From positions 2,666,001-2,730,000 of the forward strand of contig NZ_CP157967.1 in NCBI RefSeq assembly GCF_040215725.1: a stretch of DNA of 64,000 nucleotides, read 5' to 3'. Source of the stretch: Rhizobium sp. ZPR4 (GTDB lineage: Bacteria > Pseudomonadota > Alphaproteobacteria > Rhizobiales > Rhizobiaceae). Positions 1 through 64,000 of this stretch are shown here, piece by piece. The notes beneath the pieces are model-generated. The model was not told the DNA's origin, made no database searches, and saw only the letters and a program-made list of their open reading frames with translations. How positions within the stretch are numbered: position 1 is the stretch's first letter; each line of letters begins with the position of its first letter. A program made the translations under genes and the position numbers.

Positions 1-1
1 C

Positions 2-661
2 GAAAGCCTTGCCAATATACTGGCCGCCCGGCTTTGCGTCGTCAGGATCGAGCATGGCAACATGCTCTCGCTACTGTCAGACGTGCTGGCGCGATATCCT
101 GCTATCCTGCGGGCGACCGAAGCGGATCTCGTTGCCGTGCGAACCCGCGACCCCGCCTGCACCACCTATCTGCATGCGCTTCTGAACCTGAAGGGTTTCC
201 ATGCCCTGCAGACGCACCGCATCGCCCATGCGCTCTGGACCGAAGGCCGCAGGGAAATCGCCAGCTGGCTTTCCAACCTCGTCTCGCTCGTCTTCGGCCC
301 GGATATCCATCCGGCGGCGAAGATCGGCACCTCGATCATGCTCGATCACGGCTCCGGCATCGTCATCGGCGAAACTGCCGTCATCGAGGATGAGGTCTCC
401 ATCCTGCAGAATGTCACGCTCGGCGGTACCGGCAAGGAAAGCGGCGATCGTCACCCGAAGATCCGCCACGGCGTGATGATCGGCGCCGGCGCCAAGATCC
501 TCGGCAATATCGAGGTCGGTGCCTTCAGTAAGGTTGCCGCCGGCAGCGTCGTTGTGAAGCCCGTTCCCCCACATTGCACCGTCGCCGGCGTGCCCGCCGT
601 AGTCGTCCGCATCCACCGCGCCGACGAGATACCGGCCGAGACGATGGATCAGAATATTTAG
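2..661 (+). CDS. cysE: Serine O-acetyltransferase, 3' part (5' end outside window)
   Basis: Transfers acetyl from acetyl-CoA to L-serine, giving O-acetylserine, the first committed step of cysteine synthesis in the cytoplasm. The frame is open from base 2, so the N-terminal helical part is incomplete; 219 residues are visible. The left-handed beta-helix of hexapeptide repeats is clear, with the CysE signature LDHGSGIVIGE (catalytic His-Asp region), then SILQNVTLGGTGK, DRHPKI and the MIGAGAKILGNIEVG coil, ending in the PPHCTVAGVPA cap. This matches the known E. coli enzyme nearly block for block. It stops with TAG; no clear terminator follows. Confidence 0.95.
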   Translation, partial: ESLANILAARLCVVRIEHGNMLSLLSDVLARYPAILRATEADLVAVRTRDPACTTYLHALLNLKGFHALQTHRIAHALWTEGRREIASWLSNLVSLVFGPDIHPAAKIGTSIMLDHGSGIVIGETAVIEDEVSILQNVTLGGTGKESGDRHPKIRHGVMIGAGAKILGNIEVGAFSKVAAGSVVVKPVPPHCTVAGVPAVVVRIHRADEIPAETMDQNI

Positions 662-868
662 TCTTCGTCTTTAGGTGACAGAGGCCGCCTCGAATCACAG
701 GGGCGGATGAGGGAACTCTCTTTCCTGTTTAGCCCGTGACATAAGGTAGCATAGCGACTTTTCCCGACAGGCGCTCTCCGTCGGTTATCGGCCGCCACTG
801 CAGAATCAGCCTTTTGTCGCCCCCATGTTCGACAAAAGCGGAAGCCCTTCACCGCACCCTTCATGGAA

Positions 869-886
869 CTGTCATACTCCGTTGAT
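869..886 (+). promoter_or_regulatory. Candidate PHO box in the cysE-phosphoesterase gap
   Basis: The 301-base gap 662-962 has no gene. It contains CTGTCAT at 869 and CGTTGAT at 880, two PhoB-like half sites with the 11-bp period expected of a PHO box. It lies about 75 bases before a secreted phosphoesterase gene, a typical phosphate-starvation target. Only the first half site is a strong match, so the call is tentative. Confidence 0.4.
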
Positions 887-962
887 AGCTCGAAGAGGTT
901 CTCTATGCCCGGCGTGGCGCAAATGCGCCGGAGCAATGCCCCCACTCGAAGAGGATATGACG

Positions 963-2591
963 ATGACCAGTTTTTCACGTCGCGCCGCCCTTGCAACCGG
1001 CAGCGCGCTTAGTCTTGTTTTGCTCTGTTCCACCGCCGGTGCCGCCGATGTAGCGCCGGCCCCGAATACCGCGACCCCCATCAAGCATCTTGTCGTTATC
1101 TTTCAGGAAAACGTCTCCTTCGACCATTATTTCGCGACCTACCCCAAGGCCGCAAATGTTGATGGCGAACCGGCATTCAAGGCCGCCGACAACACGCCGA
1201 CCGATATCAACACGCTCGCCAATGCCGGTCTTCTCGACAACAATCCGAACAAGACCAACACGGCAAACGGCGCCGATGCGGCGGCCCCCTTCCGGCTCGA
1301 CCGCACGCAGGCAGCAACCCAGTCGCAGAACCATGGCTATACCGCCGAGCAGGCCGCCTACAACAACTTCGCCATGGACCTTTTCCCCGCCAATACCGGC
1401 AAGGGCACCAAGGGTGCGGCCGGTGCTTTCGGCACGAAGGGCCAGGTCATGGGCTATTATGACGGCAACACCGTCACGGCCTATTGGAACTACGCTCAGC
1501 ACTACGCGCTGAGCGACAATTCCTTCTCCACCAATTTCGGCCCCTCGACCCCTGGCGCGCTGAACCTGATCTCCGGCCAGACCAACGGCGTCATCCTGCC
1601 GCCCGGTTACACGCTGGAAAGCGACGGCACCTATTCCAAGGGTCGCATCGTGCCCGACGGCAATGGCGGCTGGACCGCGATCAGCGACTTCGATCCGACG
1701 GGCGACGCCTGCTCGGTCGGCCAGACGGCCCTGATGTACGGCAAGAACATCGGCGACATGCTGAACGAGCGCAAGATCACCTGGGGCTTCTTCGAAGGTG
1801 GCTTCGATCTGACCCAGACCAATCCGGACGGCACGACGGCCTGCAAGCGCGCAACCACCTCGACCGTGACCAAGGTCAACAGCGCCGACTACATCCCGCA
1901 TCACCAGCCGTTCCAATACTACGCCTCGACCGCCAATCCGACGCACGCACGCCCGTCTTCCGTGGCGGCGATCGGCACCACGGATGCGGCCAATCACCAG
2001 TATGACATGACCGACTTCTATGCGGCGCTGAAGAACGGCAACATGCCGACGGTCAGCTTCCTCAAGGCACCGGCCTATCAGGACGGCCATGCCGGCTATT
2101 CCGATCCGCTCGACGAGCAGGAATTCGTGACGCAGGTGGTCAACACCGTGCAGAATTCGTCGGATTGGAAGGATACCGCCGTCATCCTCCTCTACGACGA
2201 CTCCGACGGCTGGTATGACCATGCCCATGCGGTCGTCAATCCATCGAAACTTCCGGTCAAGGGCTACGACGTGCTGAGCGGCGACAGCTGCTCGACCGGC
2301 ACGGCGCTGCCGGGCGTCAACGGCCAGCCGGCACAGGGACGTTGCGGCTATGGCACGCGCCAGCCGCTGCTCGTCATCTCGCCCTACGCCAAGGTCAACT
2401 TCGTCGACCATACGCTCACCGACCAGACCTCCGTCATGCGTTTCATCGAGGACAACTGGATGGCCGGTGCCCGCCTTGGCGGCGGCTCCTTCGATGTGCT
2501 TTCGGGCTCGCTGAACAACATGTTCGACTGGTCCAAGGGTGACGCGCCGAAGCTGATCCTCGATTCGAAGACCGGCAATCAGGCATCCTAA
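963..2591 (+). CDS. Secreted phosphoesterase (acid phosphatase / phospholipase C family)
   Basis: A 542-residue member of the phosphoesterase family that includes bacterial phospholipase C and AcpA-type acid phosphatases; it probably releases phosphate from organic esters in the periplasm. The start at 963 is preferred because GAAGAGG lies 8 bases upstream; an ATG at 957 is too close to it. The N-terminus SFSRRAALATG followed by a hydrophobic stretch and a GAADV cleavage region resembles a twin-arginine signal. Family motifs follow: IKHLVVIFQENVSFDHYF (metal-binding E-N), NFGPSTPGALNLISG, and the C-terminal LLYDDSDGWYDH and GYGTRQPLLVISPYAK. A peroxidase gene follows 19 bases later, so the two are probably co-transcribed. 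The substrate is not certain. Confidence 0.9.
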   Translation: MTSFSRRAALATGSALSLVLLCSTAGAADVAPAPNTATPIKHLVVIFQENVSFDHYFATYPKAANVDGEPAFKAADNTPTDINTLANAGLLDNNPNKTNTANGADAAAPFRLDRTQAATQSQNHGYTAEQAAYNNFAMDLFPANTGKGTKGAAGAFGTKGQVMGYYDGNTVTAYWNYAQHYALSDNSFSTNFGPSTPGALNLISGQTNGVILPPGYTLESDGTYSKGRIVPDGNGGWTAISDFDPTGDACSVGQTALMYGKNIGDMLNERKITWGFFEGGFDLTQTNPDGTTACKRATTSTVTKVNSADYIPHHQPFQYYASTANPTHARPSSVAAIGTTDAANHQYDMTDFYAALKNGNMPTVSFLKAPAYQDGHAGYSDPLDEQEFVTQVVNTVQNSSDWKDTAVILLYDDSDGWYDHAHAVVNPSKLPVKGYDVLSGDSCSTGTALPGVNGQPAQGRCGYGTRQPLLVISPYAKVNFVDHTLTDQTSVMRFIEDNWMAGARLGGGSFDVLSGSLNNMFDWSKGDAPKLILDSKTGNQAS

Positions 2592-2610
2592 CATCACAAG
2601 GGAGACGGAA

Positions 2611-3993
2611 ATGCCCCTGACCTACCGCCGTCTCCTGCCGCTCCTCGCACTCGCGGGCCTCTCGCTCGCGGGTGCGGCTGTCGGCATGGCAAGCGAACCG
2701 GCCACCGATGCTTCGGCGACGGATGGCTATGACGATCAAGCCCCGCTAAGTGCCATGGCCCAGCTTGGCAAGAAGCTGTTTTTCGACCCTTCGCTTTCCG
2801 GCGGCGGCCAGATGTCCTGCGCCACTTGCCACGATCCGGCCAACCACTATGCACCCGCCAACGGCCTCGCCGTCCAGCTCGGTGGGCCACATCTCGACCA
2901 GCCCGGCATCCGCGCGGTTCCGAGCCTCGCCTACAAGATGTCGACGCCGTCCTTCTCCATCGGAGAAGAAAGCCCCGCCGACGAGGCGGCGGAAGCCTCG
3001 CCGATGACCGAGGCATCGGGCGTGGCGTTGGCCAATGCTCCCGCTACCGTTGCTGGTCCGCTGACGGCGCAGGCCGTCGTCAAGGCCGATGCGGCCGCTG
3101 CGGCAAACCTCGTGCCGCAAGGCGGCATGTTCTGGGATGGACGCGTCGATTCGCTGGAAGAACAGGCCCTGCAGCCGATGATCTCGCCTTTCGAAATGGC
3201 GAATGCCGATGCTGCGACCGTCTATGCCAAATTGAAGAAGGGCTACGGCAAGGAAATTTCCGCGCTCTTCGGCGACAACGTCGCCAACGATCAGGACATG
3301 ATGATTTCCGAGATCGGTTTCGCGCTCGCCCGCTACCAGATCGAGGAGTTCTCCTTCCATCCCTATACGAGCAAGTATGACTACTACCTGCGCGGCAAGG
3401 CGGTCCTGACGGATGCGGAAGCGAGGGGCTTGAAGCTGTTCGACGATGCGAACAAGGGCAATTGCGCCTCGTGCCATCTCGACAAGATGACCGGCGACGG
3501 GCAGATGCCGAACTTCACCGATTTCGAATTCGAAGCCCTCGGCGCGCCGCGCAACCCGGCCATTCCGGCCAATGCCGATGCCCATTATTACGATACCGGC
3601 ATTTGCGGCCCGCTGCGCAACGATACCTATTCCGCCCAACAGCAGAATTGCGGGCTGTTCAAAACGCCGACGCTGCGCAATGTCGCCACCCGCCACGTCT
3701 TCTTCCATAATGGCGTCTACCGGACCCTTGAGGATGTCACCCGCTTCTACGTCAAGCGCGACACCAATCCCGAGGAGGTCTATCCGAAGGATGCAAGCGG
3801 CAAGGTGCTGAAATACGATGACCTGCCGGCACAGTATCAGGCCAATATCGATGTCATCGACGTACCGATGAATCGCAAGCTCGGCGATGCCCCTGCCCTG
3901 AACGATGCCGAGATCGCCGACGTCGTCGCCTTCCTGAAAACGCTGACGGATGGCTACGATCCAGCCAAGGACAACGTGAAGGCAGCCAAATAA
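2611..3993 (+). CDS. Di-haem cytochrome c peroxidase / MauG family protein
   Basis: A periplasmic di-haem c-type protein of 460 residues. An N-terminal hydrophobic signal (residues 7-26) is followed by KKLFFDPSLSGGGQMSCATCH (first haem, C70-C73-H74) and GNCASCH (second haem, C285-C288-H289); this is the layout of bacterial cytochrome c peroxidases. At 460 residues it is longer than the usual 320-350. The extra length includes an Ala/Glu-rich insert around residues 118-165, which also occurs in the MauG-like branch. It probably reduces hydrogen peroxide or oxidises a partner protein. It follows the phosphoesterase by 19 bases with GGGAGA as ribosome site. It ends at a strong terminator. Confidence 0.88.
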   Translation: MPLTYRRLLPLLALAGLSLAGAAVGMASEPATDASATDGYDDQAPLSAMAQLGKKLFFDPSLSGGGQMSCATCHDPANHYAPANGLAVQLGGPHLDQPGIRAVPSLAYKMSTPSFSIGEESPADEAAEASPMTEASGVALANAPATVAGPLTAQAVVKADAAAAANLVPQGGMFWDGRVDSLEEQALQPMISPFEMANADAATVYAKLKKGYGKEISALFGDNVANDQDMMISEIGFALARYQIEEFSFHPYTSKYDYYLRGKAVLTDAEARGLKLFDDANKGNCASCHLDKMTGDGQMPNFTDFEFEALGAPRNPAIPANADAHYYDTGICGPLRNDTYSAQQQNCGLFKTPTLRNVATRHVFFHNGVYRTLEDVTRFYVKRDTNPEEVYPKDASGKVLKYDDLPAQYQANIDVIDVPMNRKLGDAPALNDAEIADVVAFLKTLTDGYDPAKDNVKAAK

Positions 3994-4025
3994 AAAGGCC
4001 TCCGCCCGAATGGGCGAAGGCCTTT
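3993..4025. terminator. Bidirectional intrinsic terminator
   Basis: Hairpin AAAAGGCCTCCGCCC / GGGCGAAGGCCTTTT with a short loop, A-tract on the left and T-tract on the right. It serves the peroxidase gene on the plus strand and the GNAT gene on the minus strand. Confidence 0.85.
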
Positions 4026-4051
4026 TGATACTTCAGGACTGTTCTCGCGCT

Positions 4052-4642
4052 TTACGCGACCTTTGCTATCGGCGGCTGGGCAAGCTTACGGCCGCTGGCA
4101 ACGATGATGCCGACAGCACCATCAAGCCAGCCGTCCTTCAGCTCGAGCGCGAGGAAACGATCACGCTGGAACGGACCCGGCATGATGAGATGGCGTGCCT
4201 TGGAAGCAAAGAAGCCAAAGCGCTCGTAATAGGGCGCATCGCCGACGAGCAGGATCGCGCCATGGCCGCGCTTCTTAGCTTCCATGATGGCAGCGCGCAT
4301 CAGCGCCGAGCCGATGCCCTTGCCTTCATAGGCAGGATCGATCGCCAGCGGACCGAGCAGCAATGCCTCGACCGGGCGCGTCTCGCGATCGACGCCGGCT
4401 TCGACGTTCCAGAGGCGAACGGTGCCGATGACATGGCCGGCGCGATCGCGCGCGACCAGCGCCAGGCCGTCGGCCGGCACACGGCCCTGGCGCAGCTTTT
4501 CGGACGACTTCTTGCGGCGGTCGGGACCCATGGCGCGATCCAGCAGGTTTTCGCGCGCAACGACATCGCCTGCATTTTCCAGGTCGAGAGTGAATGTGGA
4601 CGGCGCAAAGAATGCGCGGACAGAATCAAGAACAGCGGCCAT
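4052..4642 (-). CDS. GNAT family N-acetyltransferase
   Basis: A 196-residue acetyltransferase of the GNAT fold (YhbS-like). The acetyl-CoA motif A is visible as LGPLAIDPAYEGKGIGSALM (Q/R-x-x-G-x-G/A type), followed by AAIMEAKKRGHGAILLVGDAPYYERFGF, the usual motif B tyrosine region. The substrate cannot be told from sequence; relatives act on small amines or protein N-termini. The start has GGGAGG at the right distance. It converges on the peroxidase gene and stands between it and the ornithine decarboxylase gene, transcribed in the same direction as the latter. Confidence 0.85.
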   Translation of the reverse strand: MAAVLDSVRAFFAPSTFTLDLENAGDVVARENLLDRAMGPDRRKKSSEKLRQGRVPADGLALVARDRAGHVIGTVRLWNVEAGVDRETRPVEALLLGPLAIDPAYEGKGIGSALMRAAIMEAKKRGHGAILLVGDAPYYERFGFFASKARHLIMPGPFQRDRFLALELKDGWLDGAVGIIVASGRKLAQPPIAKVA

Positions 4643-4755
4643 CTCGGCCTCCCGTGCCCAATACCGTTATCAGCGGTGGTGACAAACTATTGTGAGGGTG
4701 CCGCCCCGGCTGGCTACGGGGGCAGCTTTGTCGAACTTCAGATCCAGACCGGACC

Positions 4756-5889
4756 TTAGATGATGTAGGCCTTCAGCGGGTCGAAACCATTGAACGCCAC
4801 AGCCGAGTAGGTCGTGGTGTAGGCGCCGGTGCCTTCGATCAGGACCTCGTCGCCGATGGTGAGCGACACCGGCAGCGGATAGAGGTTCTTCTCATAGAGC
4901 ACGTCGGCCGAATCGCAGGTCGGGCCGGCAATGACGCAGGGCTCCATCTCGTCGCCGTCGCGCGTGGTGCGGATCGGGTAACGGATCGCCTCGTCCATGG
5001 TCTCGGCGAGACCGCCGAACTTGCCGATGTCGAGGAACACCCAGCGAGCGGCATCGTTGTCCGACTTCTTGGAAATCAGGACGACTTCAGCCTTGATCAC
5101 ACCGGCATTGCCGACCATGCCGCGGCCCGGCTCGATGATCGTGTGCGGAATCTGGTTGCCGAAATGGGCACGCAGAGACGCAAAGATCGCCTTGCCATAG
5201 GCTTCGGCCGACGGAACGTCGCGCAGGTACTTGGTCGGGAAACCGCCGCCCATGTTGACCATCTGCAGGTGAATGCCCTGCTTGGCGAGCGAAACGAAGA
5301 CGCGCTTGGCATCGGCAAGCGCATCGTCCCAGGCATCGACCTTGGTCATCTGCGAGCCGACGTGGAAAGACACGCCGTAGGATTCCAGACCCAGCTGGTG
5401 AGCGTAGACGAGAACGTCGACGGCCATCTGCGGAACGCAGCCGAACTTGCGCGACAGCGGCCATTCGGCACCTTCGCCATCCGTCAGGACGCGGCAGAAC
5501 ACACGGGCGCCCGGAGCGGCACGGGAGATCTTTTCGACTTCCTCGTGGCTGTCGACGGCGAAGAGGTTGATACCGAGTGCATGCGCACGGGCGATATCGC
5601 GCTCCTTCTTGATGGTGTTGCCGAAGGAGATGCGGGCAGCGGTCGCGCCGGCATCGAGCGCCATTTCGATTTCAGCGACGGACGCGCAATCGAAGTTGGA
5701 ACCGAGGCTTGCGAGCAGGCGCAGCACTTCCGGAGCCGGGTTGGCCTTGACAGCATAATAGATGGCGCTGTCCGGCATGGCATGACGGAAGGCGTGAAAA
5801 TTGTCGCGGACGACGTCGAGATCGACCACCAGGCAAGGACCGTCCGGACGTCGGGTAGCGAGGAAATCGCGAATACGTTGCGTGGTCAT
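4756..5889 (-). CDS. odc: Ornithine (lysine/ornithine) decarboxylase, class III PLP-dependent
   Basis: Decarboxylates L-ornithine, and possibly L-lysine, to putrescine (or cadaverine), feeding polyamine synthesis. At 377 residues it is the short alphaproteobacterial alanine-racemase-fold type. Visible motifs: YYAVKAN with the PLP lysine K48, FHVGSQ (176-180), GGGFP (214-218), EPGRG (253-257) and the second-subunit active-site GPTCDSAD with C325. The start ATG follows AAAGGGAA. The gene is preceded by a long structured untranslated region. A putrescine-type uptake and oxidation operon lies 40 kb away in this window. Confidence 0.93.
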   Translation of the reverse strand: MTTQRIRDFLATRRPDGPCLVVDLDVVRDNFHAFRHAMPDSAIYYAVKANPAPEVLRLLASLGSNFDCASVAEIEMALDAGATAARISFGNTIKKERDIARAHALGINLFAVDSHEEVEKISRAAPGARVFCRVLTDGEGAEWPLSRKFGCVPQMAVDVLVYAHQLGLESYGVSFHVGSQMTKVDAWDDALADAKRVFVSLAKQGIHLQMVNMGGGFPTKYLRDVPSAEAYGKAIFASLRAHFGNQIPHTIIEPGRGMVGNAGVIKAEVVLISKKSDNDAARWVFLDIGKFGGLAETMDEAIRYPIRTTRDGDEMEPCVIAGPTCDSADVLYEKNLYPLPVSLTIGDEVLIEGTGAYTTTYSAVAFNGFDPLKAYII

Positions 5890-6240
5890 GTCAATTCCCT
5901 TTCAATTCCAAAGGCTCCGGGGAAAACCCAGAGGACAAAGGGCAACGCTCATTCGCTTAGGAACCAGCCGGTGGAGACCCCGGTACCGTACAAATGCGCG
6001 AAGCGCGGATAATGAACCAGTGCCGCAAGCGGCGCTAATTCGCTTTGTCTGCCATGGATTGGAGGGAAGATCCCAACCGCACTTCCGGCAATGAAGGTGT
6101 GCCTCTTCAGTAACCCCGGCTGATGGAAAGCCGGGAGAGAACAAAAAGGCCCGCACCGTCGTTGCTTCAGATGTCCTCGCATTTTCCGGTTGGCCGGAAT
6201 AGCGACTGGAGGGGTTAATTCCAGGTACCTTACCGATGAC
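5890..6240 (-). promoter_or_regulatory. Long structured leader of odc, candidate speF-type RNA element
   Basis: About 350 bases separate odc from the divergent LysR gene, with no convincing protein gene. Read on the minus strand, the leader has a perfect 7-bp hairpin CCCGGCT / AGCCGGG (6115-6135), a T-rich stretch after GGGCC near 6145, and several GC-rich segments able to pair. An RNA motif named speF is known upstream of alphaproteobacterial ornithine decarboxylase genes; position and length fit, but I could not match its consensus base by base. Confidence 0.45.
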
Positions 6241-6359
6241 CTCACCTAATCGAGGGTCGGCGGACACCCACGGGCACGTGCGACTTTGGGCTGTTCGGGA
6301 AATAGGAATATTCGCCGTAATAATCAAGAAAATTTTTCAGCCATGCCCGAAAAAAATAA

Positions 6360-6386
6360 TTGAACAAATCAAAGCATTTTGTTCAA
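6360..6386. promoter_or_regulatory. Inverted repeat upstream of LysR gene, likely autoregulatory operator
   Basis: TTGAACAAA at 6360-6368 and TTTGTTCAA at 6378-6386 form perfect 9-bp arms with a 9-base spacer. The repeat lies 31 bases before the start of the LysR gene, suited to LysR autoregulation, and could also influence the divergent odc promoter. Confidence 0.55.
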
Positions 6387-6417
6387 CATCCGGAAACAGT
6401 TAGCGGGAGGCTTCGCC

Positions 6418-7311
6418 ATGGATACTTTGACCCGGATTCGCGCCTTTATCGACGTGGTCGAGGCCGAGGGATTTTCGGCTGCCGCGCGCAGGACCGGCCG
6501 TTCCAAGGCGCTGCTGTCGAAATATGTCCGCGAGCTGGAGGATGAGCTTGGTGCGCTGCTGCTCAACCGCACGACCCGCCAGTTTTCGATGACGGAGGCC
6601 GGCCATACCTATTATCGCACCGCCTCCGACATCCTGAAGGAGATCGACAACCTTGCCGACCTCGTGCGCGAGAACAACCAGCAGCTGAAGGGTCGGCTGC
6701 GCGTTTCGGTGCCGCGCACCTTCGTCGACGCCGATGTCGGGCAGTCGCTGATCGACTTCGCTAGAGAGAACCCCGATCTCGCGCTGGAAATCTCCGCCGA
6801 CGACCGTTTCGTGGATCTGATCGAGGAAGGCTTCGATGTCGCCGTGCGCATTACCAAGCTCGAGGATTCCGGCATGATCGCCCGCAAGATCTCCGACTTC
6901 CGCATCCATCTCTGCGCAACCCCGACGTTCCTCGAGCGCTATCCGACGCTGGAGCATCCGACAGATCTGGCGCAAGTGCCCTTCATCATCGACACCAACA
7001 CCCGCTCGCAAGGCAATATTCGTTTCGTCGATGCCGACAGCACGACCTTCAACGTCGCGATCAACGGCACGCTCGAGGTCAACAGCCCGCATGCGACGCT
7101 TCGCGCAGCACTCGCAGATCTCGGCGTTGCCATCGTCCCGGATTTCATCGGCCGCAAGGCAATCGAAAGCGGGCTGCTGCTGACACTGTTCAACGACTAC
7201 CTGCCGACCGACCGCGGCATCTATGCCGTTTATCCGCACCGGCGCTATCTCCCCGCAAAGGTGCGTATCTTTGTGGACTACCTGCACAACTGGTTCCGCA
7301 AGAACGGGTGA
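6418..7311 (+). CDS. LysR family transcriptional regulator
   Basis: A 297-residue regulator with the N-terminal winged helix (TLTRIRAFIDVVEAEGFSAAARR through LLNRTTRQFSMTEAG, residues 3-62) and a C-terminal substrate-binding domain in two lobes. It belongs to the branch with LNRTTR and 'GRLRVSVPRTF' (AaeR/DmlR-like), whose members respond to organic acids or aromatics. The ATG at 6418 is chosen because GGGAGG lies 8 bases upstream and the helix-turn-helix begins directly after it. It lies between odc (divergent) and the DUF1007-NicO pair (66 bases downstream), so its target is not certain. Confidence 0.88.
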   Translation: MDTLTRIRAFIDVVEAEGFSAAARRTGRSKALLSKYVRELEDELGALLLNRTTRQFSMTEAGHTYYRTASDILKEIDNLADLVRENNQQLKGRLRVSVPRTFVDADVGQSLIDFARENPDLALEISADDRFVDLIEEGFDVAVRITKLEDSGMIARKISDFRIHLCATPTFLERYPTLEHPTDLAQVPFIIDTNTRSQGNIRFVDADSTTFNVAINGTLEVNSPHATLRAALADLGVAIVPDFIGRKAIESGLLLTLFNDYLPTDRGIYAVYPHRRYLPAKVRIFVDYLHNWFRKNG

Positions 7312-7377
7312 ATGCCCGAGGTTGACCGACCGGTCCCAATTCCGTCTCATTTCCTGACCAGAAAACGAAGTGAATCA

Positions 7378-8061
7378 ATGCTCACGAAACACATCGGACG
7401 CATGAGAAAATCCACGATCGCCCATGCTGTTGCCCTGACCGGCGGCCTGTTGCTCGTGCCGGCCGTGGCATCCGCGCATCCGCATATTTTCGTGGAAGCC
7501 CGCCTGGAGGTACTGGCCGGCCCGGATGGCAATGTGCAGGAACTGCGCAACGTCTGGCGGTTCGATGAGGTCTTCTCCTCCTCGGTGCTCATGGATTTCG
7601 ACAAGAACACCAATCTGAAGCTCGATCCTGATGAGCTGAAGGAAGTCGGCAAGACCGTGCGCGAGTCGCTGGCCGATTACGACTATTATGCGAACCTGAC
7701 GCTCAATGGCAAAACCATCAAGGTCGAGAAGCCCGACGTCATCAATGTCGACTTTCGCGATGGCCAGCTCCTGATGTTCTTCGCCGTCAAGCCGGCCGAG
7801 CCGATGCCGCTTGCCAAGGGCAACAAGCTGAGCTTCGGCATCTACGACCCGACGCTCTACACCTCGATCGATTTCCCGAGCGACAACGAGCTGGTGACCG
7901 AGGGCGACGCCTTCAAAAGCTGTACACAGAAGGTCGTCCGGCCCAATCCGGATGAGGTCATCGCCGAGAACAGGTCGACATTGACGGATGCCTTCTTCAA
8001 CGATCCGACGGGGACGACCATGTCGAAACTCTTCGCAACGCGGATAGATGTCCAATGCTGA
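7378..8061 (+). CDS. DUF1007 family periplasmic protein, partner of NicO transporter
   Basis: A 227-residue exported protein. A signal peptide of about 30 residues ends in VASAHPHIFVEARLEV; the HPHIFVEA motif at the mature N-terminus is the hallmark of DUF1007, and its histidines would suit metal binding. Members of this family are nearly always encoded next to NicO-type nickel/cobalt transporters, and here the next gene overlaps by 7 bases (ATGCTGA), which implies translational coupling. A role as periplasmic metal-binding partner is inference. Start chosen at 7378; an internal ATG at 7402 is also possible. Confidence 0.82.
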   Translation: MLTKHIGRMRKSTIAHAVALTGGLLLVPAVASAHPHIFVEARLEVLAGPDGNVQELRNVWRFDEVFSSSVLMDFDKNTNLKLDPDELKEVGKTVRESLADYDYYANLTLNGKTIKVEKPDVINVDFRDGQLLMFFAVKPAEPMPLAKGNKLSFGIYDPTLYTSIDFPSDNELVTEGDAFKSCTQKVVRPNPDEVIAENRSTLTDAFFNDPTGTTMSKLFATRIDVQC

Positions 8062-9167
8062 TTTCGGGAATGAGGAAGCTCGTGCCGGCTGCAGCTATCG
8101 CCCTTCTGGCGGCAGCCGGTCTTGCCCATGCTGCCGGCTCGCCACTTGGCATCGGCACGGCGGAGCCGAGCTTCCAGCCGATGGGCGGGCCGCTCGCACC
8201 GATCTTCCTCTATGTAAACTACGAACAGCAGGCCTTCTATCGCGCGCTCACCAAATCCATCGAAGCCATGCGCCAGGACCCCTGGCAGCTCTGGACTCTG
8301 ATCGGCCTTTCTTTCGCCTATGGCATTTTCCATGCCGCCGGCCCCGGCCACGGCAAGGCCGTCATTTCCTCCTACATGGTCGCCAACGAGATCGAGCTGA
8401 AGCGCGGCATCGGCATCTCGTTCGTCTCCGCACTCATTCAGGGGCTGGTTGCCGTTCTCGTCGTCGGTGTCGCCTATTTCATTCTGCGCGGCTCTGGCAT
8501 CACCATGACGATGGCCACCAATGCCATGGAGATCACGAGCTTCGTCATGGTCATCCTGTTCGGCAGCTGGCTTTTGTTCCGCAAGCTGCGGGCGATGATG
8601 CAAGGCCGGGCGCAACGTCAGGAAATGCAGCTCGCGACATCGGCGGGGCCAATCAGCCTCTCGCTGTTCGAGGGGGCAGCGACGGGCACAGATTCAGCGA
8701 GAAGTTTTGCGCGCAGCAGCGCCGCGATACCCGCTGCCGGCGGCTATCAATGCTACGATCCCGCCCATGCGACCGGCGACGGCGCCTACTGCGAGGCTTG
8801 CGGCCACGCCCATCTTCCCGATCCGAAGATGCTGTCGAACGAAAAGTTCAGCGCTCGCGAGGCCTGGTCTGCCATTGCCGCGGTCGGATTGCGTCCGTGC
8901 TCGGGCGCATTGCTTGTCATGACTTTTTCGATGCTGAACGGGCTCTATCTTGGCGGCCTGTTATCGGTCCTCGCCATGTCGATCGGCACGGCACTGACCG
9001 TGTCGCTGCTTGCCACCATTGCAGTCTTCGCAAAAGGCACTGCCGTCCGTTTCACCGGCAAGGGCTCCAGACTTTCGGTTTGGGTAGGCAACAGCATCGA
9101 GATCCTCGGCGCACTGCTTGTCATTTGCACGGGCATCATCCTGCTCGGCGCCTCGCTGCAAAACTAG
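8055..9167 (+). CDS. NicO-type nickel/cobalt transporter (RcnA-like exporter)
   Basis: A 370-residue inner membrane protein with about six membrane segments after an N-terminal signal-like helix. The NicO signature FHAAGPGHGK (residues 92-101) lies in the first core helix; a second conserved motif, VGLRPCSGALLVM, opens the C-terminal half. A central cytoplasmic or periplasmic loop carries a Cys/His cluster (CYDPAH..., CEACGHAH), a likely metal sensor or ferry site. RcnA relatives export Ni(II) and Co(II). It is translationally coupled to the DUF1007 gene. Confidence 0.87.
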   Translation: MLISGMRKLVPAAAIALLAAAGLAHAAGSPLGIGTAEPSFQPMGGPLAPIFLYVNYEQQAFYRALTKSIEAMRQDPWQLWTLIGLSFAYGIFHAAGPGHGKAVISSYMVANEIELKRGIGISFVSALIQGLVAVLVVGVAYFILRGSGITMTMATNAMEITSFVMVILFGSWLLFRKLRAMMQGRAQRQEMQLATSAGPISLSLFEGAATGTDSARSFARSSAAIPAAGGYQCYDPAHATGDGAYCEACGHAHLPDPKMLSNEKFSAREAWSAIAAVGLRPCSGALLVMTFSMLNGLYLGGLLSVLAMSIGTALTVSLLATIAVFAKGTAVRFTGKGSRLSVWVGNSIEILGALLVICTGIILLGASLQN

Positions 9168-9205
9168 ACAAAGTAGCAACGAGACGATCGGCCCCGTGCT
9201 GGAGC

Positions 9206-9418
9206 CTACTGCCCCTTACGCCTTTGATAGCGGGCGCGCAGCCAGAACACGAAGAAGAAGGCCAGGATGACAAGCACGCCGAAACCGGTGCCGAGCCATG
9301 GCGAGATATTTCCGAGCCAGACGATGACGTTCGGCATCAGGTAGAGCACGGCGGTTGCGACCAGCAAGATAATACCGGCCGCGATTGCCGCCGAGCGGGT
9401 TTCGCTTTTTTTATCCAT
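9206..9418 (-). CDS. Small two-helix membrane protein, unknown function
   Basis: A 70-residue protein with two predicted membrane helices (AAIAAGIILLVATAVLYLM and LGTGFGVLVILAFFFVFWL) and a basic C-terminal tail. ATG 9418 is preferred because AGGGATGG lies 8 bases before it; an ATG at 9430 would add four residues. It stands alone, convergent with the NicO gene, 38 bases from its end. I do not recognise the family. Confidence 0.6.
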   Translation of the reverse strand: MDKKSETRSAAIAAGIILLVATAVLYLMPNVIVWLGNISPWLGTGFGVLVILAFFFVFWLRARYQRRKGQ

Positions 9419-9614
9419 CAATGTAGCCATCCCTGACGCCCCGACACGAGTTCCGGCGAAGGCTTAACGCGCGTCGGGATCCTTCAGATCCGCTCCTTGC
9501 GCCTTAAGCTCTTGATTTTACGCAATGTCATTGTCGCAAAACCGCTGCGCACTTTTGCGCGACATGCTTAGGCCAGCTGCCAAGGAAAGGCAACCGGCCC
9601 TATCGTCACACGCG

Positions 9615-10328
9615 TCACAGCTGAACTTTGGCGCCCGCAACCGTCGCTTCGATATGATCGACCAGAGCGTCGGCCAGACCGAGCCGTCCGGCCAGCAAAT
9701 CGAGATAACCGCGCTCGGCGCGCGAATCCGGTTCGATCGCCAGCCGCGACGCGGTGTAGATCTGCACGCGTTGCTCCTCGGTCTTTGCCGAGGCGACGAT
9801 GGCATCGAGATCGACGGGATTGGCAAGTTCGCGCTGGAAGAAACCTTCCGCCTCCGATCCGACGCCGGCCTCCTGCACCTTGCCGAGAATGCGCTGACGT
9901 TCCGTATCATCGATATGGCCGTCGGCGCGAGCGGCCGCGATCATGGCCCGCACCAGGGAAAGCGTAAAATCATTGCTGGCAACTGCCGGCGCCGTGCTGA
10001 AGCCGGAATCCGTCGGCGGCGGCAGGAACTGCGGCTCGGCCTGTGGGGTGGATTGCGGCGCCGGCTGCGGCTGATTGCCATCGCGATAATTCTTGTAGGC
10101 CTGATAGCCGAGGCCTGCGATGGCGGCGAGGCCGCCGAGCGCCAGCGCATTGCCGGCGACCTGACGCCCGGTCTTCGTACCGAGCAGCACGCCGGCAATC
10201 GCGCTGGTCGCCATCGGATTGTCCCTGGCGAGATTGATGGCCTGGGTGGCCCTGTCTTTCACGGTTCCTTGCACCCCCGGAACCTGCGATCCCAGGAATT
10301 GGTCAAGAAGCTTGCGGGCGTCGATCAT
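9615..10328 (-). CDS. DUF533 (YebE-like) protein with TerB-like domain
   Basis: A 237-residue protein. Residues 1-45 form an amphipathic start (MIDARKLLDQFLGSQ), then a Gly/Ala-rich hydrophobic helix (SAIAGVLLGTKTGRQVAGNALALGGLAAIAGLGYQAYKNY, about 44-83), a Pro/Gln linker (about 87-108) and a C-terminal alpha-helical TerB-like domain with LVRAMIAAARADGHIDDTERQRI. This is the layout of DUF533 proteins, which in enterobacteria are inner membrane proteins of the stress response; no biochemical role is settled. ATG at 10328 follows GGAGGA. Single gene. Confidence 0.83.
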   Translation of the reverse strand: MIDARKLLDQFLGSQVPGVQGTVKDRATQAINLARDNPMATSAIAGVLLGTKTGRQVAGNALALGGLAAIAGLGYQAYKNYRDGNQPQPAPQSTPQAEPQFLPPPTDSGFSTAPAVASNDFTLSLVRAMIAAARADGHIDDTERQRILGKVQEAGVGSEAEGFFQRELANPVDLDAIVASAKTEEQRVQIYTASRLAIEPDSRAERGYLDLLAGRLGLADALVDHIEATVAGAKVQL

Positions 10329-10402
10329 ATGGATGGTCCTCCGTCCTTGTGATGGTGAAGGGGAGATAGGAAGCGCAACCGCAAATACCAATCCACATCA
10401 TG

Positions 10403-10435
10403 CAAAAAGGCGCGCGGAAAGCTCCACGCGCCTTT
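10403..10435 (-). terminator. Intrinsic terminator of eda
   Basis: On the minus strand, AAAGGCGCG / CGCGCCTTTTTG arms close a loop of about 12 bases and are followed by a T-run. It lies 27 bases after the eda stop codon. Confidence 0.8.
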
Positions 10436-10461
10436 GAAATCGAATTCGATAGGCTCGGCTC

Positions 10462-11100
10462 TCAGCCCTTGAGCGATGCTGCCTCTGCGGCAAGCTTCGT
10501 AATGCCAGCCCAGTCGCCGGCAGCGACCAGCTCCTTCGGCGCAACCCAGGAGCCACCGACACAGATGACGTTCGGCAGCGACAGATAATCAAGAGCGTTC
10601 TTCAGCGAGATACCGCCGGTCGGGCAGAAGATCGTGCCTGCCAGCGGCGAGGACAGGGCCTTGAGATAAGAGGCACCGCCTGCCTGCTCGGCCGGGAAGA
10701 ACTTGAGCACCGTATAGCCCTCCTCGCGCAGCGCCATGACTTCGCTGGCCGTGGCGGCACCCGGCAGCAGCGGCACATGCGAGGAGCGTGCAACATCCAG
10801 CAGTTCCTGTGTCGTGCCGGGGCTGACGATGAACTTGGAGCCGGCTTCGACCGCTGCATCCCACTGGCTGACATTGAGGATGGTGCCGGCGCCGACCTCA
10901 GCCCCTTCCACCTCTTCGGCCACGGCGCGGATCGCGTCGAGCGCACCGGCGGTACGCAGCGTGATCTCGATGGCCTTCAGACCACCGGCAACAAGCGCGC
11001 GGGCGAGCGGCACGGCCGATTTCGCATCGTCGACGATCAGCACCGGAACGACGGGCTGCAGTTTCAGGATGGAAAGAAGCTTCTCGGTTTTCTCGCCCAT
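10462..11100 (-). CDS. eda: KDPG/KHG aldolase (2-dehydro-3-deoxyphosphogluconate aldolase)
   Basis: Splits 2-keto-3-deoxy-6-phosphogluconate into pyruvate and glyceraldehyde 3-phosphate, the last step of the Entner-Doudoroff pathway, the main hexose route in rhizobia. A 212-residue class I aldolase. Motifs: IEITLRT with the glutamate of the active site, GAGTILN, and LKFFPAEQAGG with the Schiff-base lysine, then FCPTGGIS for phosphate binding. It is at its family's normal length. It is a single-gene unit here, away from edd and zwf, and has its own terminator. Confidence 0.95.
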   Translation of the reverse strand: MGEKTEKLLSILKLQPVVPVLIVDDAKSAVPLARALVAGGLKAIEITLRTAGALDAIRAVAEEVEGAEVGAGTILNVSQWDAAVEAGSKFIVSPGTTQELLDVARSSHVPLLPGAATASEVMALREEGYTVLKFFPAEQAGGASYLKALSSPLAGTIFCPTGGISLKNALDYLSLPNVICVGGSWVAPKELVAAGDWAGITKLAAEAASLKG

Positions 11101-11260
11101 GGTCGGTGCACTCCCTTTAAAACGATTGAAATCCGGCTTTCGAATAGCCTTCCCGAAGGTGCTTGTCGAGACAAAAGCTCGCTTTAAATACGACGGGTAG
11201 GAAATCGCGGCAACTTGCTATAGTCTACTTCAATCTGTGCCGGTGGAGCATGTCAAACGC

Positions 11261-11746
11261 ATGGCAAAAGAGATCGAGCGAAAGTTTCTGGTGCGCGGCG
11301 ATCATTGGCGTGATTCCGTTTCGGAGAGGCTGATCCTGCGACAGGGATATATTGCCTCCATGGAAGGTCGTTCCGTGCGCATACGGCTGACGAACGACAA
11401 GAAGGCGACCCTGACGATCAAGATCGGCAAGGCAATGACCAGAGACGAATTCGAGTATGAGATCCCCGTCGATGAAGCGGAGGAACTGCTGGGAACAGCG
11501 ATCGGCCTCGTCATCGAAAAGACCCGCCACAAGGTGCCTTTCAAGGGATTTACCTGGGAAGTGGATGTCTTCCGCGGCGCTCATCGCGGCCTCGTGATTG
11601 CCGAGGTTGAGATGGGGAAGGAAAGCGACAATCCGGAACTGCCGGACTGGATCGGACGTGAGGTAACTGGCGAATACCGCTATTCCAATCAGGCCCTCGC
11701 GACGCAGTTCGAGCAGGAGTACGATGAGCTATCGCATACGGCCTGA
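11261..11746 (+). CDS. CYTH domain protein (inorganic triphosphatase type)
   Basis: A 161-residue single-domain CYTH protein. The N-terminus AKEIERKFLV carries the family's ExExK metal/phosphate motif (here E-I-E-R-K), and basic residues of the tunnel follow (RQGY, VRIRL, TIKIGK). Known relatives hydrolyse inorganic triphosphate or related triphosphates in a divalent-metal-dependent way. ATG 11261 starts directly before the motif; a GTG at 11237 is a longer alternative. It overlaps the CHAD gene by 23 bases, so the two are coupled. In E. coli ygiF the two domains are fused; here they are separate. Confidence 0.88.
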   Translation: MAKEIERKFLVRGDHWRDSVSERLILRQGYIASMEGRSVRIRLTNDKKATLTIKIGKAMTRDEFEYEIPVDEAEELLGTAIGLVIEKTRHKVPFKGFTWEVDVFRGAHRGLVIAEVEMGKESDNPELPDWIGREVTGEYRYSNQALATQFEQEYDELSHTA

Positions 11747-12635
11747 CCGGGCTCTTGATGACGAGGTGCACAAAGCCGCCGCGCATCAACTCGGCAGGGC
11801 GATGGCCGAACTGACGGACAGACCGCAGGGCTTGCACGAAGCGGTTCACGCCGCCCGCAAGAACATCAAGCGCGTGCGGGCGCTCTACCGATTGATAGCG
11901 CCGATCGCACGCGAATTTCAGCAGCGGGAAAATGACCGGCTTCGGAATATCGCACGCACGCTTTCCAGCGTTCGCGACGCAACCGCGCTGATCGAGATCA
12001 GCCACTACCTGCAGGCAACCGCTGCATCCGCCGAAGAACTGCATGCGCTGACCCGCGTCAGCGATCTGCTGACCGCCAGGCGCGACCGTCTCGCGGCGGC
12101 GGAAACCGACCTCGAAGACAAGGCGCAGGCGGCAGTCGCCACATGTGCCGAAGCGCGCGAGGCATTAAAGGATGCATCCTTCGGCTGTGGCCGGCGTGAT
12201 ACGGCCCGTCTTTTTCAGAAAGGCTGGCGCAAGAATGCCCGCAAGGCGATGCGGGCATTGTCCGAATGCCATGCAGAAGCGGCTCATGCCGAGAGCTTTC
12301 ATGACCTGCGCAAGCGCAGCCAGGACTACTGGATGCATCACATGCTGCTGCGCGATGTCTGGCCGGCGGCGATGCATGCCAAGCAGCTGGAAGCCAAGGC
12401 TTTGGTCGACGTGCTCGGCCGCTATCTCGACATGTCGATACTGGCCGATGTCGCGGACCGCGAGCCGCATCTCTTCGACAGAAGCGACGATCACGCCCGC
12501 CTGCTGGAAGCGATCATTGCCCGGCAGCAGACCGCCCGCGAGGAGGCACTAAGCCGGGCGCGCTGGGTCTTTGCCGACAAGCCGGAGAACGAGGCGCGAA
12601 CCATAAAGCACCTATGGCTGGAAGCGGCGGGCTGA
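11724..12635 (+). CDS. CHAD domain protein
   Basis: A 303-residue helical CHAD (conserved histidine alpha-helical domain) protein. Conserved basic and His positions are seen in LHEAVHAARKNIKRVRALYRLI, RDATALIE, and the second half HDLRKRSQDYWMHHMLL. CHAD domains bind polyphosphate and associate with polyphosphate granules. The overlap with the CYTH triphosphatase gene supports a joint role in polyphosphate/triphosphate metabolism; that is inference from family knowledge and gene order. Confidence 0.88.
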   Translation: MSYRIRPDRALDDEVHKAAAHQLGRAMAELTDRPQGLHEAVHAARKNIKRVRALYRLIAPIAREFQQRENDRLRNIARTLSSVRDATALIEISHYLQATAASAEELHALTRVSDLLTARRDRLAAAETDLEDKAQAAVATCAEAREALKDASFGCGRRDTARLFQKGWRKNARKAMRALSECHAEAAHAESFHDLRKRSQDYWMHHMLLRDVWPAAMHAKQLEAKALVDVLGRYLDMSILADVADREPHLFDRSDDHARLLEAIIARQQTAREEALSRARWVFADKPENEARTIKHLWLEAAG

Positions 12636-12687
12636 CATCAATCCTACGCCCGCTCAGGCAGTACAATCGGCTTGTCCCGCTATTGCC

Positions 12688-14202
12688 TCAAGCGCGCGGC
12701 GCATCCGTCAAACCAAGTCCCACTCGCGCGAAATAACGCTCCAGCATCGCAACATTACCGGCTGCGACGATGGCACCGATATAACCGTCCGGACGCACCA
12801 GCACCCATTCGCCCGAGGATAGGGCGTAGATGTCCCGAAGATGGCCCTCGGGATCGACCATGTCGCCTGACGGGCCGAAGGTATGAATATGCAAGCCTCG
12901 GCGCGGCGGCACCGATCCGGGCTCCACGCCATAACCAAGCAATGTCCAATGCGCTCCTCGGAAGAGGTCGAACAGCCGTGTCGGCTGGCCGGCGGCACCA
13001 CGGATCGGCGCATCGGGAGCTCGGTCACCGGCTGACAGGCGATCGCTGCGCCCAAGCGCTTCGAGCGCGAGCGAGGATCCGGGATAACCGATATCGAGTT
13101 GATGCACCTCGCGCCCGCGACGCGTGTCGCCCTGCTTTTGGGCATTGAGAAGCTTCGTTGCCAGACCGAGCATCGCTGCTGCGATCGGCTGACGCTCCTC
13201 TTCATAGCTGTCCAGCAGTGCGTCATCGGCTCCATTGGCGACCGCAGCCAGCTTCCAGCCGAGATTATAGGCATCCTGCACGCTGGTATTGAGGCCCTGG
13301 CCACCCGTCGGCGGATGAATGTGGGCGGCATCACCGATGAGGAAAACGCGGCCAACGCTGTATCGATCGGCCAGTCGCGCGTTCATGCTGTAAGCCGACG
13401 ACCATGACACGGATTGGATATGGATATCGTCGCGCCTGGTGCGCTCCGCCACCATCGCCTCCAGCCCTTCGGCCGAAAGATCGATGTCGCCGTCGAGAGG
13501 GATCGGCCCCTGTATCTGGAACATCTCGGTCCCGGCGAGCGGGCAAAACATGATCTGCCGCGACATGTCGCCTTCGTTGAAGCGGTGCCAGGCATCGCGC
13601 TTGAGACCGGTCAGGATAACATCGGCCACGATGGCGCGAACGCCGAGGGTCTTACCCGGAAAGTCGATGCCAAGGGCGTGACGAACGAAGCTGCGGCCGC
13701 CATCGGCACCGACGAGCCAACGCACCCGGAGAGTTTCCTCCCCCGCCCTGCCTGTGAGACGCGCCGTCACGCCGCCCGGATCCTGCTCAAAACCAACCAG
13801 CTCGCAGCCGAATTGCGGCCTGTGGCCAAGCTCGAGCAGCCTTTCGCGCATCACCTTTTCGGTCAGGAATTGTGGTATCATCAGCGGCAGATGATAAGGT
13901 TCGGCCGGCGTCGGATCCCGATGCTCGGTAATGTCGGACTCGGTAAAACTGCCGTCATCGCGATATCGCCGCTCAGGCGGATAGAGGCCGCCGGTCGCGA
14001 CGATCCGCTCGAGAATGCCGAGATCCTCGAAAATCTCCTGGGTCCGCGGCTGGATACCCTTGCCGCGCGATCCATGGAACGGCTCGTCCATCTTCTCGAT
14101 CAGACGGAAGGAGATCCCTCTCCTTGCCAAATCGATCGCCAATGCCAGGCCGGCCGCGCCCGCACCGCAAATCAGCACATCGGCTGCAAATTGCTCTGTC
14201 AT
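12688..14202 (-). CDS. FAD-dependent aromatic monooxygenase (PHBH/PheA-TfdB type)
   Basis: A 504-residue flavin monooxygenase. FAD is held by an N-terminal Rossmann motif (LICGAGAAGLALAIDLARRG), the DG motif (LVGADGGRSFVRHALG) and the GD motif (VFLIGDAAHIHPPTGGQGLN). The extra C-terminal thioredoxin-like domain is typical of phenol hydroxylase and MhpA-like enzymes. Likely substrates are phenols or polyketide-like aromatics; which one cannot be told. The ATG at 14202 follows GGAGA; an upstream ATG at 14229 lies within the operator of the divergent MarR gene and is not likely to be used. Confidence 0.87.
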   Translation of the reverse strand: MTEQFAADVLICGAGAAGLALAIDLARRGISFRLIEKMDEPFHGSRGKGIQPRTQEIFEDLGILERIVATGGLYPPERRYRDDGSFTESDITEHRDPTPAEPYHLPLMIPQFLTEKVMRERLLELGHRPQFGCELVGFEQDPGGVTARLTGRAGEETLRVRWLVGADGGRSFVRHALGIDFPGKTLGVRAIVADVILTGLKRDAWHRFNEGDMSRQIMFCPLAGTEMFQIQGPIPLDGDIDLSAEGLEAMVAERTRRDDIHIQSVSWSSAYSMNARLADRYSVGRVFLIGDAAHIHPPTGGQGLNTSVQDAYNLGWKLAAVANGADDALLDSYEEERQPIAAAMLGLATKLLNAQKQGDTRRGREVHQLDIGYPGSSLALEALGRSDRLSAGDRAPDAPIRGAAGQPTRLFDLFRGAHWTLLGYGVEPGSVPPRRGLHIHTFGPSGDMVDPEGHLRDIYALSSGEWVLVRPDGYIGAIVAAGNVAMLERYFARVGLGLTDAPRA

Positions 14203-14212
14203 TTCTGTCTCC

Positions 14213-14233
14213 ATATGTGTAATATGCACATAT
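14213..14233. promoter_or_regulatory. MarR-type operator between monooxygenase and MarR genes
   Basis: ATATGTG (14213-14219) and CACATAT (14227-14233) are perfect 7-bp arms around a 7-base AT-rich spacer, centred in the 49-base divergent gap. A further CACATAT half lies at 14276-14282 inside the MarR reading frame. Position and symmetry fit a MarR dimer site that controls both genes. Confidence 0.7.
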
Positions 14234-14251
14234 TACGAGAAAGGCGGTCCT

Positions 14252-14737
14252 GTGTCAACAAAAAGCTTGCAAAATACACATATCAGCGGTCGGCTGCGCG
14301 AACTCCATAGTGCGCTCGTCGAAATCGTCGGCGTTATGAATCGACCTCAGCGCGACGAGGCAATGATCCAAGAGGCAGGCATCTCCCTCGACCGCGCGCT
14401 GTTTTCCCTGTTGGTTTTGGTGGAACGGCTCGGCCCCATCGGCGTTGTCGAACTGGCCGATCGTGTCGGGCGCGACTACACCACCGTCAGCCGTCAGGTC
14501 GCGAAAATGGAAGGGCTCGGGCTGATCACCCGGCAGGAAAATGCGGTCGACCGCCGCCTTCGCGAGGCCGTCATCACCGAGACAGGCAAGGCGATGACCG
14601 ATCGCATCGATGAGGCGCGCGAGAGGATCGCACGGTCTATTTTCGCCAAATGGGACGAGCAGGACATCGAGAACCTTGTGCGGCTCATGCGCAGGTTCGC
14701 CGACGACATCAAGGATGATGCGCCGGTTACCCGATGA
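14252..14737 (+). CDS. MarR family transcriptional regulator
   Basis: A 161-residue regulator with the MarR winged helix: GPIGVVELADRVGRDYTTVSRQVAKMEGLGLI is the helix-turn-helix and the D-R-R-L-R-E wing follows at NAVDRRLREAVITETG. The GTG at 14252 is chosen because AAAGGCGG lies just upstream and it begins after the operator; the in-frame sequence farther upstream runs through the operator and the monooxygenase gene. It is divergent from the FAD monooxygenase and probably represses it until an aromatic ligand is bound. Confidence 0.87.
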   Translation: MSTKSLQNTHISGRLRELHSALVEIVGVMNRPQRDEAMIQEAGISLDRALFSLLVLVERLGPIGVVELADRVGRDYTTVSRQVAKMEGLGLITRQENAVDRRLREAVITETGKAMTDRIDEARERIARSIFAKWDEQDIENLVRLMRRFADDIKDDAPVTR

Positions 14738-14922
14738 ACATCGGATGGCCAGCATGCCCGGAACTTGTGGGACAATGCCCGCTCGGGAAGGCACCGGCCG
14801 AGCAGCGTTTCGGCTTGTCGGCAATGGTATTTCGACGCCTTTCGCCGCTTCCGCCGACATAGGATAGGGCTGCGGCGTAAATCCCGATTGCCTGAATGCC
14901 CACAAAATTGTATTTCCCCGGC

Positions 14923-15864
14923 ATGACCGACATGCTTTCAGATTCACGGCGCGACGCGACCGGCGCATTCCTCGTTGCTGCGCTCTATCATTTCGTTTCC
15001 TTCCCGCGCTTCGAAAGCCTGCGCGAGCCGCTACTTGCGCTCTGCGAGGAAAAGGGCGTGAAGGGCACGCTGCTGCTCGCGCATGAGGGGATCAACGGGA
15101 CCATCGCCGGCACGGATGCCGCCATCGGCGCAGTGCTTGCCTTCCTTCGCGCGCAGCCGGAATTTGCCGGCCTCGAGCACAAGGAAAGCCGCGCGTCGAA
15201 AATGCCGTTTGTGCGTATGAAGGTGAAGCTCAAGAAAGAGATCGTCACCATGGGCGTCGAGGATATCGACCCCACGAGAGTCGTCGGCACCTATGTCGCG
15301 CCGAAGGACTGGAACGCGCTGATCTCCGACCCCGACACCATCGTCATCGACACCCGCAACGATTATGAGACCGCCATCGGCGTCTTCAAGGGCGCGGTCG
15401 ATCCGAAGACCAAGACCTTCCGCGAATTTCCCGATTGGGTGCGCGACAATACCGGCCTGCACAACAAGCCGAAGATCGCCATGTACTGCACCGGCGGCAT
15501 CCGCTGCGAGAAGGCGACCGCCTTCATGAAGCAGCAGGGCTTCGACGAGGTCTATCATCTCAAGGGCGGCATCCTGAAATATCTGGAGGAAGTGCCGGCT
15601 GAAGAAAGCCTCTGGGAAGGCGCCTGCTTCGTCTTCGACGAGCGCGTCTCCGTCGAGCATGGTCTGAAAGAGGGCAATCACAGGCTCTGCCACGCCTGCC
15701 GCAATCCCATCACCGCCGAGGAAGTGACTTCACCCTTCTACGAGGCCGGCGTTTCCTGCAGCCACTGCTACCACGAACGCACTGAAGACGACCGCGAGCG
15801 CTATCGCGAAAGGCAGCGGCAGATCGTGCTTGCCCGCAAGCGTGGCCACGAGCATATCGGCTAA
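14923..15864 (+). CDS. trhO: tRNA uridine(34) hydroxylase (rhodanese-like, UPF0176)
   Basis: TrhO family enzymes hydroxylate U34 of some tRNAs to 5-hydroxyuridine in an oxygen-dependent way. The protein (313 residues from this start) has an acylphosphatase-like N-terminal domain ([16 protein letters not shown]), a rhodanese domain (VIDTRNDYE ... [10 protein letters not shown] with the active-site C189) and a C-terminal zinc-like cluster (CHACRNP ... CSHCYHE). The start is not fixed: ATGs at 14896, 14923 and 14932 are all in frame and none has a strong ribosome site. The 185-base gap upstream holds nothing I recognise. Confidence 0.88.
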
Positions 15865-15925
15865 AGCATTTTCGGAAAACTGCGCTGCGGTCTTCCCCCA
15901 GGAATGCGCGGGTGCTCCGCGCGTA

Positions 15926-18139
15926 TCAGGCGGCGGCGTGCTCTTCGTCCAGCGCGGTTGCCATCTGCACCGCAAGCCGCTTGCTGATCTCGGCGTCCGG
16001 CATCGGCTTGCCGTAGAAGTAGCCCTGCAGCTCGTCGCAGCCGAAGTCTTCCAGTGCCCTTCCCTGCGCCTCGGATTCGATGCCTTCGGCCGTAACGGGA
16101 ATATCGAGCGAGCGGGCCAGCGCCACGGTCGCCTTCACCATTTCGCGGGCGCGGTTGTCTTCCAGCACATTCATGGTCAGCGAGCGATCGATCTTGATGC
16201 GATCGAAACCGAACTGACGCAGATAGCCGATGGAAGAGAAACCGGAGCCGAAATCGTCGAGCGCCACCTTGACGCCGAGCCTCTTCAGCCGCTCGATCGA
16301 CTGCCGGGTACGCTCGGGATTTTGAATGATATAGCCTTCGGTGATTTCCAGCGTCACCCGATCCGCTTCGATCTCGGTGCTGTTCAGGACGCTGCGGACA
16401 TAATCGGCGAAGGCGGGATTGCGGAATTGACCTGGTGAAACGTTGACCGCAATTCGCAGATCCGGCCATTGCCGCGCCGCCTCGCAAGCCTTGCGCAGCA
16501 CGAGCAGGCCTAGCGCTTCGATCAGGCCGCTGGTTTCGGCGATCGGAATGAACACTTCCGGCGAAATCGGCCCGTGACCGGGGCGGTTCCATCGCACCAG
16601 CGCTTCGACTCCGATCATCTCGCAGCTCGATGCGTCGACCAGCGGCTGATAGGCGAGCGTCAGTTCTTCCATCTCGATCGCGCGACGCAGATCGAGTTCC
16701 AGCGCATTGCGTTCCTCGCGATGCGCATCCATGGCAGTTTCGTAGCAGGTCATCCGGGCGCGGCCGGCTTCCTTGGCCTTGTACATGGCCAGATCGGCGC
16801 GGCGCACCAGTTCCTCCCGGTCGATGCGGCCTTCTGGCGAGCTCGCGATGCCGATGCTGGCACCGACCACGACCACCCGGCGGCCGATTTCCAGAGGCTC
16901 GGCAAGGAAATCAAGGATCTGCTCGGCCAGCCGCAAAGCCGGGGCGTCATTGAGTTCCTTTGTCGGGAAAACGATGGCGAATTCATCGCCTCCAAGGCGC
17001 GCCAAAGCCGCCTGTGGCGGCACAAGCACCTTGAGCCCGGCGGCAACCGCGCGGATGAGCTGATCGCCGGTGCCATGCCCATAGGCGTCATTGATTTCCT
17101 TAAAGCCATCGAGATCAAGATAGAGAAGCAGGACGTTGGTGCCGTCGGAGCGCGCCCGATCAACCAGACGATCCACATCGAGCCGCAATCCTTCGCGATT
17201 GAGGAGCCCGCTCAGTCGGTCGCGAAGCGAAACCTGACGTGCCTGGACTTCCTCCGCCCGCAACCGGCGCCCTGCCAGCGATCCCAGGATCAAAAGCACT
17301 ACGAAAAACAGACCCACAAGACCAAGCGCGCCGAGCACCAACGGCCGGACCTGCTGATAGCTCATGTCCCCAGGCTGACGCGAGCCCCAAACCAGTCGTC
17401 CCAGCGACTTGCCGAGCGGATCGACAATGGAGACGGCGTATCGAGCGACCGTATCCGGCGGCACCAGCGTCAAGCCGCTGATGACATAGGTATTGGAGAG
17501 CATCTTGATCCGGCCGGCGTCAAGGTAGCGGACGAGGATCAGATAGCGCCGATGACCTTCCGGCACCGGAATACGGCCGGATCTTTCGCGGATCGTCGCA
17601 GCCCCGGCAGCAGCGATACCATCCCTGGTCATGATATAGCCCGAGGCCTCCGGCACCCCCGTCACACGCGTTGTTCGCGCCTGATCGACAAGCGCCCATA
17701 TGGCGGCACCGAGGACATCCTCGATATTCCCGGTCAATGGCTGACCATCGTGGTAAGCAACAATCGGCTTGTTGTTGTCGTCGACAATGACGGCAGTGTC
17801 GAACAGCGCACCGTTGGAGGAAATGTCGCCATAATTGCCGACGATCCAACCTTGATTATCAGTCCCATAGACGTTTCGTGCCGCGTCGTTGCGGGCGGAA
17901 TGGTCATGCAGCGTCGCTTCCAGCTGCCCCTGAAAGGTTTTCAACGCCCCGACGGTCGTTTCCCAGGAGCGCTCGTCATCCAGCTTGTTGGAGTAATCGG
18001 CAACACGCCCGATTGCGGTAAGCACCATCAAGGTCACGATGGCAACGATCAGTGCAAAGCAAATCAAAACGGCCGTCACGATGGAATGACGACCGAGCTG
18101 CGCATTCTTCCGCAGTGACTTGAAAATTGCTCCCAACAC
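15926..18139 (-). CDS. Membrane-bound c-di-GMP cyclase/phosphodiesterase (CHASE4-GGDEF-EAL)
   Basis: A 737-residue signalling protein: membrane helix (about 19-43), periplasmic CHASE4-like sensor (about 50-262), second helix (266-289), GGDEF domain (about 300-460) and EAL domain (about 478-725). The cyclase motif is an intact GGDEF (383-387) and the phosphodiesterase motif an intact EAL (512-514), with the DDFGSG loop and QGYFYGKP end also kept, so both activities are possible. The residues where an RxxD inhibitory site would lie read QAAL, so product inhibition at that site is unlikely. GTG start with AAGGAG 8 bases upstream. Monocistronic. Confidence 0.92.
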   Translation of the reverse strand: MLGAIFKSLRKNAQLGRHSIVTAVLICFALIVAIVTLMVLTAIGRVADYSNKLDDERSWETTVGALKTFQGQLEATLHDHSARNDAARNVYGTDNQGWIVGNYGDISSNGALFDTAVIVDDNNKPIVAYHDGQPLTGNIEDVLGAAIWALVDQARTTRVTGVPEASGYIMTRDGIAAAGAATIRERSGRIPVPEGHRRYLILVRYLDAGRIKMLSNTYVISGLTLVPPDTVARYAVSIVDPLGKSLGRLVWGSRQPGDMSYQQVRPLVLGALGLVGLFFVVLLILGSLAGRRLRAEEVQARQVSLRDRLSGLLNREGLRLDVDRLVDRARSDGTNVLLLYLDLDGFKEINDAYGHGTGDQLIRAVAAGLKVLVPPQAALARLGGDEFAIVFPTKELNDAPALRLAEQILDFLAEPLEIGRRVVVVGASIGIASSPEGRIDREELVRRADLAMYKAKEAGRARMTCYETAMDAHREERNALELDLRRAIEMEELTLAYQPLVDASSCEMIGVEALVRWNRPGHGPISPEVFIPIAETSGLIEALGLLVLRKACEAARQWPDLRIAVNVSPGQFRNPAFADYVRSVLNSTEIEADRVTLEITEGYIIQNPERTRQSIERLKRLGVKVALDDFGSGFSSIGYLRQFGFDRIKIDRSLTMNVLEDNRAREMVKATVALARSLDIPVTAEGIESEAQGRALEDFGCDELQGYFYGKPMPDAEISKRLAVQMATALDEEHAAA

Positions 18140-18247
18140 CTTTTTCTCCTTGACGGAGAAGTCTGACGTCAGGTCTTCAACAAACGGTTAAGGCGAATCG
18201 GAGATTCCTACAGGAAGGAGTTGTAAATTTGCCAAAATGGGAAGAAT

Positions 18248-18796
18248 TCACGCACTAGCGGCAATCGCCTGTCTAAAACGATTAAGACTGGTAGATAAAA
18301 GGCCGCTTTCGCGCGCTTCCAGCAGCATTGCCGCCTGTGTCTCATCGCTCTTGCCCGCAACCGGCAGGCGCAAGAAAGCGTCCTCCACGATATGCAGCGA
18401 CATGGTCTGCAAGACATCGGTGAGTTGTGCCAATACGAGATCGCCGCGATGTGAGGCATGAGCAAACATCAACGGCTTGAACGGCACCTCGTCACGCGAC
18501 ACCAGCCAGTCGAGCGCATTCTTGAAGCCGCCGGGTATGCCATGGGCATATTCCGGGCAGGACACGATCAAACCGTCTGCCTTATGGATCTCGGCCGCAA
18601 ATCTCTCGACGACGGCTGGTGTTCGCTCACCCTCATTGTCCGGATTGAAGATCGGCAAATCGCCGATCAGATCGCAAATCGCAATGGTGATGCCTTCCGG
18701 GCAGGCGAATTGCAGAGCCTCCAGCAGCCTCCGGCTGGTCGAAGCCTGCCGCTGGCTGCCGCAAAGCGCATAAAGGGAAACCGACCGCTGGATCAT
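18248..18796 (-). CDS. NADPH-dependent FMN reductase family protein
   Basis: A 182-residue flavodoxin-fold reductase. The phosphate loop for FMN is GSQRQASTSRRLLEAL near the N-terminus, and the second flavin contact is SCPEYAHGIPGGFKNALDWL (about 80-99), as in ChrR/ArsH/SsuE-like quinone or azo reductases. It reduces FMN or quinones with NAD(P)H; the natural substrate is open. No operon partner is obvious: the GGDEF/EAL gene downstream is 108 bases away. Confidence 0.85.
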   Translation of the reverse strand: MIQRSVSLYALCGSQRQASTSRRLLEALQFACPEGITIAICDLIGDLPIFNPDNEGERTPAVVERFAAEIHKADGLIVSCPEYAHGIPGGFKNALDWLVSRDEVPFKPLMFAHASHRGDLVLAQLTDVLQTMSLHIVEDAFLRLPVAGKSDETQAAMLLEARESGLLSTSLNRFRQAIAASA

Positions 18797-18837
18797 ACAT
18801 GATGTCTATCAGGCCCTGCCGATTCGGGCGACAAATA

Positions 18838-18942
18838 CCCTCTCCTCAAGGGGAGGGTCGGACCGAAGGTCCGAGGCGGGTGACCATTGCAGACATCGAA
18901 GGTCACCCCCAAGCGTTTCGTGCGACCTCCCCCAATGGGGGC
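18838..18942. repeat. RIME-like intergenic palindromic repeat
   Basis: Mosaic of short palindromes between the flavin reductase and GH1 genes: CCCTCTCC..GGGGAGGG, TCGGACC-gaa-GGTCCGA (18858-18874), GGTGACC..GGTCACC, and CCCCCAATGGGGG. The block GGTCCGAGGCGGGT recurs at 20997-21010. Such elements are common between rhizobial genes. Confidence 0.6.
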
Positions 18943-18952
18943 TGGAACCGCA

Positions 18953-20326
18953 TCAATCCGCCTTGTGATTGCCCTTCGGGAACTGCGCAGCAAGTTCCTT
19001 ATACCATTTGCCGCTCTTTTTGATGGTGCGCACCTGGGTCTCGTAATCGACATGGACGAGGCCGAAGCGCATGCGATAGCCTTCCGCCCATTCGAAATTG
19101 TCCATCAGGCTCCAGGCAAAGTAGCCACGCATCGGATAGCCGTCCTTGATGAGATCGGCGACGACGCCAAGATGCTCGATGTAGTAGTCGAGACGCGGCT
19201 GGTCATCGACTTCGCCGTTGACGACGCCCATATTGTAGCAGGCGCCGTTCTCGGTGATGTAGCACTCTGGCAGTTCGTAGCGCTTGTTGAGGTCCTCGAC
19301 GACGTGCTTCAGGCCCGGCGCATAGATTTCCCAGCCGATATCGGTCTTCACGTCGCTGACCGGCGGCGCTTCCTTCGTCCAGGGAAAATCGCCGCTCTTG
19401 GAGGCGTCATCGAAAACACGCATCGGCATGTAGTAGTTCAAACCCCACCAATCGAGCTTCTGGTTGATGGTCTTCAGATCCCCGTCCTCGATGACAGGAA
19501 TGCGGTCGCCAAGCGCCTCGACAAATTCCTTCGGATACTCACCCTTGAAGATCGGATCGAAGAAGGCGCCGTTATGGAACTGATGGGCACGCTCGACGGC
19601 AGCCAGATCTTCGGCACGGTCGGAGCCCGGCAGGACGGACGCGGCATTGAGCACGATGCCGACAGGCACCTTCGGCGCGACGGAGCGGATCGCCTCGACA
19701 CCAAGACCATGGGCAAGGTTCATGTAGTGCATGGCATAGAGCGCCGCCTGCATGTTGCGCTCGCCCGGCGCGTGGACGCCGTAGAGATGGCTCAGCCAGA
19801 CGATGCACCAGGGCTCGTTGAAAGTCGCGACCGAATCCAGACGATCGCCGAGGCGGGCCATGACGGTCTTGGCATAGCGCTGGAAGGCATGTGCCGTCGA
19901 GCGTGCCGTCCAGCCACCATCACCGGCAAGCACCAGCGGCAGATCCCAATGGTAGAGCGTGGCAAAGGTCTTGATCCCACGCGCCTTGCAGCCGTCGACG
20001 AGACGATCGTAGAAATCGAGGCCGGCTTCGTTTACCGGGCCGGTGCCTTCGGGGATGATGCGCGGCCAGGCGATCGAGAAGCGATAAGCTTCGACGCCCA
20101 TCTCCTTGATCAGATCGAGATCCTGCTCCAGCCGGTTATAGTGGTCGCAGGCGACATCACCATTGTTGCGCTGATAGACACGACCGGGCATGTTGGCGAA
20201 GGCATCCCATATGGACGGCTTGCGGCCGTCTGCCTTGGTGGCGCCTTCGATCTGAAATGCAGCGGTGGCAACGCCGAATGTGAAATCGCCGGGGAAGCGA
20301 TCGGCAAGAAGCTTCGGATCGATCAT
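18953..20326 (-). CDS. Beta-glucosidase, glycoside hydrolase family 1
   Basis: A 457-residue cytoplasmic GH1 retaining glycosidase with no signal peptide. The acid/base is E171 in ATFNEPW and the nucleophile E359 in YITENGA; the aglycone/sugar-binding FGVATAAFQIEG and YHWDLP motifs are in place. It would hydrolyse beta-glucosides such as cellobiose or plant aryl-glucosides after uptake. It is divergent from the DoxX gene; a perfect 14-bp LacI-style palindrome lies in the gap. The gene fits the sugar-catabolic region that follows. Confidence 0.93.
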   Translation of the reverse strand: MIDPKLLADRFPGDFTFGVATAAFQIEGATKADGRKPSIWDAFANMPGRVYQRNNGDVACDHYNRLEQDLDLIKEMGVEAYRFSIAWPRIIPEGTGPVNEAGLDFYDRLVDGCKARGIKTFATLYHWDLPLVLAGDGGWTARSTAHAFQRYAKTVMARLGDRLDSVATFNEPWCIVWLSHLYGVHAPGERNMQAALYAMHYMNLAHGLGVEAIRSVAPKVPVGIVLNAASVLPGSDRAEDLAAVERAHQFHNGAFFDPIFKGEYPKEFVEALGDRIPVIEDGDLKTINQKLDWWGLNYYMPMRVFDDASKSGDFPWTKEAPPVSDVKTDIGWEIYAPGLKHVVEDLNKRYELPECYITENGACYNMGVVNGEVDDQPRLDYYIEHLGVVADLIKDGYPMRGYFAWSLMDNFEWAEGYRMRFGLVHVDYETQVRTIKKSGKWYKELAAQFPKGNHKAD

Positions 20327-20408
20327 GGTGAAAATCCCGTCTGTTTTGGCTTCGTTGGCTGCGGTTTAACCAAGCCGCCCCTCAAAGTACAGGGGCCACA
20401 GTGGAAAA

Positions 20409-20422
20409 CTGCAACGTTGCAG
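20409..20422. promoter_or_regulatory. LacI-type operator upstream of GH1 gene
   Basis: CTGCAACGTTGCAG is a perfect 14-bp palindrome with the central CG typical of LacI-family sites, 83 bases upstream of the GH1 start in the 257-base divergent gap. A second small palindrome, CAGGTACCTG, abuts it (20420-20429). The rest of the gap shows nothing further. Confidence 0.55.
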
Positions 20423-20583
20423 GTACCTGTAAACCGAGCCGGCTAAGGGCATCCCAGAATTTTCTCCGGCGGCAGCAACAATCTTCGCACGGCTGGATAA
20501 CATCAATGTCAACAGTCGTGACTTGTCTTTCCCGCGCGGATCAATTGAGGGTAGCGCTCAAACTTGACAACGGAAGGACACAA

Positions 20584-20988
20584 ATGCTCCCTGCAATCCA
20601 CGCTCTCCATCCTCATCTGCTGAGCCTCCTGCGCATCGTCGCCTCGCTCGTGCTGTTCAGCTACGGAACGCAGAAAGTGCTGCATTTCCCGGCAGCTGAA
20701 ACGGTGCCGCCCGTAGGGTCGCTATCCTGGATCGCCGGTCTGCTGGAGCTGACCCTTGGTTTCCTCGTGCTGATCGGCTTTCAGACGCGGATTGCTTCGT
20801 TCATCCTGTCAGGCCTGATGGCCTTCGCTTATTTCCTGGCTCACGCGCCGAAGAGCTTTTATCCCGCGCAGAACGGCGGCGTCTCCGCCATCCTCTTCTG
20901 CTTCATCTTCCTGTTTCTCGCCAGCGCCGGCGGTGGCCCGCTGAGCGTCGATGCGCTGACGAAGCGCAAGCAGCAAGCTGCGGCCTGA
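20584..20988 (+). CDS. DoxX family membrane protein
   Basis: A 134-residue four-helix membrane protein of the DoxX family. The family start LLRIVASLVLFSYGTQKVL is clear, and LLELTLGFLVLIGFQTRIASF and the FAYFLAHAP motif follow. Start ATG 20584 is set by GGAAGGA upstream; an earlier in-frame ATG would add a hydrophilic, unrelated sequence. DoxX proteins are often linked to redox or sulfur metabolism, with no fixed role. It ends before a perfect 13-bp stem-loop shared with the convergent dehydrogenase gene. Confidence 0.85.
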   Translation: MLPAIHALHPHLLSLLRIVASLVLFSYGTQKVLHFPAAETVPPVGSLSWIAGLLELTLGFLVLIGFQTRIASFILSGLMAFAYFLAHAPKSFYPAQNGGVSAILFCFIFLFLASAGGGPLSVDALTKRKQQAAA

Positions 20989-20994
20989 ACAAGC

Positions 20995-21025
20995 AGGTCC
21001 GAGGCGGGTTCACCGCCTCGGACCT
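20995..21025. terminator. Stem-loop between convergent DoxX and dehydrogenase genes
   Basis: AGGTCCGAGGCGG / CCGCCTCGGACCT form a perfect 13-bp stem with a 5-base loop. No T-run on either side, so it may act as a Rho-aided terminator or mRNA 3' end barrier. It shares its arm with the repeat at 18858-18879. Confidence 0.55.
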
Positions 21026-21035
21026 CATCTAAAGC

Positions 21036-22223
21036 CTAGAGCTTGACCCAGGCGCCGTTGCGCTTGGACGAGGCAACGCAGGCCTCGACAAAAGCCACAC
21101 CCTTCACGCCGTCATCGACAGTCGGATAGATCACGGCCGGGTCGACCGCCACACCCTTCTTACGGGCATTGATGGCACGCGCGGCTTCGGTGTAGATCGT
21201 GGCAAAGGCTTCCAGATAACCTTCCGGATGGCCCGACGGGATTCGCGAGACGCGCGCCGCGGCAGCACCCGAGCCGGCTCCATTGCGGGTAATCAGCCGC
21301 TTCTGATCGCCGAACGGCGTGTACCACAGATAGTTCGGATCGGCCTGCGTCCACTCGATGCCACCCTTGGTGCCATAGACGCGGAGCTTCAGGCCATTCT
21401 CATGACCGGGCGCCACCTGGCTGCACCAGAGCATGCCCTTCGCCGGCTTTTCCTTACCCTTTGCCTTGAAGCGCAGCAGCACATGGCCGTTATCATCCAG
21501 ACGGCGTCCTTCGACAAAGCTGTCGAGATCGGCGGCGAGGCTGTCGAGCTCGAGGCCGGTGACGAAGGAAGCGAGGTTATAGGCATGCGTGCCGATATCA
21601 CCCGTAGAGCCGCCAGCGCCGGACTGGGCCGGATCGGTGCGCCATGCCGCCTGCTTCTGGCCGGACTGCTCGATATTCTCGGTCAGCCAGTCCTGCGGAT
21701 ATTCCACCTGCACGATGCGGATATCGCCGAGCTCGCCATTCTCGACCATCTCGCGCGCCTGACGGACCATCGGATAACCGGTATAGTTATGCGTGAGGAT
21801 GAAAAGCGCGCCGCTCTCGTCAGCCACCTTCTTCAGTTTCTTGGCGTCGGCAAGGTTGGAGGTCAGCGGCTTGTCGCAGATGACGTGGATACCGCGGCGC
21901 AGGAATTCCTTGGCGGCGTCATAGTGGACATGGTTCGGCGTGACGATCGACACCGCCTCGATGCCGTTCTTCAGCTTTGCTTCCCGGATCGCCATGTCGC
22001 GATAGCTCGAATAGGTGCGCGAGGGATCGAGACCGAGATCACGACCAGATGCCACTGCCTTATCCGGCGAAGACGAAAGCGCACCCGCAATAAGATCGAA
22101 CTGATCGTCAATGCGTGCAGCAATACGATGCACTGCGCCGATGAATGCGCCGGCACCTCCGCCGACCATGCCAAGCCGAATGCGCGGCTCCCGCGTCTGT
22201 TCCGATGATCCTTCGATTGCCAT
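21036..22223 (-). CDS. Gfo/Idh/MocA family sugar dehydrogenase
   Basis: A 395-residue NAD(P)-dependent oxidoreductase. N-terminal Rossmann motif LGMVGGGAGAFIGAVHR; the cofactor/catalytic lysine motif reads CDKPLTSN in place of the usual EKP; the C-terminal domain has the YPQDWL, GGSTGDIGTHAYNLA and EGYLEAFATIY motifs of the family. It most likely oxidises a sugar, glycoside or inositol at one hydroxyl. ATG 22223 with AGGAGG. Downstream of the TIM-barrel isomerase gene, with a repeat element between the two. Together they look like a dehydrogenase/isomerase pair for an unusual sugar. Confidence 0.87.
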   Translation of the reverse strand: MAIEGSSEQTREPRIRLGMVGGGAGAFIGAVHRIAARIDDQFDLIAGALSSSPDKAVASGRDLGLDPSRTYSSYRDMAIREAKLKNGIEAVSIVTPNHVHYDAAKEFLRRGIHVICDKPLTSNLADAKKLKKVADESGALFILTHNYTGYPMVRQAREMVENGELGDIRIVQVEYPQDWLTENIEQSGQKQAAWRTDPAQSGAGGSTGDIGTHAYNLASFVTGLELDSLAADLDSFVEGRRLDDNGHVLLRFKAKGKEKPAKGMLWCSQVAPGHENGLKLRVYGTKGGIEWTQADPNYLWYTPFGDQKRLITRNGAGSGAAAARVSRIPSGHPEGYLEAFATIYTEAARAINARKKGVAVDPAVIYPTVDDGVKGVAFVEACVASSKRNGAWVKL

Positions 22224-22285
22224 TTTGTCCTCCTGAATAAAATTGAACTCGCATTCTTGATGACTGTCGCCCAAGCCACCCGCCC

Positions 22286-22509
22286 CGCCCTTCGAGGGCC
22301 CTGCGGGCCACCTCAGGGTGAGGCTGATCTACCGCGCCAGCACCACATCCTTCCACCTAGCGATGCCGAAGATGGCTCTTATGAAGTTTCGCGAGAGCCC
22401 GCTCCGCCCTCATCCTGAGGTGCGGAGCCTCCTGAGCTCTGCGAAGGGGTGGAGCCTCGAAGGACGAGGGCGGCCTGGGCGGCATTCTCTCCCCGCTGGG
22501 GAGAAGAGG
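22286..22509. repeat. Palindromic intergenic repeats between isomerase and dehydrogenase genes
   Basis: The 289-base gap 22224-22512 is filled by repeats. A 70-base unit at 22404-22473 begins CCGCCCTCATCCT and ends in its inverse (AGGACGAGGGCGG). A related piece in opposite orientation lies at 22286-22322 and a TCTCCCC/GGGGAGA hairpin at 22487-22504. No gene is seen in it. Confidence 0.6.
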
Positions 22510-22512
22510 AAA

Positions 22513-23568
22513 CTACGACAGCCCCAGCATGCGGCGGTTCGCCGCCTGATCCGTGCCGCTGCCGGCAAAATCGTCGAAGGCCTTTTCCGTGACGCGGATG
22601 ATGTGTGCCTTGACGAATTCGGAGCCTTCGCGGGCGCCGTCTTCGGGATGCTTCAACGCGCATTCCCATTCGACCACGGCCCAGCCGTCGAAATTATTGG
22701 CGGTCATCTTCGAGAAGACGGCGCCGAAATCGACCTGGCCGTCGCCGAGCGAACGGAAGCGGCCAGCACGCTCGACCCAGCCCTGATAACCGCCATAGAC
22801 GCCCTGACGCCCGGTCGGATTGAACTCCGCATCCTTGACGTGGAACATCTTGATGCGGTCCTTGTAGATGTCGATGTTGTCGAGATAGTCGAGGCACTGC
22901 AGGACATAGTGCGAGGGATCGTAGAGCATGTTGGCGCGCGGATGGTTCTTCACGCGCTCGAGGAACATCTCGAAGGTGATGCCGTCATGCAGGTCTTCGC
23001 CCGGATGGATCTCATAGCAGATGTCGACGCCGTTTTCGTCGGCATGGTTGAGGATCGGCGTCCAGCGGCGGGCAAGTTCTTCAAAGGCGGTTTCCACGAG
23101 GCCGGCCGGGCGCTGCGGCCAGGGATAGATGAAAGGCCAGGCAAGCGCACCGGAGAAGGTCGCATGCGCCTTGATGCCGAGATGCTTGGAAGCGGTCAAC
23201 GCCATCTTCACCTGCTCGACCGCCCATTCCTGGCGCGCCTTCGGATTGCCGCGCACTTCCGGCGCAGCAAAGCCGTCAAAGGCTTCGTCATAGGCAGGAT
23301 GCACGGCAACGAGCTGGCCCTGAAGGTGGGTGGAAAGCTCGGTGACCTCGACGCCGTTGGCGCGGGCGACACCGGCGAATTCATCGCAATAATCCTTGGA
23401 GGAAGCCGCCTTCTTCAGGTCGATGAGCTGGCTTGCCCAGGTCGGAACCTGCACGCCGATATAGCCGGCATCGGCCGCCCACTTGGTGATCGAATCCCAC
23501 GAGTTGAACGGTGCCGCATCGCCGGCGAACTGGCCAAGAAACAGGCCTGGACCCTTGATCGTCTTCAT
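22513..23568 (-). CDS. Sugar phosphate isomerase/epimerase family TIM-barrel protein
   Basis: A 351-residue xylose-isomerase-like TIM barrel (AP endonuclease 2 superfamily). The four metal ligands expected of the family can be placed at CYEIHPGED, YDPSHY, FHVKDAE and VVEWECA. Such enzymes isomerise or epimerise free or keto sugars; next to a Gfo/Idh/MocA dehydrogenase it may act on a 3-keto sugar, which is inference. ATG 23568 follows GGGAGGAA. A LacI-like operator lies just upstream. Confidence 0.85.
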   Translation of the reverse strand: MKTIKGPGLFLGQFAGDAAPFNSWDSITKWAADAGYIGVQVPTWASQLIDLKKAASSKDYCDEFAGVARANGVEVTELSTHLQGQLVAVHPAYDEAFDGFAAPEVRGNPKARQEWAVEQVKMALTASKHLGIKAHATFSGALAWPFIYPWPQRPAGLVETAFEELARRWTPILNHADENGVDICYEIHPGEDLHDGITFEMFLERVKNHPRANMLYDPSHYVLQCLDYLDNIDIYKDRIKMFHVKDAEFNPTGRQGVYGGYQGWVERAGRFRSLGDGQVDFGAVFSKMTANNFDGWAVVEWECALKHPEDGAREGSEFVKAHIIRVTEKAFDDFAGSGTDQAANRRMLGLS

Positions 23569-23593
23569 CTGTAATTCCTCCCTAATCGCGTTC

Positions 23594-23607
23594 TGTAAAC
23601 GTTTCCG
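23594..23607. promoter_or_regulatory. LacI-type operator upstream of isomerase gene
   Basis: TGTAAACGTTTCCG resembles the twin sites at 27481 and 27502 (TGTAAA-NN-TTTACA), with a perfect left half and central CG. It is 26 bases before the isomerase start, suggesting control by the same LacI protein. The rest of the gap 23569-23779 shows nothing I recognise. Confidence 0.5.
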
Positions 23608-23779
23608 ATGCCTTTCGGACCCATATCCGAGGCGGCTTTGGTGCCGTAGCCTCAAAAAACTATAGGGTCGTCAGGATGAAAGTCGAATGCCTTGCGACCT
23701 AATCACGGCACGCCGCCAACAGCAAGAGGTACGTGCCGCAAAATTTCCATCCGCGTTGAGACGAGCCGGCAGCGTACTT

Positions 23780-23810
23780 AAAAAACGCCCGCCGAAACCG
23801 GCGAGCGCCT
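23780..23810 (-). terminator. Intrinsic terminator of the CUT2 ABC operon
   Basis: On the minus strand a CGCTCGCCG / CGGCGGGCG stem with a TTT loop is followed by six T residues, 24 bases after the stop of the binding-protein gene. Confidence 0.85.
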
Positions 23811-23833
23811 CGCGTAATCAACCGAATGACCGA

Positions 23834-24781
23834 TCAGAACGGTGAATCGGGGAAGTAGAAGTCCTTGGCATTGTCCTTGGTGACGAGCGTCGCATCGAGG
23901 ATGTAATTGCCGCGAACCGGAACCTGGTCGTAGAAGTTGGCAGCCGTCAGCTCCATGGCGGTGCCGACCATTGCCGGCGGATAGAGCACGTCGACGGGGA
24001 TCAGCTTGTCGCCGTCCATGACCTTCTTGATCATGTCCTTCGAGCCGGCACCGGCGATGACATATTTGATGTCGGTGCGCTTGGCCTGCTCGATCGCTTG
24101 CAGCACGCCGACGGCCATATCATCATCCTGGCACCAGACGACGTCGATCTTCGGGAACTTCGTCAGGTAGTCCTGCATGACCTTGAAGGCATCGTCGCGG
24201 TTCCAGTTGCCATACTGGCGGTCGAGAACCTTGACGTTCGAGCCGGCAATGCCCTTGTCGAAGCCGTCCTGACGCTGCTGGTCGATCGGGATCGGCAGGC
24301 CGCGGATTATGACGACCTGAGCGTCCGGAGTGTTCTTCTTGATGTATTCGCCGGCGGTCTGGCCAAGCGCCGGATTGTTGCCGGCGACATAGAGGTCACG
24401 GACGGAATTGTCGTTGTTGCTCGGCGCACGGTCGACGAGCGTCACGAACTTGCCCTTGTCCTTGACTTCCTTGATGGCGTTGACCAGCGGGTCCGGATCG
24501 GACGGCAGGATCACGAGAGCATCGATGCCCTGGGTCTCGAGATCCTGAACCGCGTTGGCCTGGCTTGCCGCGTCCGGCGAGGTCTTGACGATAACGTTCA
24601 GCCCCGGATGCTCCGCCATCAGCAGCTTGGCGACACGCTCGGCATGGAACACCACGCCCGAGGTCCAGCCATGATCGGCTGCCGGAATGGAAACACCGAT
24701 CGTCACCTTCTTGTCTGCGGCATGCACGGTACCGGCCAGAGCCGCCATTACGACAGCCACGCCCAATAGTCTTTTTCGCAT
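23834..24781 (-). CDS. Sugar ABC transporter substrate-binding protein (ribose family)
   Basis: A 315-residue periplasmic binding protein of the CUT2 type (RbsB-like). Signal peptide about residues 1-21 ending in VHAAD; the first lobe begins KKVTIGVSIPAADHGW and sugar-binding positions include DLETQGIDALVILPSD, VDRAPS and CQDDDMAVG. ATG 24781 has GGGAGGA; a longer start at 24796 is less likely. It is the last gene of a minus-strand ATPase-permease-binding protein operon, followed by a terminator. The sugar is unknown; neighbours point to a pentose, inositol or glucoside-like ligand. Confidence 0.88.
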   Translation of the reverse strand: MRKRLLGVAVVMAALAGTVHAADKKVTIGVSIPAADHGWTSGVVFHAERVAKLLMAEHPGLNVIVKTSPDAASQANAVQDLETQGIDALVILPSDPDPLVNAIKEVKDKGKFVTLVDRAPSNNDNSVRDLYVAGNNPALGQTAGEYIKKNTPDAQVVIIRGLPIPIDQQRQDGFDKGIAGSNVKVLDRQYGNWNRDDAFKVMQDYLTKFPKIDVVWCQDDDMAVGVLQAIEQAKRTDIKYVIAGAGSKDMIKKVMDGDKLIPVDVLYPPAMVGTAMELTAANFYDQVPVRGNYILDATLVTKDNAKDFYFPDSPF

Positions 24782-24847
24782 GTTATCCTCCCACAAAGAA
24801 ACAGGGCCTTGTTCTGACGACCGGGCGCCCCCTAACCCGGTTATTCG

Positions 24848-25858
24848 CTATTTGCGAGCCAGCGAGCGCTGAACCAGCATGGCGATGATGATGATCGCAC
24901 CCTGGATGGCGCTGAGCAGATACTCGCTGATGAAATTGGAAAGCAGCATGATGTTGCCGACGAGCTCGAGAATGAAGGCGCCGCAGATCGTGCCCCATAC
25001 CCTGCCCGCGCCGCCTTTCAGCGCCGTGCCGCCAACGACGACGGCGGTGATTGCCTGCAACTCCCACAGGCTGCCCGTCGTCGCCGAGGTCGAACCAAGC
25101 CGCGGCACATAGAGAAGCACGGCGACCGCCACGCAAAGACCCTGGATAACGAAGGCGACCGTGCGCACGCGGTTGACCGCCACGCCGGAATAACGGGCAA
25201 CGTCACGGTTGGAGCCAACGGCAATCACATGCCGTCCATAGCGGGTGCGGTAGAGAATGAAGGCGGCGATGCAGGTGACGACGAGGATGACCACGATCGG
25301 CACCGGAACGCCGAGCACCGTGCCGTAATAGGCGGGCTTGTAGAGCGCCTGAATATCCGCCGGCCTCAGGGTGATCGCGCCGCCCTGTGACAGCCAGGTC
25401 GTCAAGCCACGATAGACGCCCATGGTGCCGAGCGTCGCGATGAATGGCTCGATCTTGCCCATGGTCGTAATCAGCCCGTTGGCGAGGCCGCACAGGAGAC
25501 CGGCAATGATCGAGAACAACACGGCTGCCGCCAGCATCATGGTGGGGTCGGCGATGACGCCCGAGTTCATGAACAGGATCATCAGGCTCGCGACAAAGGC
25601 GACCATCGCGCCGACGGACAAATCGAGATCGCCGGCCGAAATGACGAAGGTCGCGCCGACCGCGATGATGGCGATGAAAGCGCATCGCGTTGCGACATTG
25701 GTAAGATTGGTAATGCCGATGAAATTCGGATTGACCAGTGCGCCCACGATCAGAAGCAGCACCAGGGCTGCAAACGGCGCAACGGCCCTAAGATCGACAT
25801 CCCGCCAGGAACGCCCTCGCCGACCGGCCTTGCCGCTGCTGTCTTCGCCCACGCTCAT
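24848..25858 (-). CDS. Sugar ABC transporter permease (RbsC type)
   Basis: A 336-residue inner membrane permease of the CUT2 family with 8-10 hydrophobic helices. The family motif VGATFVISAGDLDLSVGAMVAF near residue 70 and the coupling segment YGRHVIAVGSNRDVARYSGVAVN are both clear, as is the C-terminal GGTALKGGAGRVWGTICGA. The ATG at 25858 has GGGAGG upstream. CUT2 systems use two copies of one permease and one double ATPase, as here. Confidence 0.9.
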   Translation of the reverse strand: MSVGEDSSGKAGRRGRSWRDVDLRAVAPFAALVLLLIVGALVNPNFIGITNLTNVATRCAFIAIIAVGATFVISAGDLDLSVGAMVAFVASLMILFMNSGVIADPTMMLAAAVLFSIIAGLLCGLANGLITTMGKIEPFIATLGTMGVYRGLTTWLSQGGAITLRPADIQALYKPAYYGTVLGVPVPIVVILVVTCIAAFILYRTRYGRHVIAVGSNRDVARYSGVAVNRVRTVAFVIQGLCVAVAVLLYVPRLGSTSATTGSLWELQAITAVVVGGTALKGGAGRVWGTICGAFILELVGNIMLLSNFISEYLLSAIQGAIIIIAMLVQRSLARK

Positions 25859-25919
25859 AACCAAAACCAACCTCCCGTCCCATGATTGCAGGGAATTCGC
25901 CCTGCTCTCCGCCGCCCTT

Positions 25920-27443
25920 TCAGGCAGCCGTCTTTTTCTTCAGGCCCGCCGCATAACGCATGATTTCCTGCTCGGAGATTTCCTCGCCTTCGAGCACACC
26001 AACAATCCGCCCCTCACGCATGACAGCGATCCGCGTGCACAGTCCGATGACTTCAGGCATCTCCGAAGAGACGACGATGATCGAATGACCGTCGCGCGCC
26101 AGCGCCGAAATGAAATGATAGATCTGCTGCTTCGTGCCGACATCGATGCCGCGCGTCGGCTCGTCGATGATGATGATCTGCGGCTCGGTCTCCATGACCT
26201 TCGCCAGCAGCAGCTTCTGCTGATTGCCGCCGGACATGCGGCCGGCAACGATATTGCCGTCACGCACCCGGATGTCGAAGCGACGGCGCGCCCGCGTCAG
26301 TGCATTGGCCTCGCTGGAGGCGCTGAGATAACCGAACTTGCCATGCCGATCGAGCGATTGCAGCGTCAGGTTGACGGCCATGCCCGAATTCAGCAGCAGA
26401 CCCTTGGATTTCCGATCCTTCGTCATATAGGCAAGACCGGCGCCGATCGCCGCATGCACATCATGCGGCGGCACGGTCTGACCGTTGGCGATGACTTCCC
26501 CGGATGCGCGCGAGCGCAGCCCGACGATCGCCTCCATCAGCTCCGTCCGGCCCGAGCCGATCATGCCGGAAAAGCCAAGAATCTCACCCTTGCGCAGCTC
26601 GAAACTCGCATCATGGACATAGCCGGTCGAAAGCGAGCTGACGCTGAGCACGACGTTCTCGTCAACATCGGGCTCGTTCTTGGCGGGATAGAGGCTGGAA
26701 AGTTCGCGCCCGACCATCAGCTGGGCGATCGATTCGCCGTCGAGCAATGAGGTCGGCGATGTTTTCACCCACTGGCCATCGCGCAAGACCGTAACGCGAT
26801 CGGTCAACTCCATGACCTCATCGAGCTTGTGGGAAACGAAGACGAAACTCGTTCCTTGATCGCGCAGCTTGCGCACCTGCTTGAAGAGGAAATTGGTTTC
26901 CTCGCGCGAGAGAACCGCAGTCGGCTCGTCCATGAAGACGATGCGTGCATCGCGACTGATCGCCTTGGCGATCTCGACCATCTGCTTGTCGGCGATCGAG
27001 AGTGAGCTGATCATCGCATTCTCGTCAACATGCGAGCCAAGCAGATCGAGCACGCGCCGCGTTTCCGCCCGCATGTACTTGCGATCGAGCACGCCGAAGC
27101 GCGTGACTTCACGGCCGAGAAACAGGCTTTCGGTGACGGTCAGATGCTCAGCGAGATTGAATTCCTGGTGGATGATGACGATCCCGAGCGCTTCCGCAGC
27201 ACCATTCGGCGGCAGCTTCACCGGCTTGCCGTCAAGGAGGATTTCGCCTGATGTCGGCTGCTCGAAACCGGACAGGACCTTGACGAGCGTCGACTTGCCG
27301 GCGCCGTTTTCGCCCATCAGCGCATGGATTTCGCCGGCCCGAAGATCGAAGTTGACGCTGAACAGCACCTGCACGCCGCTGAAGGATTTGGATACCCCTC
27401 TCGCAGACAGCACGACAGCACCGTCGACGGCTTCCGAACTCAT
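25920..27443 (-). CDS. Sugar ABC transporter ATP-binding protein (RbsA/XylG type, double NBD)
   Basis: A 507-residue tandem ATPase of a CUT2 importer. The first domain has Walker A GENGAGKST, signature LSIADKQMVEIAKAI and Walker B IVFMDEPT; the second has the usual degenerate Walker A (GMIGSGRTELM), MSGGNQQKLLLAK and IIIDEPTRGIDVG. ATG 27443 follows GGGAGGA. It is the first gene of the operon; two palindromic LacI-type sites lie 37-72 bases before its start. Confidence 0.92.
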   Translation of the reverse strand: MSSEAVDGAVVLSARGVSKSFSGVQVLFSVNFDLRAGEIHALMGENGAGKSTLVKVLSGFEQPTSGEILLDGKPVKLPPNGAAEALGIVIIHQEFNLAEHLTVTESLFLGREVTRFGVLDRKYMRAETRRVLDLLGSHVDENAMISSLSIADKQMVEIAKAISRDARIVFMDEPTAVLSREETNFLFKQVRKLRDQGTSFVFVSHKLDEVMELTDRVTVLRDGQWVKTSPTSLLDGESIAQLMVGRELSSLYPAKNEPDVDENVVLSVSSLSTGYVHDASFELRKGEILGFSGMIGSGRTELMEAIVGLRSRASGEVIANGQTVPPHDVHAAIGAGLAYMTKDRKSKGLLLNSGMAVNLTLQSLDRHGKFGYLSASSEANALTRARRRFDIRVRDGNIVAGRMSGGNQQKLLLAKVMETEPQIIIIDEPTRGIDVGTKQQIYHFISALARDGHSIIVVSSEMPEVIGLCTRIAVMREGRIVGVLEGEEISEQEIMRYAAGLKKKTAA

Positions 27444-27480
27444 TGAATCCTCCCTGCGGTCCCACCCGCTTTTCATGCTG

Positions 27481-27494
27481 TGTAAACCTTTACA
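27481..27494. promoter_or_regulatory. LacI operator 1 of the ABC operon / lacI gap
   Basis: TGTAAACCTTTACA: 6-bp arms TGTAAA / TTTACA around CC. It lies between the ABC operon (minus) and the LacI gene (plus), 38 bases before the ATPase start. Confidence 0.75.
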
Positions 27495-27501
27495 TAACCT
27501 G

Positions 27502-27515
27502 TGTAAAGGTTTACA
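27502..27515. promoter_or_regulatory. LacI operator 2 of the ABC operon / lacI gap
   Basis: TGTAAAGGTTTACA, the same palindrome with GG in the centre. Its centre is 21 bp from that of operator 1, two helical turns, so two dimers could bind the same face. Confidence 0.75.
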
Positions 27516-27610
27516 TCATTGGATATCGCACAATTTCTCGCCGTTACCTTTGACCTCCACGTAAGTCTGTGTAGTCTCCAACCCGAGACGAGACCCCAAG
27601 GCAGAGCGCA

Positions 27611-28636
27611 GTGTCGAATTCCACGCCCGCAACTATCGAAGACGTCGCCCGCATTGCCAATGTTTCGATAGCAACGGTTTCGCGGGCCATCCACACACCG
27701 GAGAAAGTCGCCAATTCGACGCGGCTGAAGGTCAATCAGGCCATCGCCGTGACCGGTTATACCACCAATGCCATGGCGCGCAGCCTGAGGCTCGGCCGTT
27801 CGAACATGATTCTGGTCGTCGCCCCCGATATCGGCGACCCCAATTTCTCCAATATTCTCATCGGCCTGGAGAACGAGGCACGTTCGCACGGCTATGGCAT
27901 CCTCATCGGCCACACCCAGAACGATGCGCAGCGCGGACTGGAATATCTGAAGTTCCTGAACTCCAACCAGGCGGCGGGGCTGATCCTCTTCACCGGCATC
28001 CTGCCCTTCGGGCACCAGACGATGACGGCACGGCTGCCGCCGAGCGTCGGCGTCTTCGAACCGGTCTTCAATGGCGGCATTCCCTATGTCGGCGTCGACG
28101 ATATCGCCGGCGCGCGCAAGGCCGTCGACCTTTTGATTGCCGAAGGTCACCGCAAGATCGCCTTCATCGGCGATTCCCGCACCCGTCTTGCCTACAGCCG
28201 CCGGCGCATGGGCTATGAAGCCGGGCTGGATGCCGCCGGCATCGGCCGCGATCTACGCATCGTGCTCGAAGGAGATGGCACCATCGAAAGCGGACGGCTT
28301 GCCGTCGAGCAGCTCTTCATGCGCGACACGCTGCCGACAGCCTTCATGTGCGTCAACGACCAGACCGCGATCGGCGTGATGATCGGCCTGAAGACACGCG
28401 GCTACGACATTCCCGAGGATTTTTCGGTGACCGGCTTCGACGACGTGCCGCAGGCCGTCTTCATGACGCCGTCGCTGACGACGATCCGGCAGCCGCGTAC
28501 CGCCATCGGCAAGCATGCGATGGCGCTGCTGCTGGAACTGCTTTCGGATGGCGAACCACCCGAGACGGAGATCCTGCTGCGGCCGGATCTGGTCGTGCGA
28601 AACTCGGTTGCGGCTCCGGCACGCCTCCGGCGATAG
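27611..28636 (+). CDS. LacI family transcriptional regulator of the CUT2 sugar locus
   Basis: A 341-residue repressor with the canonical LacI headpiece ATIEDVARIANVSIATVSRAI (residues 6-26), hinge NAMARSLRLGRSN, and a periplasmic-binding-like effector domain with FSNILIGLENEA and VTGFDDVPQAVFMTPSLTTIRQP at the end. The start is a GTG at 27611, the only in-frame start before the headpiece. Divergent from the ABC operon with twin operators between them, it very probably represses that operon and itself; similar sites occur before the isomerase gene and, more loosely, the GH1 gene. Confidence 0.92.
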   Translation: MSNSTPATIEDVARIANVSIATVSRAIHTPEKVANSTRLKVNQAIAVTGYTTNAMARSLRLGRSNMILVVAPDIGDPNFSNILIGLENEARSHGYGILIGHTQNDAQRGLEYLKFLNSNQAAGLILFTGILPFGHQTMTARLPPSVGVFEPVFNGGIPYVGVDDIAGARKAVDLLIAEGHRKIAFIGDSRTRLAYSRRRMGYEAGLDAAGIGRDLRIVLEGDGTIESGRLAVEQLFMRDTLPTAFMCVNDQTAIGVMIGLKTRGYDIPEDFSVTGFDDVPQAVFMTPSLTTIRQPRTAIGKHAMALLLELLSDGEPPETEILLRPDLVVRNSVAAPARLRR

Positions 28637-28648
28637 GCAGGCGCCGCG

Positions 28649-29053
28649 ATGCCGCTCGGCAGAATCACCCTCTACGTCCGCGATGTCGAAGCAACGCTGA
28701 GTTTTTACGAGAGATATTTCGGCTTCAAGCCACTGCGTCTGGAGGGCGATCGGATCGTCGAGCTGCTGGCGCAGGATGGCGGTGCCAATCTGCTGATCCA
28801 TCCGGCAGGCAAAGCGCAGAAAATGGGCCAGGTACTGGTAAAACTGGTCTTCGACGTCGAGCACGTCGAAGTTTTCCACGCGAGATGCGCCGATGACGGG
28901 CTCGTATTCGGCCCCTTGCACCAGGCTGACGGTTATGTCTTCGCCAATGCCAAGGCCCCCTCAGGGAATCCCATAGCCATTTCCAGCCGTGCCTTCAGAC
29001 TGAAATCGGGAGACGATGAAGCACCGCCTCCCGAACCTGTCGATCAAACGTAG
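28649..29053 (+). CDS. VOC superfamily (glyoxalase-like) protein
   Basis: A 134-residue protein with one vicinal oxygen chelate repeat pair: [23 protein letters not shown] begins the fold and [19 protein letters not shown] closes it. Members are small metal-dependent lyases, dioxygenases or resistance proteins; no specific activity can be named. It lies 12 bases after the LacI gene, so the two are probably co-transcribed, and its last 10 bases overlap the end of xylA on the other strand. Confidence 0.82.
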
Positions 29054-30354
29054 CGATTGACGATGTTTTCGAGCAGTTCCTGCTTGCCGGACTTCGGCTG
29101 CGGGTTGACGTCCTTGGTTTCGACCCACTGGGCGATCTGATCGAGCGAATATTCGCCGCGCAGAAGCTTCTGGCCTTCGGCGGAATCCCAGCCGGCGTAA
29201 CGATCGGCGAGCGGCTTGGAGAGCGCCTTGTCCTCGATCATCTTGGCAGCAGCCTTCAGGCCGCGAGCGCAGCAATCCATGCCGCCGATGTGGCCGATGA
29301 GCAGATCTTCCGGGTCGAGCGACTGACGGCGCAGCTTGGCGTCGAAGTTCGTACCGCCCGACTTGAAACCGCCGCCTGCCAGAACCTGGTAATAGGCCAG
29401 CGTCATTTCCGGAACGTTGTTCGGGAACTGGTCGGTATCCCAGCCGGACTGGTAGTCGTTGCGGTTCATGTCGATCGAACCGAAGATGCCGAGTGCATTG
29501 GCAAGCGCCAGCTCGTGCTCGAAGGAATGGCCGGCGAGGATCGCGTGACCCTGCTCGATGTTGACCTTCACTTCGTTTTCGAGGCCGTTCTTTTTCAGGA
29601 AGCCGTAAACCGTGGCGACATCGTAATCATACTGGTGCTTGGTCGGCTCCTGCGGCTTCGGCTCGATCAGGATCGTACCCTTGAAGCCGATCTTGTGCTT
29701 GTACTCGACGACGAGATTGAGGAAGCGGCCCATCTGGTCCAGCTCGCGCGACAGATCGGTATTGAGCAGCGTCTCATAGCCTTCGCGACCACCCCAGAGG
29801 ACGTAGTTTTCGCCGCCGAGCTTGTGCGTGGCGTCCATGCAGGTCTTCACGGTCGCAGCCGAGAAGGCGAAGACGTCCGGATCGGGATTGGTCGCGGCGC
29901 CCGACATGAAGCGACGGTTGGAGAAAAGGTTCGCCGTGCCCCAGAGAAGCTTGACGCCGGTATCGGCCTGCTTCTGCGCGAAGTAGTCGACGATCTCGTT
30001 GAGGTTCTTGGTGTTCTCGGCAAAATTCTTGCCTTCCGGACGCACGTCGGCATCGTGGAAGCAATAGTAGGGCGAACCAAGCAGGCTGAAGAATTCGAAG
30101 GCGACGTCAGCCTTCAGCTTGGCTGCTTCCATCGTCTCGTTGAACCAGGGACGAAGGAAGGTCTGGCCGCCGAAGGGATCGCCGCCCGGCCAGGTGAAGG
30201 TGTGCCAATAGGCAACGGCGAAACGCAAATGGTCTTCCATGCGCTTGCCGGCAACGACCTCGTCCTTGTTGTAGTAACGGAAGGCCAGCGGATTGGTGCT
30301 GTCGGGGCCCTCGTATTTGATCTTGCTGATATCGCCGAAAAATCCGGTGCTCAT
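29044..30354 (-). CDS. xylA: Xylose isomerase
   Basis: Converts D-xylose to D-xylulose in the cytoplasm. 436 residues, the normal class II length. Active-site motifs are intact: [25 protein letters not shown] with the catalytic His100-Asp103 pair, [19 protein letters not shown] with the metal glutamate, [18 protein letters not shown] and [12 protein letters not shown] 30354 with AAGGAG; a much longer open frame upstream runs through a repeat element and is not coding. Last gene of a lacI-xylB-xylA series. Confidence 0.96.
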
Positions 30355-30410
30355 AGTGTGTCTCCTTGGGTTTTGGTATTCGCATGTTGTTGTTCGTACC
30401 GTGCGGCGTT

Positions 30411-30550
30411 GCCCCTCTCCCCGCTCGTGGGGAGAGGAGACGACCTCCATACCCTCGCGTGCTTCAGAGGCGAGAGGGACGGTGGAGGTACGCCCATCCC
30501 CTTCTCCCCGTACCAACGGGGAGAAGGTGGCCGACAGGCCGATGAGGGGC
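30411..30550. repeat. RIME-like palindromic element between xylB and xylA
   Basis: Fills most of the 212-base gap. It has three nested palindromes: CCTCTCCCC / GGGGAGAGG (30414-30437), a CTCGC...GCGAG arm pair in the middle, and CCTTCTCCCCG / CGGGGAGAAGG (30500-30527). It lies inside a likely operon and, in RNA, would form strong hairpins between the xylB and xylA messages. Confidence 0.65.
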
Positions 30551-30566
30551 TCACCCAAACGCTATT

Positions 30567-32024
30567 TCAATGCGCCGACAGCGGCTTGATCGCCGGGTAA
30601 ACCGCCCGATAGCGCTTGTAGGCATCCGCATAGGCATCCGTCAGCGGCGCCACGGGATCGATGGTGCCGGCCGTCTGTGGCGGGGTGCAGACTGCAACGG
30701 GGTCAGCCCCGGTAGCCGCAATCAGGCCGAGACGCGCAGCGCCGAAGGCCGCACCGAAATCGCCGTCCGCCGGCAGGTCGACAGGCACGCCGAGCGCGGT
30801 TGCAATCGAGGCAAGCCAGTAGCGCGAGCGCGAGCCGCCGCCGATCGCCGTCACGCGTGCAATATCGGTGCCGGCCGAGCGCAGCGCTTCCAGATTGTCG
30901 CGAATAGCGAAGGACACGCCTTCGAGCACGGCTTGCGTCAGCACGGCGCGGCCGCTTTCATGGCCGAGGCCAATGAAGGCGCCGCGGATCGTCGCGTCAT
31001 TGTGTGGCGTGCGCTCGCCCGAGAGATAGGGAAGGAAGGTGACGCTCGTCGGCGCTTTCAGCGTTTCGCCAAGCTCGGTGGTGAGTTCAGCCGCTGACTT
31101 GCCCGTGACATGCGAATGCCAGTTGAGCGCATCGGTCGCCGACAGGATAACGCCCATCTGGTGCCAGGTGTTCGGCAGCGCGTGGCAGAATGCATGAACA
31201 GCACTTTCCGGCTTCGGCAGATAGGAACCATTGGCCGCAAAGAGCACGCCAGACGTGCCGAGCGAAACAAAGGCGGCGCCATGGCTGACCGTGCCCATGC
31301 CACAAGCCGAGGCTGCATTGTCCCCTGCCCCGCCGGCAACGACGACATCGCCGCCGATACCCCATTTCGAGGCCAGCTCGCCACGCAGCTTGCCGGCAAC
31401 TTCGGTACCTTCGACGAGTGTCGGCATCTGCTTCTCATCGAGATTGGTCGCCGCCAAAAGCTCGGCAGACCATTTGCGCTTGCCGGTATCGAGCCAGGAC
31501 GTGCCGGCGGAATCGGACATTTCAGACATATGCTCGCCGGTCAGCCAGAGACGCAGATAATCCTTCGGCAGCAGCACCCAGCGCACCTTGGCGAAGACAT
31601 CCGGCTCGTTCTTGGCGACCCATGCAAGCTTCGGCGCGGTGAAGCCGGGGAAGACGATGTTACCGGTCAGAGCCCGAAAGCGCGGATCGGCGTCAAGCGC
31701 TGCCGCCTCGTGATAGCTGCGGGTATCGTTCCAGAGGATGCAGGGACGCAGCACCTTGTCGTCGGCATCGAGCAGCGTCGCGCCATGCATCTGACCGGAA
31801 AGGCCGATGCCGCGCACGGCCGCCAGCTCCTTCGGATGCGCCGCTTTCAGCCCGGCAACAGCCTCTTCGGTCGCACGGATCCAGTGGGCAGGATCCTGCT
31901 CCGACCAGCCCGGATGCGGGCGCGAGACATCGAGGTCGCCATGGGCGGAACCGATGATCTTCTGATTGCCGTCGATCAGCATGGCTTTGACGCCGGAGGT
32001 TCCGAGATCGAGACCCAAATACAT
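30567..32024 (-). CDS. xylB: Xylulokinase
   Basis: Phosphorylates D-xylulose to xylulose 5-phosphate for the pentose phosphate pathway. A 485-residue FGGY-family kinase: the phosphate 1 motif MYLGLDLGTSGVKAMLID at the N-terminus, GLSGQMHGATLLD (xylulokinase-specific), the FGGY signature region around VTFLPYLSGERTPHND, and IGGGSRSRYWLASIATALG near the end. ATG 32024 has GGGAG about 10 bases upstream. It follows the LacI gene by 37 bases and precedes xylA, separated by a repeat. Confidence 0.95.
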   Translation of the reverse strand: MYLGLDLGTSGVKAMLIDGNQKIIGSAHGDLDVSRPHPGWSEQDPAHWIRATEEAVAGLKAAHPKELAAVRGIGLSGQMHGATLLDADDKVLRPCILWNDTRSYHEAAALDADPRFRALTGNIVFPGFTAPKLAWVAKNEPDVFAKVRWVLLPKDYLRLWLTGEHMSEMSDSAGTSWLDTGKRKWSAELLAATNLDEKQMPTLVEGTEVAGKLRGELASKWGIGGDVVVAGGAGDNAASACGMGTVSHGAAFVSLGTSGVLFAANGSYLPKPESAVHAFCHALPNTWHQMGVILSATDALNWHSHVTGKSAAELTTELGETLKAPTSVTFLPYLSGERTPHNDATIRGAFIGLGHESGRAVLTQAVLEGVSFAIRDNLEALRSAGTDIARVTAIGGGSRSRYWLASIATALGVPVDLPADGDFGAAFGAARLGLIAATGADPVAVCTPPQTAGTIDPVAPLTDAYADAYKRYRAVYPAIKPLSAH

Positions 32025-32061
32025 CAGATGTTACTCCCTATGCTCTGCCGCGTTCGAATGT

Positions 32062-33087
32062 TCAGGGCAGATTGTCCTTCAAGAAAATGTCGAGACGTAT
32101 GCGCTCCTGATCGGCAATGACAGCCTGGCCGTCGGCGGTTGCCTTCATGACGCGGATGGCGCTGCGGACCTCGTGGCCGGCATCCTGATTGAGGACGGCA
32201 TCGATCGTACCATCCATCAGCGCTGCCCGCGTATGCTGCGTCAGCTCATGCACGACAACAGTCAGTTCGCGCGCAGGCCGGACGGTCTTCAAGGCTGTGA
32301 TCAGACCCCTGTTGCCGGCGCCCAAACTGTAGATGCCGATGATATCCTTGCTTTCCGAGAGCGCCTTGGAAACGAGCGTTTTCGTTCGCTCGGGATCGTC
32401 ACGCCCTTCCAGCACAGGCAGCAGCCGCAGCTTGGGAAACTCTTCCGCCATCACGGCGGAAAAGCCCTGCAGGCGCTCGCGATGGTCCCGCACCAGCATG
32501 GAACCGGCAAGAACAGTGAGATCGCCCTCACGGCCGCCGAGGAACCGCCCAAGCAGCCTGGCAGCGGTGCGGCCCGCGGCGATGTTGTCGATGCCGGCAT
32601 AGTGATGCCTGGTGGAATCGGTGAGGTCAGAGACCAGCGTAACGACGGGAATGCGTTCCGACACGAGGCGGTCGACGGCAACTCTGACCTCAGGCGCATC
32701 CGTCGCCACCAGGGCGATGCCCGCAATATCCTGCCCCTGCAAGGCATCCAGTACAGCAACCAGCGCCGGCACATCGAAAGGCGGCACTTCGACAATGCGG
32801 ATGTCGGTGCGCTCTATGCTGGCCCGCAAGGTTGCCTGATGCACCTCGAACCGCAGCCCGTGCATGAAGGAATTATCGCCTGTCGGCACGATGAAAACGA
32901 GAGGATAGATGCGGCCCTTGGCCAGATTGGCGGCAGCGACATCGCGGATATAGCCGATCTGACGAATGGCGGCTTCGACCTTTTCCCGCGTCACCAGCCG
33001 CACGCCCGGCCGCTGGTTCAAGACGCGGTCCACGGTAGCAAGGCTGACGCCCGCGGCGGCGGCTATGTCATGCACGGTCGGTCTCAT
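32062..33087 (-). CDS. LacI family transcriptional regulator next to xylB
   Basis: A 341-residue regulator with a LacI headpiece (VHDIAAAAGVSLATVDRVLNQRPGV, about residues 5-29) and a sugar-binding effector domain (FIVPTGDNSFMHGLRFE, GIALVATDAPEV, GIYSLGAGNRGLITAL). The VDRVL form of the recognition helix marks it as a different subfamily from the LacI at 27611. It is upstream of xylB in the same direction, so it is probably the xylose-locus regulator and part of the transcript. In many rhizobia the xyl regulator is of another family, so the effector is not proven. Confidence 0.87.
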   Translation of the reverse strand: MRPTVHDIAAAAGVSLATVDRVLNQRPGVRLVTREKVEAAIRQIGYIRDVAAANLAKGRIYPLVFIVPTGDNSFMHGLRFEVHQATLRASIERTDIRIVEVPPFDVPALVAVLDALQGQDIAGIALVATDAPEVRVAVDRLVSERIPVVTLVSDLTDSTRHHYAGIDNIAAGRTAARLLGRFLGGREGDLTVLAGSMLVRDHRERLQGFSAVMAEEFPKLRLLPVLEGRDDPERTKTLVSKALSESKDIIGIYSLGAGNRGLITALKTVRPARELTVVVHELTQHTRAALMDGTIDAVLNQDAGHEVRSAIRVMKATADGQAVIADQERIRLDIFLKDNLP

Positions 33088-33121
33088 CGGCTCCTCCTGC
33101 AGAAACCCTTACCGCCATTTC

Positions 33122-33137
33122 TGATGTACGTAAATCA
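33122..33137. promoter_or_regulatory. Candidate operator upstream of the lacI-xylB-xylA operon
   Basis: TGATGTACGTAAATCA is a 16-bp palindrome with one mismatched pair and a central CG, 35 bases before the LacI start. Confidence 0.4.
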
Positions 33138-33180
33138 AAAACTTCCAACTGCCGGATTTTCCAGCCGCGACCACAAATAA

Positions 33181-33210
33181 AAAAGGCCCCTCACGAGGAG
33201 GGGCCATGCC
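33181..33210 (-). terminator. Intrinsic terminator of the efflux operon
   Basis: On the minus strand GGCCCCTCCTCGTGAGGGGCC is followed by TTTTTTATTT, 28 bases after the MFS stop codon. Confidence 0.88.
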
Positions 33211-33237
33211 TTGGGAGCATTCTTGTTAAGAGCCGGC

Positions 33238-34842
33238 TCAGTGGCCTCCGCCCCCGCCGCCGCCTGCGGCACCCGGCTTGCTAAGCATCAGAACACCGAG
33301 GATCATCGCCAGGAACAATACGGTCAGCATCAGGAAAATATCCCCGAAGGACATGACGACCGCCTGTTGCGTCGCCATGTTGACCATCTGCCGGAGCGCA
33401 GCCTGATCGCCGTTCAGGCCGGCGGCATTGAAGCTGGCGGCCATGTTGTTCAGCTGGTCGACAGCCACCTGATTGCCCCAATGGATATGGTCGCGCAGGT
33501 TGAAATAATGCTGGTCCTGCCTGTTCGTCAGCAGCGTGTTGATGATCGCAAGACCGACGGCGCCGCCAAGGTTACGCGTCAGGTTAAACAGGCCGGATGC
33601 ACCGCGCATGCGGGCGGGCGGCATGGTTCCAAGCGCGATATTGTTGATCGGCACCATGCAGAGCATCAGGCCGAAGCCGCGCAGGATCTGCGGGATCATC
33701 AACTCCCAGAAATCCCAGTCCACCGTCAGATGCATCATGATGTAGGTGCCGGCCGAGAAGCTGGTGAAACCGATGATCATCAGGATGCGCAGGTCGACCT
33801 TGCTCGACAGGAAGCCGGCAAGCGGCGCCGTGAAGAACATGGTGAGGCCGGATACGAACATCGTCTCGCCGATCTGCAGCGAATCGTAGCCGCGAATGCG
33901 CGCGAGATAGAGCGGGTATATATAGGTCAGGCCATAGAGGCCGATGCCCATGACGAAGGAGAACATCGACCCGAAGGAGAAGTTCTTGTTCGTGAACGCC
34001 CTCAAATCGACGACGGGGAATTCGACCGTAAAGGCACGGTAGAAGAAGATCACGGCAGCGATGGCGGAGGCGATCGCGCCGGCGACGATGTAATTGTCGT
34101 TGAACCAGTCGTTGGTATTGCCTTCCTCGAGCACATATTCGAGCGCGCCGAGGAAAACGCCCATCGAGATCAGGCCCCACCAGTCGAATTTCTTAAACAG
34201 CGATAGTTCGGGCTTGTCGAAATCGATGAAGTTCCAGGTGACGATGGCAACGACAATGCCAGGCGGAATGTTGACCAGGAACAGCCAGTGCCAGGAGAAG
34301 GCGTTGGACAGATAGCCGCCGACGGTCGGGCCGATGGTCGGCGCGAGCGTGGCGATCAGGCCGATGATCGGCGAGACGACGTTGCGCTTGGACGGCGGGA
34401 AGATCGTGAAGGCAGCCGCAAAGACCGAGGGGATCATGCCGCCGCCAATGAAGCCCTGCAGGGCGCGGTAGATGATCATCTGGTCGATGTTGGTGGCGGT
34501 CGCGGCAAGCGCGCTCGATATGGTAAAGCCGGCGGCCGAGATCGCGAACAGGTAGCGCGTCGAAATGATGCGCGCCAGCGTTCCCGACAGCGGGATCATG
34601 ATGACTTCGGCGATCAGATAGGCCGTCTGCACCCAGCCGATTTCGTCGGAGCCGGCGCTGAGGCCGGCTTGGATTTCGCTGAGCGAAGCGGAAACAATCT
34701 GAATATCGAGAATCGACATGAACATGCCCAGCACCATCGCCAGAAAGGCGATGAGCTTCTTCGTATCGATATGATCAGCCGCAGGCGCGGCGGGACCGGC
34801 CGCGCGTGGTGGCGACCCGGCTGTAGTGCTGGCGGACGACAT
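33238..34842 (-). CDS. DHA2 family multidrug efflux MFS transporter (EmrB-like)
   Basis: A 534-residue inner membrane drug:proton antiporter with about 14 hydrophobic segments. N-terminal cytoplasmic Ala/Pro-rich tail, then LIAFLAMVLGMFMSILDIQIVSASL (motif D1 of DHA2), the loop LARIISTRYLFAISA and motif C-like IIGLIATLAPTIGPTVGGYLS. The C-terminus ends in a Gly-rich tail with a final His. It follows an HlyD-type adaptor gene by 24 bases; together they resemble EmrAB, which with an outer membrane channel exports hydrophobic compounds. Control by the divergent TetR is likely. Confidence 0.92.
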   Translation of the reverse strand: MSSASTTAGSPPRAAGPAAPAADHIDTKKLIAFLAMVLGMFMSILDIQIVSASLSEIQAGLSAGSDEIGWVQTAYLIAEVIMIPLSGTLARIISTRYLFAISAAGFTISSALAATATNIDQMIIYRALQGFIGGGMIPSVFAAAFTIFPPSKRNVVSPIIGLIATLAPTIGPTVGGYLSNAFSWHWLFLVNIPPGIVVAIVTWNFIDFDKPELSLFKKFDWWGLISMGVFLGALEYVLEEGNTNDWFNDNYIVAGAIASAIAAVIFFYRAFTVEFPVVDLRAFTNKNFSFGSMFSFVMGIGLYGLTYIYPLYLARIRGYDSLQIGETMFVSGLTMFFTAPLAGFLSSKVDLRILMIIGFTSFSAGTYIMMHLTVDWDFWELMIPQILRGFGLMLCMVPINNIALGTMPPARMRGASGLFNLTRNLGGAVGLAIINTLLTNRQDQHYFNLRDHIHWGNQVAVDQLNNMAASFNAAGLNGDQAALRQMVNMATQQAVVMSFGDIFLMLTVLFLAMILGVLMLSKPGAAGGGGGGGH

Positions 34843-34866
34843 TTCGTCTCTCCCGAGCTTGATCGC

Positions 34867-36087
34867 TTACTTGTCCGGCGCCGTGCGGGTATCGACGTCG
34901 ACGACGACGCTGAGGCCTGCGCGCAGACGGCCGGTATTGAGCGCATCCTGCGGCAGTGCGATGCGGACAGGCACGCGCTGGATGATCTTGGTGAAGTTAC
35001 CCGTCGCGTTTTCCGGCGGCAGCAGCGAGAAGACCGAGCCGGAAGCCGGCGAGATCGACTCGACGGTGCCGACGATCGGATGGTCGCTATAGGCATCGAC
35101 GTGTACATTGACCTTGGAACCTGGAACCAGGTGCTGGATCTGCGTTTCCTTGAAGTTCGCGTCGATATAGAGTTGGCGGATCGGCACGATCGCCATCAGT
35201 TTCTGGCCGGGAGAGACGAGATCGCCTTCCTGCACCGAGCGATTGCCGACAATGCCGTCATAGGGTGCCTTCAGCACGGTGAAGGACAGGTCGCGGGCAG
35301 CCTTGTCGCGAGCGGCTTCGAGGCCCTTGATCGTGCTTTCGGCCTGGCGGCGCTGGGCCTGCAGCAGGTTGATATTGGCCTGTGCGGATGCGATGGCGGC
35401 GTCGCCGCCGACCAGATTGGCCTTGGCCTGATCAAGCGCGATATTGGCGCTGTCCAAAGCGGCCGTGGTGCCGACCGACTTCGATTGCAGTTCGGCAGCG
35501 CGCGTCTGGGTGATCTGGGCGCCGCGGACCGTGGCTTCCAGGGCAACCTTCTGCGCCTGCGACTGGGCAAGGGCCGCCTGGCCGGCAGCGATCTGTGCAT
35601 CGATGGTATGGAGCGAGAGCTGTTCGGTATCGAGTGACGCCTGAGCCTGCCCCAGCGCAAGCTTATAGTCGCCGTCATCGAGGGTTGCGAGCACGTCGCC
35701 GGCCTTGACCTGCTGGTTGGCCACGACGTTCACCTTGGCGACGTAGCCCGTCACCTTCGGCTGAATAGTCGCGATATCGCCGCCGATATACGCGTCGTCG
35801 GTGGAGACCATGAAGCGGCCGTTCGTCCACCAGTCATAGCCATACCAGCCGCCGGCTGCGAGAGCTGCGACGATGATGATCGGAAAAACCAGGCTGCGCC
35901 GCTTCTTTTCCGGCGGCGGTGGGGCCGCGGGGGCCGGAGCAGCAGGCGCAGCCTGGGCGGGAGCGGGATTGCCGCGCGTTTCGGCAGCAGGAGCATCCGC
36001 AGGTGCACCGGTTTCCCGAGCTTCCGCCTCTGCATCAGCGGGCTCGCTCACGATACGCGCTACATTGTTTCCATGACTTGACGACAT
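34867..36087 (-). CDS. HlyD family membrane fusion protein (EmrA-like)
   Basis: A 406-residue periplasmic adaptor. A Pro/Ala-rich cytoplasmic N-terminus (about residues 15-60) precedes one membrane helix (RRSLVFPIIIVAALAAGGWYGYDWW); then the biotinyl-lipoyl halves (STDDAYIGGDIATIQPKVTGYV and LKAPYDGIVGNRSVQEGDLVSPG) flank a long coiled-coil hairpin rich in Ala and Gln (about 150-270). The ATG at 36087 follows GGTAGGGAA; a longer frame would start upstream within the promoter region. First gene of the efflux operon. Confidence 0.92.
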   Translation of the reverse strand: MSSSHGNNVARIVSEPADAEAEARETGAPADAPAAETRGNPAPAQAAPAAPAPAAPPPPEKKRRSLVFPIIIVAALAAGGWYGYDWWTNGRFMVSTDDAYIGGDIATIQPKVTGYVAKVNVVANQQVKAGDVLATLDDGDYKLALGQAQASLDTEQLSLHTIDAQIAAGQAALAQSQAQKVALEATVRGAQITQTRAAELQSKSVGTTAALDSANIALDQAKANLVGGDAAIASAQANINLLQAQRRQAESTIKGLEAARDKAARDLSFTVLKAPYDGIVGNRSVQEGDLVSPGQKLMAIVPIRQLYIDANFKETQIQHLVPGSKVNVHVDAYSDHPIVGTVESISPASGSVFSLLPPENATGNFTKIIQRVPVRIALPQDALNTGRLRAGLSVVVDVDTRTAPDK

Positions 36088-36120
36088 TTCCCTACCACCG
36101 AAAATCTGGGTAAAATAATC

Positions 36121-36139
36121 GAACCGAACGGTTCGGTTC
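36121..36139. promoter_or_regulatory. TetR operator 1 of the efflux operon
   Basis: GAACCGAACGGTTCGGTTC is a perfect 9-bp inverted repeat around one central base, 34 bases before the adaptor gene start. Confidence 0.8.
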
Positions 36140-36180
36140 AATTGACATAGAGCCTTTTTCATTCCATATCAAGAGATATC

Positions 36181-36199
36181 GAACTGAGCGGTTCGATTT
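36181..36199. promoter_or_regulatory. TetR operator 2 near the tetR start
   Basis: GAACTGAGCGGTTCGATTT repeats operator 1 with several changes, exactly 60 bp away and 51 bases before the TetR start. One site probably serves each divergent promoter. Confidence 0.7.
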
Positions 36200-36250
36200 A
36201 TTTGGCGAATCTGTTTAAGATTCAGAAAAAATGATCGAGTGAAGGAGACG

Positions 36251-36937
36251 ATGAAACACGAATCGCAAAATGCCGCTGTGTTGAACGCGCCCGCGCCAGG
36301 TTCCGGTGGACGTTGGGCGGCGGGCGAAGATCCGGTCAAACGCCAGCAGATTCTCGAAGGCGCTAAACGCGTCTTTATGAAAATGGGCTTCGACGCGGCG
36401 AGCATGAACGACGTCACCCGCGAAGCGGGCGTCTCCAAAGGCACTCTCTACGTCTATTTCGCCAACAAGGAAGACCTGTTCGCCGCCATCGTAAACAGCG
36501 AACGCGCGCATTTCGTCGAAATCGTGCGTGCCGCTCTTGCCGATGACGCCGACATTGCATCCAGTCTCCTTGAATTCGGCAAGGTATTTGCGACGCACAT
36601 CACATCCGATAAGACCATCAGCGCCATGCGGACGGTGATCGGTGTGCGCGAACGCATGCCATCGCTCTGTCAACGCTTCTTCACCGGCCCCGACAACCTG
36701 CGCACGGTGCTGCGCGGCTTTCTGGAGCGCAAGGCCGAGGCAGGCAGCGTGGAGATACAGGATTTCGACCTGGCCGCGCGCCAATTCCTTGAGATGGCGA
36801 GTGGCGGCTATTTCAAATTGCGATTGTTCGGCGACATGGATGCCCCTCCTTTGATAGAGGAAATCGATTATGTCGTGCGCGGCGCCGTGCGCGTTTTTCT
36901 CGCGGCCTATGGTACCGATCACCGGAAGCGAGGCTGA
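36251..36937 (+). CDS. TetR family transcriptional regulator of the efflux operon
   Basis: A 228-residue repressor. After a variable N-terminal tail of about 25 residues comes the TetR helix-turn-helix, RQQILEGAKRVFMKMGFDA and MNDVTREAGVSKGTLYVYFANKEDLF (about 30-75). The C-terminal ligand domain resembles the AefR/AcrR-like type. ATG 36251 follows GAAGGAGA; the GTG at 36239 is not needed. Divergent from the EmrAB-like genes with two operator copies between them, so it probably represses the pump until a drug or plant compound binds. Confidence 0.92.
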   Translation: MKHESQNAAVLNAPAPGSGGRWAAGEDPVKRQQILEGAKRVFMKMGFDAASMNDVTREAGVSKGTLYVYFANKEDLFAAIVNSERAHFVEIVRAALADDADIASSLLEFGKVFATHITSDKTISAMRTVIGVRERMPSLCQRFFTGPDNLRTVLRGFLERKAEAGSVEIQDFDLAARQFLEMASGGYFKLRLFGDMDAPPLIEEIDYVVRGAVRVFLAAYGTDHRKRG

Positions 36938-37046
36938 CGATCCTCCCAGACTGCCGGCAAGCGGAGGCACCCCAACTCCGCAATGGCGATCAAGCATCGC
37001 TTCCGCCGGCAGCCTATGACTGATCCGGCAACCAGGGGAGTTGATG

Positions 37047-37886
37047 ATGAGCGCGATCGGACGAGCGATATGGTTTATCGAAAGCCATTTTTCATCCGAC
37101 ATCTCGCTCGAAGAGATCGCCGAAACAGCCGGGCTATCGCGCTACCACCTGTCGCGCGTCTTCGGCATGACGACAGGCCATTCGATCAGCAGCTATATCC
37201 GCAGCCGTCGCCTCAGCGGGGCGGCTCTCGCACTGACCGACGGCTCCTCCTCCATTCTCCAGGTTGCCCTCGATGCCGGCTACGGCTCGCACGAGGCCTT
37301 CACCCGTGCATTCCGCGAGCAGTTCGGCATGACGCCGGAAAGCCTGCGCAAGCAAGGGCACGTTCGCAACCTCGCTCTACAGGAGCCGATCAGAATGGAC
37401 GACACCCGCCTTCCCAAGCTCGACGCACCGCGTTTCGAGACCCACCCCGCAATGCTGCTTGCCGGCCTTGCGGAAACCTATGCCTATGAAGCGACACAGG
37501 CGATCCCCTCGCTCTGGCAGAAATTCAATCAGCATTTCGGCCATATTCCCGGCCAGATCGGGAATGTCGCCTATGGCGTCTGCACCCAGGCCGACGAAGG
37601 CAGCGAAGGCTTCCGCTATATGTCATCAACCGAAGTCTCCGCCGCAGACGACCTGCCCGAAGGGTTCGTGATGACGAAACTGCCGCAGCAGCGCTATGCG
37701 ATCTTCACGCATCGTGGTCATATCTCCGGCATCTCCGCCACAGTGCATCAGATCTTCGGCGAATGGCTGCCGCAATCCGGGCAGCATCATGCCGGCACCC
37801 CCGACATGATGGAACGCTATGACGACCGTTTCGATCCGCGCACCGGCATGGGCGTGACCGAAATCTGGATACCCCTGAAAGCCTGA
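37047..37886 (+). CDS. AraC family regulator with GyrI-like ligand-binding domain
   Basis: A 279-residue protein of the Rob/SoxS-like type: an N-terminal AraC double helix-turn-helix (IESHFSSDISLEEIAETAGLSRYHLSRVFGMTTG ... DAGYGSHEAFTRAFREQFGMTPESLR, residues 10-105), then a GyrI-like domain (about 125-279) with the LPQQRYAIFTHRGHISGI core that binds hydrophobic or cationic ligands. The ATG at 37047 is 6 bases after GGGGAG; an ATG at 37044 is also there. Single gene; it ends before a perfect 9-bp stem-loop. Confidence 0.9.
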   Translation: MSAIGRAIWFIESHFSSDISLEEIAETAGLSRYHLSRVFGMTTGHSISSYIRSRRLSGAALALTDGSSSILQVALDAGYGSHEAFTRAFREQFGMTPESLRKQGHVRNLALQEPIRMDDTRLPKLDAPRFETHPAMLLAGLAETYAYEATQAIPSLWQKFNQHFGHIPGQIGNVAYGVCTQADEGSEGFRYMSSTEVSAADDLPEGFVMTKLPQQRYAIFTHRGHISGISATVHQIFGEWLPQSGQHHAGTPDMMERYDDRFDPRTGMGVTEIWIPLKA

Positions 37887-37895
37887 ACATGCGCC

Positions 37896-37917
37896 CGCCG
37901 CCATGAAAATGGCGGCG
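37896..37917 (+). terminator. Stem-loop after the AraC/GyrI gene
   Basis: CGCCGCCAT / ATGGCGGCG with a GAAA tetraloop, a very stable hairpin 9 bases after the stop. There is no T-run, so it is a weak or Rho-aided terminator at best. Confidence 0.5.
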
Positions 37918-38017
37918 GCGCTTGTACGAACCACGGCGCTCCTTACATTACGGCCATTCTGGAGAGGCCGGGCTGGGGGTCAGCATCGGCGAATGCTGAT
38001 CAAAGAGGGCATCGTCA

Positions 38018-38761
38018 ATGGATATTATGGGGCTGATACAGGACCCGGGCGCGTGGGTGGCGCTCATCACGCTTGTCGTCATGGAGGTGGTCCTCGGCAT
38101 CGACAACCTCATCTTTATCTCGATCCTCACCAACAAGCTGCCGCCGGAACATCGCGACAGGGCTCGCAAGATCGGCATCGGTCTCGCCCTCGTCATGCGT
38201 CTTGCCTTGCTCGGCACCGTCGCCTGGATCGTGCAGCTCACCCAACCCGTCTTCGAACTTTTCGGCCAGGGCTTCTCCTGGAAGGACATGATCCTGATCG
38301 GCGGCGGCCTCTTCCTCGTCTGGAAGGCGACGAAGGAAATCCATCACAATGTCGATCCACAGGAACAGGGCGAGGATTTCATCGCCAAGTCGACGACCTC
38401 TACGTTCGCCTCGGCCATCGGCCAGATCCTGCTGCTCGATCTGGTCTTCTCGATCGACAGCATCATCACCGCCGTCGGCATGACGCCGCACCTGCCGATC
38501 ATGTTCGTCGCGGTCATCGCTGCGGTCACGGTCATGCTGGTCGCAGCAAACCCGCTCGCCAATTTCATCGAGAAGAACCCGAGCATCGTCATGCTGGCGC
38601 TGGCCTTCCTGCTGATGATCGGCACGACGCTGATCGCCGAAGGCATGGGCGTGCATGTTCCCAAGGGCTATATCTACGCCGCCATGGCCTTCTCCGCCCT
38701 CGTCGAAGTGCTCAACATGATGGCGCGCAACCGTCGGAAAAAGGCATCCGGCGGCCATTGA
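38018..38761 (+). CDS. TerC family integral membrane protein
   Basis: A 247-residue membrane protein with seven to eight helices. The TerC signature [19 protein letters not shown] near residue 24 and its partner [15 protein letters not shown] near 140 carry the paired acidic residues of the family. Members have been linked to tellurite resistance and, more recently, to manganese export. No ter operon is present, so a role in metal homeostasis is the more likely one; that is inference. A short stem-loop TCAGCAT/ATGCTGA lies at 37980-37999 in the leader. Confidence 0.88.
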
Positions 38762-38765
38762 TGGC

Positions 38766-38797
38766 GAAAGCCGCACCTTTGATGAGATGCGGCTTTC
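38766..38797. terminator. Bidirectional terminator between terC and a convergent small gene
   Basis: GAAAGCCGCA / TGCGGCTTTC, perfect 10-bp arms and a 12-base loop, directly after the terC stop and 10 bases from the stop of the minus-strand gene. Confidence 0.75.
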
Positions 38798-38807
38798 ATC
38801 ACACTGA

Positions 38808-39218
38808 TCAATCCTGGACGTGGATGTCGACCCACTGGCCGACGTCGCCATGTCCGTAAATATCGACTTTGATCCAGACATTGCCGCGAACGATGAGGTT
38901 CCCGGCACCGTTGACGATGTTACCGTTGGCCAGCATGGTTTCCAGATTCTGGCGATTGGAAGCCTGCGAGAAGAAGCTGTCCCCCTGGTCGCCACGGTCT
39001 CGGCGGCGATAGACGTGATAATTGGCGCGGTCCTGGCGGATGATCTGCCAGGGCGCCGTCAGGCGCTCGCCCTTGGAATTATAGAGATCGTCGTTGCCGA
39101 TATAGGCGCGGTAGGACTCGATCAGACGGGCGGAACTGTCGCGCGTGATGGTCGATTGGGCTGCGGCGGCGTCGACCATCGAGACCGTCAATAACAAGCT
39201 CAAAATCAATTTCTTCAT
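38808..39218 (-). CDS. Small secreted protein, unknown function
   Basis: A 136-residue protein with a clear signal peptide (KKLILSLLLTVSMVDAAAAQ, cleavage about residue 20). The mature part is hydrophilic with the segment IGNDDLYNSKGERLTAPWQIIRQDRANYHVYRRR and repeated Gly/Asn stretches near the end; no domain is recognised. ATG 39218 is taken because the signal peptide begins there; a longer frame to 39275 adds unlike sequence. Likely periplasmic. It converges on terC. Confidence 0.72.
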   Translation of the reverse strand: MKKLILSLLLTVSMVDAAAAQSTITRDSSARLIESYRAYIGNDDLYNSKGERLTAPWQIIRQDRANYHVYRRRDRGDQGDSFFSQASNRQNLETMLANGNIVNGAGNLIVRGNVWIKVDIYGHGDVGQWVDIHVQD

Positions 39219-39577
39219 AGTATCCTCGCGATGAACGATTGAAGACCTATTTCGCCACTGCCGCGAAAATTGCAAATCAAATTCGGCAAGCTTAAGGCTT
39301 TTGTCCCCAAACCCTTACGGAGAGTAAAGATGCTTCGTGAATTTGAAAGGTCGGCTCTTTTCGATGCAGCACGGCGTCCCGGTGTCTCGGCCGGCTCTCG
39401 CGGCGCAGTTTCCCTTGACGTCACCCGTTGAATATGGCCTAAGGCCAGCCATACGGAAAACGCTGACAGAAGCGGCAAGACGCCCTTTTCCGGCCGGTTT
39501 CCTGATCCAGATAGACATTTTCGGCTGGACGGCGCTTATCCAGAGCGCGGCCCGGCCTTTTATGACGGGCAAACAAA
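39219..39577. other. Intergenic region upstream of gltX, no gene seen
   Basis: 359 bases without a convincing gene on either strand. It must hold the divergent promoters for the secreted-protein gene and gltX. TTGACG at 39415 is a possible -35 element but no good -10 follows at the right distance. The small palindrome GGCCTAAGGCC lies at 39436-39446. No RNA gene is recognised. Confidence 0.4.
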
Positions 39578-41035
39578 ATGACCACTTCAGGCGTTCGCGT
39601 CCGCATCGCACCCTCCCCCACCGGCGAGCCGCATGTCGGCACTGCTTACATCGCGCTGTTCAACTATCTCTTCGCCAAGAAACACGGCGGCGAGTTCATC
39701 CTGCGCATCGAGGATACCGACGCGACCCGCTCCACTCCGGAATTCGAGACGAAGGTTCTCGACGCTCTGAAATGGTGCGGCCTGAAATGGTCCGAAGGTC
39801 CGGATATCGGCGGCCCCTACGGCCCCTATCGCCAGAGCGACCGCAAGGACATGTACAAGCCCTACGTCGAGCAGATCGTCACGGCTGGTCACGGCTTCCG
39901 CTGCTTCTGCACGCCGGAGCGCCTGGAAAAGATGCGCGAGGCGCAGCGTGCCGCCGGCCTGCCGCCGAAGTATGACGGCCACTGTCTGAACCTGTCGGCC
40001 GAGGAAGTGACCTCGCGCGTTGCCGCCGGCGAGCCGCATGTCGTGCGCATGAAGATCCCGACCGAAGGCTCGTGCAAATTCCATGACGGCGTTTACGGCG
40101 ATGTCGAAATCCCGTGGGACGCCGTCGACATGCAGGTTCTGCTCAAGGCCGATGGCATGCCGACCTATCACATGGCAAACGTCGTTGACGATCATCTGAT
40201 GAAGATCACCCATGTCGCGCGCGGCGAAGAGTGGCTTGCCTCGGTGCCGAAGCATATCCTGATCTATCAGTATCTCGGCTGGGAACCGCCTGTTTTCATG
40301 CACCTGTCGCTGATGCGCAATGCCGACAAGTCGAAACTGTCGAAGCGCAAGAACCCGACATCGATCTCCTATTATACGGCACTCGGCTATATCCCCGAGG
40401 CGCTGATGAACTTCCTCGGCCTGTTCTTCATCCAGATCGCCGAAGGCGAAGAACTTTTGAGCATGGACGAGCTCGCCGCAAAGTTCGACCCGGAAAACCT
40501 CTCCAAGGCCGGCGCGATCTTCGATATCCAGAAGCTGGACTGGCTGAACGGCCGCTGGATCCGCGAAAAGCTCTCGGAAGAAGAATTCCAGCACCGCGTT
40601 CTGACTTGGGCAATGGAAAACAGCCGCCTGCAGGAAGGCCTGAAGCTGTCGCAGTCGCGTATCACCAAACTTGGTGAACTGCCAGATCTCACCGGCTTCC
40701 TGTTCAAGTCCGACCTCAATCTCGATCCCTCGGCTTTCGCCAGGATCAAGTCGACGCCTGAGGAACTGCTTGAGATCCTGAACACGGTACAGCCCGATCT
40801 CGAAAAGATCCTCGAATGGAATGTCGAGACGATCGAAGCCGAGCTGCGCGCCATCGCCGACCGCATGGGCAAGAAGCTGAAGGTCATCGTTGCCCCGCTT
40901 TTCGTCGCCGTATCGGGCTCCTCGCGCTCCCTGCCGCTTTTCGATAGCATGGCGATCCTCGGCCGCTCGGTCGTGCGCCAGCGGCTGAAACTGGCGGCCC
41001 AGACCGTTGCGACCCTCGTCGGCCCGAAGAATTGA
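39578..41035 (+). CDS. gltX: Glutamyl-tRNA synthetase
   Basis: Charges tRNA-Glu (and possibly tRNA-Gln as a non-discriminating enzyme). A 485-residue class I synthetase with HIGH-like motif APSPTGEPHVGTAY (residues 11-24), the glutamate-binding RIEDTDATRS, the KMSKS-like KSKLSKRKN, and a helical anticodon domain. Rhizobia usually have two gltX genes; which this is cannot be told, but the SISYYTALGYIPEALMNFL segment after KLSKR is that of a normal full-length enzyme. Followed 15 bases later by lysS, probably one transcript. Confidence 0.95.
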   Translation: MTTSGVRVRIAPSPTGEPHVGTAYIALFNYLFAKKHGGEFILRIEDTDATRSTPEFETKVLDALKWCGLKWSEGPDIGGPYGPYRQSDRKDMYKPYVEQIVTAGHGFRCFCTPERLEKMREAQRAAGLPPKYDGHCLNLSAEEVTSRVAAGEPHVVRMKIPTEGSCKFHDGVYGDVEIPWDAVDMQVLLKADGMPTYHMANVVDDHLMKITHVARGEEWLASVPKHILIYQYLGWEPPVFMHLSLMRNADKSKLSKRKNPTSISYYTALGYIPEALMNFLGLFFIQIAEGEELLSMDELAAKFDPENLSKAGAIFDIQKLDWLNGRWIREKLSEEEFQHRVLTWAMENSRLQEGLKLSQSRITKLGELPDLTGFLFKSDLNLDPSAFARIKSTPEELLEILNTVQPDLEKILEWNVETIEAELRAIADRMGKKLKVIVAPLFVAVSGSSRSLPLFDSMAILGRSVVRQRLKLAAQTVATLVGPKN

Positions 41036-41050
41036 ACCGGACGTAGAACC

Positions 41051-42547
41051 ATGAACGACAAGACCGAAACCGCCACCCTCTCCTCCGACGCAACGGAAGT
41101 TCGCGCGCAGAAGCTGAAGCTGCTGCGCGAGCAGATCGGCGACGTCTATCCGGCGCATTTCCACCGGACCATGACCAATGCCGAACTGGCCGCGAAATAC
41201 GAGGGCCTGGAGCCGGATACGGAGACCGCCGACGTCGTCACCGTTGCTGGCCGCGTCTACTCCTCGCGCAATTCCGGCATGTTCATGGATCTCCACGACG
41301 CCTCGGCCAAGATCCAGATCTTCAGCCACAAGGATGTGACCGGCGAAGAGGCCCGCGCCCTGCTGCCCATGATCGACATCGGCGATATCATCGGCGTCAC
41401 CGGCGTCGTTCGCCGCACCAAGCGTGGCGAACTGACCATCAACGCACAGCAGATCACCATGCTGACCAAGTCTCTGCTGCCGATGCCGGAAAAGTGGCAC
41501 GGCCTGTCCGACATCGAGCTGCGCTACCGCAAGCGCCATCTCGACATCATGACCAACGAGGAATCGAAGCTCCGCTTTCAGCAGCGCAGCCGCATCGTCT
41601 CCGGTATCCGCCGCTTCATGGAAAATGACGGCTTCATGGAAGTCGAGACGCCGATGCTGCATTCGGTCTATGGCGGCGCCACCGCCGAGCCGTTCAAGAC
41701 GCATCACAACACGCTGAAGCTCGACATGTACCTGCGCATCGCGCCGGAACTGTTCCTGAAGCGCACGCTGGTATCCGGTCTCACCGACAAGGTGTTCGAG
41801 ATCAACCGCAACTTCCGCAACGAAGGCGTCTCCACCCGGCACAATCCCGAATTCACCATGATGGAGTGTTATTGGGCCTATGCCGACTACGAGGACATCA
41901 TGGACCTCGTCGAGCGGTTGTTCTCGACGCTCGCCATGTCGATCCACGGCAGCACGGAATTCGCCTTCGGCGACAAGCAGATCTCTTTCAAGGGTCCGTT
42001 CCGCCGCGTGCCGATGCCCGACGCCGTCAAGGAAGCGACCGGCATCGATTTCCTGGCGATCAAGACCGACGAAGAAGCCCGTGCTGCCTCCAAGGCGGCC
42101 GGCTTCGCCGTCGAGAAGGATGCGACCTGGGGCGAATGCCTCGCTTTCATCTTCGAAGAGAAGGTCGAGGGCACGCTGATCCAGCCGGCGCATGTCACGC
42201 ATTTCCCGAAGGACATCTCGCCCTTCGCCAAGGAAGTGCCGGGCGAGCCGCGCCTCGTCGAGCGTTTCGAGACCTATTGCAACGCCTGGGAACTCGGCAA
42301 CGCCTTCTCGGAACTCAACGATCCGGAAGAGCAGCGCGCCCGCATGGTCGAGCAGCTCGAGCAGGCGCATGCGCGCGGCGAAAAGCAGAAGGAACTCGAC
42401 GAGGAATTCCTCGACGCGATCGATCAGGGCATGCCGCCGGCGGGCGGTCTCGGCATCGGTGTGGACCGCCTCATCATGCTGTTGACCAATTCGCCGTCCA
42501 TTCGCGACATCATCCTCTTCCCGGCACGCCGCAACAAGGCGGATTGA
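41051..42547 (+). CDS. lysS: Lysyl-tRNA synthetase, class II
   Basis: Charges tRNA-Lys. 498 residues: an N-terminal OB-fold anticodon domain (VVTVAGRVYSSRNSGMFMDLHDASAKIQIF), then the class II core with motif 1 (FMENDGFMEVETPMLH), motif 2 (EINRNFRNEGVSTRHNPEFTMMECYWAYADY) and motif 3 (PPAGGLGIGVDRLIMLLTNSPSIRDIILFP). Motif content is that of LysRS2. A long antisense open frame covering gltX and lysS is only a codon-bias shadow. Confidence 0.95.
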   Translation: MNDKTETATLSSDATEVRAQKLKLLREQIGDVYPAHFHRTMTNAELAAKYEGLEPDTETADVVTVAGRVYSSRNSGMFMDLHDASAKIQIFSHKDVTGEEARALLPMIDIGDIIGVTGVVRRTKRGELTINAQQITMLTKSLLPMPEKWHGLSDIELRYRKRHLDIMTNEESKLRFQQRSRIVSGIRRFMENDGFMEVETPMLHSVYGGATAEPFKTHHNTLKLDMYLRIAPELFLKRTLVSGLTDKVFEINRNFRNEGVSTRHNPEFTMMECYWAYADYEDIMDLVERLFSTLAMSIHGSTEFAFGDKQISFKGPFRRVPMPDAVKEATGIDFLAIKTDEEARAASKAAGFAVEKDATWGECLAFIFEEKVEGTLIQPAHVTHFPKDISPFAKEVPGEPRLVERFETYCNAWELGNAFSELNDPEEQRARMVEQLEQAHARGEKQKELDEEFLDAIDQGMPPAGGLGIGVDRLIMLLTNSPSIRDIILFPARRNKAD

Positions 42548-42584
42548 GACCGATCCGGTCCTTCGAACACCAAAGGTGCGTATC

Positions 42585-42869
42585 ATGACGGATAAAGAGA
42601 TATTGGCCGCAGACGCCGACAGCGAACATCAGCGGCTGGCCGATCTTGCCGAGCTTGGCGACGTCGATCTCTCGCAATATGCGCCGGGAACGTTCGGTTG
42701 CCACGAGGCGATGCACACGGCGTCGATCATGCTCGACATGACCGACGACCAGCTGCTGCAGCACCCCGCAATCCTGGCGAACCCCGACTTCTACCGCCTT
42801 GCGGGCGAAGTTCATGAGGCGCTATTCGCGCTTTATCAAGCTATCGGCGAGAAGCATCTGGCGGAATGA
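42585..42869 (+). CDS. Small conserved-looking hypothetical protein
   Basis: A 94-residue acidic, probably helical cytoplasmic protein with no signal or membrane segment. Visible: DSEHQRLADLAELGDVDLSQYAPGTFGCHEAMHTASIML and HEALFALYQAIG. The conserved-looking CHEAMH segment might bind a metal, which is a guess. It is 37 bases after lysS in the same direction, so it may be the third gene of that transcript. ATG 42585 follows AAAGGTG; a GTG at 42576 is also in frame. Family not recognised. Confidence 0.65.
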   Translation: MTDKEILAADADSEHQRLADLAELGDVDLSQYAPGTFGCHEAMHTASIMLDMTDDQLLQHPAILANPDFYRLAGEVHEALFALYQAIGEKHLAE

Positions 42870-42909
42870 GGCCTTGCCTTCCCGCCCGATGATGCAAAGC
42901 CGGTCCTGA

Positions 42910-43746
42910 TCAGTTGGTGACGGGCGAGCGGCGGTCGGCAGCGCCCGTCATGGTCGGATCCAATCCCGGTGACGGGCTTTTTCGCTTGGTCCCCGCATCG
43001 GCTCCGATGAAATCACCGTTTGCATCATAGCCCGGCTGCACATTGCCGGTCGATTTCGGTTCCGGCAACTGCGGCTTGGCATCGTGGACCTCCGCCTGAT
43101 TTGCGGCAGCCTTCTCTTCCGCGGCGATCGCCGCCTTCATCTTGTCCTTCTTGGCGTCGCCGCCATTGTCTGCCGCCAGCGCATTGTCGCAGTCGGTTAG
43201 ATTCTTCAACCCGGCGATCGCCGCATCGATATCCTGCGGCATCATGTTGATCTGCTCGCCATAAAACAGGCCGGCATTGCTCGCACCGCCATCGTAGTAG
43301 CGTGCCGTCAGCGGTGCCTCGGAGCTACCATCGACAAGCCTGTCGGGATGAGCCACATAGACGACGTCGGCGCCAAGCGCCCGGCCGCGCAGATCGGAAC
43401 GCAGCGTCGGTCCATTCTTGTCGAGAACCACAACCTGAACGAGATCCGGTTTCTGTTCCTGATAGACAGCCTTGGCAACCCGAAGCGCAGTCCTGACCCG
43501 CGTCAGCCCATCGGTCGGCTCGGTGCGAATATATTTGCGAACCCAGAAACGGTTGTCCTTGCGGATCGTGACGAGATTGACGTCGGTGCATTGAAGCCCG
43601 TTGGGAGATGCGGAGGCGAGACCGAGCAGCCTGTCCTTACCGATATAAAGCGCCAATACGCCGGAGCAGCCTATGAGAAAGGCCACTCCGCCGATCATGA
43701 CGACAAACTTCCGGGGTATCCGGAAAATGTGCAGTAAGGCGCTCAC
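42910..43746 (-). CDS. Membrane-anchored hypothetical protein
   Basis: About 278 residues from the GTG at 43746, which has GGAG 8 bases before it; other in-frame starts run from 43800 to an ATG at 43698. One N-terminal membrane helix (FVVMIGGVAFLIGCSGVLALYIG) is followed by a periplasmic domain with a basic-aromatic segment (DNRFWVRKYIRTEPTDGLTRVRTALRVAKAVYQEQKPDLVQVVVLD) and a low-complexity Ala/Lys/Pro tail. No domain is recognised. Codon use is normal for the window. Confidence 0.65.
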   Translation of the reverse strand: MSALLHIFRIPRKFVVMIGGVAFLIGCSGVLALYIGKDRLLGLASASPNGLQCTDVNLVTIRKDNRFWVRKYIRTEPTDGLTRVRTALRVAKAVYQEQKPDLVQVVVLDKNGPTLRSDLRGRALGADVVYVAHPDRLVDGSSEAPLTARYYDGGASNAGLFYGEQINMMPQDIDAAIAGLKNLTDCDNALAADNGGDAKKDKMKAAIAAEEKAAANQAEVHDAKPQLPEPKSTGNVQPGYDANGDFIGADAGTKRKSPSPGLDPTMTGAADRRSPVTN

Positions 43747-43837
43747 GCCAACTGCTCCAGCATAGACCACTCCAAGCCGACAAAAATGATCAACCCTCAC
43801 GTTAGGGAATTGGCGTTTCGGAATACTTAAAACTGAG

Positions 43838-43890
43838 GTGAAAGTTGTGCTGTCCTAGACATCGTTACCAAAAAAGGTCCAAACTTTCAC
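43838..43890. promoter_or_regulatory. Widely spaced inverted repeat upstream of LysR gene
   Basis: GTGAAAGTT at 43838-43846 and AACTTTCAC at 43882-43890 are perfect 9-bp arms, 44 bp centre to centre (about four turns). They lie 52-104 bases before the LysR start at 43942 and may be two half sites bound by a LysR tetramer. Confidence 0.35.
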
Positions 43891-43941
43891 ACCTATGACG
43901 GGCGCTTGCCTTCCCTGCCGCGAACATGCTCTAACCTTGGC

Positions 43942-44850
43942 ATGGCCTTCACCTTGAGACAGCTGCAATACTTCGTCGCCGTGGCGGAACAGGGCTCGGT
44001 GACGCGCGCTGCGCAGAACCTGTCCATCTCGCAATCCTCTGTGACCGAAGCCCTCAAGGAACTTGAAAGCGACCTTGGTGTCGAGCTGTTCGACCGCCAT
44101 CCGCGCGGGCTGTCCATCACCCATAACGGCCACCAGTTCCTGCGCCACGCAACGAAGATCCTGGCAACCGTTTCCGACGCCCGCACCAGCTTTTCCGGCA
44201 AACAAAATGAGTCTGGCGGCACGCTGAATATCGGCGTGACATCGCTCGTCGCCGGCTATGTGCTATCCGATCTTCTGGCACGTTACCGCCGCGCCTGCCC
44301 CGGCGTCGAAGTCAGCGCCATAGAGGACAATGGCGGCTATCTGGAACATCTTCTGGTTGGTGGTGAGCTCGACGTCGCCGTCATGGTCATTTCCAATCTG
44401 CGCGACCGCATGGCCTTGCAGGCCGAGATTCTCGAGACCTCGCCCTATCGCCTCTGGCTACCGATGGGCCATCCGCTCGTCTCGGCCGATATCATCAGCG
44501 TCGCCGACATCAGCCGCGAACCGCTGATCATGCTGACCATCGACGAAATCGAGGAAAACACCGGCAAGCTTTTGACCGCCCTTGGCGCCCGCCCACACGT
44601 TGCCTTCCGCACGCGATCGGTGGAGGCGGTGCGCAGCCTGGTTGCGACTGGTGCCGGCGTCGCGCTGCTGCCGGATCTCGTCTATCGTCCCTGGTCGCTG
44701 GAAGGCGACCGCATCGAAAGCCGCGACGTCTCCGGCTCGCTTCCTGTGGTACAGGTCGGCATGGTCTGGCGCAAGGGATCGAGCCTGCCGCAGGCGGCCC
44801 GCGACTTCGTCGGCGTCGCCGAAAGCATGCGTTCGGGGCGGCAGCGATAG
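43942..44850 (+). CDS. LysR family transcriptional regulator
   Basis: A 302-residue regulator. The helix-turn-helix FTLRQLQYFVAVAEQGSVTRAAQNLSISQSSVTEALKELE starts at residue 3; the effector domain (GTLNIGVTSLVAGYVLSDLLARYRRACPGVEV onward) has two Rossmann-like lobes. The form of the HTH and the IEDNGGYLEHLLVGGELDVAVMV segment place it in the CbbR/YnfL-like broad group without a defined ligand. ATG 43942 is taken because the HTH begins there. Nearest candidates for control are itself and the ydc-like operon 1.7 kb downstream. Confidence 0.87.
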   Translation: MAFTLRQLQYFVAVAEQGSVTRAAQNLSISQSSVTEALKELESDLGVELFDRHPRGLSITHNGHQFLRHATKILATVSDARTSFSGKQNESGGTLNIGVTSLVAGYVLSDLLARYRRACPGVEVSAIEDNGGYLEHLLVGGELDVAVMVISNLRDRMALQAEILETSPYRLWLPMGHPLVSADIISVADISREPLIMLTIDEIEENTGKLLTALGARPHVAFRTRSVEAVRSLVATGAGVALLPDLVYRPWSLEGDRIESRDVSGSLPVVQVGMVWRKGSSLPQAARDFVGVAESMRSGRQR

Positions 44851-44918
44851 CAGAAAGCGCCCTTCCGCCCCAATCGAGTCGAATACAATCGAGGATTGCC
44901 GCAAATGGAGAGCGAAGC

Positions 44919-45539
44919 ATGAAGACCGCAATCATATTCGACTGCGAATTCCTTTGTCTCGAAGGATCGCAGCGCCGCCTCTGGTGTGCCGCCCATGATC
45001 CCGATCCGGTCGTCGCGCAAATCGGGGCCGTCAGGCTCGGCCTCGAAGGTGATTTCGCGATCCTGGACAGCTACAAGGCCTATGTTCGCCCGATCGACAG
45101 GTTCGGCGATCAATATAAGCTCGACCCATTCTTCACCACCCTCACCGGCATCACCGAGGAAAGCATAAGATCTGAGGGTGTTTCCTTGCAGGATGCGCTC
45201 ACCGGGCTGGATCGTTTTTCGGATGGTGCCCGCCTCTGGTCGTGGGGCAAGGACGAGCTAAACATGATGGCGATCAGCTGCTATGTCGCCGGTATCCAGC
45301 CCCCAATTCCGGCGCACCGCTTCGACAATGCCGTCAAGCTTCTGCTGGCAGCGGGAATGCCTGTCGAGGATCTGGCGAAGACGCCAAGCAACGAGCTTTC
45401 CCTCTACTATGGCGTGCAGCATCCACCCCTTAAGGGCCATGATGCGCTCGATGATGCCCTTTCCATTTCCTACACGCTGCAACACCTCATGCTGGCTGGA
45501 AATCTGCGGCCAGAGGTTTTCGATCTCGCCCGCACATAA
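44919..45539 (+). CDS. DEDDh-type 3'-5' exonuclease family protein
   Basis: A 206-residue RNase T/DNA polymerase III epsilon-like exonuclease. Exo I is IIFDCEF with D8 and E10; Exo II carries D112 in WSWGKDELNM; Exo III is HDALDDA with H174 and D179, spaced as in DEDDh enzymes. It acts on single-stranded DNA or RNA ends; the substrate is not known. It starts with GGAG upstream, 68 bases after the LysR gene. It is not linked to the polyamine operon beyond position. Confidence 0.87.
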   Translation: MKTAIIFDCEFLCLEGSQRRLWCAAHDPDPVVAQIGAVRLGLEGDFAILDSYKAYVRPIDRFGDQYKLDPFFTTLTGITEESIRSEGVSLQDALTGLDRFSDGARLWSWGKDELNMMAISCYVAGIQPPIPAHRFDNAVKLLLAAGMPVEDLAKTPSNELSLYYGVQHPPLKGHDALDDALSISYTLQHLMLAGNLRPEVFDLART

Positions 45540-45680
45540 GGTTAGGAATCGGAATTTCCGATATCGTCTTTCTGATAAATGAATTTGCGAATACGGCGAA
45601 ATCGCGTCACCTTTTCTTCCGGGAACAGGAAGCCAGCCACTGGCTCCACACGATCAAGGCTCAAAAACCGGGAGAGTCCG

Positions 45681-46841
45681 ATGAAGCATCTGCTGAAATC
45701 ATGCACGGCCGCACTCGCATGCTTAAGTTTCGCCACGCAGATCATTGCTGCCGAGCCGTTGAAGACGCTCGGCAAGGGTGAAGGTGCCGTCAGCATTGTC
45801 GCATGGGCCGGCTATATCGAGCGCGGCGAAAGCGACAAGAATTACGATTGGGTCACGGGCTTCGAAAAGGAGACCGGCTGCAAGGTCAGCGTCAAGACCG
45901 CGGCAACATCGGACGAAATGGTCGCCCTGATGAACGAGGGCGGCTTCGATCTCGTCACCGCTTCCGGCGACGCATCGCTGCGTCTCGTGGCCGGCAAGCG
46001 CGTCCAGCCGATCAATACCGATCTGATCCCGAGCTGGAAGAACCTTGACGAACGCCTGAAGAATGCCCCTTGGCACACGGTCAACGGCGTCCACTATGGC
46101 GTGCCCTATCTCTGGGGGCCGAACGTGCTGATGTACAACACCGATGCCTTCAAGGGTCAGGCGCCGAAGAGCTGGAACATCGTTTTCGAAGAGATGACCC
46201 TGCCCGACGGCAAGTCGAACAAGGGCCGCGTGCAGGCCTATGACGGCCCGATCTATATTGCCGATGCTGCCCTCTACCTCATGGCGCACAAGCCGGAGCT
46301 GGGTATCAAGGACCCTTACGAACTCAACGAAGACCAGTACAAGGCGGCTCTGGAACTGCTGCGCGGCCAGCGCAAGATCGTCAGCCGCTACTGGCATGAC
46401 GCGATGATCCAAACCGACGACTTCAAGAACGAAGGCGTCGTTGCCTCCGGCTCCTGGCCGTTCCAGGTCAACCTCCTGCAGGCCGACAAGCAGAAGATCG
46501 CCTCCACCTTCCCGGATGAGGGAACGACGGGCTGGGCCGATACCACCATGCTGCATGCCGACAGCGAGCATCCGAACTGCGCCTATATGTGGATGGAACA
46601 TTCACTGCAGGCAAAGGTCCAGGGCGATGCCGCCGCCTGGTTCGGTGCCGTGCCCTCGGTTCCCGCAGCCTGCAAGGGCAATGAGCTGCTGACCGACAGC
46701 GGTTGCGCGACCAACGGCTACGACCACTTCGACAAAATCCGCTTCTGGAAGACGCCTGTCGCGAAATGCAGCACCCAGAGCGAATGTGTGCCCTATCATC
46801 GCTGGGTCTCCGACTATATCGGCGTGATCGGCGGCAGATAA
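45681..46841 (+). CDS. ydcS: Putrescine-type ABC transporter substrate-binding protein
   Basis: A 386-residue periplasmic binding protein of the spermidine/putrescine (PotD/YdcS) family. Signal peptide about residues 1-23 (HLLKSCTAALACLSFATQIIAAE). The mature part begins with VSIVAWAGYIERG and contains DLVTASGDASLRLVAGKRVQPI and the PYLWGPNVLMYNTDAF hinge typical of YdcS. Gene order (binding protein, ATPase, two permeases, aldehyde dehydrogenase) equals E. coli ydcSTUV-patD. ATG 45681 follows GGGAGAG. A 10-bp stem-loop follows the gene. Confidence 0.9.
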   Translation: MKHLLKSCTAALACLSFATQIIAAEPLKTLGKGEGAVSIVAWAGYIERGESDKNYDWVTGFEKETGCKVSVKTAATSDEMVALMNEGGFDLVTASGDASLRLVAGKRVQPINTDLIPSWKNLDERLKNAPWHTVNGVHYGVPYLWGPNVLMYNTDAFKGQAPKSWNIVFEEMTLPDGKSNKGRVQAYDGPIYIADAALYLMAHKPELGIKDPYELNEDQYKAALELLRGQRKIVSRYWHDAMIQTDDFKNEGVVASGSWPFQVNLLQADKQKIASTFPDEGTTGWADTTMLHADSEHPNCAYMWMEHSLQAKVQGDAAAWFGAVPSVPAACKGNELLTDSGCATNGYDHFDKIRFWKTPVAKCSTQSECVPYHRWVSDYIGVIGGR

Positions 46842-46858
46842 CGAACCGCATCGGCCTT

Positions 46859-46882
46859 CGCCGCTCCGAATGCGGAGCGGCG
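46859..46882 (+). other. Intercistronic stem-loop between binding-protein and ATPase genes
   Basis: CGCCGCTCCG / CGGAGCGGCG, a perfect 10-bp stem with a 4-base loop, 18 bases after the ydcS stop. There is no T-run. Such hairpins protect the 3' end of the abundant binding-protein message and lower expression of the genes after it. Confidence 0.6.
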
Positions 46883-46981
46883 ATCCCGCCGGCCCCTTGA
46901 GGGTTGGTTCCGCCGCAAACTTGCCCTGGTCGGTTTGGCTGGCATGATATCAAACACCACTGCATATCCCTGGAGAAACCA

Positions 46982-47968
46982 ATGAACGCCGTTCGTTTCC
47001 AGCAGGTGTCGCGCCATTTCGGCCAGGTCCGCGCTGTGGACCGCGTCGATCTGGAAATCGCGCCCGGCGAATTCTTCGCCATGCTCGGCCCTTCCGGTTC
47101 CGGCAAGACCACCTGCCTCAGGCTGATCGCCGGCTTCGAGCAGCCCACCGGCGGCCATATCGAGATCTTCGGCGAGACTGCCGAAGGCGTCCCGCCCTAT
47201 AGGCGCAACGTCAACACCGTCTTCCAGGATTACGCCCTGTTTCCGCATCTCAATATCCTCGACAACGTCGCCTATGGTCTGATGGTCAAAGGCGTCGGCA
47301 AGGTCGAGCGCCTGCGCGCCGCCGAACAGGCGCTGGAGTTGGTGAAGCTGCCGGGCTACGGCGCCCGCCGCCCCGGCCAGCTCTCCGGCGGCCAGCGCCA
47401 GCGCGTGGCGTTGGCCCGAGCGCTGGTCAACAAGCCCAAGGTGCTGCTGCTTGATGAGCCACTCGGCGCTCTCGACCTCAAACTGCGCGAGCAGATGCAG
47501 GAGGAATTGAAGAGCCTGCAGCGCGCGCTCGGCATCACCTTCGTCTTCGTCACCCACGATCAGGGCGAGGCTCTGTCCATGGCCGATCGCGTCGCCGTCT
47601 TCAACGATGGCCGCATCGTCCAGCAGGGCACACCACACGATATCTATCAGCGGCCAAAGACACGCTTCGTCGCCGACTTCGTCGGCTCCTCCAACGTCAT
47701 CGCCCCGGAAACCATGTCGTCGCTTGGCGGCGAACGGCGCTGGGCAAGCCTGCGCCCCGAGGCCATCCGCCTGACCGAAGAGAGCGGCGTCGCGGCGACG
47801 GTCAAGGCAACGAGCTTCCTCGGCGCGGCCACCCGCCTCTCGGTGGAGACAAATGGCACCCGCCTGCATGTGACGGTACCCGCCGGGCAGTTAGCTCCGG
47901 TTTCAGGCACATCCGTCCGCCTCGCATGGCTGCCGGCAGATGTCCACTATATGGACGACGCCGCATGA
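46982..47968 (+). CDS. ydcT: Putrescine-type ABC transporter ATP-binding protein
   Basis: A 328-residue ATPase of the PotA type. Walker A GPSGSGKT (36-43), Q-loop NTVFQDYALFPHL, signature LSGGQRQRVALARAL, Walker B VLLLDEPLGALD and switch VTHDQGEAL are all intact; a C-terminal TOBE-like domain follows (about 235-328). Its stop overlaps the start of the first permease gene (ATGA). The 140-base gap upstream holds only the stem-loop and the ribosome site. Confidence 0.93.
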   Translation: MNAVRFQQVSRHFGQVRAVDRVDLEIAPGEFFAMLGPSGSGKTTCLRLIAGFEQPTGGHIEIFGETAEGVPPYRRNVNTVFQDYALFPHLNILDNVAYGLMVKGVGKVERLRAAEQALELVKLPGYGARRPGQLSGGQRQRVALARALVNKPKVLLLDEPLGALDLKLREQMQEELKSLQRALGITFVFVTHDQGEALSMADRVAVFNDGRIVQQGTPHDIYQRPKTRFVADFVGSSNVIAPETMSSLGGERRWASLRPEAIRLTEESGVAATVKATSFLGAATRLSVETNGTRLHVTVPAGQLAPVSGTSVRLAWLPADVHYMDDAA

Positions 47969-48939
47969 ACGCCGCCGCCTTCCCCGCCTCGTCGAGCCAG
48001 GCGCCGGCCTCGATCCTGCCGCGCCGCGGCGGTTTCTTCGGCCGCCTTTCCGATCTCTTCTGGCGCCGCCCGAAGCTGCTGCTGTTCCTGATGCTGACGC
48101 CGCCGCTGCTCTGGCTCGGCATCATCTATATCGGCTCGCTGATCGCGTTGCTGCTGCAGAGCTTCTTCTCGATCGACGATTTCTCGGGAATGGTGAACTA
48201 CCAGTTCACCCTCTCGACCTATGCGCAGCTGCTGAACACAGCCAATTTCGATATCATCGTGCGCACGGTCGTCATGGCCGCTCTCGTCACCTTCGCCTCC
48301 GCCTTCGTCGCCTTTCCCATCGCCTATTACGCGGCGCGCTATGCGCAGGGCAAATGGAAGGCGCTGTTCTATCTCGGCATCATGCTGCCGCTCTGGTCGA
48401 GCTATCTGGTGAAGGTCTATGCCTGGAAGCTGATCCTCGCCAAGGAGGGCATCCTCACCTGGATCTTCGACAAGCTGCATCTCGGCTGGCTGCTCGACGG
48501 CGTGCTTGCCCTGCCCATCATCGGCGGCAACTCGCTGTCGGTGAGCTATATCGGCACCTTCCTCGTCTTCGTCTATATCTGGCTGCCCTATATGATCCTG
48601 CCGACGCAGGCCGCCCTCGAGCGCGTGCCGTCAAACCTGCTCGAAGCCTCGTCCGATCTCGGCGCGACGCCAAACCAGACCTTCCGCACGGTACTTCTGC
48701 CGCTCGCTTTGCCGGGTGTGGTCGCCGGCTCCATCTTCACCTTCTCGCTGACCTTAGGCGATTACATCATCCCGCAGATCATCGGCTCCTCGCGCCTCTT
48801 CATCGGCCAGGCCGTCTACGCACAACAGGGAACCGCCGGCAACGTGCCGCTCGCCGCCGCCTTCTCGGTCGTGCCGATCGTCATCATGGCCATCTATCTC
48901 TGGATCGCCAAAAAGCAGGGAGCTTTCGATGCGCTCTGA
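47965..48939 (+). CDS. ydcU: Putrescine-type ABC transporter permease 1
   Basis: A 324-residue inner membrane permease (PotB/YdcU type) with about six core helices after a basic N-terminal tail (residues 1-37). The EAA loop is EASSDLGATPNQTFRTVLLPLALPG, in place for contact with the ATPase. The last codons, TTCGATGCGCTC, end in TGA at 48937-48939, and the ATG inside GATGCG at 48929 is the start of the guest gene that follows. In the ancestral operon the same ATG would have started permease 2. Confidence 0.92.
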   Translation: MNAAAFPASSSQAPASILPRRGGFFGRLSDLFWRRPKLLLFLMLTPPLLWLGIIYIGSLIALLLQSFFSIDDFSGMVNYQFTLSTYAQLLNTANFDIIVRTVVMAALVTFASAFVAFPIAYYAARYAQGKWKALFYLGIMLPLWSSYLVKVYAWKLILAKEGILTWIFDKLHLGWLLDGVLALPIIGGNSLSVSYIGTFLVFVYIWLPYMILPTQAALERVPSNLLEASSDLGATPNQTFRTVLLPLALPGVVAGSIFTFSLTLGDYIIPQIIGSSRLFIGQAVYAQQGTAGNVPLAAAFSVVPIVIMAIYLWIAKKQGAFDAL

Positions 48940-48941
48940 TC
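48929..48941 (+). repeat. Direct repeat, left copy, flanking the inserted gene
   Basis: ATGCGCTCTGATC, identical to 49537-49549. It contains the end of permease 1 (GCGCTCTGA) and supplies the start codon of the inserted gene. Confidence 0.9.
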
Positions 48942-49537
48942 CAAGGTTTGTTGAGCTTATCGAAGAGTTTCCAGAACTCGCGGATGCGTCAATAATAATA
49001 GAAAAAGAACTCTACGCGCACTTTGGCCTGCTATTTTTTACGTTCGCACTGGTCGAACATTCCTTAATAAATTTTGCCGTTTTTGACGCGATGGGGAAAG
49101 CAATTCGAAATAATTCCCTTCGTAGCCGAACGGAGTGGGAAGATGCTTTTGACCGAAACTATGAGAAGGCAAAATCGCTTTCTCTAGGAAACTTAATTAA
49201 AACTATAAGAGACATCCCGGAGCTGGCTACTGATTTTGGCGAAATCGCTAAAATGAAGGCAGAGAGGGACTACTTTGCTCATCATTTTTTTCGCGACGAG
49301 ATAGTCTACTTCAAAAGCGACGATCGAGGATGGCTGTTGCTATTCAAATTGCAGGAGGTGCGGCAACGCGCTCACAAGCTTGAGGATAGGCTAAAGCCGC
49401 AATTCGATCTCATGTGTGGCCGCTATGGTTTACCACGCCCTACCTCAGAACAACTTACCCAAACACTCAATGAATATGAAAATGAAACCGCAGTTGCAGT
49501 GTCTAATGGCACTGCCCGATTTGGGTGGGAAAAGTAA
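48929..49537 (+). CDS. Inserted gene of unknown function with HEPN-like R-x4-H motif
   Basis: A 202-residue cytoplasmic, mainly helical protein; no signal or clear membrane span. It holds R113-x4-H118 in [14 protein letters not shown], the R-x(4-6)-H form found in HEPN ribonuclease domains, with a preceding helix [20 protein letters not shown] as in HEPN folds. No sequence family is recognised, so the assignment is tentative. Base use is much richer in A and T than the genes around it (many AAA, ATA, TTA and AGA codons), a sign of transfer. It starts inside the end of permease 1 (11-base overlap) and its TAA shares a base with the ATG of permease 2. The flanking 13-bp repeat is listed separately. 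Confidence 0.85.
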
Positions 49538-49549
49538 TGCGCTCTGATC
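49537..49549 (+). repeat. Direct repeat, right copy, flanking the inserted gene
   Basis: ATGCGCTCTGATC again; here it is the start of permease 2. Copy-to-copy distance is 608 bp. Confidence 0.9.
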
Positions 49550-50352
49550 GTGGCCAACGCGCCTCCTTCCCCCTGAAGATCGCAGCCGCCGGCGGCTTGC
49601 TCTTCCTGCATCTGCCGATCCTCCTGATCTTCGTCTACGCCTTCACCACGGAGGAAAAGAGCTATCAGTGGCCGCCACCGGACTTGACCCTGCAATGGTT
49701 CGGCATTGCCTGGAACAGGCCGGATGTCTGGTCAGCACTGGCGTTGTCCGTTCAGGTCGCAATCATCGCCACCATCATCGCCTTGATCCTCGGCACGCTC
49801 TGCGCCGCCGCAGTCAGCCAGACGAAGTTCTTCGGCCGCGAGGCGATCTCGCTGCTTGTGATCTTGCCGATCGCGCTGCCCGGCATCATCACCGGTATTG
49901 CGCTGCGCTCTGCCTTCAGCCTGCTCGATATCCCCTTCTCGGTCTGGACGATCGTTCTCGGCCATGCCACCTTCTGCGTTGTGGTTGTTTATAACAATGC
50001 CGTCGCCCGCTTCCGTCGCACCTCCGGTTCACTCATCGAGGCATCGATGGATCTCGGCGCCGATGGCTTTCAGACCTTTCGCCATGTCGTGCTGCCGAAC
50101 ATCGGCACGGCGCTGCTTGCCGGCGGCATGCTTGCCTTCGCTCTGTCCTTTGACGAGGTCATCGTCACCACCTTCACCGGCGGCCAGCAGATGACCTTGC
50201 CGATCTGGATGCTGGAGGAGCTCATTCGCCCGCGCCAACGACCCGTGACCAATGTCGTCGCCATGGTCGTCGTGCTTGTCACCTTCCTGCCGATCCTGGC
50301 AGCCTACTATCTTACCCGCGACGGCGACCAGATCGCCGGCGGCGGCAAATGA
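49537..50352 (+). CDS. ydcV: Putrescine-type ABC transporter permease 2
   Basis: A 271-residue inner membrane permease (PotC/YdcV type) with six helices. It starts [36 protein letters not shown] in normal form; the EAA loop is [23 protein letters not shown]. Its first four residues equal those of the inserted gene because the 13-bp repeat covers both starts. It lacks a ribosome site of its own now, so it depends on coupling to the guest gene's stop. Confidence 0.92.
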
Positions 50353-50365
50353 AAGGGAGAGAATA

Positions 50366-51793
50366 ATGGATACCCAAATGCTGATCGGCTCCCGCTTTGA
50401 AGCCGGCACGGAAACGGAAGAGCATGTGCTCAATCCGAAGACCGGCGAGAAAGTGGTCGACCTGCCGGAGGCGTCGCTCGGCCAGATCGACGCCGCCGTT
50501 GACGCTGCGGAAAAGGCCTTTACGAGCTGGTCGCAGACGACGCCAAGTCAGCGCTCGAGCTATCTCCTGAAAATCGCCGACGCCATCGAGCGCGATGCAG
50601 AAGGCTTCGCTGCCCTGGAAGCGCTGAACTGCGGCAAGCCTATCAATGCGGTCCTTAACGACGAAATCCCCGCAATCGTCGACTGCTACCGCTTCTTTGC
50701 CGGCGCGGTGCGCAACCTGCACGGCCCGGTCGCCGGCGAATATCTGCCTGGCCACACCTCGATGATCCGCCGCGACCCGATCGGCATCGTCGGCTCCATC
50801 GCGCCCTGGAACTATCCGCTGATGATGATGGCCTGGAAATTGGCACCGGCGATTGCCGGCGGCAACACTGTCGTCTTCAAACCCTCCGAACAGACGCCGC
50901 TAACCGCCTTGAAGATGGCGAAGCTTTTGGCGGATGTCCTGCCGGAAGGCGTCGTCAACGTTATCCTCGGCCGCGGCGAGAGTGTCGGCAACGCGCTGAT
51001 CAACCACCCGAAGATCAGCATGGTCTCCATCACCGGCGATGTCGCGACCGGCAAGAAGGTGCTGGCCGCCGCCGCCAAGACGGTCAAGCGCACGCACCTC
51101 GAACTCGGAGGCAAGGCCCCCGTCATCGTCTTCGACGATGCCGATATCGACGCCGTCGTGTCAGGCATCCGCACCTTCGGCTACTACAATGCCGGCCAGG
51201 ACTGCACCGCCGCCTGCCGCATCTATGCCGACGCCAAGGTCTACGACAATTTCGTCGCCGATCTCACCTCGGCCGTGTCCAGCATCAAGTTCAATCTCGC
51301 CGACGATACCGAGAACGAGATCGGCCCGCTGATCTCCAAGCGCCAGCGCGACCGCGTCGAAAGTTTCGTCACCCGTGCCGCCGAACACAAGCACATGGAA
51401 ATCACGACAGGCGGCAAGATTTCCGGCGAGCGTGGCTTCTTCTATGCGCCGACCATCGTCGCCGGCGCCACGCAAGACGACGAGATCGTGCGCCGCGAAG
51501 TCTTCGGCCCCGTCGTCTCCGTAACACGCTTCACCAACCCCGACGATGCCGTCACCTGGGCGAATGACAGCGACTACGGCCTCGCCTCCTCGGTCTGGAC
51601 CAAGGACATCAGCCGTGGCATGCAGACAGCAGCCCGGCTGCAATATGGCTGCACCTGGATCAACACCCACTTCATGCTGGTCAACGAAATGCCGCATGGC
51701 GGCCTGAAGCAATCCGGCTACGGCAAGGATATGTCAGTCTACGCTATCGAAGATTATACCGCCGTGCGGCATGTGATGATCAATCACGGGTAA
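50366..51793 (+). CDS. patD: Gamma-aminobutyraldehyde dehydrogenase
   Basis: Oxidises 4-aminobutanal, made from putrescine by transamination, to GABA with NAD+. A 475-residue aldehyde dehydrogenase with the general base E246 in HLELGGK, catalytic C280 in [12 protein letters not shown]149 in APWNYP, and [10 protein letters not shown]. The gap to permease 2 is 13 bases with AAAGGGAGAG. The YdcW/PatD assignment rests on operon order and on the QDCTA signature of the ABAL-dehydrogenase group; related amino-aldehyde substrates cannot be excluded. Confidence 0.9.
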
Positions 51794-51838
51794 GAGGGGT
51801 TGGGGTAAACCAGCTCTCTTGAGTTTGCCGCACCGCTG

Positions 51839-52028
51839 TACCTCCCTCTGTCCCTATCGGGACATCTCCCCCACATGGGGGAGATCGTTGGGGGTATGCC
51901 GCCTAGCCTGCAAAAGACAATCAGCCTTAACTTCAGCAGGTGCAATGCCAGTTTAGATGTGAGAGGTCACAGCGGGTTACCAATCTCCCCCCTTGTGGGG
52001 GAGATGTCACGAAGTGACAGAGGGGGTA
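51839..52028. repeat. 190-bp element with long terminal inverted repeats (RIME/MITE-like)
   Basis: Left end 51839-51885 and right end 51983-52028 are about 46-base inverted copies of each other with few mismatches (core GACATCTCCCCCAC). Each arm also folds on itself. The 97-base centre shows no gene. It fills most of the 360-base gap between patD and the small membrane gene; the remaining 125 bases hold the promoter of the latter. Confidence 0.7.
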
Positions 52029-52153
52029 TCCTCGCTCTCCACACCCGCCACAGCATCCACCAAAGACCGGCAACTCGCCAAAACCGAAACGCCTTCGGAA
52101 CAATTCACCCTCCTCCCGCGTCTTTATGAAGTACAACGCAGAGGAGATTGCTA

Positions 52154-52327
52154 ATGCTGAAATGGGCTCTCATTTTCTTTGTGATTTCGCTGATCAGCGG
52201 CTTTTTCGGCTTTTCAGGCGTGTCCGCGGCGACCGCAACCATTGCGCGCGTTCTCTTCGCCATCTTCCTGATCATCTTCCTGGTGTTCCTGATCCTGGCC
52301 GTCATGGCCGGCAATGCGGTCATGTAA
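52154..52327 (+). CDS. Small membrane protein of the DUF1328 (UPF0391) family
   Basis: A 57-residue protein too short for a routine cut-off. It begins [24 protein letters not shown] and has a second helix [21 protein letters not shown], the usual DUF1328 layout of two membrane helices with the G-F-x-G-F turn. GAGGAGA precedes the ATG. DUF1328 proteins are widespread small inner membrane proteins of unknown role, often stress-related. Confidence 0.87.
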
Positions 52328-52359
52328 CGGTATAAGCCACGACTGTCGAAGGGGCGGGC

Positions 52360-53034
52360 CTAGATCAGGCTCGCCCCGACGTTTATGGCAAGCGCCAGGA
52401 TCGTCGTATTGAACAGGAACGACAGGATCGCGTGCAGAAGCGCGAGCTTACGCATCGATACCGTGGAAATGCCGATATCGGCCGTCTGCGCCGCCACACC
52501 GATGGTGAAGGAGAAGTAGAGGAAGTCCCAGTAGATCGGCTCCTCCAAAGGCTCGGCAAATTTCAGTCCCTGCCCCTTGCCCGGAATGCTGTAGAACCGG
52601 TGCGCATAGTGAATGGTGAACAGCGTGTGGAGGAAGGTCCAGGATATCAGGATCGTCACGATCGCCATCATCACGCGGTAGAACGCGACTTCGGGTGAGG
52701 CATCCTTGACGCCAAGCAGATCCAGCGCAATGCCGCCGATGCTGGCAAGAGCGGCAGCAATCGATAGAAACAGCAGGAAGCCATCCGAAAAATCGAGATC
52801 GGCGGAGCGCTTGCGGATTCGCTGCGGGTCGGCCGTCAGCATCCTGAAGAGGCTGTAGACGATATAGACGACCGCAGTCGTATCCCAGGCGACCAACAGA
52901 TTGCCGGTATTGAAATCCCTGGATGTCAGCAGCAAAAAGACGGCGACGCCGGCCAGCACCGAAATCACGATGACATGGTGCTTGCGCCACAATACGAGCC
53001 ATCTGGAATGATGCAAATGTCCCTGCGCATCCAT
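52360..53034 (-). CDS. DUF1345 family membrane protein
   Basis: A 224-residue inner membrane protein with about five to six helices and the family motifs NLLVAWDTTAVVYIVYSL, FLHTLFTIHYAHRFY and YWDFLYFSFTIGVAAQTADIGIST. No function is settled for DUF1345. ATG 53034 follows GGGAGAG; a longer frame to 53112 adds an unlikely extension. It is convergent with the DUF1328 gene and lies downstream of the SDR terminator. Confidence 0.87.
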   Translation of the reverse strand: MDAQGHLHHSRWLVLWRKHHVIVISVLAGVAVFLLLTSRDFNTGNLLVAWDTTAVVYIVYSLFRMLTADPQRIRKRSADLDFSDGFLLFLSIAAALASIGGIALDLLGVKDASPEVAFYRVMMAIVTILISWTFLHTLFTIHYAHRFYSIPGKGQGLKFAEPLEEPIYWDFLYFSFTIGVAAQTADIGISTVSMRKLALLHAILSFLFNTTILALAINVGASLI

Positions 53035-53095
53035 GCCGCTCTCCCGATCGCAAATCGTCTTACAAAACAACGCTTCGCCGACGAGAGTGGCAAAT

Positions 53096-53127
53096 AAAAG
53101 GAGGCCCCGCAATACGGAGCCTCCGAT
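53096..53127 (-). terminator. Intrinsic terminator after the SDR gene
   Basis: On the minus strand GGAGGC...GGGGCCTCC is followed by TTTTATTT, 16 bases beyond the SDR stop; it ends the long sugar operon. Confidence 0.75.
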
Positions 53128-53142
53128 CGAGAAAATGAACCC

Positions 53143-53874
53143 TCAGCCCGTCCAGCCGCCGTCGATGACGTGGGTCTGGCCGGTTGTGAAACCCGCTTCG
53201 TCGCCGGCAAGATAAGTCACCAACGCGGCAATCTCTTCGGCGGTCGCGATGCGGCCCATCGGCTGACGAGCAATGAAGTCCTTCATCGCCTTGTCGTAGT
53301 CGCCGGTTGCGCGCAGCCGCTCATGCAGCGAGGGGCTGTCGACCGTGCCGGGGCAAATAGCGTTGGCGCGGATACCCTTGGCAACGAAATCGGCGGCGAT
53401 CGACTTGGTGAGCCCGATGACGGCGGCCTTGGATGCGCAATAGGCAAAGCGATTGGGCACGCCCTTCACGCTGGAAGCGACCGAGGCCATGTTGACGATC
53501 GAGCCCTTGCCCTTCTCCAGCATGCCCGGCAGGAAGGTGCGGCAGGTCGTGTACATCGCCTTGGCATTGAGGTTGAAGGAAAAATCCCAATCCTTCTCTT
53601 CGCAGTCGAGGATGGTGCCCGAATGCACGAAGCCGGCGCAATTGAAGAGCACGTCGATCGGGCCAATCTCTTCGGCGTAGGCCTTGACGGCGGCGCTGTC
53701 GAGCACATTCAACACATGCTTGGTGGCGCCATCCAGCGTCGAGAGCGTCTGCTCGTTAATGTCGGTGGCGTAGACATGCGCGCCAAGCGAGATGAAGCGC
53801 TCTGCCGATGCCCGGCCGATGCCCTGCCCCGCCGCCGTGATGACGACCTTCCTGCCTTCCAACCCGTGACCCAT
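53143..53874 (-). CDS. SDR family dehydrogenase, probable 2-keto-3-deoxy sugar-acid dehydrogenase
   Basis: A 243-residue short-chain dehydrogenase. Cofactor motif TAAGQGIGRASAE (13-25) with D38 (ATDIN) favouring NAD; NCAG at 78-81; catalytic Y145-x3-K149 in FAYCASKAAV. The closest known type is 2-keto-3-deoxy-L-fuconate dehydrogenase, which oxidises the 4-hydroxyl of the product of fuconate dehydratase. With a mutarotase, dehydrogenase, lactonase and dehydratase in the same locus this fits a non-phosphorylative deoxysugar route. It is the last gene of the minus-strand operon, 105 bases after the preceding one, so it may have its own promoter. Confidence 0.87.
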   Translation of the reverse strand: MGHGLEGRKVVITAAGQGIGRASAERFISLGAHVYATDINEQTLSTLDGATKHVLNVLDSAAVKAYAEEIGPIDVLFNCAGFVHSGTILDCEEKDWDFSFNLNAKAMYTTCRTFLPGMLEKGKGSIVNMASVASSVKGVPNRFAYCASKAAVIGLTKSIAADFVAKGIRANAICPGTVDSPSLHERLRATGDYDKAMKDFIARQPMGRIATAEEIAALVTYLAGDEAGFTTGQTHVIDGGWTG

Positions 53875-53963
53875 AATCCTGATCCTTTCCTCGGGACTAT
53901 GATCCCATCCATCCGGCCGGTTGCATAGCCGGCGCTTCGGATAAGATCATGCAATAACAATTA

Positions 53964-53974
53964 GTTGGCCCAAC
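53964..53974. promoter_or_regulatory. Small palindrome upstream of the SDR gene
   Basis: GTTGG-C-CCAAC in the 105-base gap before the SDR gene, 90 bases from its start. Possibly an operator; short, so weak evidence. Confidence 0.25.
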
Positions 53975-53979
53975 CTCTC

Positions 53980-55110
53980 CTACGCCTCAAAGGACTGCGC
54001 GAAGCGGCGGTTGAGCTTGTCGATAAGGACTGTATGCCGCTCGCCGGTTCGCAGTCCATCGCTAATCACCTCGGATGCGTCGCTTTGAAATGCCATGTAG
54101 CCGTCGTGGCGCGGCCGCACATAAGCGCCTTCGAGCGTCGCGCGCGTGTTGCGGTAGAAATCGAGCGCCGGCTTATTGACCGCATCGCTGACCCAGGCGT
54201 CGGCATGACCCGATTGTCCGTTTCCGCTTGCATAAATGCCTGCCTGCACCGGCCCGCCCGCGATCCAACGGGCAAAGGCTTTCGCCTCTTCCGGGGCCTG
54301 CGTGCGCGCCGAGACGGCAATGCCGGTGCCGCCAAGCGCCGAGCCGATCGGGGCGCGGCCGCCGATGACGGGCATATCGGCAAAGGCGATACGCGCCGGT
54401 CTGAATCCGGCAAAGGAATAATTCACGTAGCCGTAGAGGAACGGGGACGCCACATAGGGGCTGTCCTTTTGCCCCAGCAGATCGAGCACGGCGATCGGGT
54501 CCATCTCATAGCAGCTGGCATCCATTCCCGAGACGAGCCGCGCCATCCAGTCGAGCACCGCTTCGCTATCGGCTTTGGCGATGAAATCCGGGCCTTCGAC
54601 GCTGCAGGGGGTGCCGAGATGCGCCGCCAGCGAGATGAAGGTCATCAGCGAATGCGGCGGCCGCATCGGCAGGATCGCCTTGCCTTCCAGAGCGAGCGCA
54701 ACGAACTCGGCAAGATCTGTGACCGGCGCGCTCAGGCGGTCGGGCCGATAGGCCTGCACCTGCGTCGCCGCGTCGAGCGGAAAGGCCCATTGACGGCCCT
54801 GCCAATTGTAGCTCGGATAGGACTGACCGACGGTTCCGGCTGCGATCGCTGCGATTTCCTGCGCATGCGAGGGATCATCGAGCGGCAACAGGCAGTCTTC
54901 ACGCGTAATCTGGCCGACATGCGGGTGATCGATGACGATGAGGTCGTATTGCGCGGCGAGCTCTTCCACCGGAAAGGTCTCGAAATCCTGCAGCGAGCGC
55001 TTTTCCCAGCTGATCTCGACGCCGGTCTGTTCCTGCCATTGCTTCGAGCAGGCAATCATCGGATCGTAGCCGCGCGGATGCGACCAGGTCATTCCCTTAA
55101 GCTTTATCAT
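53980..55110 (-). CDS. Solute-binding-protein homologue lacking a signal peptide
   Basis: A 376-residue protein that looks like a family 1 extracellular solute-binding protein (GRQWAFPLDAATQVQAYRPDRL, FLYGYVNYSF, IGSALGGTGIAVSARTQAPEEAKAFARWIAGG). Its N-terminus is [17 protein letters not shown], directly in the first lobe, with no hydrophobic or lipoprotein signal; no upstream in-frame start exists that would add one. It may thus be cytoplasmic. Its ATG overlaps the MaoC stop (TAATG). The same locus has a normal secreted binding protein, so this one is probably not the transporter's partner. Role unknown. Confidence 0.82.
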   Translation of the reverse strand: MIKLKGMTWSHPRGYDPMIACSKQWQEQTGVEISWEKRSLQDFETFPVEELAAQYDLIVIDHPHVGQITREDCLLPLDDPSHAQEIAAIAAGTVGQSYPSYNWQGRQWAFPLDAATQVQAYRPDRLSAPVTDLAEFVALALEGKAILPMRPPHSLMTFISLAAHLGTPCSVEGPDFIAKADSEAVLDWMARLVSGMDASCYEMDPIAVLDLLGQKDSPYVASPFLYGYVNYSFAGFRPARIAFADMPVIGGRAPIGSALGGTGIAVSARTQAPEEAKAFARWIAGGPVQAGIYASGNGQSGHADAWVSDAVNKPALDFYRNTRATLEGAYVRPRHDGYMAFQSDASEVISDGLRTGERHTVLIDKLNRRFAQSFEA

Positions 55111-55571
55111 TATGCCTTCTCCGCAGCCGGTTTGCGCTCGACGACCAGGATGTGATCCGCAGCAAGCACGACCTCGTCTCGCTGGTTCAGCACCTCACAG
55201 CGCTCGACAACGCGACCGGCTGTCGGTCGCTTCGGATCATCCTCTTTCGCCGAAACGGTGACGCGCGTGCGGATCGTATCGCCGATATGCACCGGGCGGA
55301 CGAAACGAAGCCGATCGTAACCATAGGAAAAAGCGACGGGATTGATCAGCGAGGCCGTGAGCCCGACGCCGAGCGCAAAGATCATCGTGCCATGCGCGAT
55401 GCGCTGGCCGCCGGGCAAGGTCTTGGCGAATTCCGCGTCCATATGATGCGGGAAGAAATCACCGGTGTGACCCGCATGGACAACGAAATCGGTCTCGGTA
55501 ATCGTCCGTCCCGTGGTCACCCTGACATGACCGAGTTCGTAGTCTTCGAAATAGATCGTTTGCTCTGCCAT
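55110..55571 (-). CDS. MaoC family hydratase/dehydratase
   Basis: A 153-residue single hot-dog-fold protein. The hydratase 2 motif is present: D38 and H42/H43 in [11 protein letters not shown], and [18 protein letters not shown] forms the central helix region. Members hydrate enoyl-CoA type double bonds; here, in a sugar locus with no CoA enzymes, it may act on another substrate. It overlaps by one base with the signal-less binding-protein gene and follows the dehydrogenase gene by 3 bases. Confidence 0.88.
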
Positions 55572-55574
55572 TCC

Positions 55575-56654
55575 TCAAGCCTTTGGAAGTTCTGCGATCG
55601 GCGTCGCCGGTGCGGCGCTCGACTGATAAGCGGCCTCGACAAGCGCCATCGTCTGCCAGGCATCCTCAACGGAGCCGATCAACTCGTGATCCTCGCCGGA
55701 TGCGAAGCGCTGCAGGTTGGCCATGCGGTTGACGAAGGCGTCCGGGAACCAGGCACCCTCGAGCTTCACCTCGACCCAATCGCTGCCACCCTCGGGACGT
55801 ATCCAAAGCTCGTCCGGCTCGCCACTGGGATAGTCGAGATTGACCCCGAGCTTGACGTAGGCAGCACCCTTGGTGCCGGCAATGCGAAACTCGCAGGCCT
55901 GGAACTTGCGGCCGAAATCATGGTCGTGATTGACCGAGAGCACACAGCGGACCTTGTCGCCATAATCGAGGATCGCCGCCGTTCGGGTCTGCGCGACATC
56001 ATGATTGGGATGGCCGATGGTCTTGGCATGGACCCCTTGCGGATTGCCGAGCAGTCCGCGAATGAAATCGAGATAGTGGATCGAGTGCATGGCGATCTCG
56101 ATCCGCGGCAGGCCTTTCAGGAAGGGCCAGAGCCTCCAGGGCGTGGCGAGCGCCAGCCAGGCATCGAAATCGACGACATCGCCGAGATAGCCTTTGTTCA
56201 CGGCATCATAAAGCGCCAGCATCATCGGTGCGAAGCGGAGTTGGAAATTGACGGCCGCCTTGATGTCACGCTCACGGCAGACCCGCAGAATTTCAGAAGC
56301 GCCTGTGAGATCGCTGCCCATCGGCTTCTGGATCAGCGCGAAGGAGCCGCGCGGCAGTTTCGACAGGATCGCAGCATGTACAGCCGGCGGCGTCGCAAGA
56401 TCGAAGATTGCGTCTTCGACGGCAAGTGCCTCTGCCTCGGAGGCGAAGGCGCGAATGCCCCATTGAGTGGCAAGCGCCGCCGCTTTCTCGGCATTCGGAT
56501 CGTAGAGACCAGCGACTGGAAAACCGCCTTGCCTGTAAGCCGGCAGATGCGCGTCACCGACGATGCTGCCGGCGCCGAAGATCACGATCGGACGCGGCTT
56601 CGACGGCTTCGGCCACCATTGGCGAAGGGATTTGGGGTCGAAAGCCTCACCCAT
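55575..56654 (-). CDS. Gfo/Idh/MocA family dehydrogenase
   Basis: A 359-residue NAD(P)-dependent dehydrogenase. Rossmann motif IVIFGAGSIVGDAHLPAY, catalytic-lysine motif IQKPMGS, and C-terminal EIAMHSIHYLDFIRGLLG. It probably oxidises the C1 hydroxyl of an aldose to a lactone, or another hydroxyl of a sugar acid. Its start overlaps the mutarotase stop by 8 bases. It belongs to a different branch from the dehydrogenase at 21036 (EKP-type lysine differs and the C-terminus is unlike). Confidence 0.87.
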   Translation of the reverse strand: MGEAFDPKSLRQWWPKPSKPRPIVIFGAGSIVGDAHLPAYRQGGFPVAGLYDPNAEKAAALATQWGIRAFASEAEALAVEDAIFDLATPPAVHAAILSKLPRGSFALIQKPMGSDLTGASEILRVCRERDIKAAVNFQLRFAPMMLALYDAVNKGYLGDVVDFDAWLALATPWRLWPFLKGLPRIEIAMHSIHYLDFIRGLLGNPQGVHAKTIGHPNHDVAQTRTAAILDYGDKVRCVLSVNHDHDFGRKFQACEFRIAGTKGAAYVKLGVNLDYPSGEPDELWIRPEGGSDWVEVKLEGAWFPDAFVNRMANLQRFASGEDHELIGSVEDAWQTMALVEAAYQSSAAPATPIAELPKA

Positions 56655-56976
56655 GATGAAAAACCTCTTCCATCATGGCCCACCACTCGCCCTCCTTGCG
56701 GGTTTCGAGCGGCTTCTGGCAAGGCATGCAGACGGACCACCATTCCTGGTTCTTCGGGCTCGCGGCCATCTTGCGCATGTCGGCCTCGAAGTCCGTGCCG
56801 ACATATTCCCAATAGCCGAAGAGCAGGTTTTCCGGCTCCTTCAGGAAGATCGAATAGTTGGTGACGTTGCATTCGGAGATCAGTGCGAGGATCTCGGGCC
56901 AGACGGCCGCGTGAAGCGCCTTGTATTCCGCGATCTTGGCCGGCTCCAGGCCGATCACCATTCCCATCCGCTGCAT
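56647..56976 (-). CDS. L-rhamnose mutarotase family protein
   Basis: Interconverts the alpha and beta anomers of a 6-deoxyhexose or related sugar. 109 residues, the size of RhaM, with a ferredoxin-like fold: MQRMGMVIGLEPAKIAEYKALHAAVWPEIL, the CNVTNYSIFL strand and GYWEYVGTDFEADM; the conserved His (H22) and WW pair near residues 79-80 (EWWSVCMPCQKPL) are in place. It supports L-rhamnose, L-fucose or a similar deoxysugar as substrate of the operon. Confidence 0.87.
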   Translation of the reverse strand: MQRMGMVIGLEPAKIAEYKALHAAVWPEILALISECNVTNYSIFLKEPENLLFGYWEYVGTDFEADMRKMAASPKNQEWWSVCMPCQKPLETRKEGEWWAMMEEVFHHG

Positions 56977-56989
56977 GGTCCGTTCCTCC

Positions 56990-58102
56990 TCAGCCGTGGA
57001 TTTCCCGGGTAAATTCGCCGATCGAGCGCGCCTTCACCGCTTCCCAGTCCCAGGCGATGCCGATGCCGGGCTCCAAAGGCGCAAGTGCCTTGCCGTCGAC
57101 GATCTCCATGCCCTTCGTCGTGAGGTCGTCGAGCTGTGGAATGTATTCAACGTATTTGCCGTTCGGCACGGCGCAGGTGAGGCTGACATGCAGCTCCATC
57201 AGGAAGTGCGGGCAGACCGGAATATCGAAGGCCTCGGCCGCATGCGCTACCTTCAGCCAGGGCGTGATGCCGCCGATGCGGGCGACGTCCACCTGCACGA
57301 TCGAGCAGGCGCCCTTCTGCATGTATTCGCGGAAATACCGGATCGAATACATGGATTCGCCAACCGCGATCGGCGTCGGTGTCGATCGGGTCAGCCGGAT
57401 ATGGCCGTCGAGATCATCAGCCGGCAGCGGCTCCTCGATCCAGGCGAGGTCGAGCTCTTTCAGGCGGGCCGCCCGGCGGATCGCCTCGTCGACGGTAAAG
57501 CCCTGATTGCAGTCGGTCATGATCTCGAAGCCGGAACCGAGCGCCAGACGCATCGCGGCCAATCGGTCGTAATCCTCCGAGCCATGCGGCTTGCCGATCT
57601 TCACCTTCGAGCCGGAAAAACCCTTGGCCTTCGCCTGCAGCGCGTCCTCGACCAGTGCTTCCTTCTCAATATGCAGCCAGCCGCCTTCCGTCGTGTAGAG
57701 CGGGCAACGATCCCTAGCGCCCCCAGCAAGCTTCCAGAGCGGCAGGTTCTGCTTCTTGGCCCGCAGGTCCCAAAGTGCGGTGTCGACCGCCGCAAGGGCC
57801 AGCGCCGTAATGGGACCGATGGTCGTCGCATGCGTGGCGAATTCCAGTCTATGCCAGATTGCCTCGATGCAGTCGGCATCCTCACCGATCAAAAGCGGCA
57901 CCAGATGGTCGGAGAGCAGCCGCATGACGGAGGAGCCGCCGGTGCCGATCGTATAGCTATAGCCGGTGCCGACAGCGCCGTCGCTGTCGGTGATGGTGAC
58001 GATCGGCGTCTCCTGGCTGACGAAGCTCTGGATCGCATCCGTCCGCTTCACCTTCGGCGGCAGATCGACCATCCGCAATTCAATTTTCTCGATACGGGCC
58101 AC
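56990..58102 (-). CDS. Enolase superfamily sugar-acid dehydratase (mandelate racemase subgroup)
   Basis: A 370-residue enzyme. MR-subgroup catalytic residues can be placed: K166-x-K168 (SKVKIG), metal ligands D197, E223 and E249 (MTDCNQGF, WIEEPLP, VGES), and the D272-H299 dyad (VDVARIGG, CPHF). This set is almost the same, with small shifts, as in mandelate racemase, and is typical of acid-sugar dehydratases. The likely reaction is loss of water from an aldonate to a 2-keto-3-deoxy acid. At 370 residues it is shorter than the known L-fuconate dehydratase of about 440, so the exact substrate remains open. Confidence 0.88.
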   Translation of the reverse strand: MARIEKIELRMVDLPPKVKRTDAIQSFVSQETPIVTITDSDGAVGTGYSYTIGTGGSSVMRLLSDHLVPLLIGEDADCIEAIWHRLEFATHATTIGPITALALAAVDTALWDLRAKKQNLPLWKLAGGARDRCPLYTTEGGWLHIEKEALVEDALQAKAKGFSGSKVKIGKPHGSEDYDRLAAMRLALGSGFEIMTDCNQGFTVDEAIRRAARLKELDLAWIEEPLPADDLDGHIRLTRSTPTPIAVGESMYSIRYFREYMQKGACSIVQVDVARIGGITPWLKVAHAAEAFDIPVCPHFLMELHVSLTCAVPNGKYVEYIPQLDDLTTKGMEIVDGKALAPLEPGIGIAWDWEAVKARSIGEFTREIHG

Positions 58103-58113
58103 GGAGCGATTCC

Positions 58114-59211
58114 TTAGTTTGCGAGGCTCTTGCCGGTTTCGACGGAGAAGAGATGCGCCTGACTAAGGTCGAAGCTCATCTTCAGCTGTTCGCCGCTCTT
58201 CAGCGCGCGCGGATTGAGCATGCGCGTCACCCATTCGCGCCCGGCAAATTCGACGAAGACAAGCGTTTCATTGCCGAGCGGTTCGGTGATGGCGACGGGC
58301 AGTGTCAGTTCGTAGACGGCGGATTCCGCGCCCGAATGCAGGCCGTGACCGGTGGGGAAGATGTCGTCGGGCCGGAGACCGAAAGCGACCGTCTCGCCTT
58401 CCCTGACCTTGCCGGCAAATTGGCCCGGCAGCGGCAGACGGTCGCCATTCTTGAAGATGAGTTCGCCTGATTTCAGCGTCGCCTCCTCGATGTTCATCGG
58501 CGGCGAACCGATGAAACCGGCGACAAAGCGCGTGGCGGGCCGCTTGAACACTTCGTCCGGTGTGCCAACCTGTTCGATATAACCATCGCGCATGATGACG
58601 ATGCGGTCGGCAAGCGTCATGGCCTCGACCTGGTCGTGCGTGACGTAAACCACCGTCGACTGCACCTTGGCATGCAGCTTCTTGATCTCGGTGCGCATCT
58701 GTGTGCGCAGCTTGGCGTCGAGGTTCGACAGCGGCTCGTCGAAGAGGAAGACCTCCGGCTGGCGGACGATGGCGCGGCCCATGGCGACGCGCTGACGCTG
58801 ACCGCCGGAAAGCTGCGCCGGACGACGATCCATCAGGGCTTCGAGGCTCAAGATGGCCGCTGCTTCATTGACCCGCTTGTCGATCTCAGCCTGCGGCTGC
58901 TTGGCGATCTTCAAGGAGAAGCCCATGTTCTCGCGCACGGTCATATGCGGATAGAGCGCATAGGACTGGAATACCATCGAGATGTTGCGATCGCGCGGTG
59001 GCAGGTCGTTGACGACGGTATCGCCGATCTCGATCGTGCCGTCTGAGACATCCTCCAGGCCGGCGATCATGCGCAGCGTCGTCGACTTGCCGCAGCCGGA
59101 GGGGCCGACGAGCGCGATGAACTCCTTGTCCGCGATGTCGAGATCGATCCCGTGGACGATTTCCAGCGCACCATAGCGCTTGACGAGTTTTTTAAGGGAA
59201 ACCTGAGCCAT
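58114..59211 (-). CDS. CUT1 sugar ABC transporter ATP-binding protein (UgpC/MsmK type)
   Basis: A 365-residue ATPase: Walker A GPSGCGKST, Q-loop SMVFQSYALYPHM, signature LSGGQRQRVAMGRAI, Walker B VFLFDEPLSNLD, switch VTHDQVEAM, and a C-terminal regulatory TOBE/OB domain. It energises the permeases of the same operon. ATG 59211 follows AAGGGAA; an upstream frame extension to 59319 is not coding. It ends 11 bases before the dehydratase gene. Confidence 0.93.
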   Translation of the reverse strand: MAQVSLKKLVKRYGALEIVHGIDLDIADKEFIALVGPSGCGKSTTLRMIAGLEDVSDGTIEIGDTVVNDLPPRDRNISMVFQSYALYPHMTVRENMGFSLKIAKQPQAEIDKRVNEAAAILSLEALMDRRPAQLSGGQRQRVAMGRAIVRQPEVFLFDEPLSNLDAKLRTQMRTEIKKLHAKVQSTVVYVTHDQVEAMTLADRIVIMRDGYIEQVGTPDEVFKRPATRFVAGFIGSPPMNIEEATLKSGELIFKNGDRLPLPGQFAGKVREGETVAFGLRPDDIFPTGHGLHSGAESAVYELTLPVAITEPLGNETLVFVEFAGREWVTRMLNPRALKSGEQLKMSFDLSQAHLFSVETGKSLAN

Positions 59212-59216
59212 TGAGA

Positions 59217-60083
59217 TCAACCTTTGACCGCACCGAATGTCAGACCCGACACCAGATGCTTCTGAATGATGAAAGTGAGAGCGAGCGCGGGAACGATCAT
59301 GACAACAGCCAGCGCGCACATGCCGCGCCAGTCGATGGTGAACTCGGCCGTATAGTCGAGCAGACCGACGGGCAGCGTCTTGGAATCGACGGAACGCGTC
59401 AGCTGCGAGGCCAGTGCATATTCATTCCAGCAGGTGAGGAAGGCGAAAATGCCGGCGGATGCGATACCGGGGCCGGCAAGCGGGAATTCCACCTGCCAGA
59501 AGGCCTGCCAGCGATTGCAGCCGTCGATCTGCGCGGCTTCGGCCAGATCCTTCGGCACCTGCCGGAAGAAGCCGTCGATCAGCCAGATGGTGAAGGGCAC
59601 GTTCAGCGCGACATAGGTGAGGATCAGGCCGAAATGCGTGTCGATGATCCCGAGCCGCGCATAGACCATGAACAGCGGCAATGAGAGCGCCACGCCGGGC
59701 ACGGAGCGCGTCAGCATCAGCCCGAGGAACACGGCCGACTTACCTGCGAAACGGAAGCGGGCGAAGGCATAGCCCCCGGACATGCCGATGACGAGCGCAA
59801 TGGCCGTCGAGGTGATGGAGATGATCAGCGAATTGCGGAAATAGTCCCAAACGGGAATGCCGCCCTGCCCCACGCCGCTGAACATGGCGCGATAAGCTTC
59901 CAGTGACAGCTCCTGCGGGATCCAGACCGCCGGCTTTGCCATGATCTCCACGGTCGGGCGCAGCGAGCTGATAACGATCCAGAAGCCGGGCAGGCAGATG
60001 ATGAGCATCGCGAGGAAAAGGCCGATAAGATAGGCGACTTTCCACAGGCGGCGCTGCAGGCGTTGTTGAGCGTTGCGATCCAT
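59217..60083 (-). CDS. CUT1 sugar ABC transporter permease (MalG type)
   Basis: A 288-residue inner membrane permease with six helices and an N-terminal basic tail. The EAA loop reads EAAQIDGCNRWQAFWQVEFPLAGPG. It begins 2 bases before the end of the preceding permease gene region (ATG at 60083, stop of permease 1 at 60086-60088), with GGAG as ribosome site. Partner of the other permease and the ATPase. Confidence 0.92.
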   Translation of the reverse strand: MDRNAQQRLQRRLWKVAYLIGLFLAMLIICLPGFWIVISSLRPTVEIMAKPAVWIPQELSLEAYRAMFSGVGQGGIPVWDYFRNSLIISITSTAIALVIGMSGGYAFARFRFAGKSAVFLGLMLTRSVPGVALSLPLFMVYARLGIIDTHFGLILTYVALNVPFTIWLIDGFFRQVPKDLAEAAQIDGCNRWQAFWQVEFPLAGPGIASAGIFAFLTCWNEYALASQLTRSVDSKTLPVGLLDYTAEFTIDWRGMCALAVVMIVPALALTFIIQKHLVSGLTFGAVKG

Positions 60084-60085
60084 GA

Positions 60086-60979
60086 TTACCACTCCGCTCC
60101 GATCTGGGTGCGGGCAAGCGCCAGCTTACGGAAGAAATAGACTGTGAAAGCGATCGACAGGATGATCGAGACATAGGCCATGGCGTTGGCGAGACCCATC
60201 TGCGCATCGGCATAGGCGGTGCGCCCGACCAGCGTCCAGATCAGCTCCGTGCGCCGTGCCGGCCCGCCATCCGTCATGATCTTGACGATGTCATAGGCGC
60301 GGGCGACGTCGAGCGAACGGATCGTCATGGCGATGAAGGCAAAGGGCATCAGGAACGGCCAGGTGACGTAGCGGAAGGTCTGCCAGCTGGTGCAGCCATC
60401 GACCTTGGCGGCCTCGACCGGCTCCTGCGGCATCGCGAGCAGGCCTGCGAGAATGAGGATGGCAAAGACCGAAGTCGAAGACCAGACTTCGGCGATCACG
60501 ATGGAGAACAGCGCCAGATTGCCGTCGATCAGCCAGGGTATGGCCGTTTCCGTAATGCCGAGGGATTGCAGGGCATTGTTGATGATGCCGACATTGTCGT
60601 TGAACATGAATTTGAACTGGAAGCCGACGAGGACAGGCGAGAACATCATCGGAAACATCATCAGCGTGCGCAGCACGCGCTTGCCATGCGTCGCCTTGTT
60701 GACCAGCAAAGCCAGTCCGAGACCAAGCAGCATTTCCAGATTGAGCGCGATCGTCAGCAGCACCACGGTGCGGACGAAAGCGGCCAGAAACACCGGATCC
60801 GTCAGGATGCGCATGTAGTTGCGCAGGCCGATGAAGGTGAACAGTGTGGCCGGCCTAGTCAGGCGAAATGGCGTGAAGCTGGAATAGAAGGAGAGAAGCA
60901 GCGGAAACAGAACCACCGCCACAAGGACGATGATCGCCGGAAGAAGAAGCAGGACCGGTGGAGATATTCTCTTGAGCAT
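60086..60979 (-). CDS. CUT1 sugar ABC transporter permease (MalF type)
   Basis: A 297-residue inner membrane permease. Six helices; EAA loop EAAKVDGCTSWQTFRYVTWPFLMP. ATG 60979 is used because the first helix (PPVLLLLPAIIVLVAVVLFPLLL) starts right after it; an upstream frame to 61096 would add a hydrophilic stretch across the stem-loop region. It follows the binding-protein gene with a 185-base gap. Confidence 0.92.
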   Translation of the reverse strand: MLKRISPPVLLLLPAIIVLVAVVLFPLLLSFYSSFTPFRLTRPATLFTFIGLRNYMRILTDPVFLAAFVRTVVLLTIALNLEMLLGLGLALLVNKATHGKRVLRTLMMFPMMFSPVLVGFQFKFMFNDNVGIINNALQSLGITETAIPWLIDGNLALFSIVIAEVWSSTSVFAILILAGLLAMPQEPVEAAKVDGCTSWQTFRYVTWPFLMPFAFIAMTIRSLDVARAYDIVKIMTDGGPARRTELIWTLVGRTAYADAQMGLANAMAYVSIILSIAFTVYFFRKLALARTQIGAEW

Positions 60980-61122
60980 GGTTTGCACCTGTCGGCATTC
61001 CTCGGCAGCGTGGCCCGGACTGCGTGGAATGGATTGCTTGGGACGAGACCCGGCACAAAGCCGGCAGCGCCGATGACGCCTCGCGGTGCCGATCAAAAGC
61101 GATTCTCGAAGTCAATTTTGGA

Positions 61123-61152
61123 AAGTCCCGCGCTCCTGGAAGCGCGGGACTT
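61123..61152 (-). other. Intercistronic stem-loop between binding-protein and permease genes
   Basis: AAGTCCCGCGCT / AGCGCGGGACTT, perfect 12-bp arms and a 6-base loop, 12 bases after the binding-protein stop. Only three T residues follow on the minus strand, so it is a message-stabilising or partial-termination hairpin, like the one at 46859. Confidence 0.65.
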
Positions 61153-61164
61153 CGATTGCATCGC

Positions 61165-62481
61165 TTAGAGCGCGCCGGCATCCTTCAGGACATCGGTTGC
61201 CTTCTGGGCAGCAGCATCAAGCGCCTGCTTGGAGGTCTTGTCGCCGAGAATGGCGGCCTGAAGTTCAGGATAGACGACGTTGGAAATCTCGATCCATTGC
61301 GGCGTGCGCGGAACCGGGAAGGCGTACTTCATCGATTCCTGGAAGGTGCTCAGCACTTCCTTCTTGTAAGGGTCGGAAGCAGCCTGCTGGATATCCCAAT
61401 CCCAGACCGCCTTGCGGGTCGGCAGCGTGCCGTTGGCGGCTTCGAGCTTCTGTGAATCGTCGTTGGTCAGGAACCAGACGAGCGAAGCGGCCGCATCCTT
61501 GTGGGCGCAGGATTCGGTGACCGAGAAGCCGTGATGGCCGGACCAGCCGGTGTGCTTGCCCGACGAGCCGACGGGCTGCACGACGACGCCGACATTGCCG
61601 GCGATCTTCGAGGATTTCGGATCGTTGAAATAGGTCGCCCAGCCCGGCCAGTCGAGATCGAGCGCGATCGAGCCGGAAGCAAAACCAGCGCCGAGATCGT
61701 CCCACAGGTAGTTGGTCGTGCCGGCCGGAACGGCCTTGGCCTTGTACATGTTGACGAACCAGTCGAGCGCACGCACGCCGGCTTCGGAATTGAAGGCAGG
61801 CTTGCCGTCCTTGTCGAGATATTCGCCGCCTTCGGCAACCAGCATTTCATAGAAGCGGCCGTTGATGGCCTCTTCCTTGCCGGGGAACTGCGTGCCGAAG
61901 AAATTCGGCGGGTTCGAGAAGAAGATCGCCTGATCGGAGACTTCCTTCCAGGTCTTCGGCGGCGCCAGATCGTAGCCATATTTCGCCTTGAACGCCGTCT
62001 TCTTGGCCTCATCATTATAGAGGCTCTTCTGATAGTAGAGCGCCGAAACGTCGAACTGAGCGCGCGGCAGCATGATCAGACGGCCATCGATGGTCGAGGC
62101 CTGAATTGTGGAATCAACGAACTGGGCGATTTCTTCCTTGGGCAGCAGCTTCGAAAGATCGGTGTAGAGGTCAGGATATTGCGGCGCGAAGGACGAATGG
62201 TTCGAACCGACGCACCAGGAGATGCTACCCGAGGCCATGTCCGACTTGATTTCCTTGTCGAGCTCGAAGTGGTTCTTCTTAGACAGAATGTTGACCTTGG
62301 CGCCGGTTTCCTTCTCCCACTCGGCAATACGCGCGTAGAGCGGCTCATATTGCTGACCGCCGATGAGCTTGGCGTCGATCGTCACACCCGGAAATTTGCC
62401 CGGCAGATCGGCGGCGAAAACCGCTGTGCCGGCAAGCAATGCCATCGTGCCGGCAACAAGACCGGCCCTCCAATTCCTCAT
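61165..62481 (-). CDS. CUT1 sugar ABC transporter substrate-binding protein
   Basis: A 438-residue periplasmic binding protein of family 1. Signal peptide about 1-23 (WRAGLVAGTMALLAGTAVFAAD). The mature part has the YARIAEWEKETGAKVNI start, LPRAQFDVSALYYQKSLY and PPKTWKEVSDQAIFFS hinges and a C-terminal WIEISNVVYPELQ. It is the first gene of the minus-strand operon. ATG 62481 follows GGGAGGAAG. The sugar is not known; the enzymes of the operon suggest a deoxyhexose or sugar acid. Confidence 0.9.
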   Translation of the reverse strand: MRNWRAGLVAGTMALLAGTAVFAADLPGKFPGVTIDAKLIGGQQYEPLYARIAEWEKETGAKVNILSKKNHFELDKEIKSDMASGSISWCVGSNHSSFAPQYPDLYTDLSKLLPKEEIAQFVDSTIQASTIDGRLIMLPRAQFDVSALYYQKSLYNDEAKKTAFKAKYGYDLAPPKTWKEVSDQAIFFSNPPNFFGTQFPGKEEAINGRFYEMLVAEGGEYLDKDGKPAFNSEAGVRALDWFVNMYKAKAVPAGTTNYLWDDLGAGFASGSIALDLDWPGWATYFNDPKSSKIAGNVGVVVQPVGSSGKHTGWSGHHGFSVTESCAHKDAAASLVWFLTNDDSQKLEAANGTLPTRKAVWDWDIQQAASDPYKKEVLSTFQESMKYAFPVPRTPQWIEISNVVYPELQAAILGDKTSKQALDAAAQKATDVLKDAGAL

Positions 62482-62542
62482 CGAACTTCCTCCCTTAAGC
62501 TCGGACCCCTTGTCCGATTGCCCTCTAGACCCAAATATGGAT

Positions 62543-62574
62543 CAATGATTTATAAGTAAACATCTTATTCATTG
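62543..62574. promoter_or_regulatory. Imperfect inverted repeat in the IclR-operon gap
   Basis: CAATGA...ATAAG and CTTAT-TCATTG are imperfect arms around TAAACAT, near the start of the minus-strand operon (62 bases before its first gene). It may be the operon-side site of the IclR regulator. Confidence 0.35.
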
Positions 62575-62610
62575 GCCGTCAAGCCGTGATCGCGCGCTTG
62601 TAAAATGCCT

Positions 62611-62628
62611 TCATTCATATATGAATGA
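62611..62628. promoter_or_regulatory. Perfect palindrome, probable IclR operator
   Basis: TCATTCATATATGAATGA is a perfect 18-bp palindrome in the divergent gap, 32 bases before the IclR start. A further copy of the half TTCATAT follows at 62632-62638. Confidence 0.65.
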
Positions 62629-62660
62629 TGATTCATATTTCTTCGCACGGGGACTTGTTA

Positions 62661-63452
62661 ATGAGCATAGAAGACGACAGTGATCGCTACCGCGCGCCGG
62701 CGCTGGACAAGGGGCTTGACATTTTGGAGCTGCTGGCAACGATCGATGGCGGCCTGACGCAGGCCGAAATCGCCAAGGCACTCAACAAGAGCCCCAACGA
62801 ATTCTATCGCATGCTCGACCGCCTGGTGCGACGCGGCTATGTGCAGCGACAGGACGGCGACCGCTTCTATCTGACGCTGAAGCTCTTCGGCCTCGCGCAT
62901 TATCATGCGCCAGTTCGCCGCCTTGTCTCCTTCGCCACGCCGCTGATGCGCGAATTCTCCAACCGCGCCGAGCAGGCGTGCCATCTGGCGATCTACGACC
63001 GCGGCTCGGTCGTCGTCATCGCCCAGCAGGATTCACCGACCTATTGGGGCATTTCCATCCGCGTCGGCGCGCAGATCAATCTCTACAATACCGGCTCCGG
63101 CCACATTCTCCTGGCATTCAAGGATGCCAAGCAGCGCCAGATGATGATCAACGAGCAGAGACGCCAGGAGCAAGACCCGGAAGAACCGCCCGCCGATCTC
63201 GAAGAGAAGCTCTCGGCCATCCGCGAAAAGGGCTTCGAAACCATGAGCAGCCTGCAGACGAGCGGCGTCCACAATATCTCCGCGCCCGTGCTGGCGATGG
63301 ACGGCAATGCGCTGGCGGCGCTGACCTGCCCCTATATCGAGCCTGTGAACTCGAAGGCACCGACGCGCGAACAGGTGGTCGAATATGTAAGGGAAGCGGC
63401 CAAGGAGATCTCCGAAACGGTGGCCGGCACGGTCGATAAAGCCGAGCTATAA
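62661..63452 (+). CDS. IclR family transcriptional regulator
   Basis: A 263-residue regulator. N-terminal winged helix: ALDKGLDILELLATIDGGLTQAEIAKALNKSPNEFYRMLDRLVRRGYV (about 12-60). The C-terminal effector domain has FANRAEQ-like helices and the IRVGAQINLYNTGSGHILLAF and VHNISAPVLAMDGNALAALTCPY motifs, which bind small acids or sugars. ATG 62661 follows ACGGGGA; a frame extension upstream would run through the operator. Divergent from the ten-gene operon, it is the likely local regulator. Confidence 0.92.
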   Translation: MSIEDDSDRYRAPALDKGLDILELLATIDGGLTQAEIAKALNKSPNEFYRMLDRLVRRGYVQRQDGDRFYLTLKLFGLAHYHAPVRRLVSFATPLMREFSNRAEQACHLAIYDRGSVVVIAQQDSPTYWGISIRVGAQINLYNTGSGHILLAFKDAKQRQMMINEQRRQEQDPEEPPADLEEKLSAIREKGFETMSSLQTSGVHNISAPVLAMDGNALAALTCPYIEPVNSKAPTREQVVEYVREAAKEISETVAGTVDKAEL

Positions 63453-63517
63453 TTTTTATTTGAATAAACTATTCTTATGTGAGTATATGTTGGGCAAGCA
63501 GGTATGGGAGGAACACC

Positions 63518-64000
63518 ATGCTTTTCGACAGCCATCTGCACATCGTCGACCGGAAAAAGCTCGCCTATCCCTGGCTGGCCGACGCCGGCGCACTCAATCG
63601 CGACAGCCTCTACGAAGACTATGCACGCGAAGCCAAGCGTCTTGGGATCACCGATACGCTTCACATGGAAGTCGATGTCACCGAAGACGATATCGAGCGG
63701 GAAACCGAATACGTCAAAGGCTTGAGCCACGAACCCGGCAACCTGCTGAGAGGTGCCATCGCCGCCTGCCGTCCTGAAAGCACAAGTTTTCCCGCCTATC
63801 TCGAGCGCGTGCTTGCCGATCCCTTCGTTAAAGGTTTCCGACGGGTGCTGCATGTCGTGCCTGACGATGTCTCTGAAGGCGCGCTGTTTCGCGAGAACCT
63901 GAAGCGGCTCGCCGATACCCGCCTCACCTTCGATCTCTGCGTCCTGCCGCACCAAATATCCAAGGCAATCGCACTCGCCGACCTCAATCCCAACGTCCGC
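63518..64000 (+). CDS. Amidohydrolase family protein, probable sugar lactonase (3' end outside window)
   Basis: 161 residues are visible. The metal-binding DSHLHIVD (H6-x-H8) and the LAYPWLADAG segment mark the amidohydrolase branch (COG3618) that includes L-fucono- and L-rhamnono-lactonases. It would open the lactone made by the sugar dehydrogenase of the divergent operon, giving the acid used by the dehydratase. GGGAGGAA lies just before the ATG. It follows the IclR gene by 65 bases and runs off the window; other frames here are shadows. Confidence 0.87.
   Translation, partial: MLFDSHLHIVDRKKLAYPWLADAGALNRDSLYEDYAREAKRLGITDTLHMEVDVTEDDIERETEYVKGLSHEPGNLLRGAIAACRPESTSFPAYLERVLADPFVKGFRRVLHVVPDDVSEGALFRENLKRLADTRLTFDLCVLPHQISKAIALADLNPNVR

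Follow-up and report, generated by a model that had tools for sequence, protein, structure and literature searches.

In the window, the 64,000-nt stretch of Rhizobium sp. ZPR4 DNA analysed here, a polyamine ABC operon on the plus strand follows the order ydcS-ydcT-ydcU-ydcV-patD of E. coli K-12, apart from a guest gene situated between the two permease genes. The ydcS-like periplasmic polyamine-binding protein (45579–46841; Pfam SBP_bac_8, 4.5e-23; start codon as given by the ORF tool) is followed by a ydcT-like ABC ATPase (46982–47968; ABC_tran, 2.5e-35), which shares an ATGA overlap with the ydcU-like permease 1 (47965–48939; BPD_transp_1, 1.5e-14). Permease 1 is full length and ends in ...GAFDAL*. 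The guest (48929–49537) is an open reading frame of 202 codons plus TAA, encoding a HEPN-like protein of 202 residues with the motif R113-x4-H118. Downstream of the guest lie the ydcV-like permease 2, again full length (49537–50352; BPD_transp_1, 9.4e-12), and a patD-like aldehyde dehydrogenase (50366–51793; Aldedh, 5.6e-162), the first ~618 bp of which belong to the imported tract described below. The gene order, checked with Pfam, agrees with the original prediction that the guest interrupts a five-gene polyamine operon, and both permeases are indeed full length around a seamless insertion that duplicates their overlap.

The base composition marks the guest as foreign between ydcU and ydcV, as predicted: its GC content is ~0.45 against ~0.61 in the surroundings, and its GC3 is 0.44, compared with 0.87 in ydcU and 0.81 in ydcV. 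A genome search located one copy of the guest in the 7.7 Mb genome. No integrase or transposase exists at the site, where the five neighbouring genes are all operon members according to Pfam, and no terminal inverted repeats are present at the guest ends, in keeping with the original prediction; the sole inverted pair listed is internal and 78% complementary. The start codon of the guest is the former start codon of ydcV, behind the former AGGGAG site. This AGGGAG-type region (48917–48928, plus strand), which by its sequence presumably served ydcV for ribosome binding at the old start, now lies 5' of the guest. At the other end, the guest C-terminus is Gly-Trp-Glu-Lys, the codons of which, GGGTGGGAAAAG, directly precede the ydcV start and may act as a new ribosome-binding site for ydcV. 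Simultaneously, the guest stop TAA and the ydcV ATG share one base in TAATG, and the expression of ydcV and the guest is probably linked by translational coupling.

The guest is bounded by a direct repeat, ATGCGCTCTGATC, with a 5' copy at 48929–48941 (plus strand), comprising the 11-nt ydcU/guest overlap plus TC, and a 3' copy at 49537–49549 (plus strand), which is the start of ydcV. Both copies of the predicted 13-bp repeat were confirmed, no further copy exists on either strand of the 64 kb, and none of 100 shuffles contained it. As predicted, the 13-mer covers the 11-nt permease overlap; however, its last two bases agree in some carriers only, so the common unit is the 11-nt overlap rather than the 13-mer. 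Among 63 distinct empty-site genomes read at the junction, 61 have exactly ATGCGCTCTGA as their single-copy overlap and the remaining two are one base off, and the guest-free strain G524 of the same species contains one 13-mer, as expected of an empty site. These junctions belong to a count of 91, a non-random set (guest loci were obtained through guest searches, and spacer loci were chosen for split matches) from which 7 duplicate loci and three loci with inadequate flanks (L037, L110, and L112) had been dropped. In E. coli K-12, the ydcU/ydcV overlap also measures 11 nt, ATGCACTCTGA, coding for ...GAFDAL* and MHSE.... Within that species, 5364 of 5426 genomes match a 421-bp junction query, which is covered to 80% or more in 5354; among the 40 matches listed, 39 are covered in one piece and 1 is partial. 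Since the 11-nt overlap is found both in empty relatives and in E. coli K-12, it is most likely ancestral. An insertion that keeps the ydcU end and the ydcV start intact necessarily shows the overlap twice, and from the sequence the matching ends of the guest are most simply the old ydcU/ydcV overlap kept twice. Such an insertion geometry may be the only one tolerated by overlapping genes, and perfect direct repeats at start codons do not necessarily imply a transposition duplication.

The comparison with G524, which lacks the guest, reveals how the gene probably arrived in this strain. Window and G524 are 98.4% identical over 63,403 aligned bases. A maximum-score scan delimits a core tract at 48813–50983, where 156 of 1576 aligned bases differ (90.1% identity); it scores 223, the best of the eleven lesser segments scores 51, and it is by far the strongest divergence in the 64 kb. 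The identity between the window (G000) and G524 amounts to 99.5% at 47000–48500, falls to 95.0% at 48606–48928, and reaches 89.75% at 49550–50983; the imported recombination tract is placed at 48606–50983 and comprises the ydcU end, the guest, ydcV, and the first part of patD. Smaller divergent segments between the two strains, at 46139–46484, 24476–25379, and 58822–59364, were also observed in ungapped alignment. A divergent tract around the guest points to a ready allele acquired via homologous recombination, not to a guest that inserted between the permeases within this lineage, and gives no support to the special insertion mechanism that the original prediction had considered for this genome. 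The strain thus seems to have gained the guest by homologous recombination of an operon allele of roughly 2.4 kb. The protein closest to the guest, P0001, is 90% identical.

By itself, a divergent tract is silent on gain versus loss, and G524 might instead have lost the guest through an imported empty allele, leaving the window with the ancestral allele of the species. This alternative was weighed against the 29 same-genus empty loci (L003–L031) drawn from 59 other members of the genus that were searched. In the right-hand part of the tract, G524 is nearer than the window to 28 of the 29 genomes, and in the left part to 24 of the 29; directly left of the tract, it is nearer to none of them, the window being marginally nearer there (the comparison outside the tract was made on the left side, as the right outer segment had unequal lengths). 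Since the G524 tract is the one closer to the genus, it is the allele with the guest that is foreign. Furthermore, the window is the only on-site carrier among 148 genomes of the genus, and a loss in G524 is distinctly unlikely.

Beyond the window, a guest homologue occupies the ydcU/ydcV junction at seven loci (L032–L036, L038, and L039), giving eight carriers with the window; six of the seven are alphaproteobacterial, and L039 is a metagenome-assembled genome named Proteobacteria only. The address recurs in several genera, representing two or more families. The eight guests share 34–78% mutual protein identity and are AT-rich throughout, with a GC content of 0.37–0.49 against 0.60–0.68 in their flanks. 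Identical 11-mers are present at both ends in six of the eight carriers, including the window; L039 bears the variant ATGCACTCTGA at both ends, L032 matches at 11 of 11 positions, L035 at 10 of 11, and L038 is without the 3' copy. A pattern-based scan with one genome per species across 84,980 species yielded 14 related loci, the seven on-site loci among them. Occupation of the address is rare: among 394 genomes sampled from the family, 7 gave matches, three of which are strong and all at the junction; around the four weaker matches, no ydcU/ydcV was found in the fetched 2.3–3.5 kb. The genus sample gave 2 matches in 148 genomes, namely the on-site guest of the window and a single distant homologue, and the order and class samples gave 2 of 397 and 5 of 385, all distant homologues with the window's own match excluded. 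At the loci away from the site no comparable ends were seen: repeats of at least 11 bases at the gene ends are missing in L037, L040–L043, L045, and L046, and repeats of at least 9 bases within 60 bp of the ends are missing in L037, L040, L042, L043, L045, and L046, with one 9-mer in L041 (the broken reading frame of L044 was omitted from this test). The proposed unit sitting at many start codons with its own repeats thus did not materialize in the readable contexts, which cover a minority of the 34 homologous proteins: eight genomes share one junction, and L037, L040–L043, L045, and L046 have no repeat of at least 11 bases.

Integron gene cassettes are single genes exchanged as a unit and flanked by short direct repeats. 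The guest is like such cassettes in being a single-gene unit between short direct repeats, but it differs from them in a site free of integrase and of terminal inverted repeats, a fixed address, and homologous recombination. A site-specific insertion comparable to that of a cassette, in which a trans-acting recombinase would place the guest at the 11-bp overlap and duplicate this core each time, could account for one address in eight genomes, for exact 11-mer ends in six of the eight, and for the L039 variant at both ends; no recombination tract is visible in L032, L033, and L034 either. Nevertheless, in the one case where two strains of a species were compared, the guest is embedded in a tract divergent on both sides, its neighbours are operon genes, it has no terminal inverted repeats, viability alone requires the doubled overlap, and the window genome holds one guest copy. 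An insertion of this type is very unlikely.

In the eight carriers, the guest and the permeases do not tell the same history. The guest data reject the topology of the permeases (AU p 6e-95), and the permease data reject that of the guests (AU p 0.008). The conflict derives mainly from L032, the guest of which groups with that of the window (support 100), whereas its permease, represented by ydcU only in this comparison, groups with L036 (support 95); the remaining nodes of both trees have weaker support. Such a conflict indicates that the guest moved between hosts. In a wider guest tree, built without P0003, P0023, P0034, L044, and L046, the on-site members require two label changes, compatible with one origin. 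The identity of the guests correlates with that of ydcU (r = 0.64 over 28 pairs) and less with that of ydcV (r = 0.29), the latter value being distorted by the frameshifted ydcV of L032. At this locus (6608–7420, Rhizobium sp. RCAM05350), ydcV holds 165 codons to the first stop next to an intact guest, and the frameshift is either real or a sequencing error. The dN/dS ratio is ~0.08 in two of five carrier pairs, with dS saturated in the other three, and the guest is under purifying selection where measurable.

The flanks of some carriers bear on the age of the insertion. In L033 and L034, the 100 bp adjoining the junction on either side are at least 90% identical to the best congener, although some congeners fall to 78–82% there; for L032, the closest empty relative compared is 92–95% identical. 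These values fit old tracts that have eroded, exact losses in the relatives, or real insertions. One ancient insertion, inherited vertically and repeatedly removed by exact deletion between the 11-bp repeats, would agree with the congeneric-looking flanks of L033 and L034 up to the junction, with the rise of guest identity along with ydcU identity, and with the cleanly empty relatives. Against it stand the conflict between the guest and permease trees, the imported copy of the window, and guests that are still AT-rich in GC-rich hosts, making vertical inheritance with deletion unlikely.

Taken together, the data are probably explained by a HEPN-like defence gene at a recurrent ydcU/ydcV address that spread as operon alleles with a doubled overlap. 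Guest alleles would carry the ancestral 11-nt overlap twice, leaving both permeases whole, and the guest would be read from the old ydcV start signal. Homologous recombination in the conserved neighbouring genes would both disseminate and remove such alleles, at a site free of integrase, and the other carriers may have followed the same recombination route. A more elaborate version, in which the overlap is a dedicated docking address that HEPN-like genes entered more than once via an undescribed route duplicating the overlap, before circulating by recombination, is fairly unlikely; hints of repeated entry are the L039 variant at both ends, the tree conflict, and the M[RH]S[DE] starts found in the distant-clade members P0028, P0029, and P0031.

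The assignment of the guest as HEPN-like derives from its motif and predicted structure. The R113-x4-H118 motif proposed by the original prediction proved invariant, R113 and H118 being conserved in all 35 aligned sequences (alignment A1), and the R-x4-H motif recurs in all 12 far homologues checked (L044 and L152 are outside this set). The arginine is followed by D in the guest of the window, by D or N in all 35 members of A1, and by a polar D or N in 11 of the 12 far homologues, with R in L148. The AlphaFold2 model of the guest is all helical (mean pLDDT 93.3), with predicted helices, as secondary structure only, at residues 24–60, 67–83, 86–92, 97–118, and 131–166. The motif at 113–118 forms the end of helix 97–118 and is followed by a broken stretch and the long helix 131–166. 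According to the HEPN review (PMC3710099), the Rx4-6H motif of HEPN proteins terminates helix 3 and precedes the loop that leads to helix 4, and a polar residue, mostly N, D, or H, directly follows the arginine. Relative to the toxin and abortive-infection RNases as described there, the guest is alike in its all-helical prediction, its invariant R-x4-H, the polar residue after the arginine, and a motif that closes the third core helix ahead of a broken stretch followed by a long helix, and also in the defence and prophage neighbourhoods of its distant homologues. Unlike those toxin systems, it has no separate antitoxin gene beside it, reaches no curated model cut-off, and has an unmatched fold: searches of the guest model against PDB and BFVD gave no useful match and speak neither for nor against a HEPN fold. 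Weak single-member family matches were obtained with HEPN_RiboL-PSP (0.022), Apea (0.034), Cthe2314 (0.036), and AbiU2 (0.046), with unrelated families scoring similarly; the Csx1/Csm6 match (0.0038) is likewise equalled by unrelated families, and the HepT match in L151 (Pfam 0.021, NCBIfam 0.0084) is below both cut-offs. No curated family model reaches its cut-off for the guest. In a PHROG scan, 23 of the 35 members of A1 matched phrog_12893, a family of unannotated function, with a best E value of 5e-5, suggesting a possible phage branch. On its sequence and predicted structure, the guest is most likely a putative HEPN-like defence RNase, in which the fold, the RNase activity, and the anti-phage activity are all predicted.

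The contexts of distant homologues, among them six of the seven found in the order and class samples (all but L152), are compatible with a defence role. The Ruegeria homologue is situated between an integrase and a portal gene; L145 (1486–2043) lies directly upstream of a portal gene, and L146 (1432–2019) follows a portal reading frame by ~0.7 kb. The Vibrio plasmid homologue follows qatD, a gene of a Qat anti-phage system, at a distance of 106 bases, and the Pontivivens homologue, which is broken, has a reverse transcriptase on one side and a NERD protein on the other. The alternative, a permease-associated subunit or a regulator of polyamine uptake instead of a defence protein, would suit the position inside a polyamine operon at one address and the purifying selection where measurable; however, the guest is missing from nearly all sampled relatives, and its homologues reside in prophages near the portal gene, beside qatD, and near a reverse transcriptase. 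A role in uptake is consequently improbable. For the window copy, a phage origin was rejected, as no phage matched the guest at E 0.1, and a plasmid origin was rejected as well, with matches in three Vibrio plasmids only, at 27% identity. Homologues near a prophage portal gene in three genomes (L045 at 6001–6603, L145, and L146) suggest a recurring phage cargo position. In three Paracoccus species (L040, L041, and L043), the homologue adjoins a putative adenine phosphoribosyltransferase gene, the other neighbour being common to L041 and L043 only.

Exchange through the flanks has a precedent in Oliveira et al. 2017 (PMC5635113), in which hotspots without mobile elements are exchanged via recombination at flanking core genes. 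Those hotspots and the guest are alike in an accessory gene that lacks its own mobile element and in recombination of the flanks, the tract being seen directly here; unlike the hotspots as portrayed there, the guest site involves a single gene family, a gene overlap inside an operon, and one address across genera. The general mechanism is already described there, and the guest is a single-gene, intra-operon variant of it. What remains unusual is that members of one gene family occupy a single 11-nt overlap address in several genera, belonging to two or more taxonomic families, and travel with the operon. Literature searches returned no report combining HEPN with ydcV and, by title and abstract, none on guest-like genes in overlapping operon genes. 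The guest would be a lone defence-like gene travelling as an allele of a housekeeping operon, with no mobile element of its own, and a doubled gene overlap flanking a foreign reading frame may serve as a search pattern for more such genes beyond defence islands.

Among the junctions read, only the guest family and short palindromic-repeat spacers were seen, and no turnover of different genes was observed. Spacers of 98–263 bp split the ydcU/ydcV overlap in 20 further genomes of the window's taxonomic family (L083–L086, L092, L093, L095–L099, L101–L106, L108, L109, and L111). They were rejected as remnants of the guest, given their palindromic repeats and the lack of any spacer match to a guest at E 1e-3. 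Most spacers carry palindromic repeats of several different kinds, and ydcV starts independently there. The 5' copy of the overlap has drifted in these genomes, reading ATGCGCTGTGA in 12 of the 20. Meanwhile, split and overlapped states of the junction coexist inside one genus.
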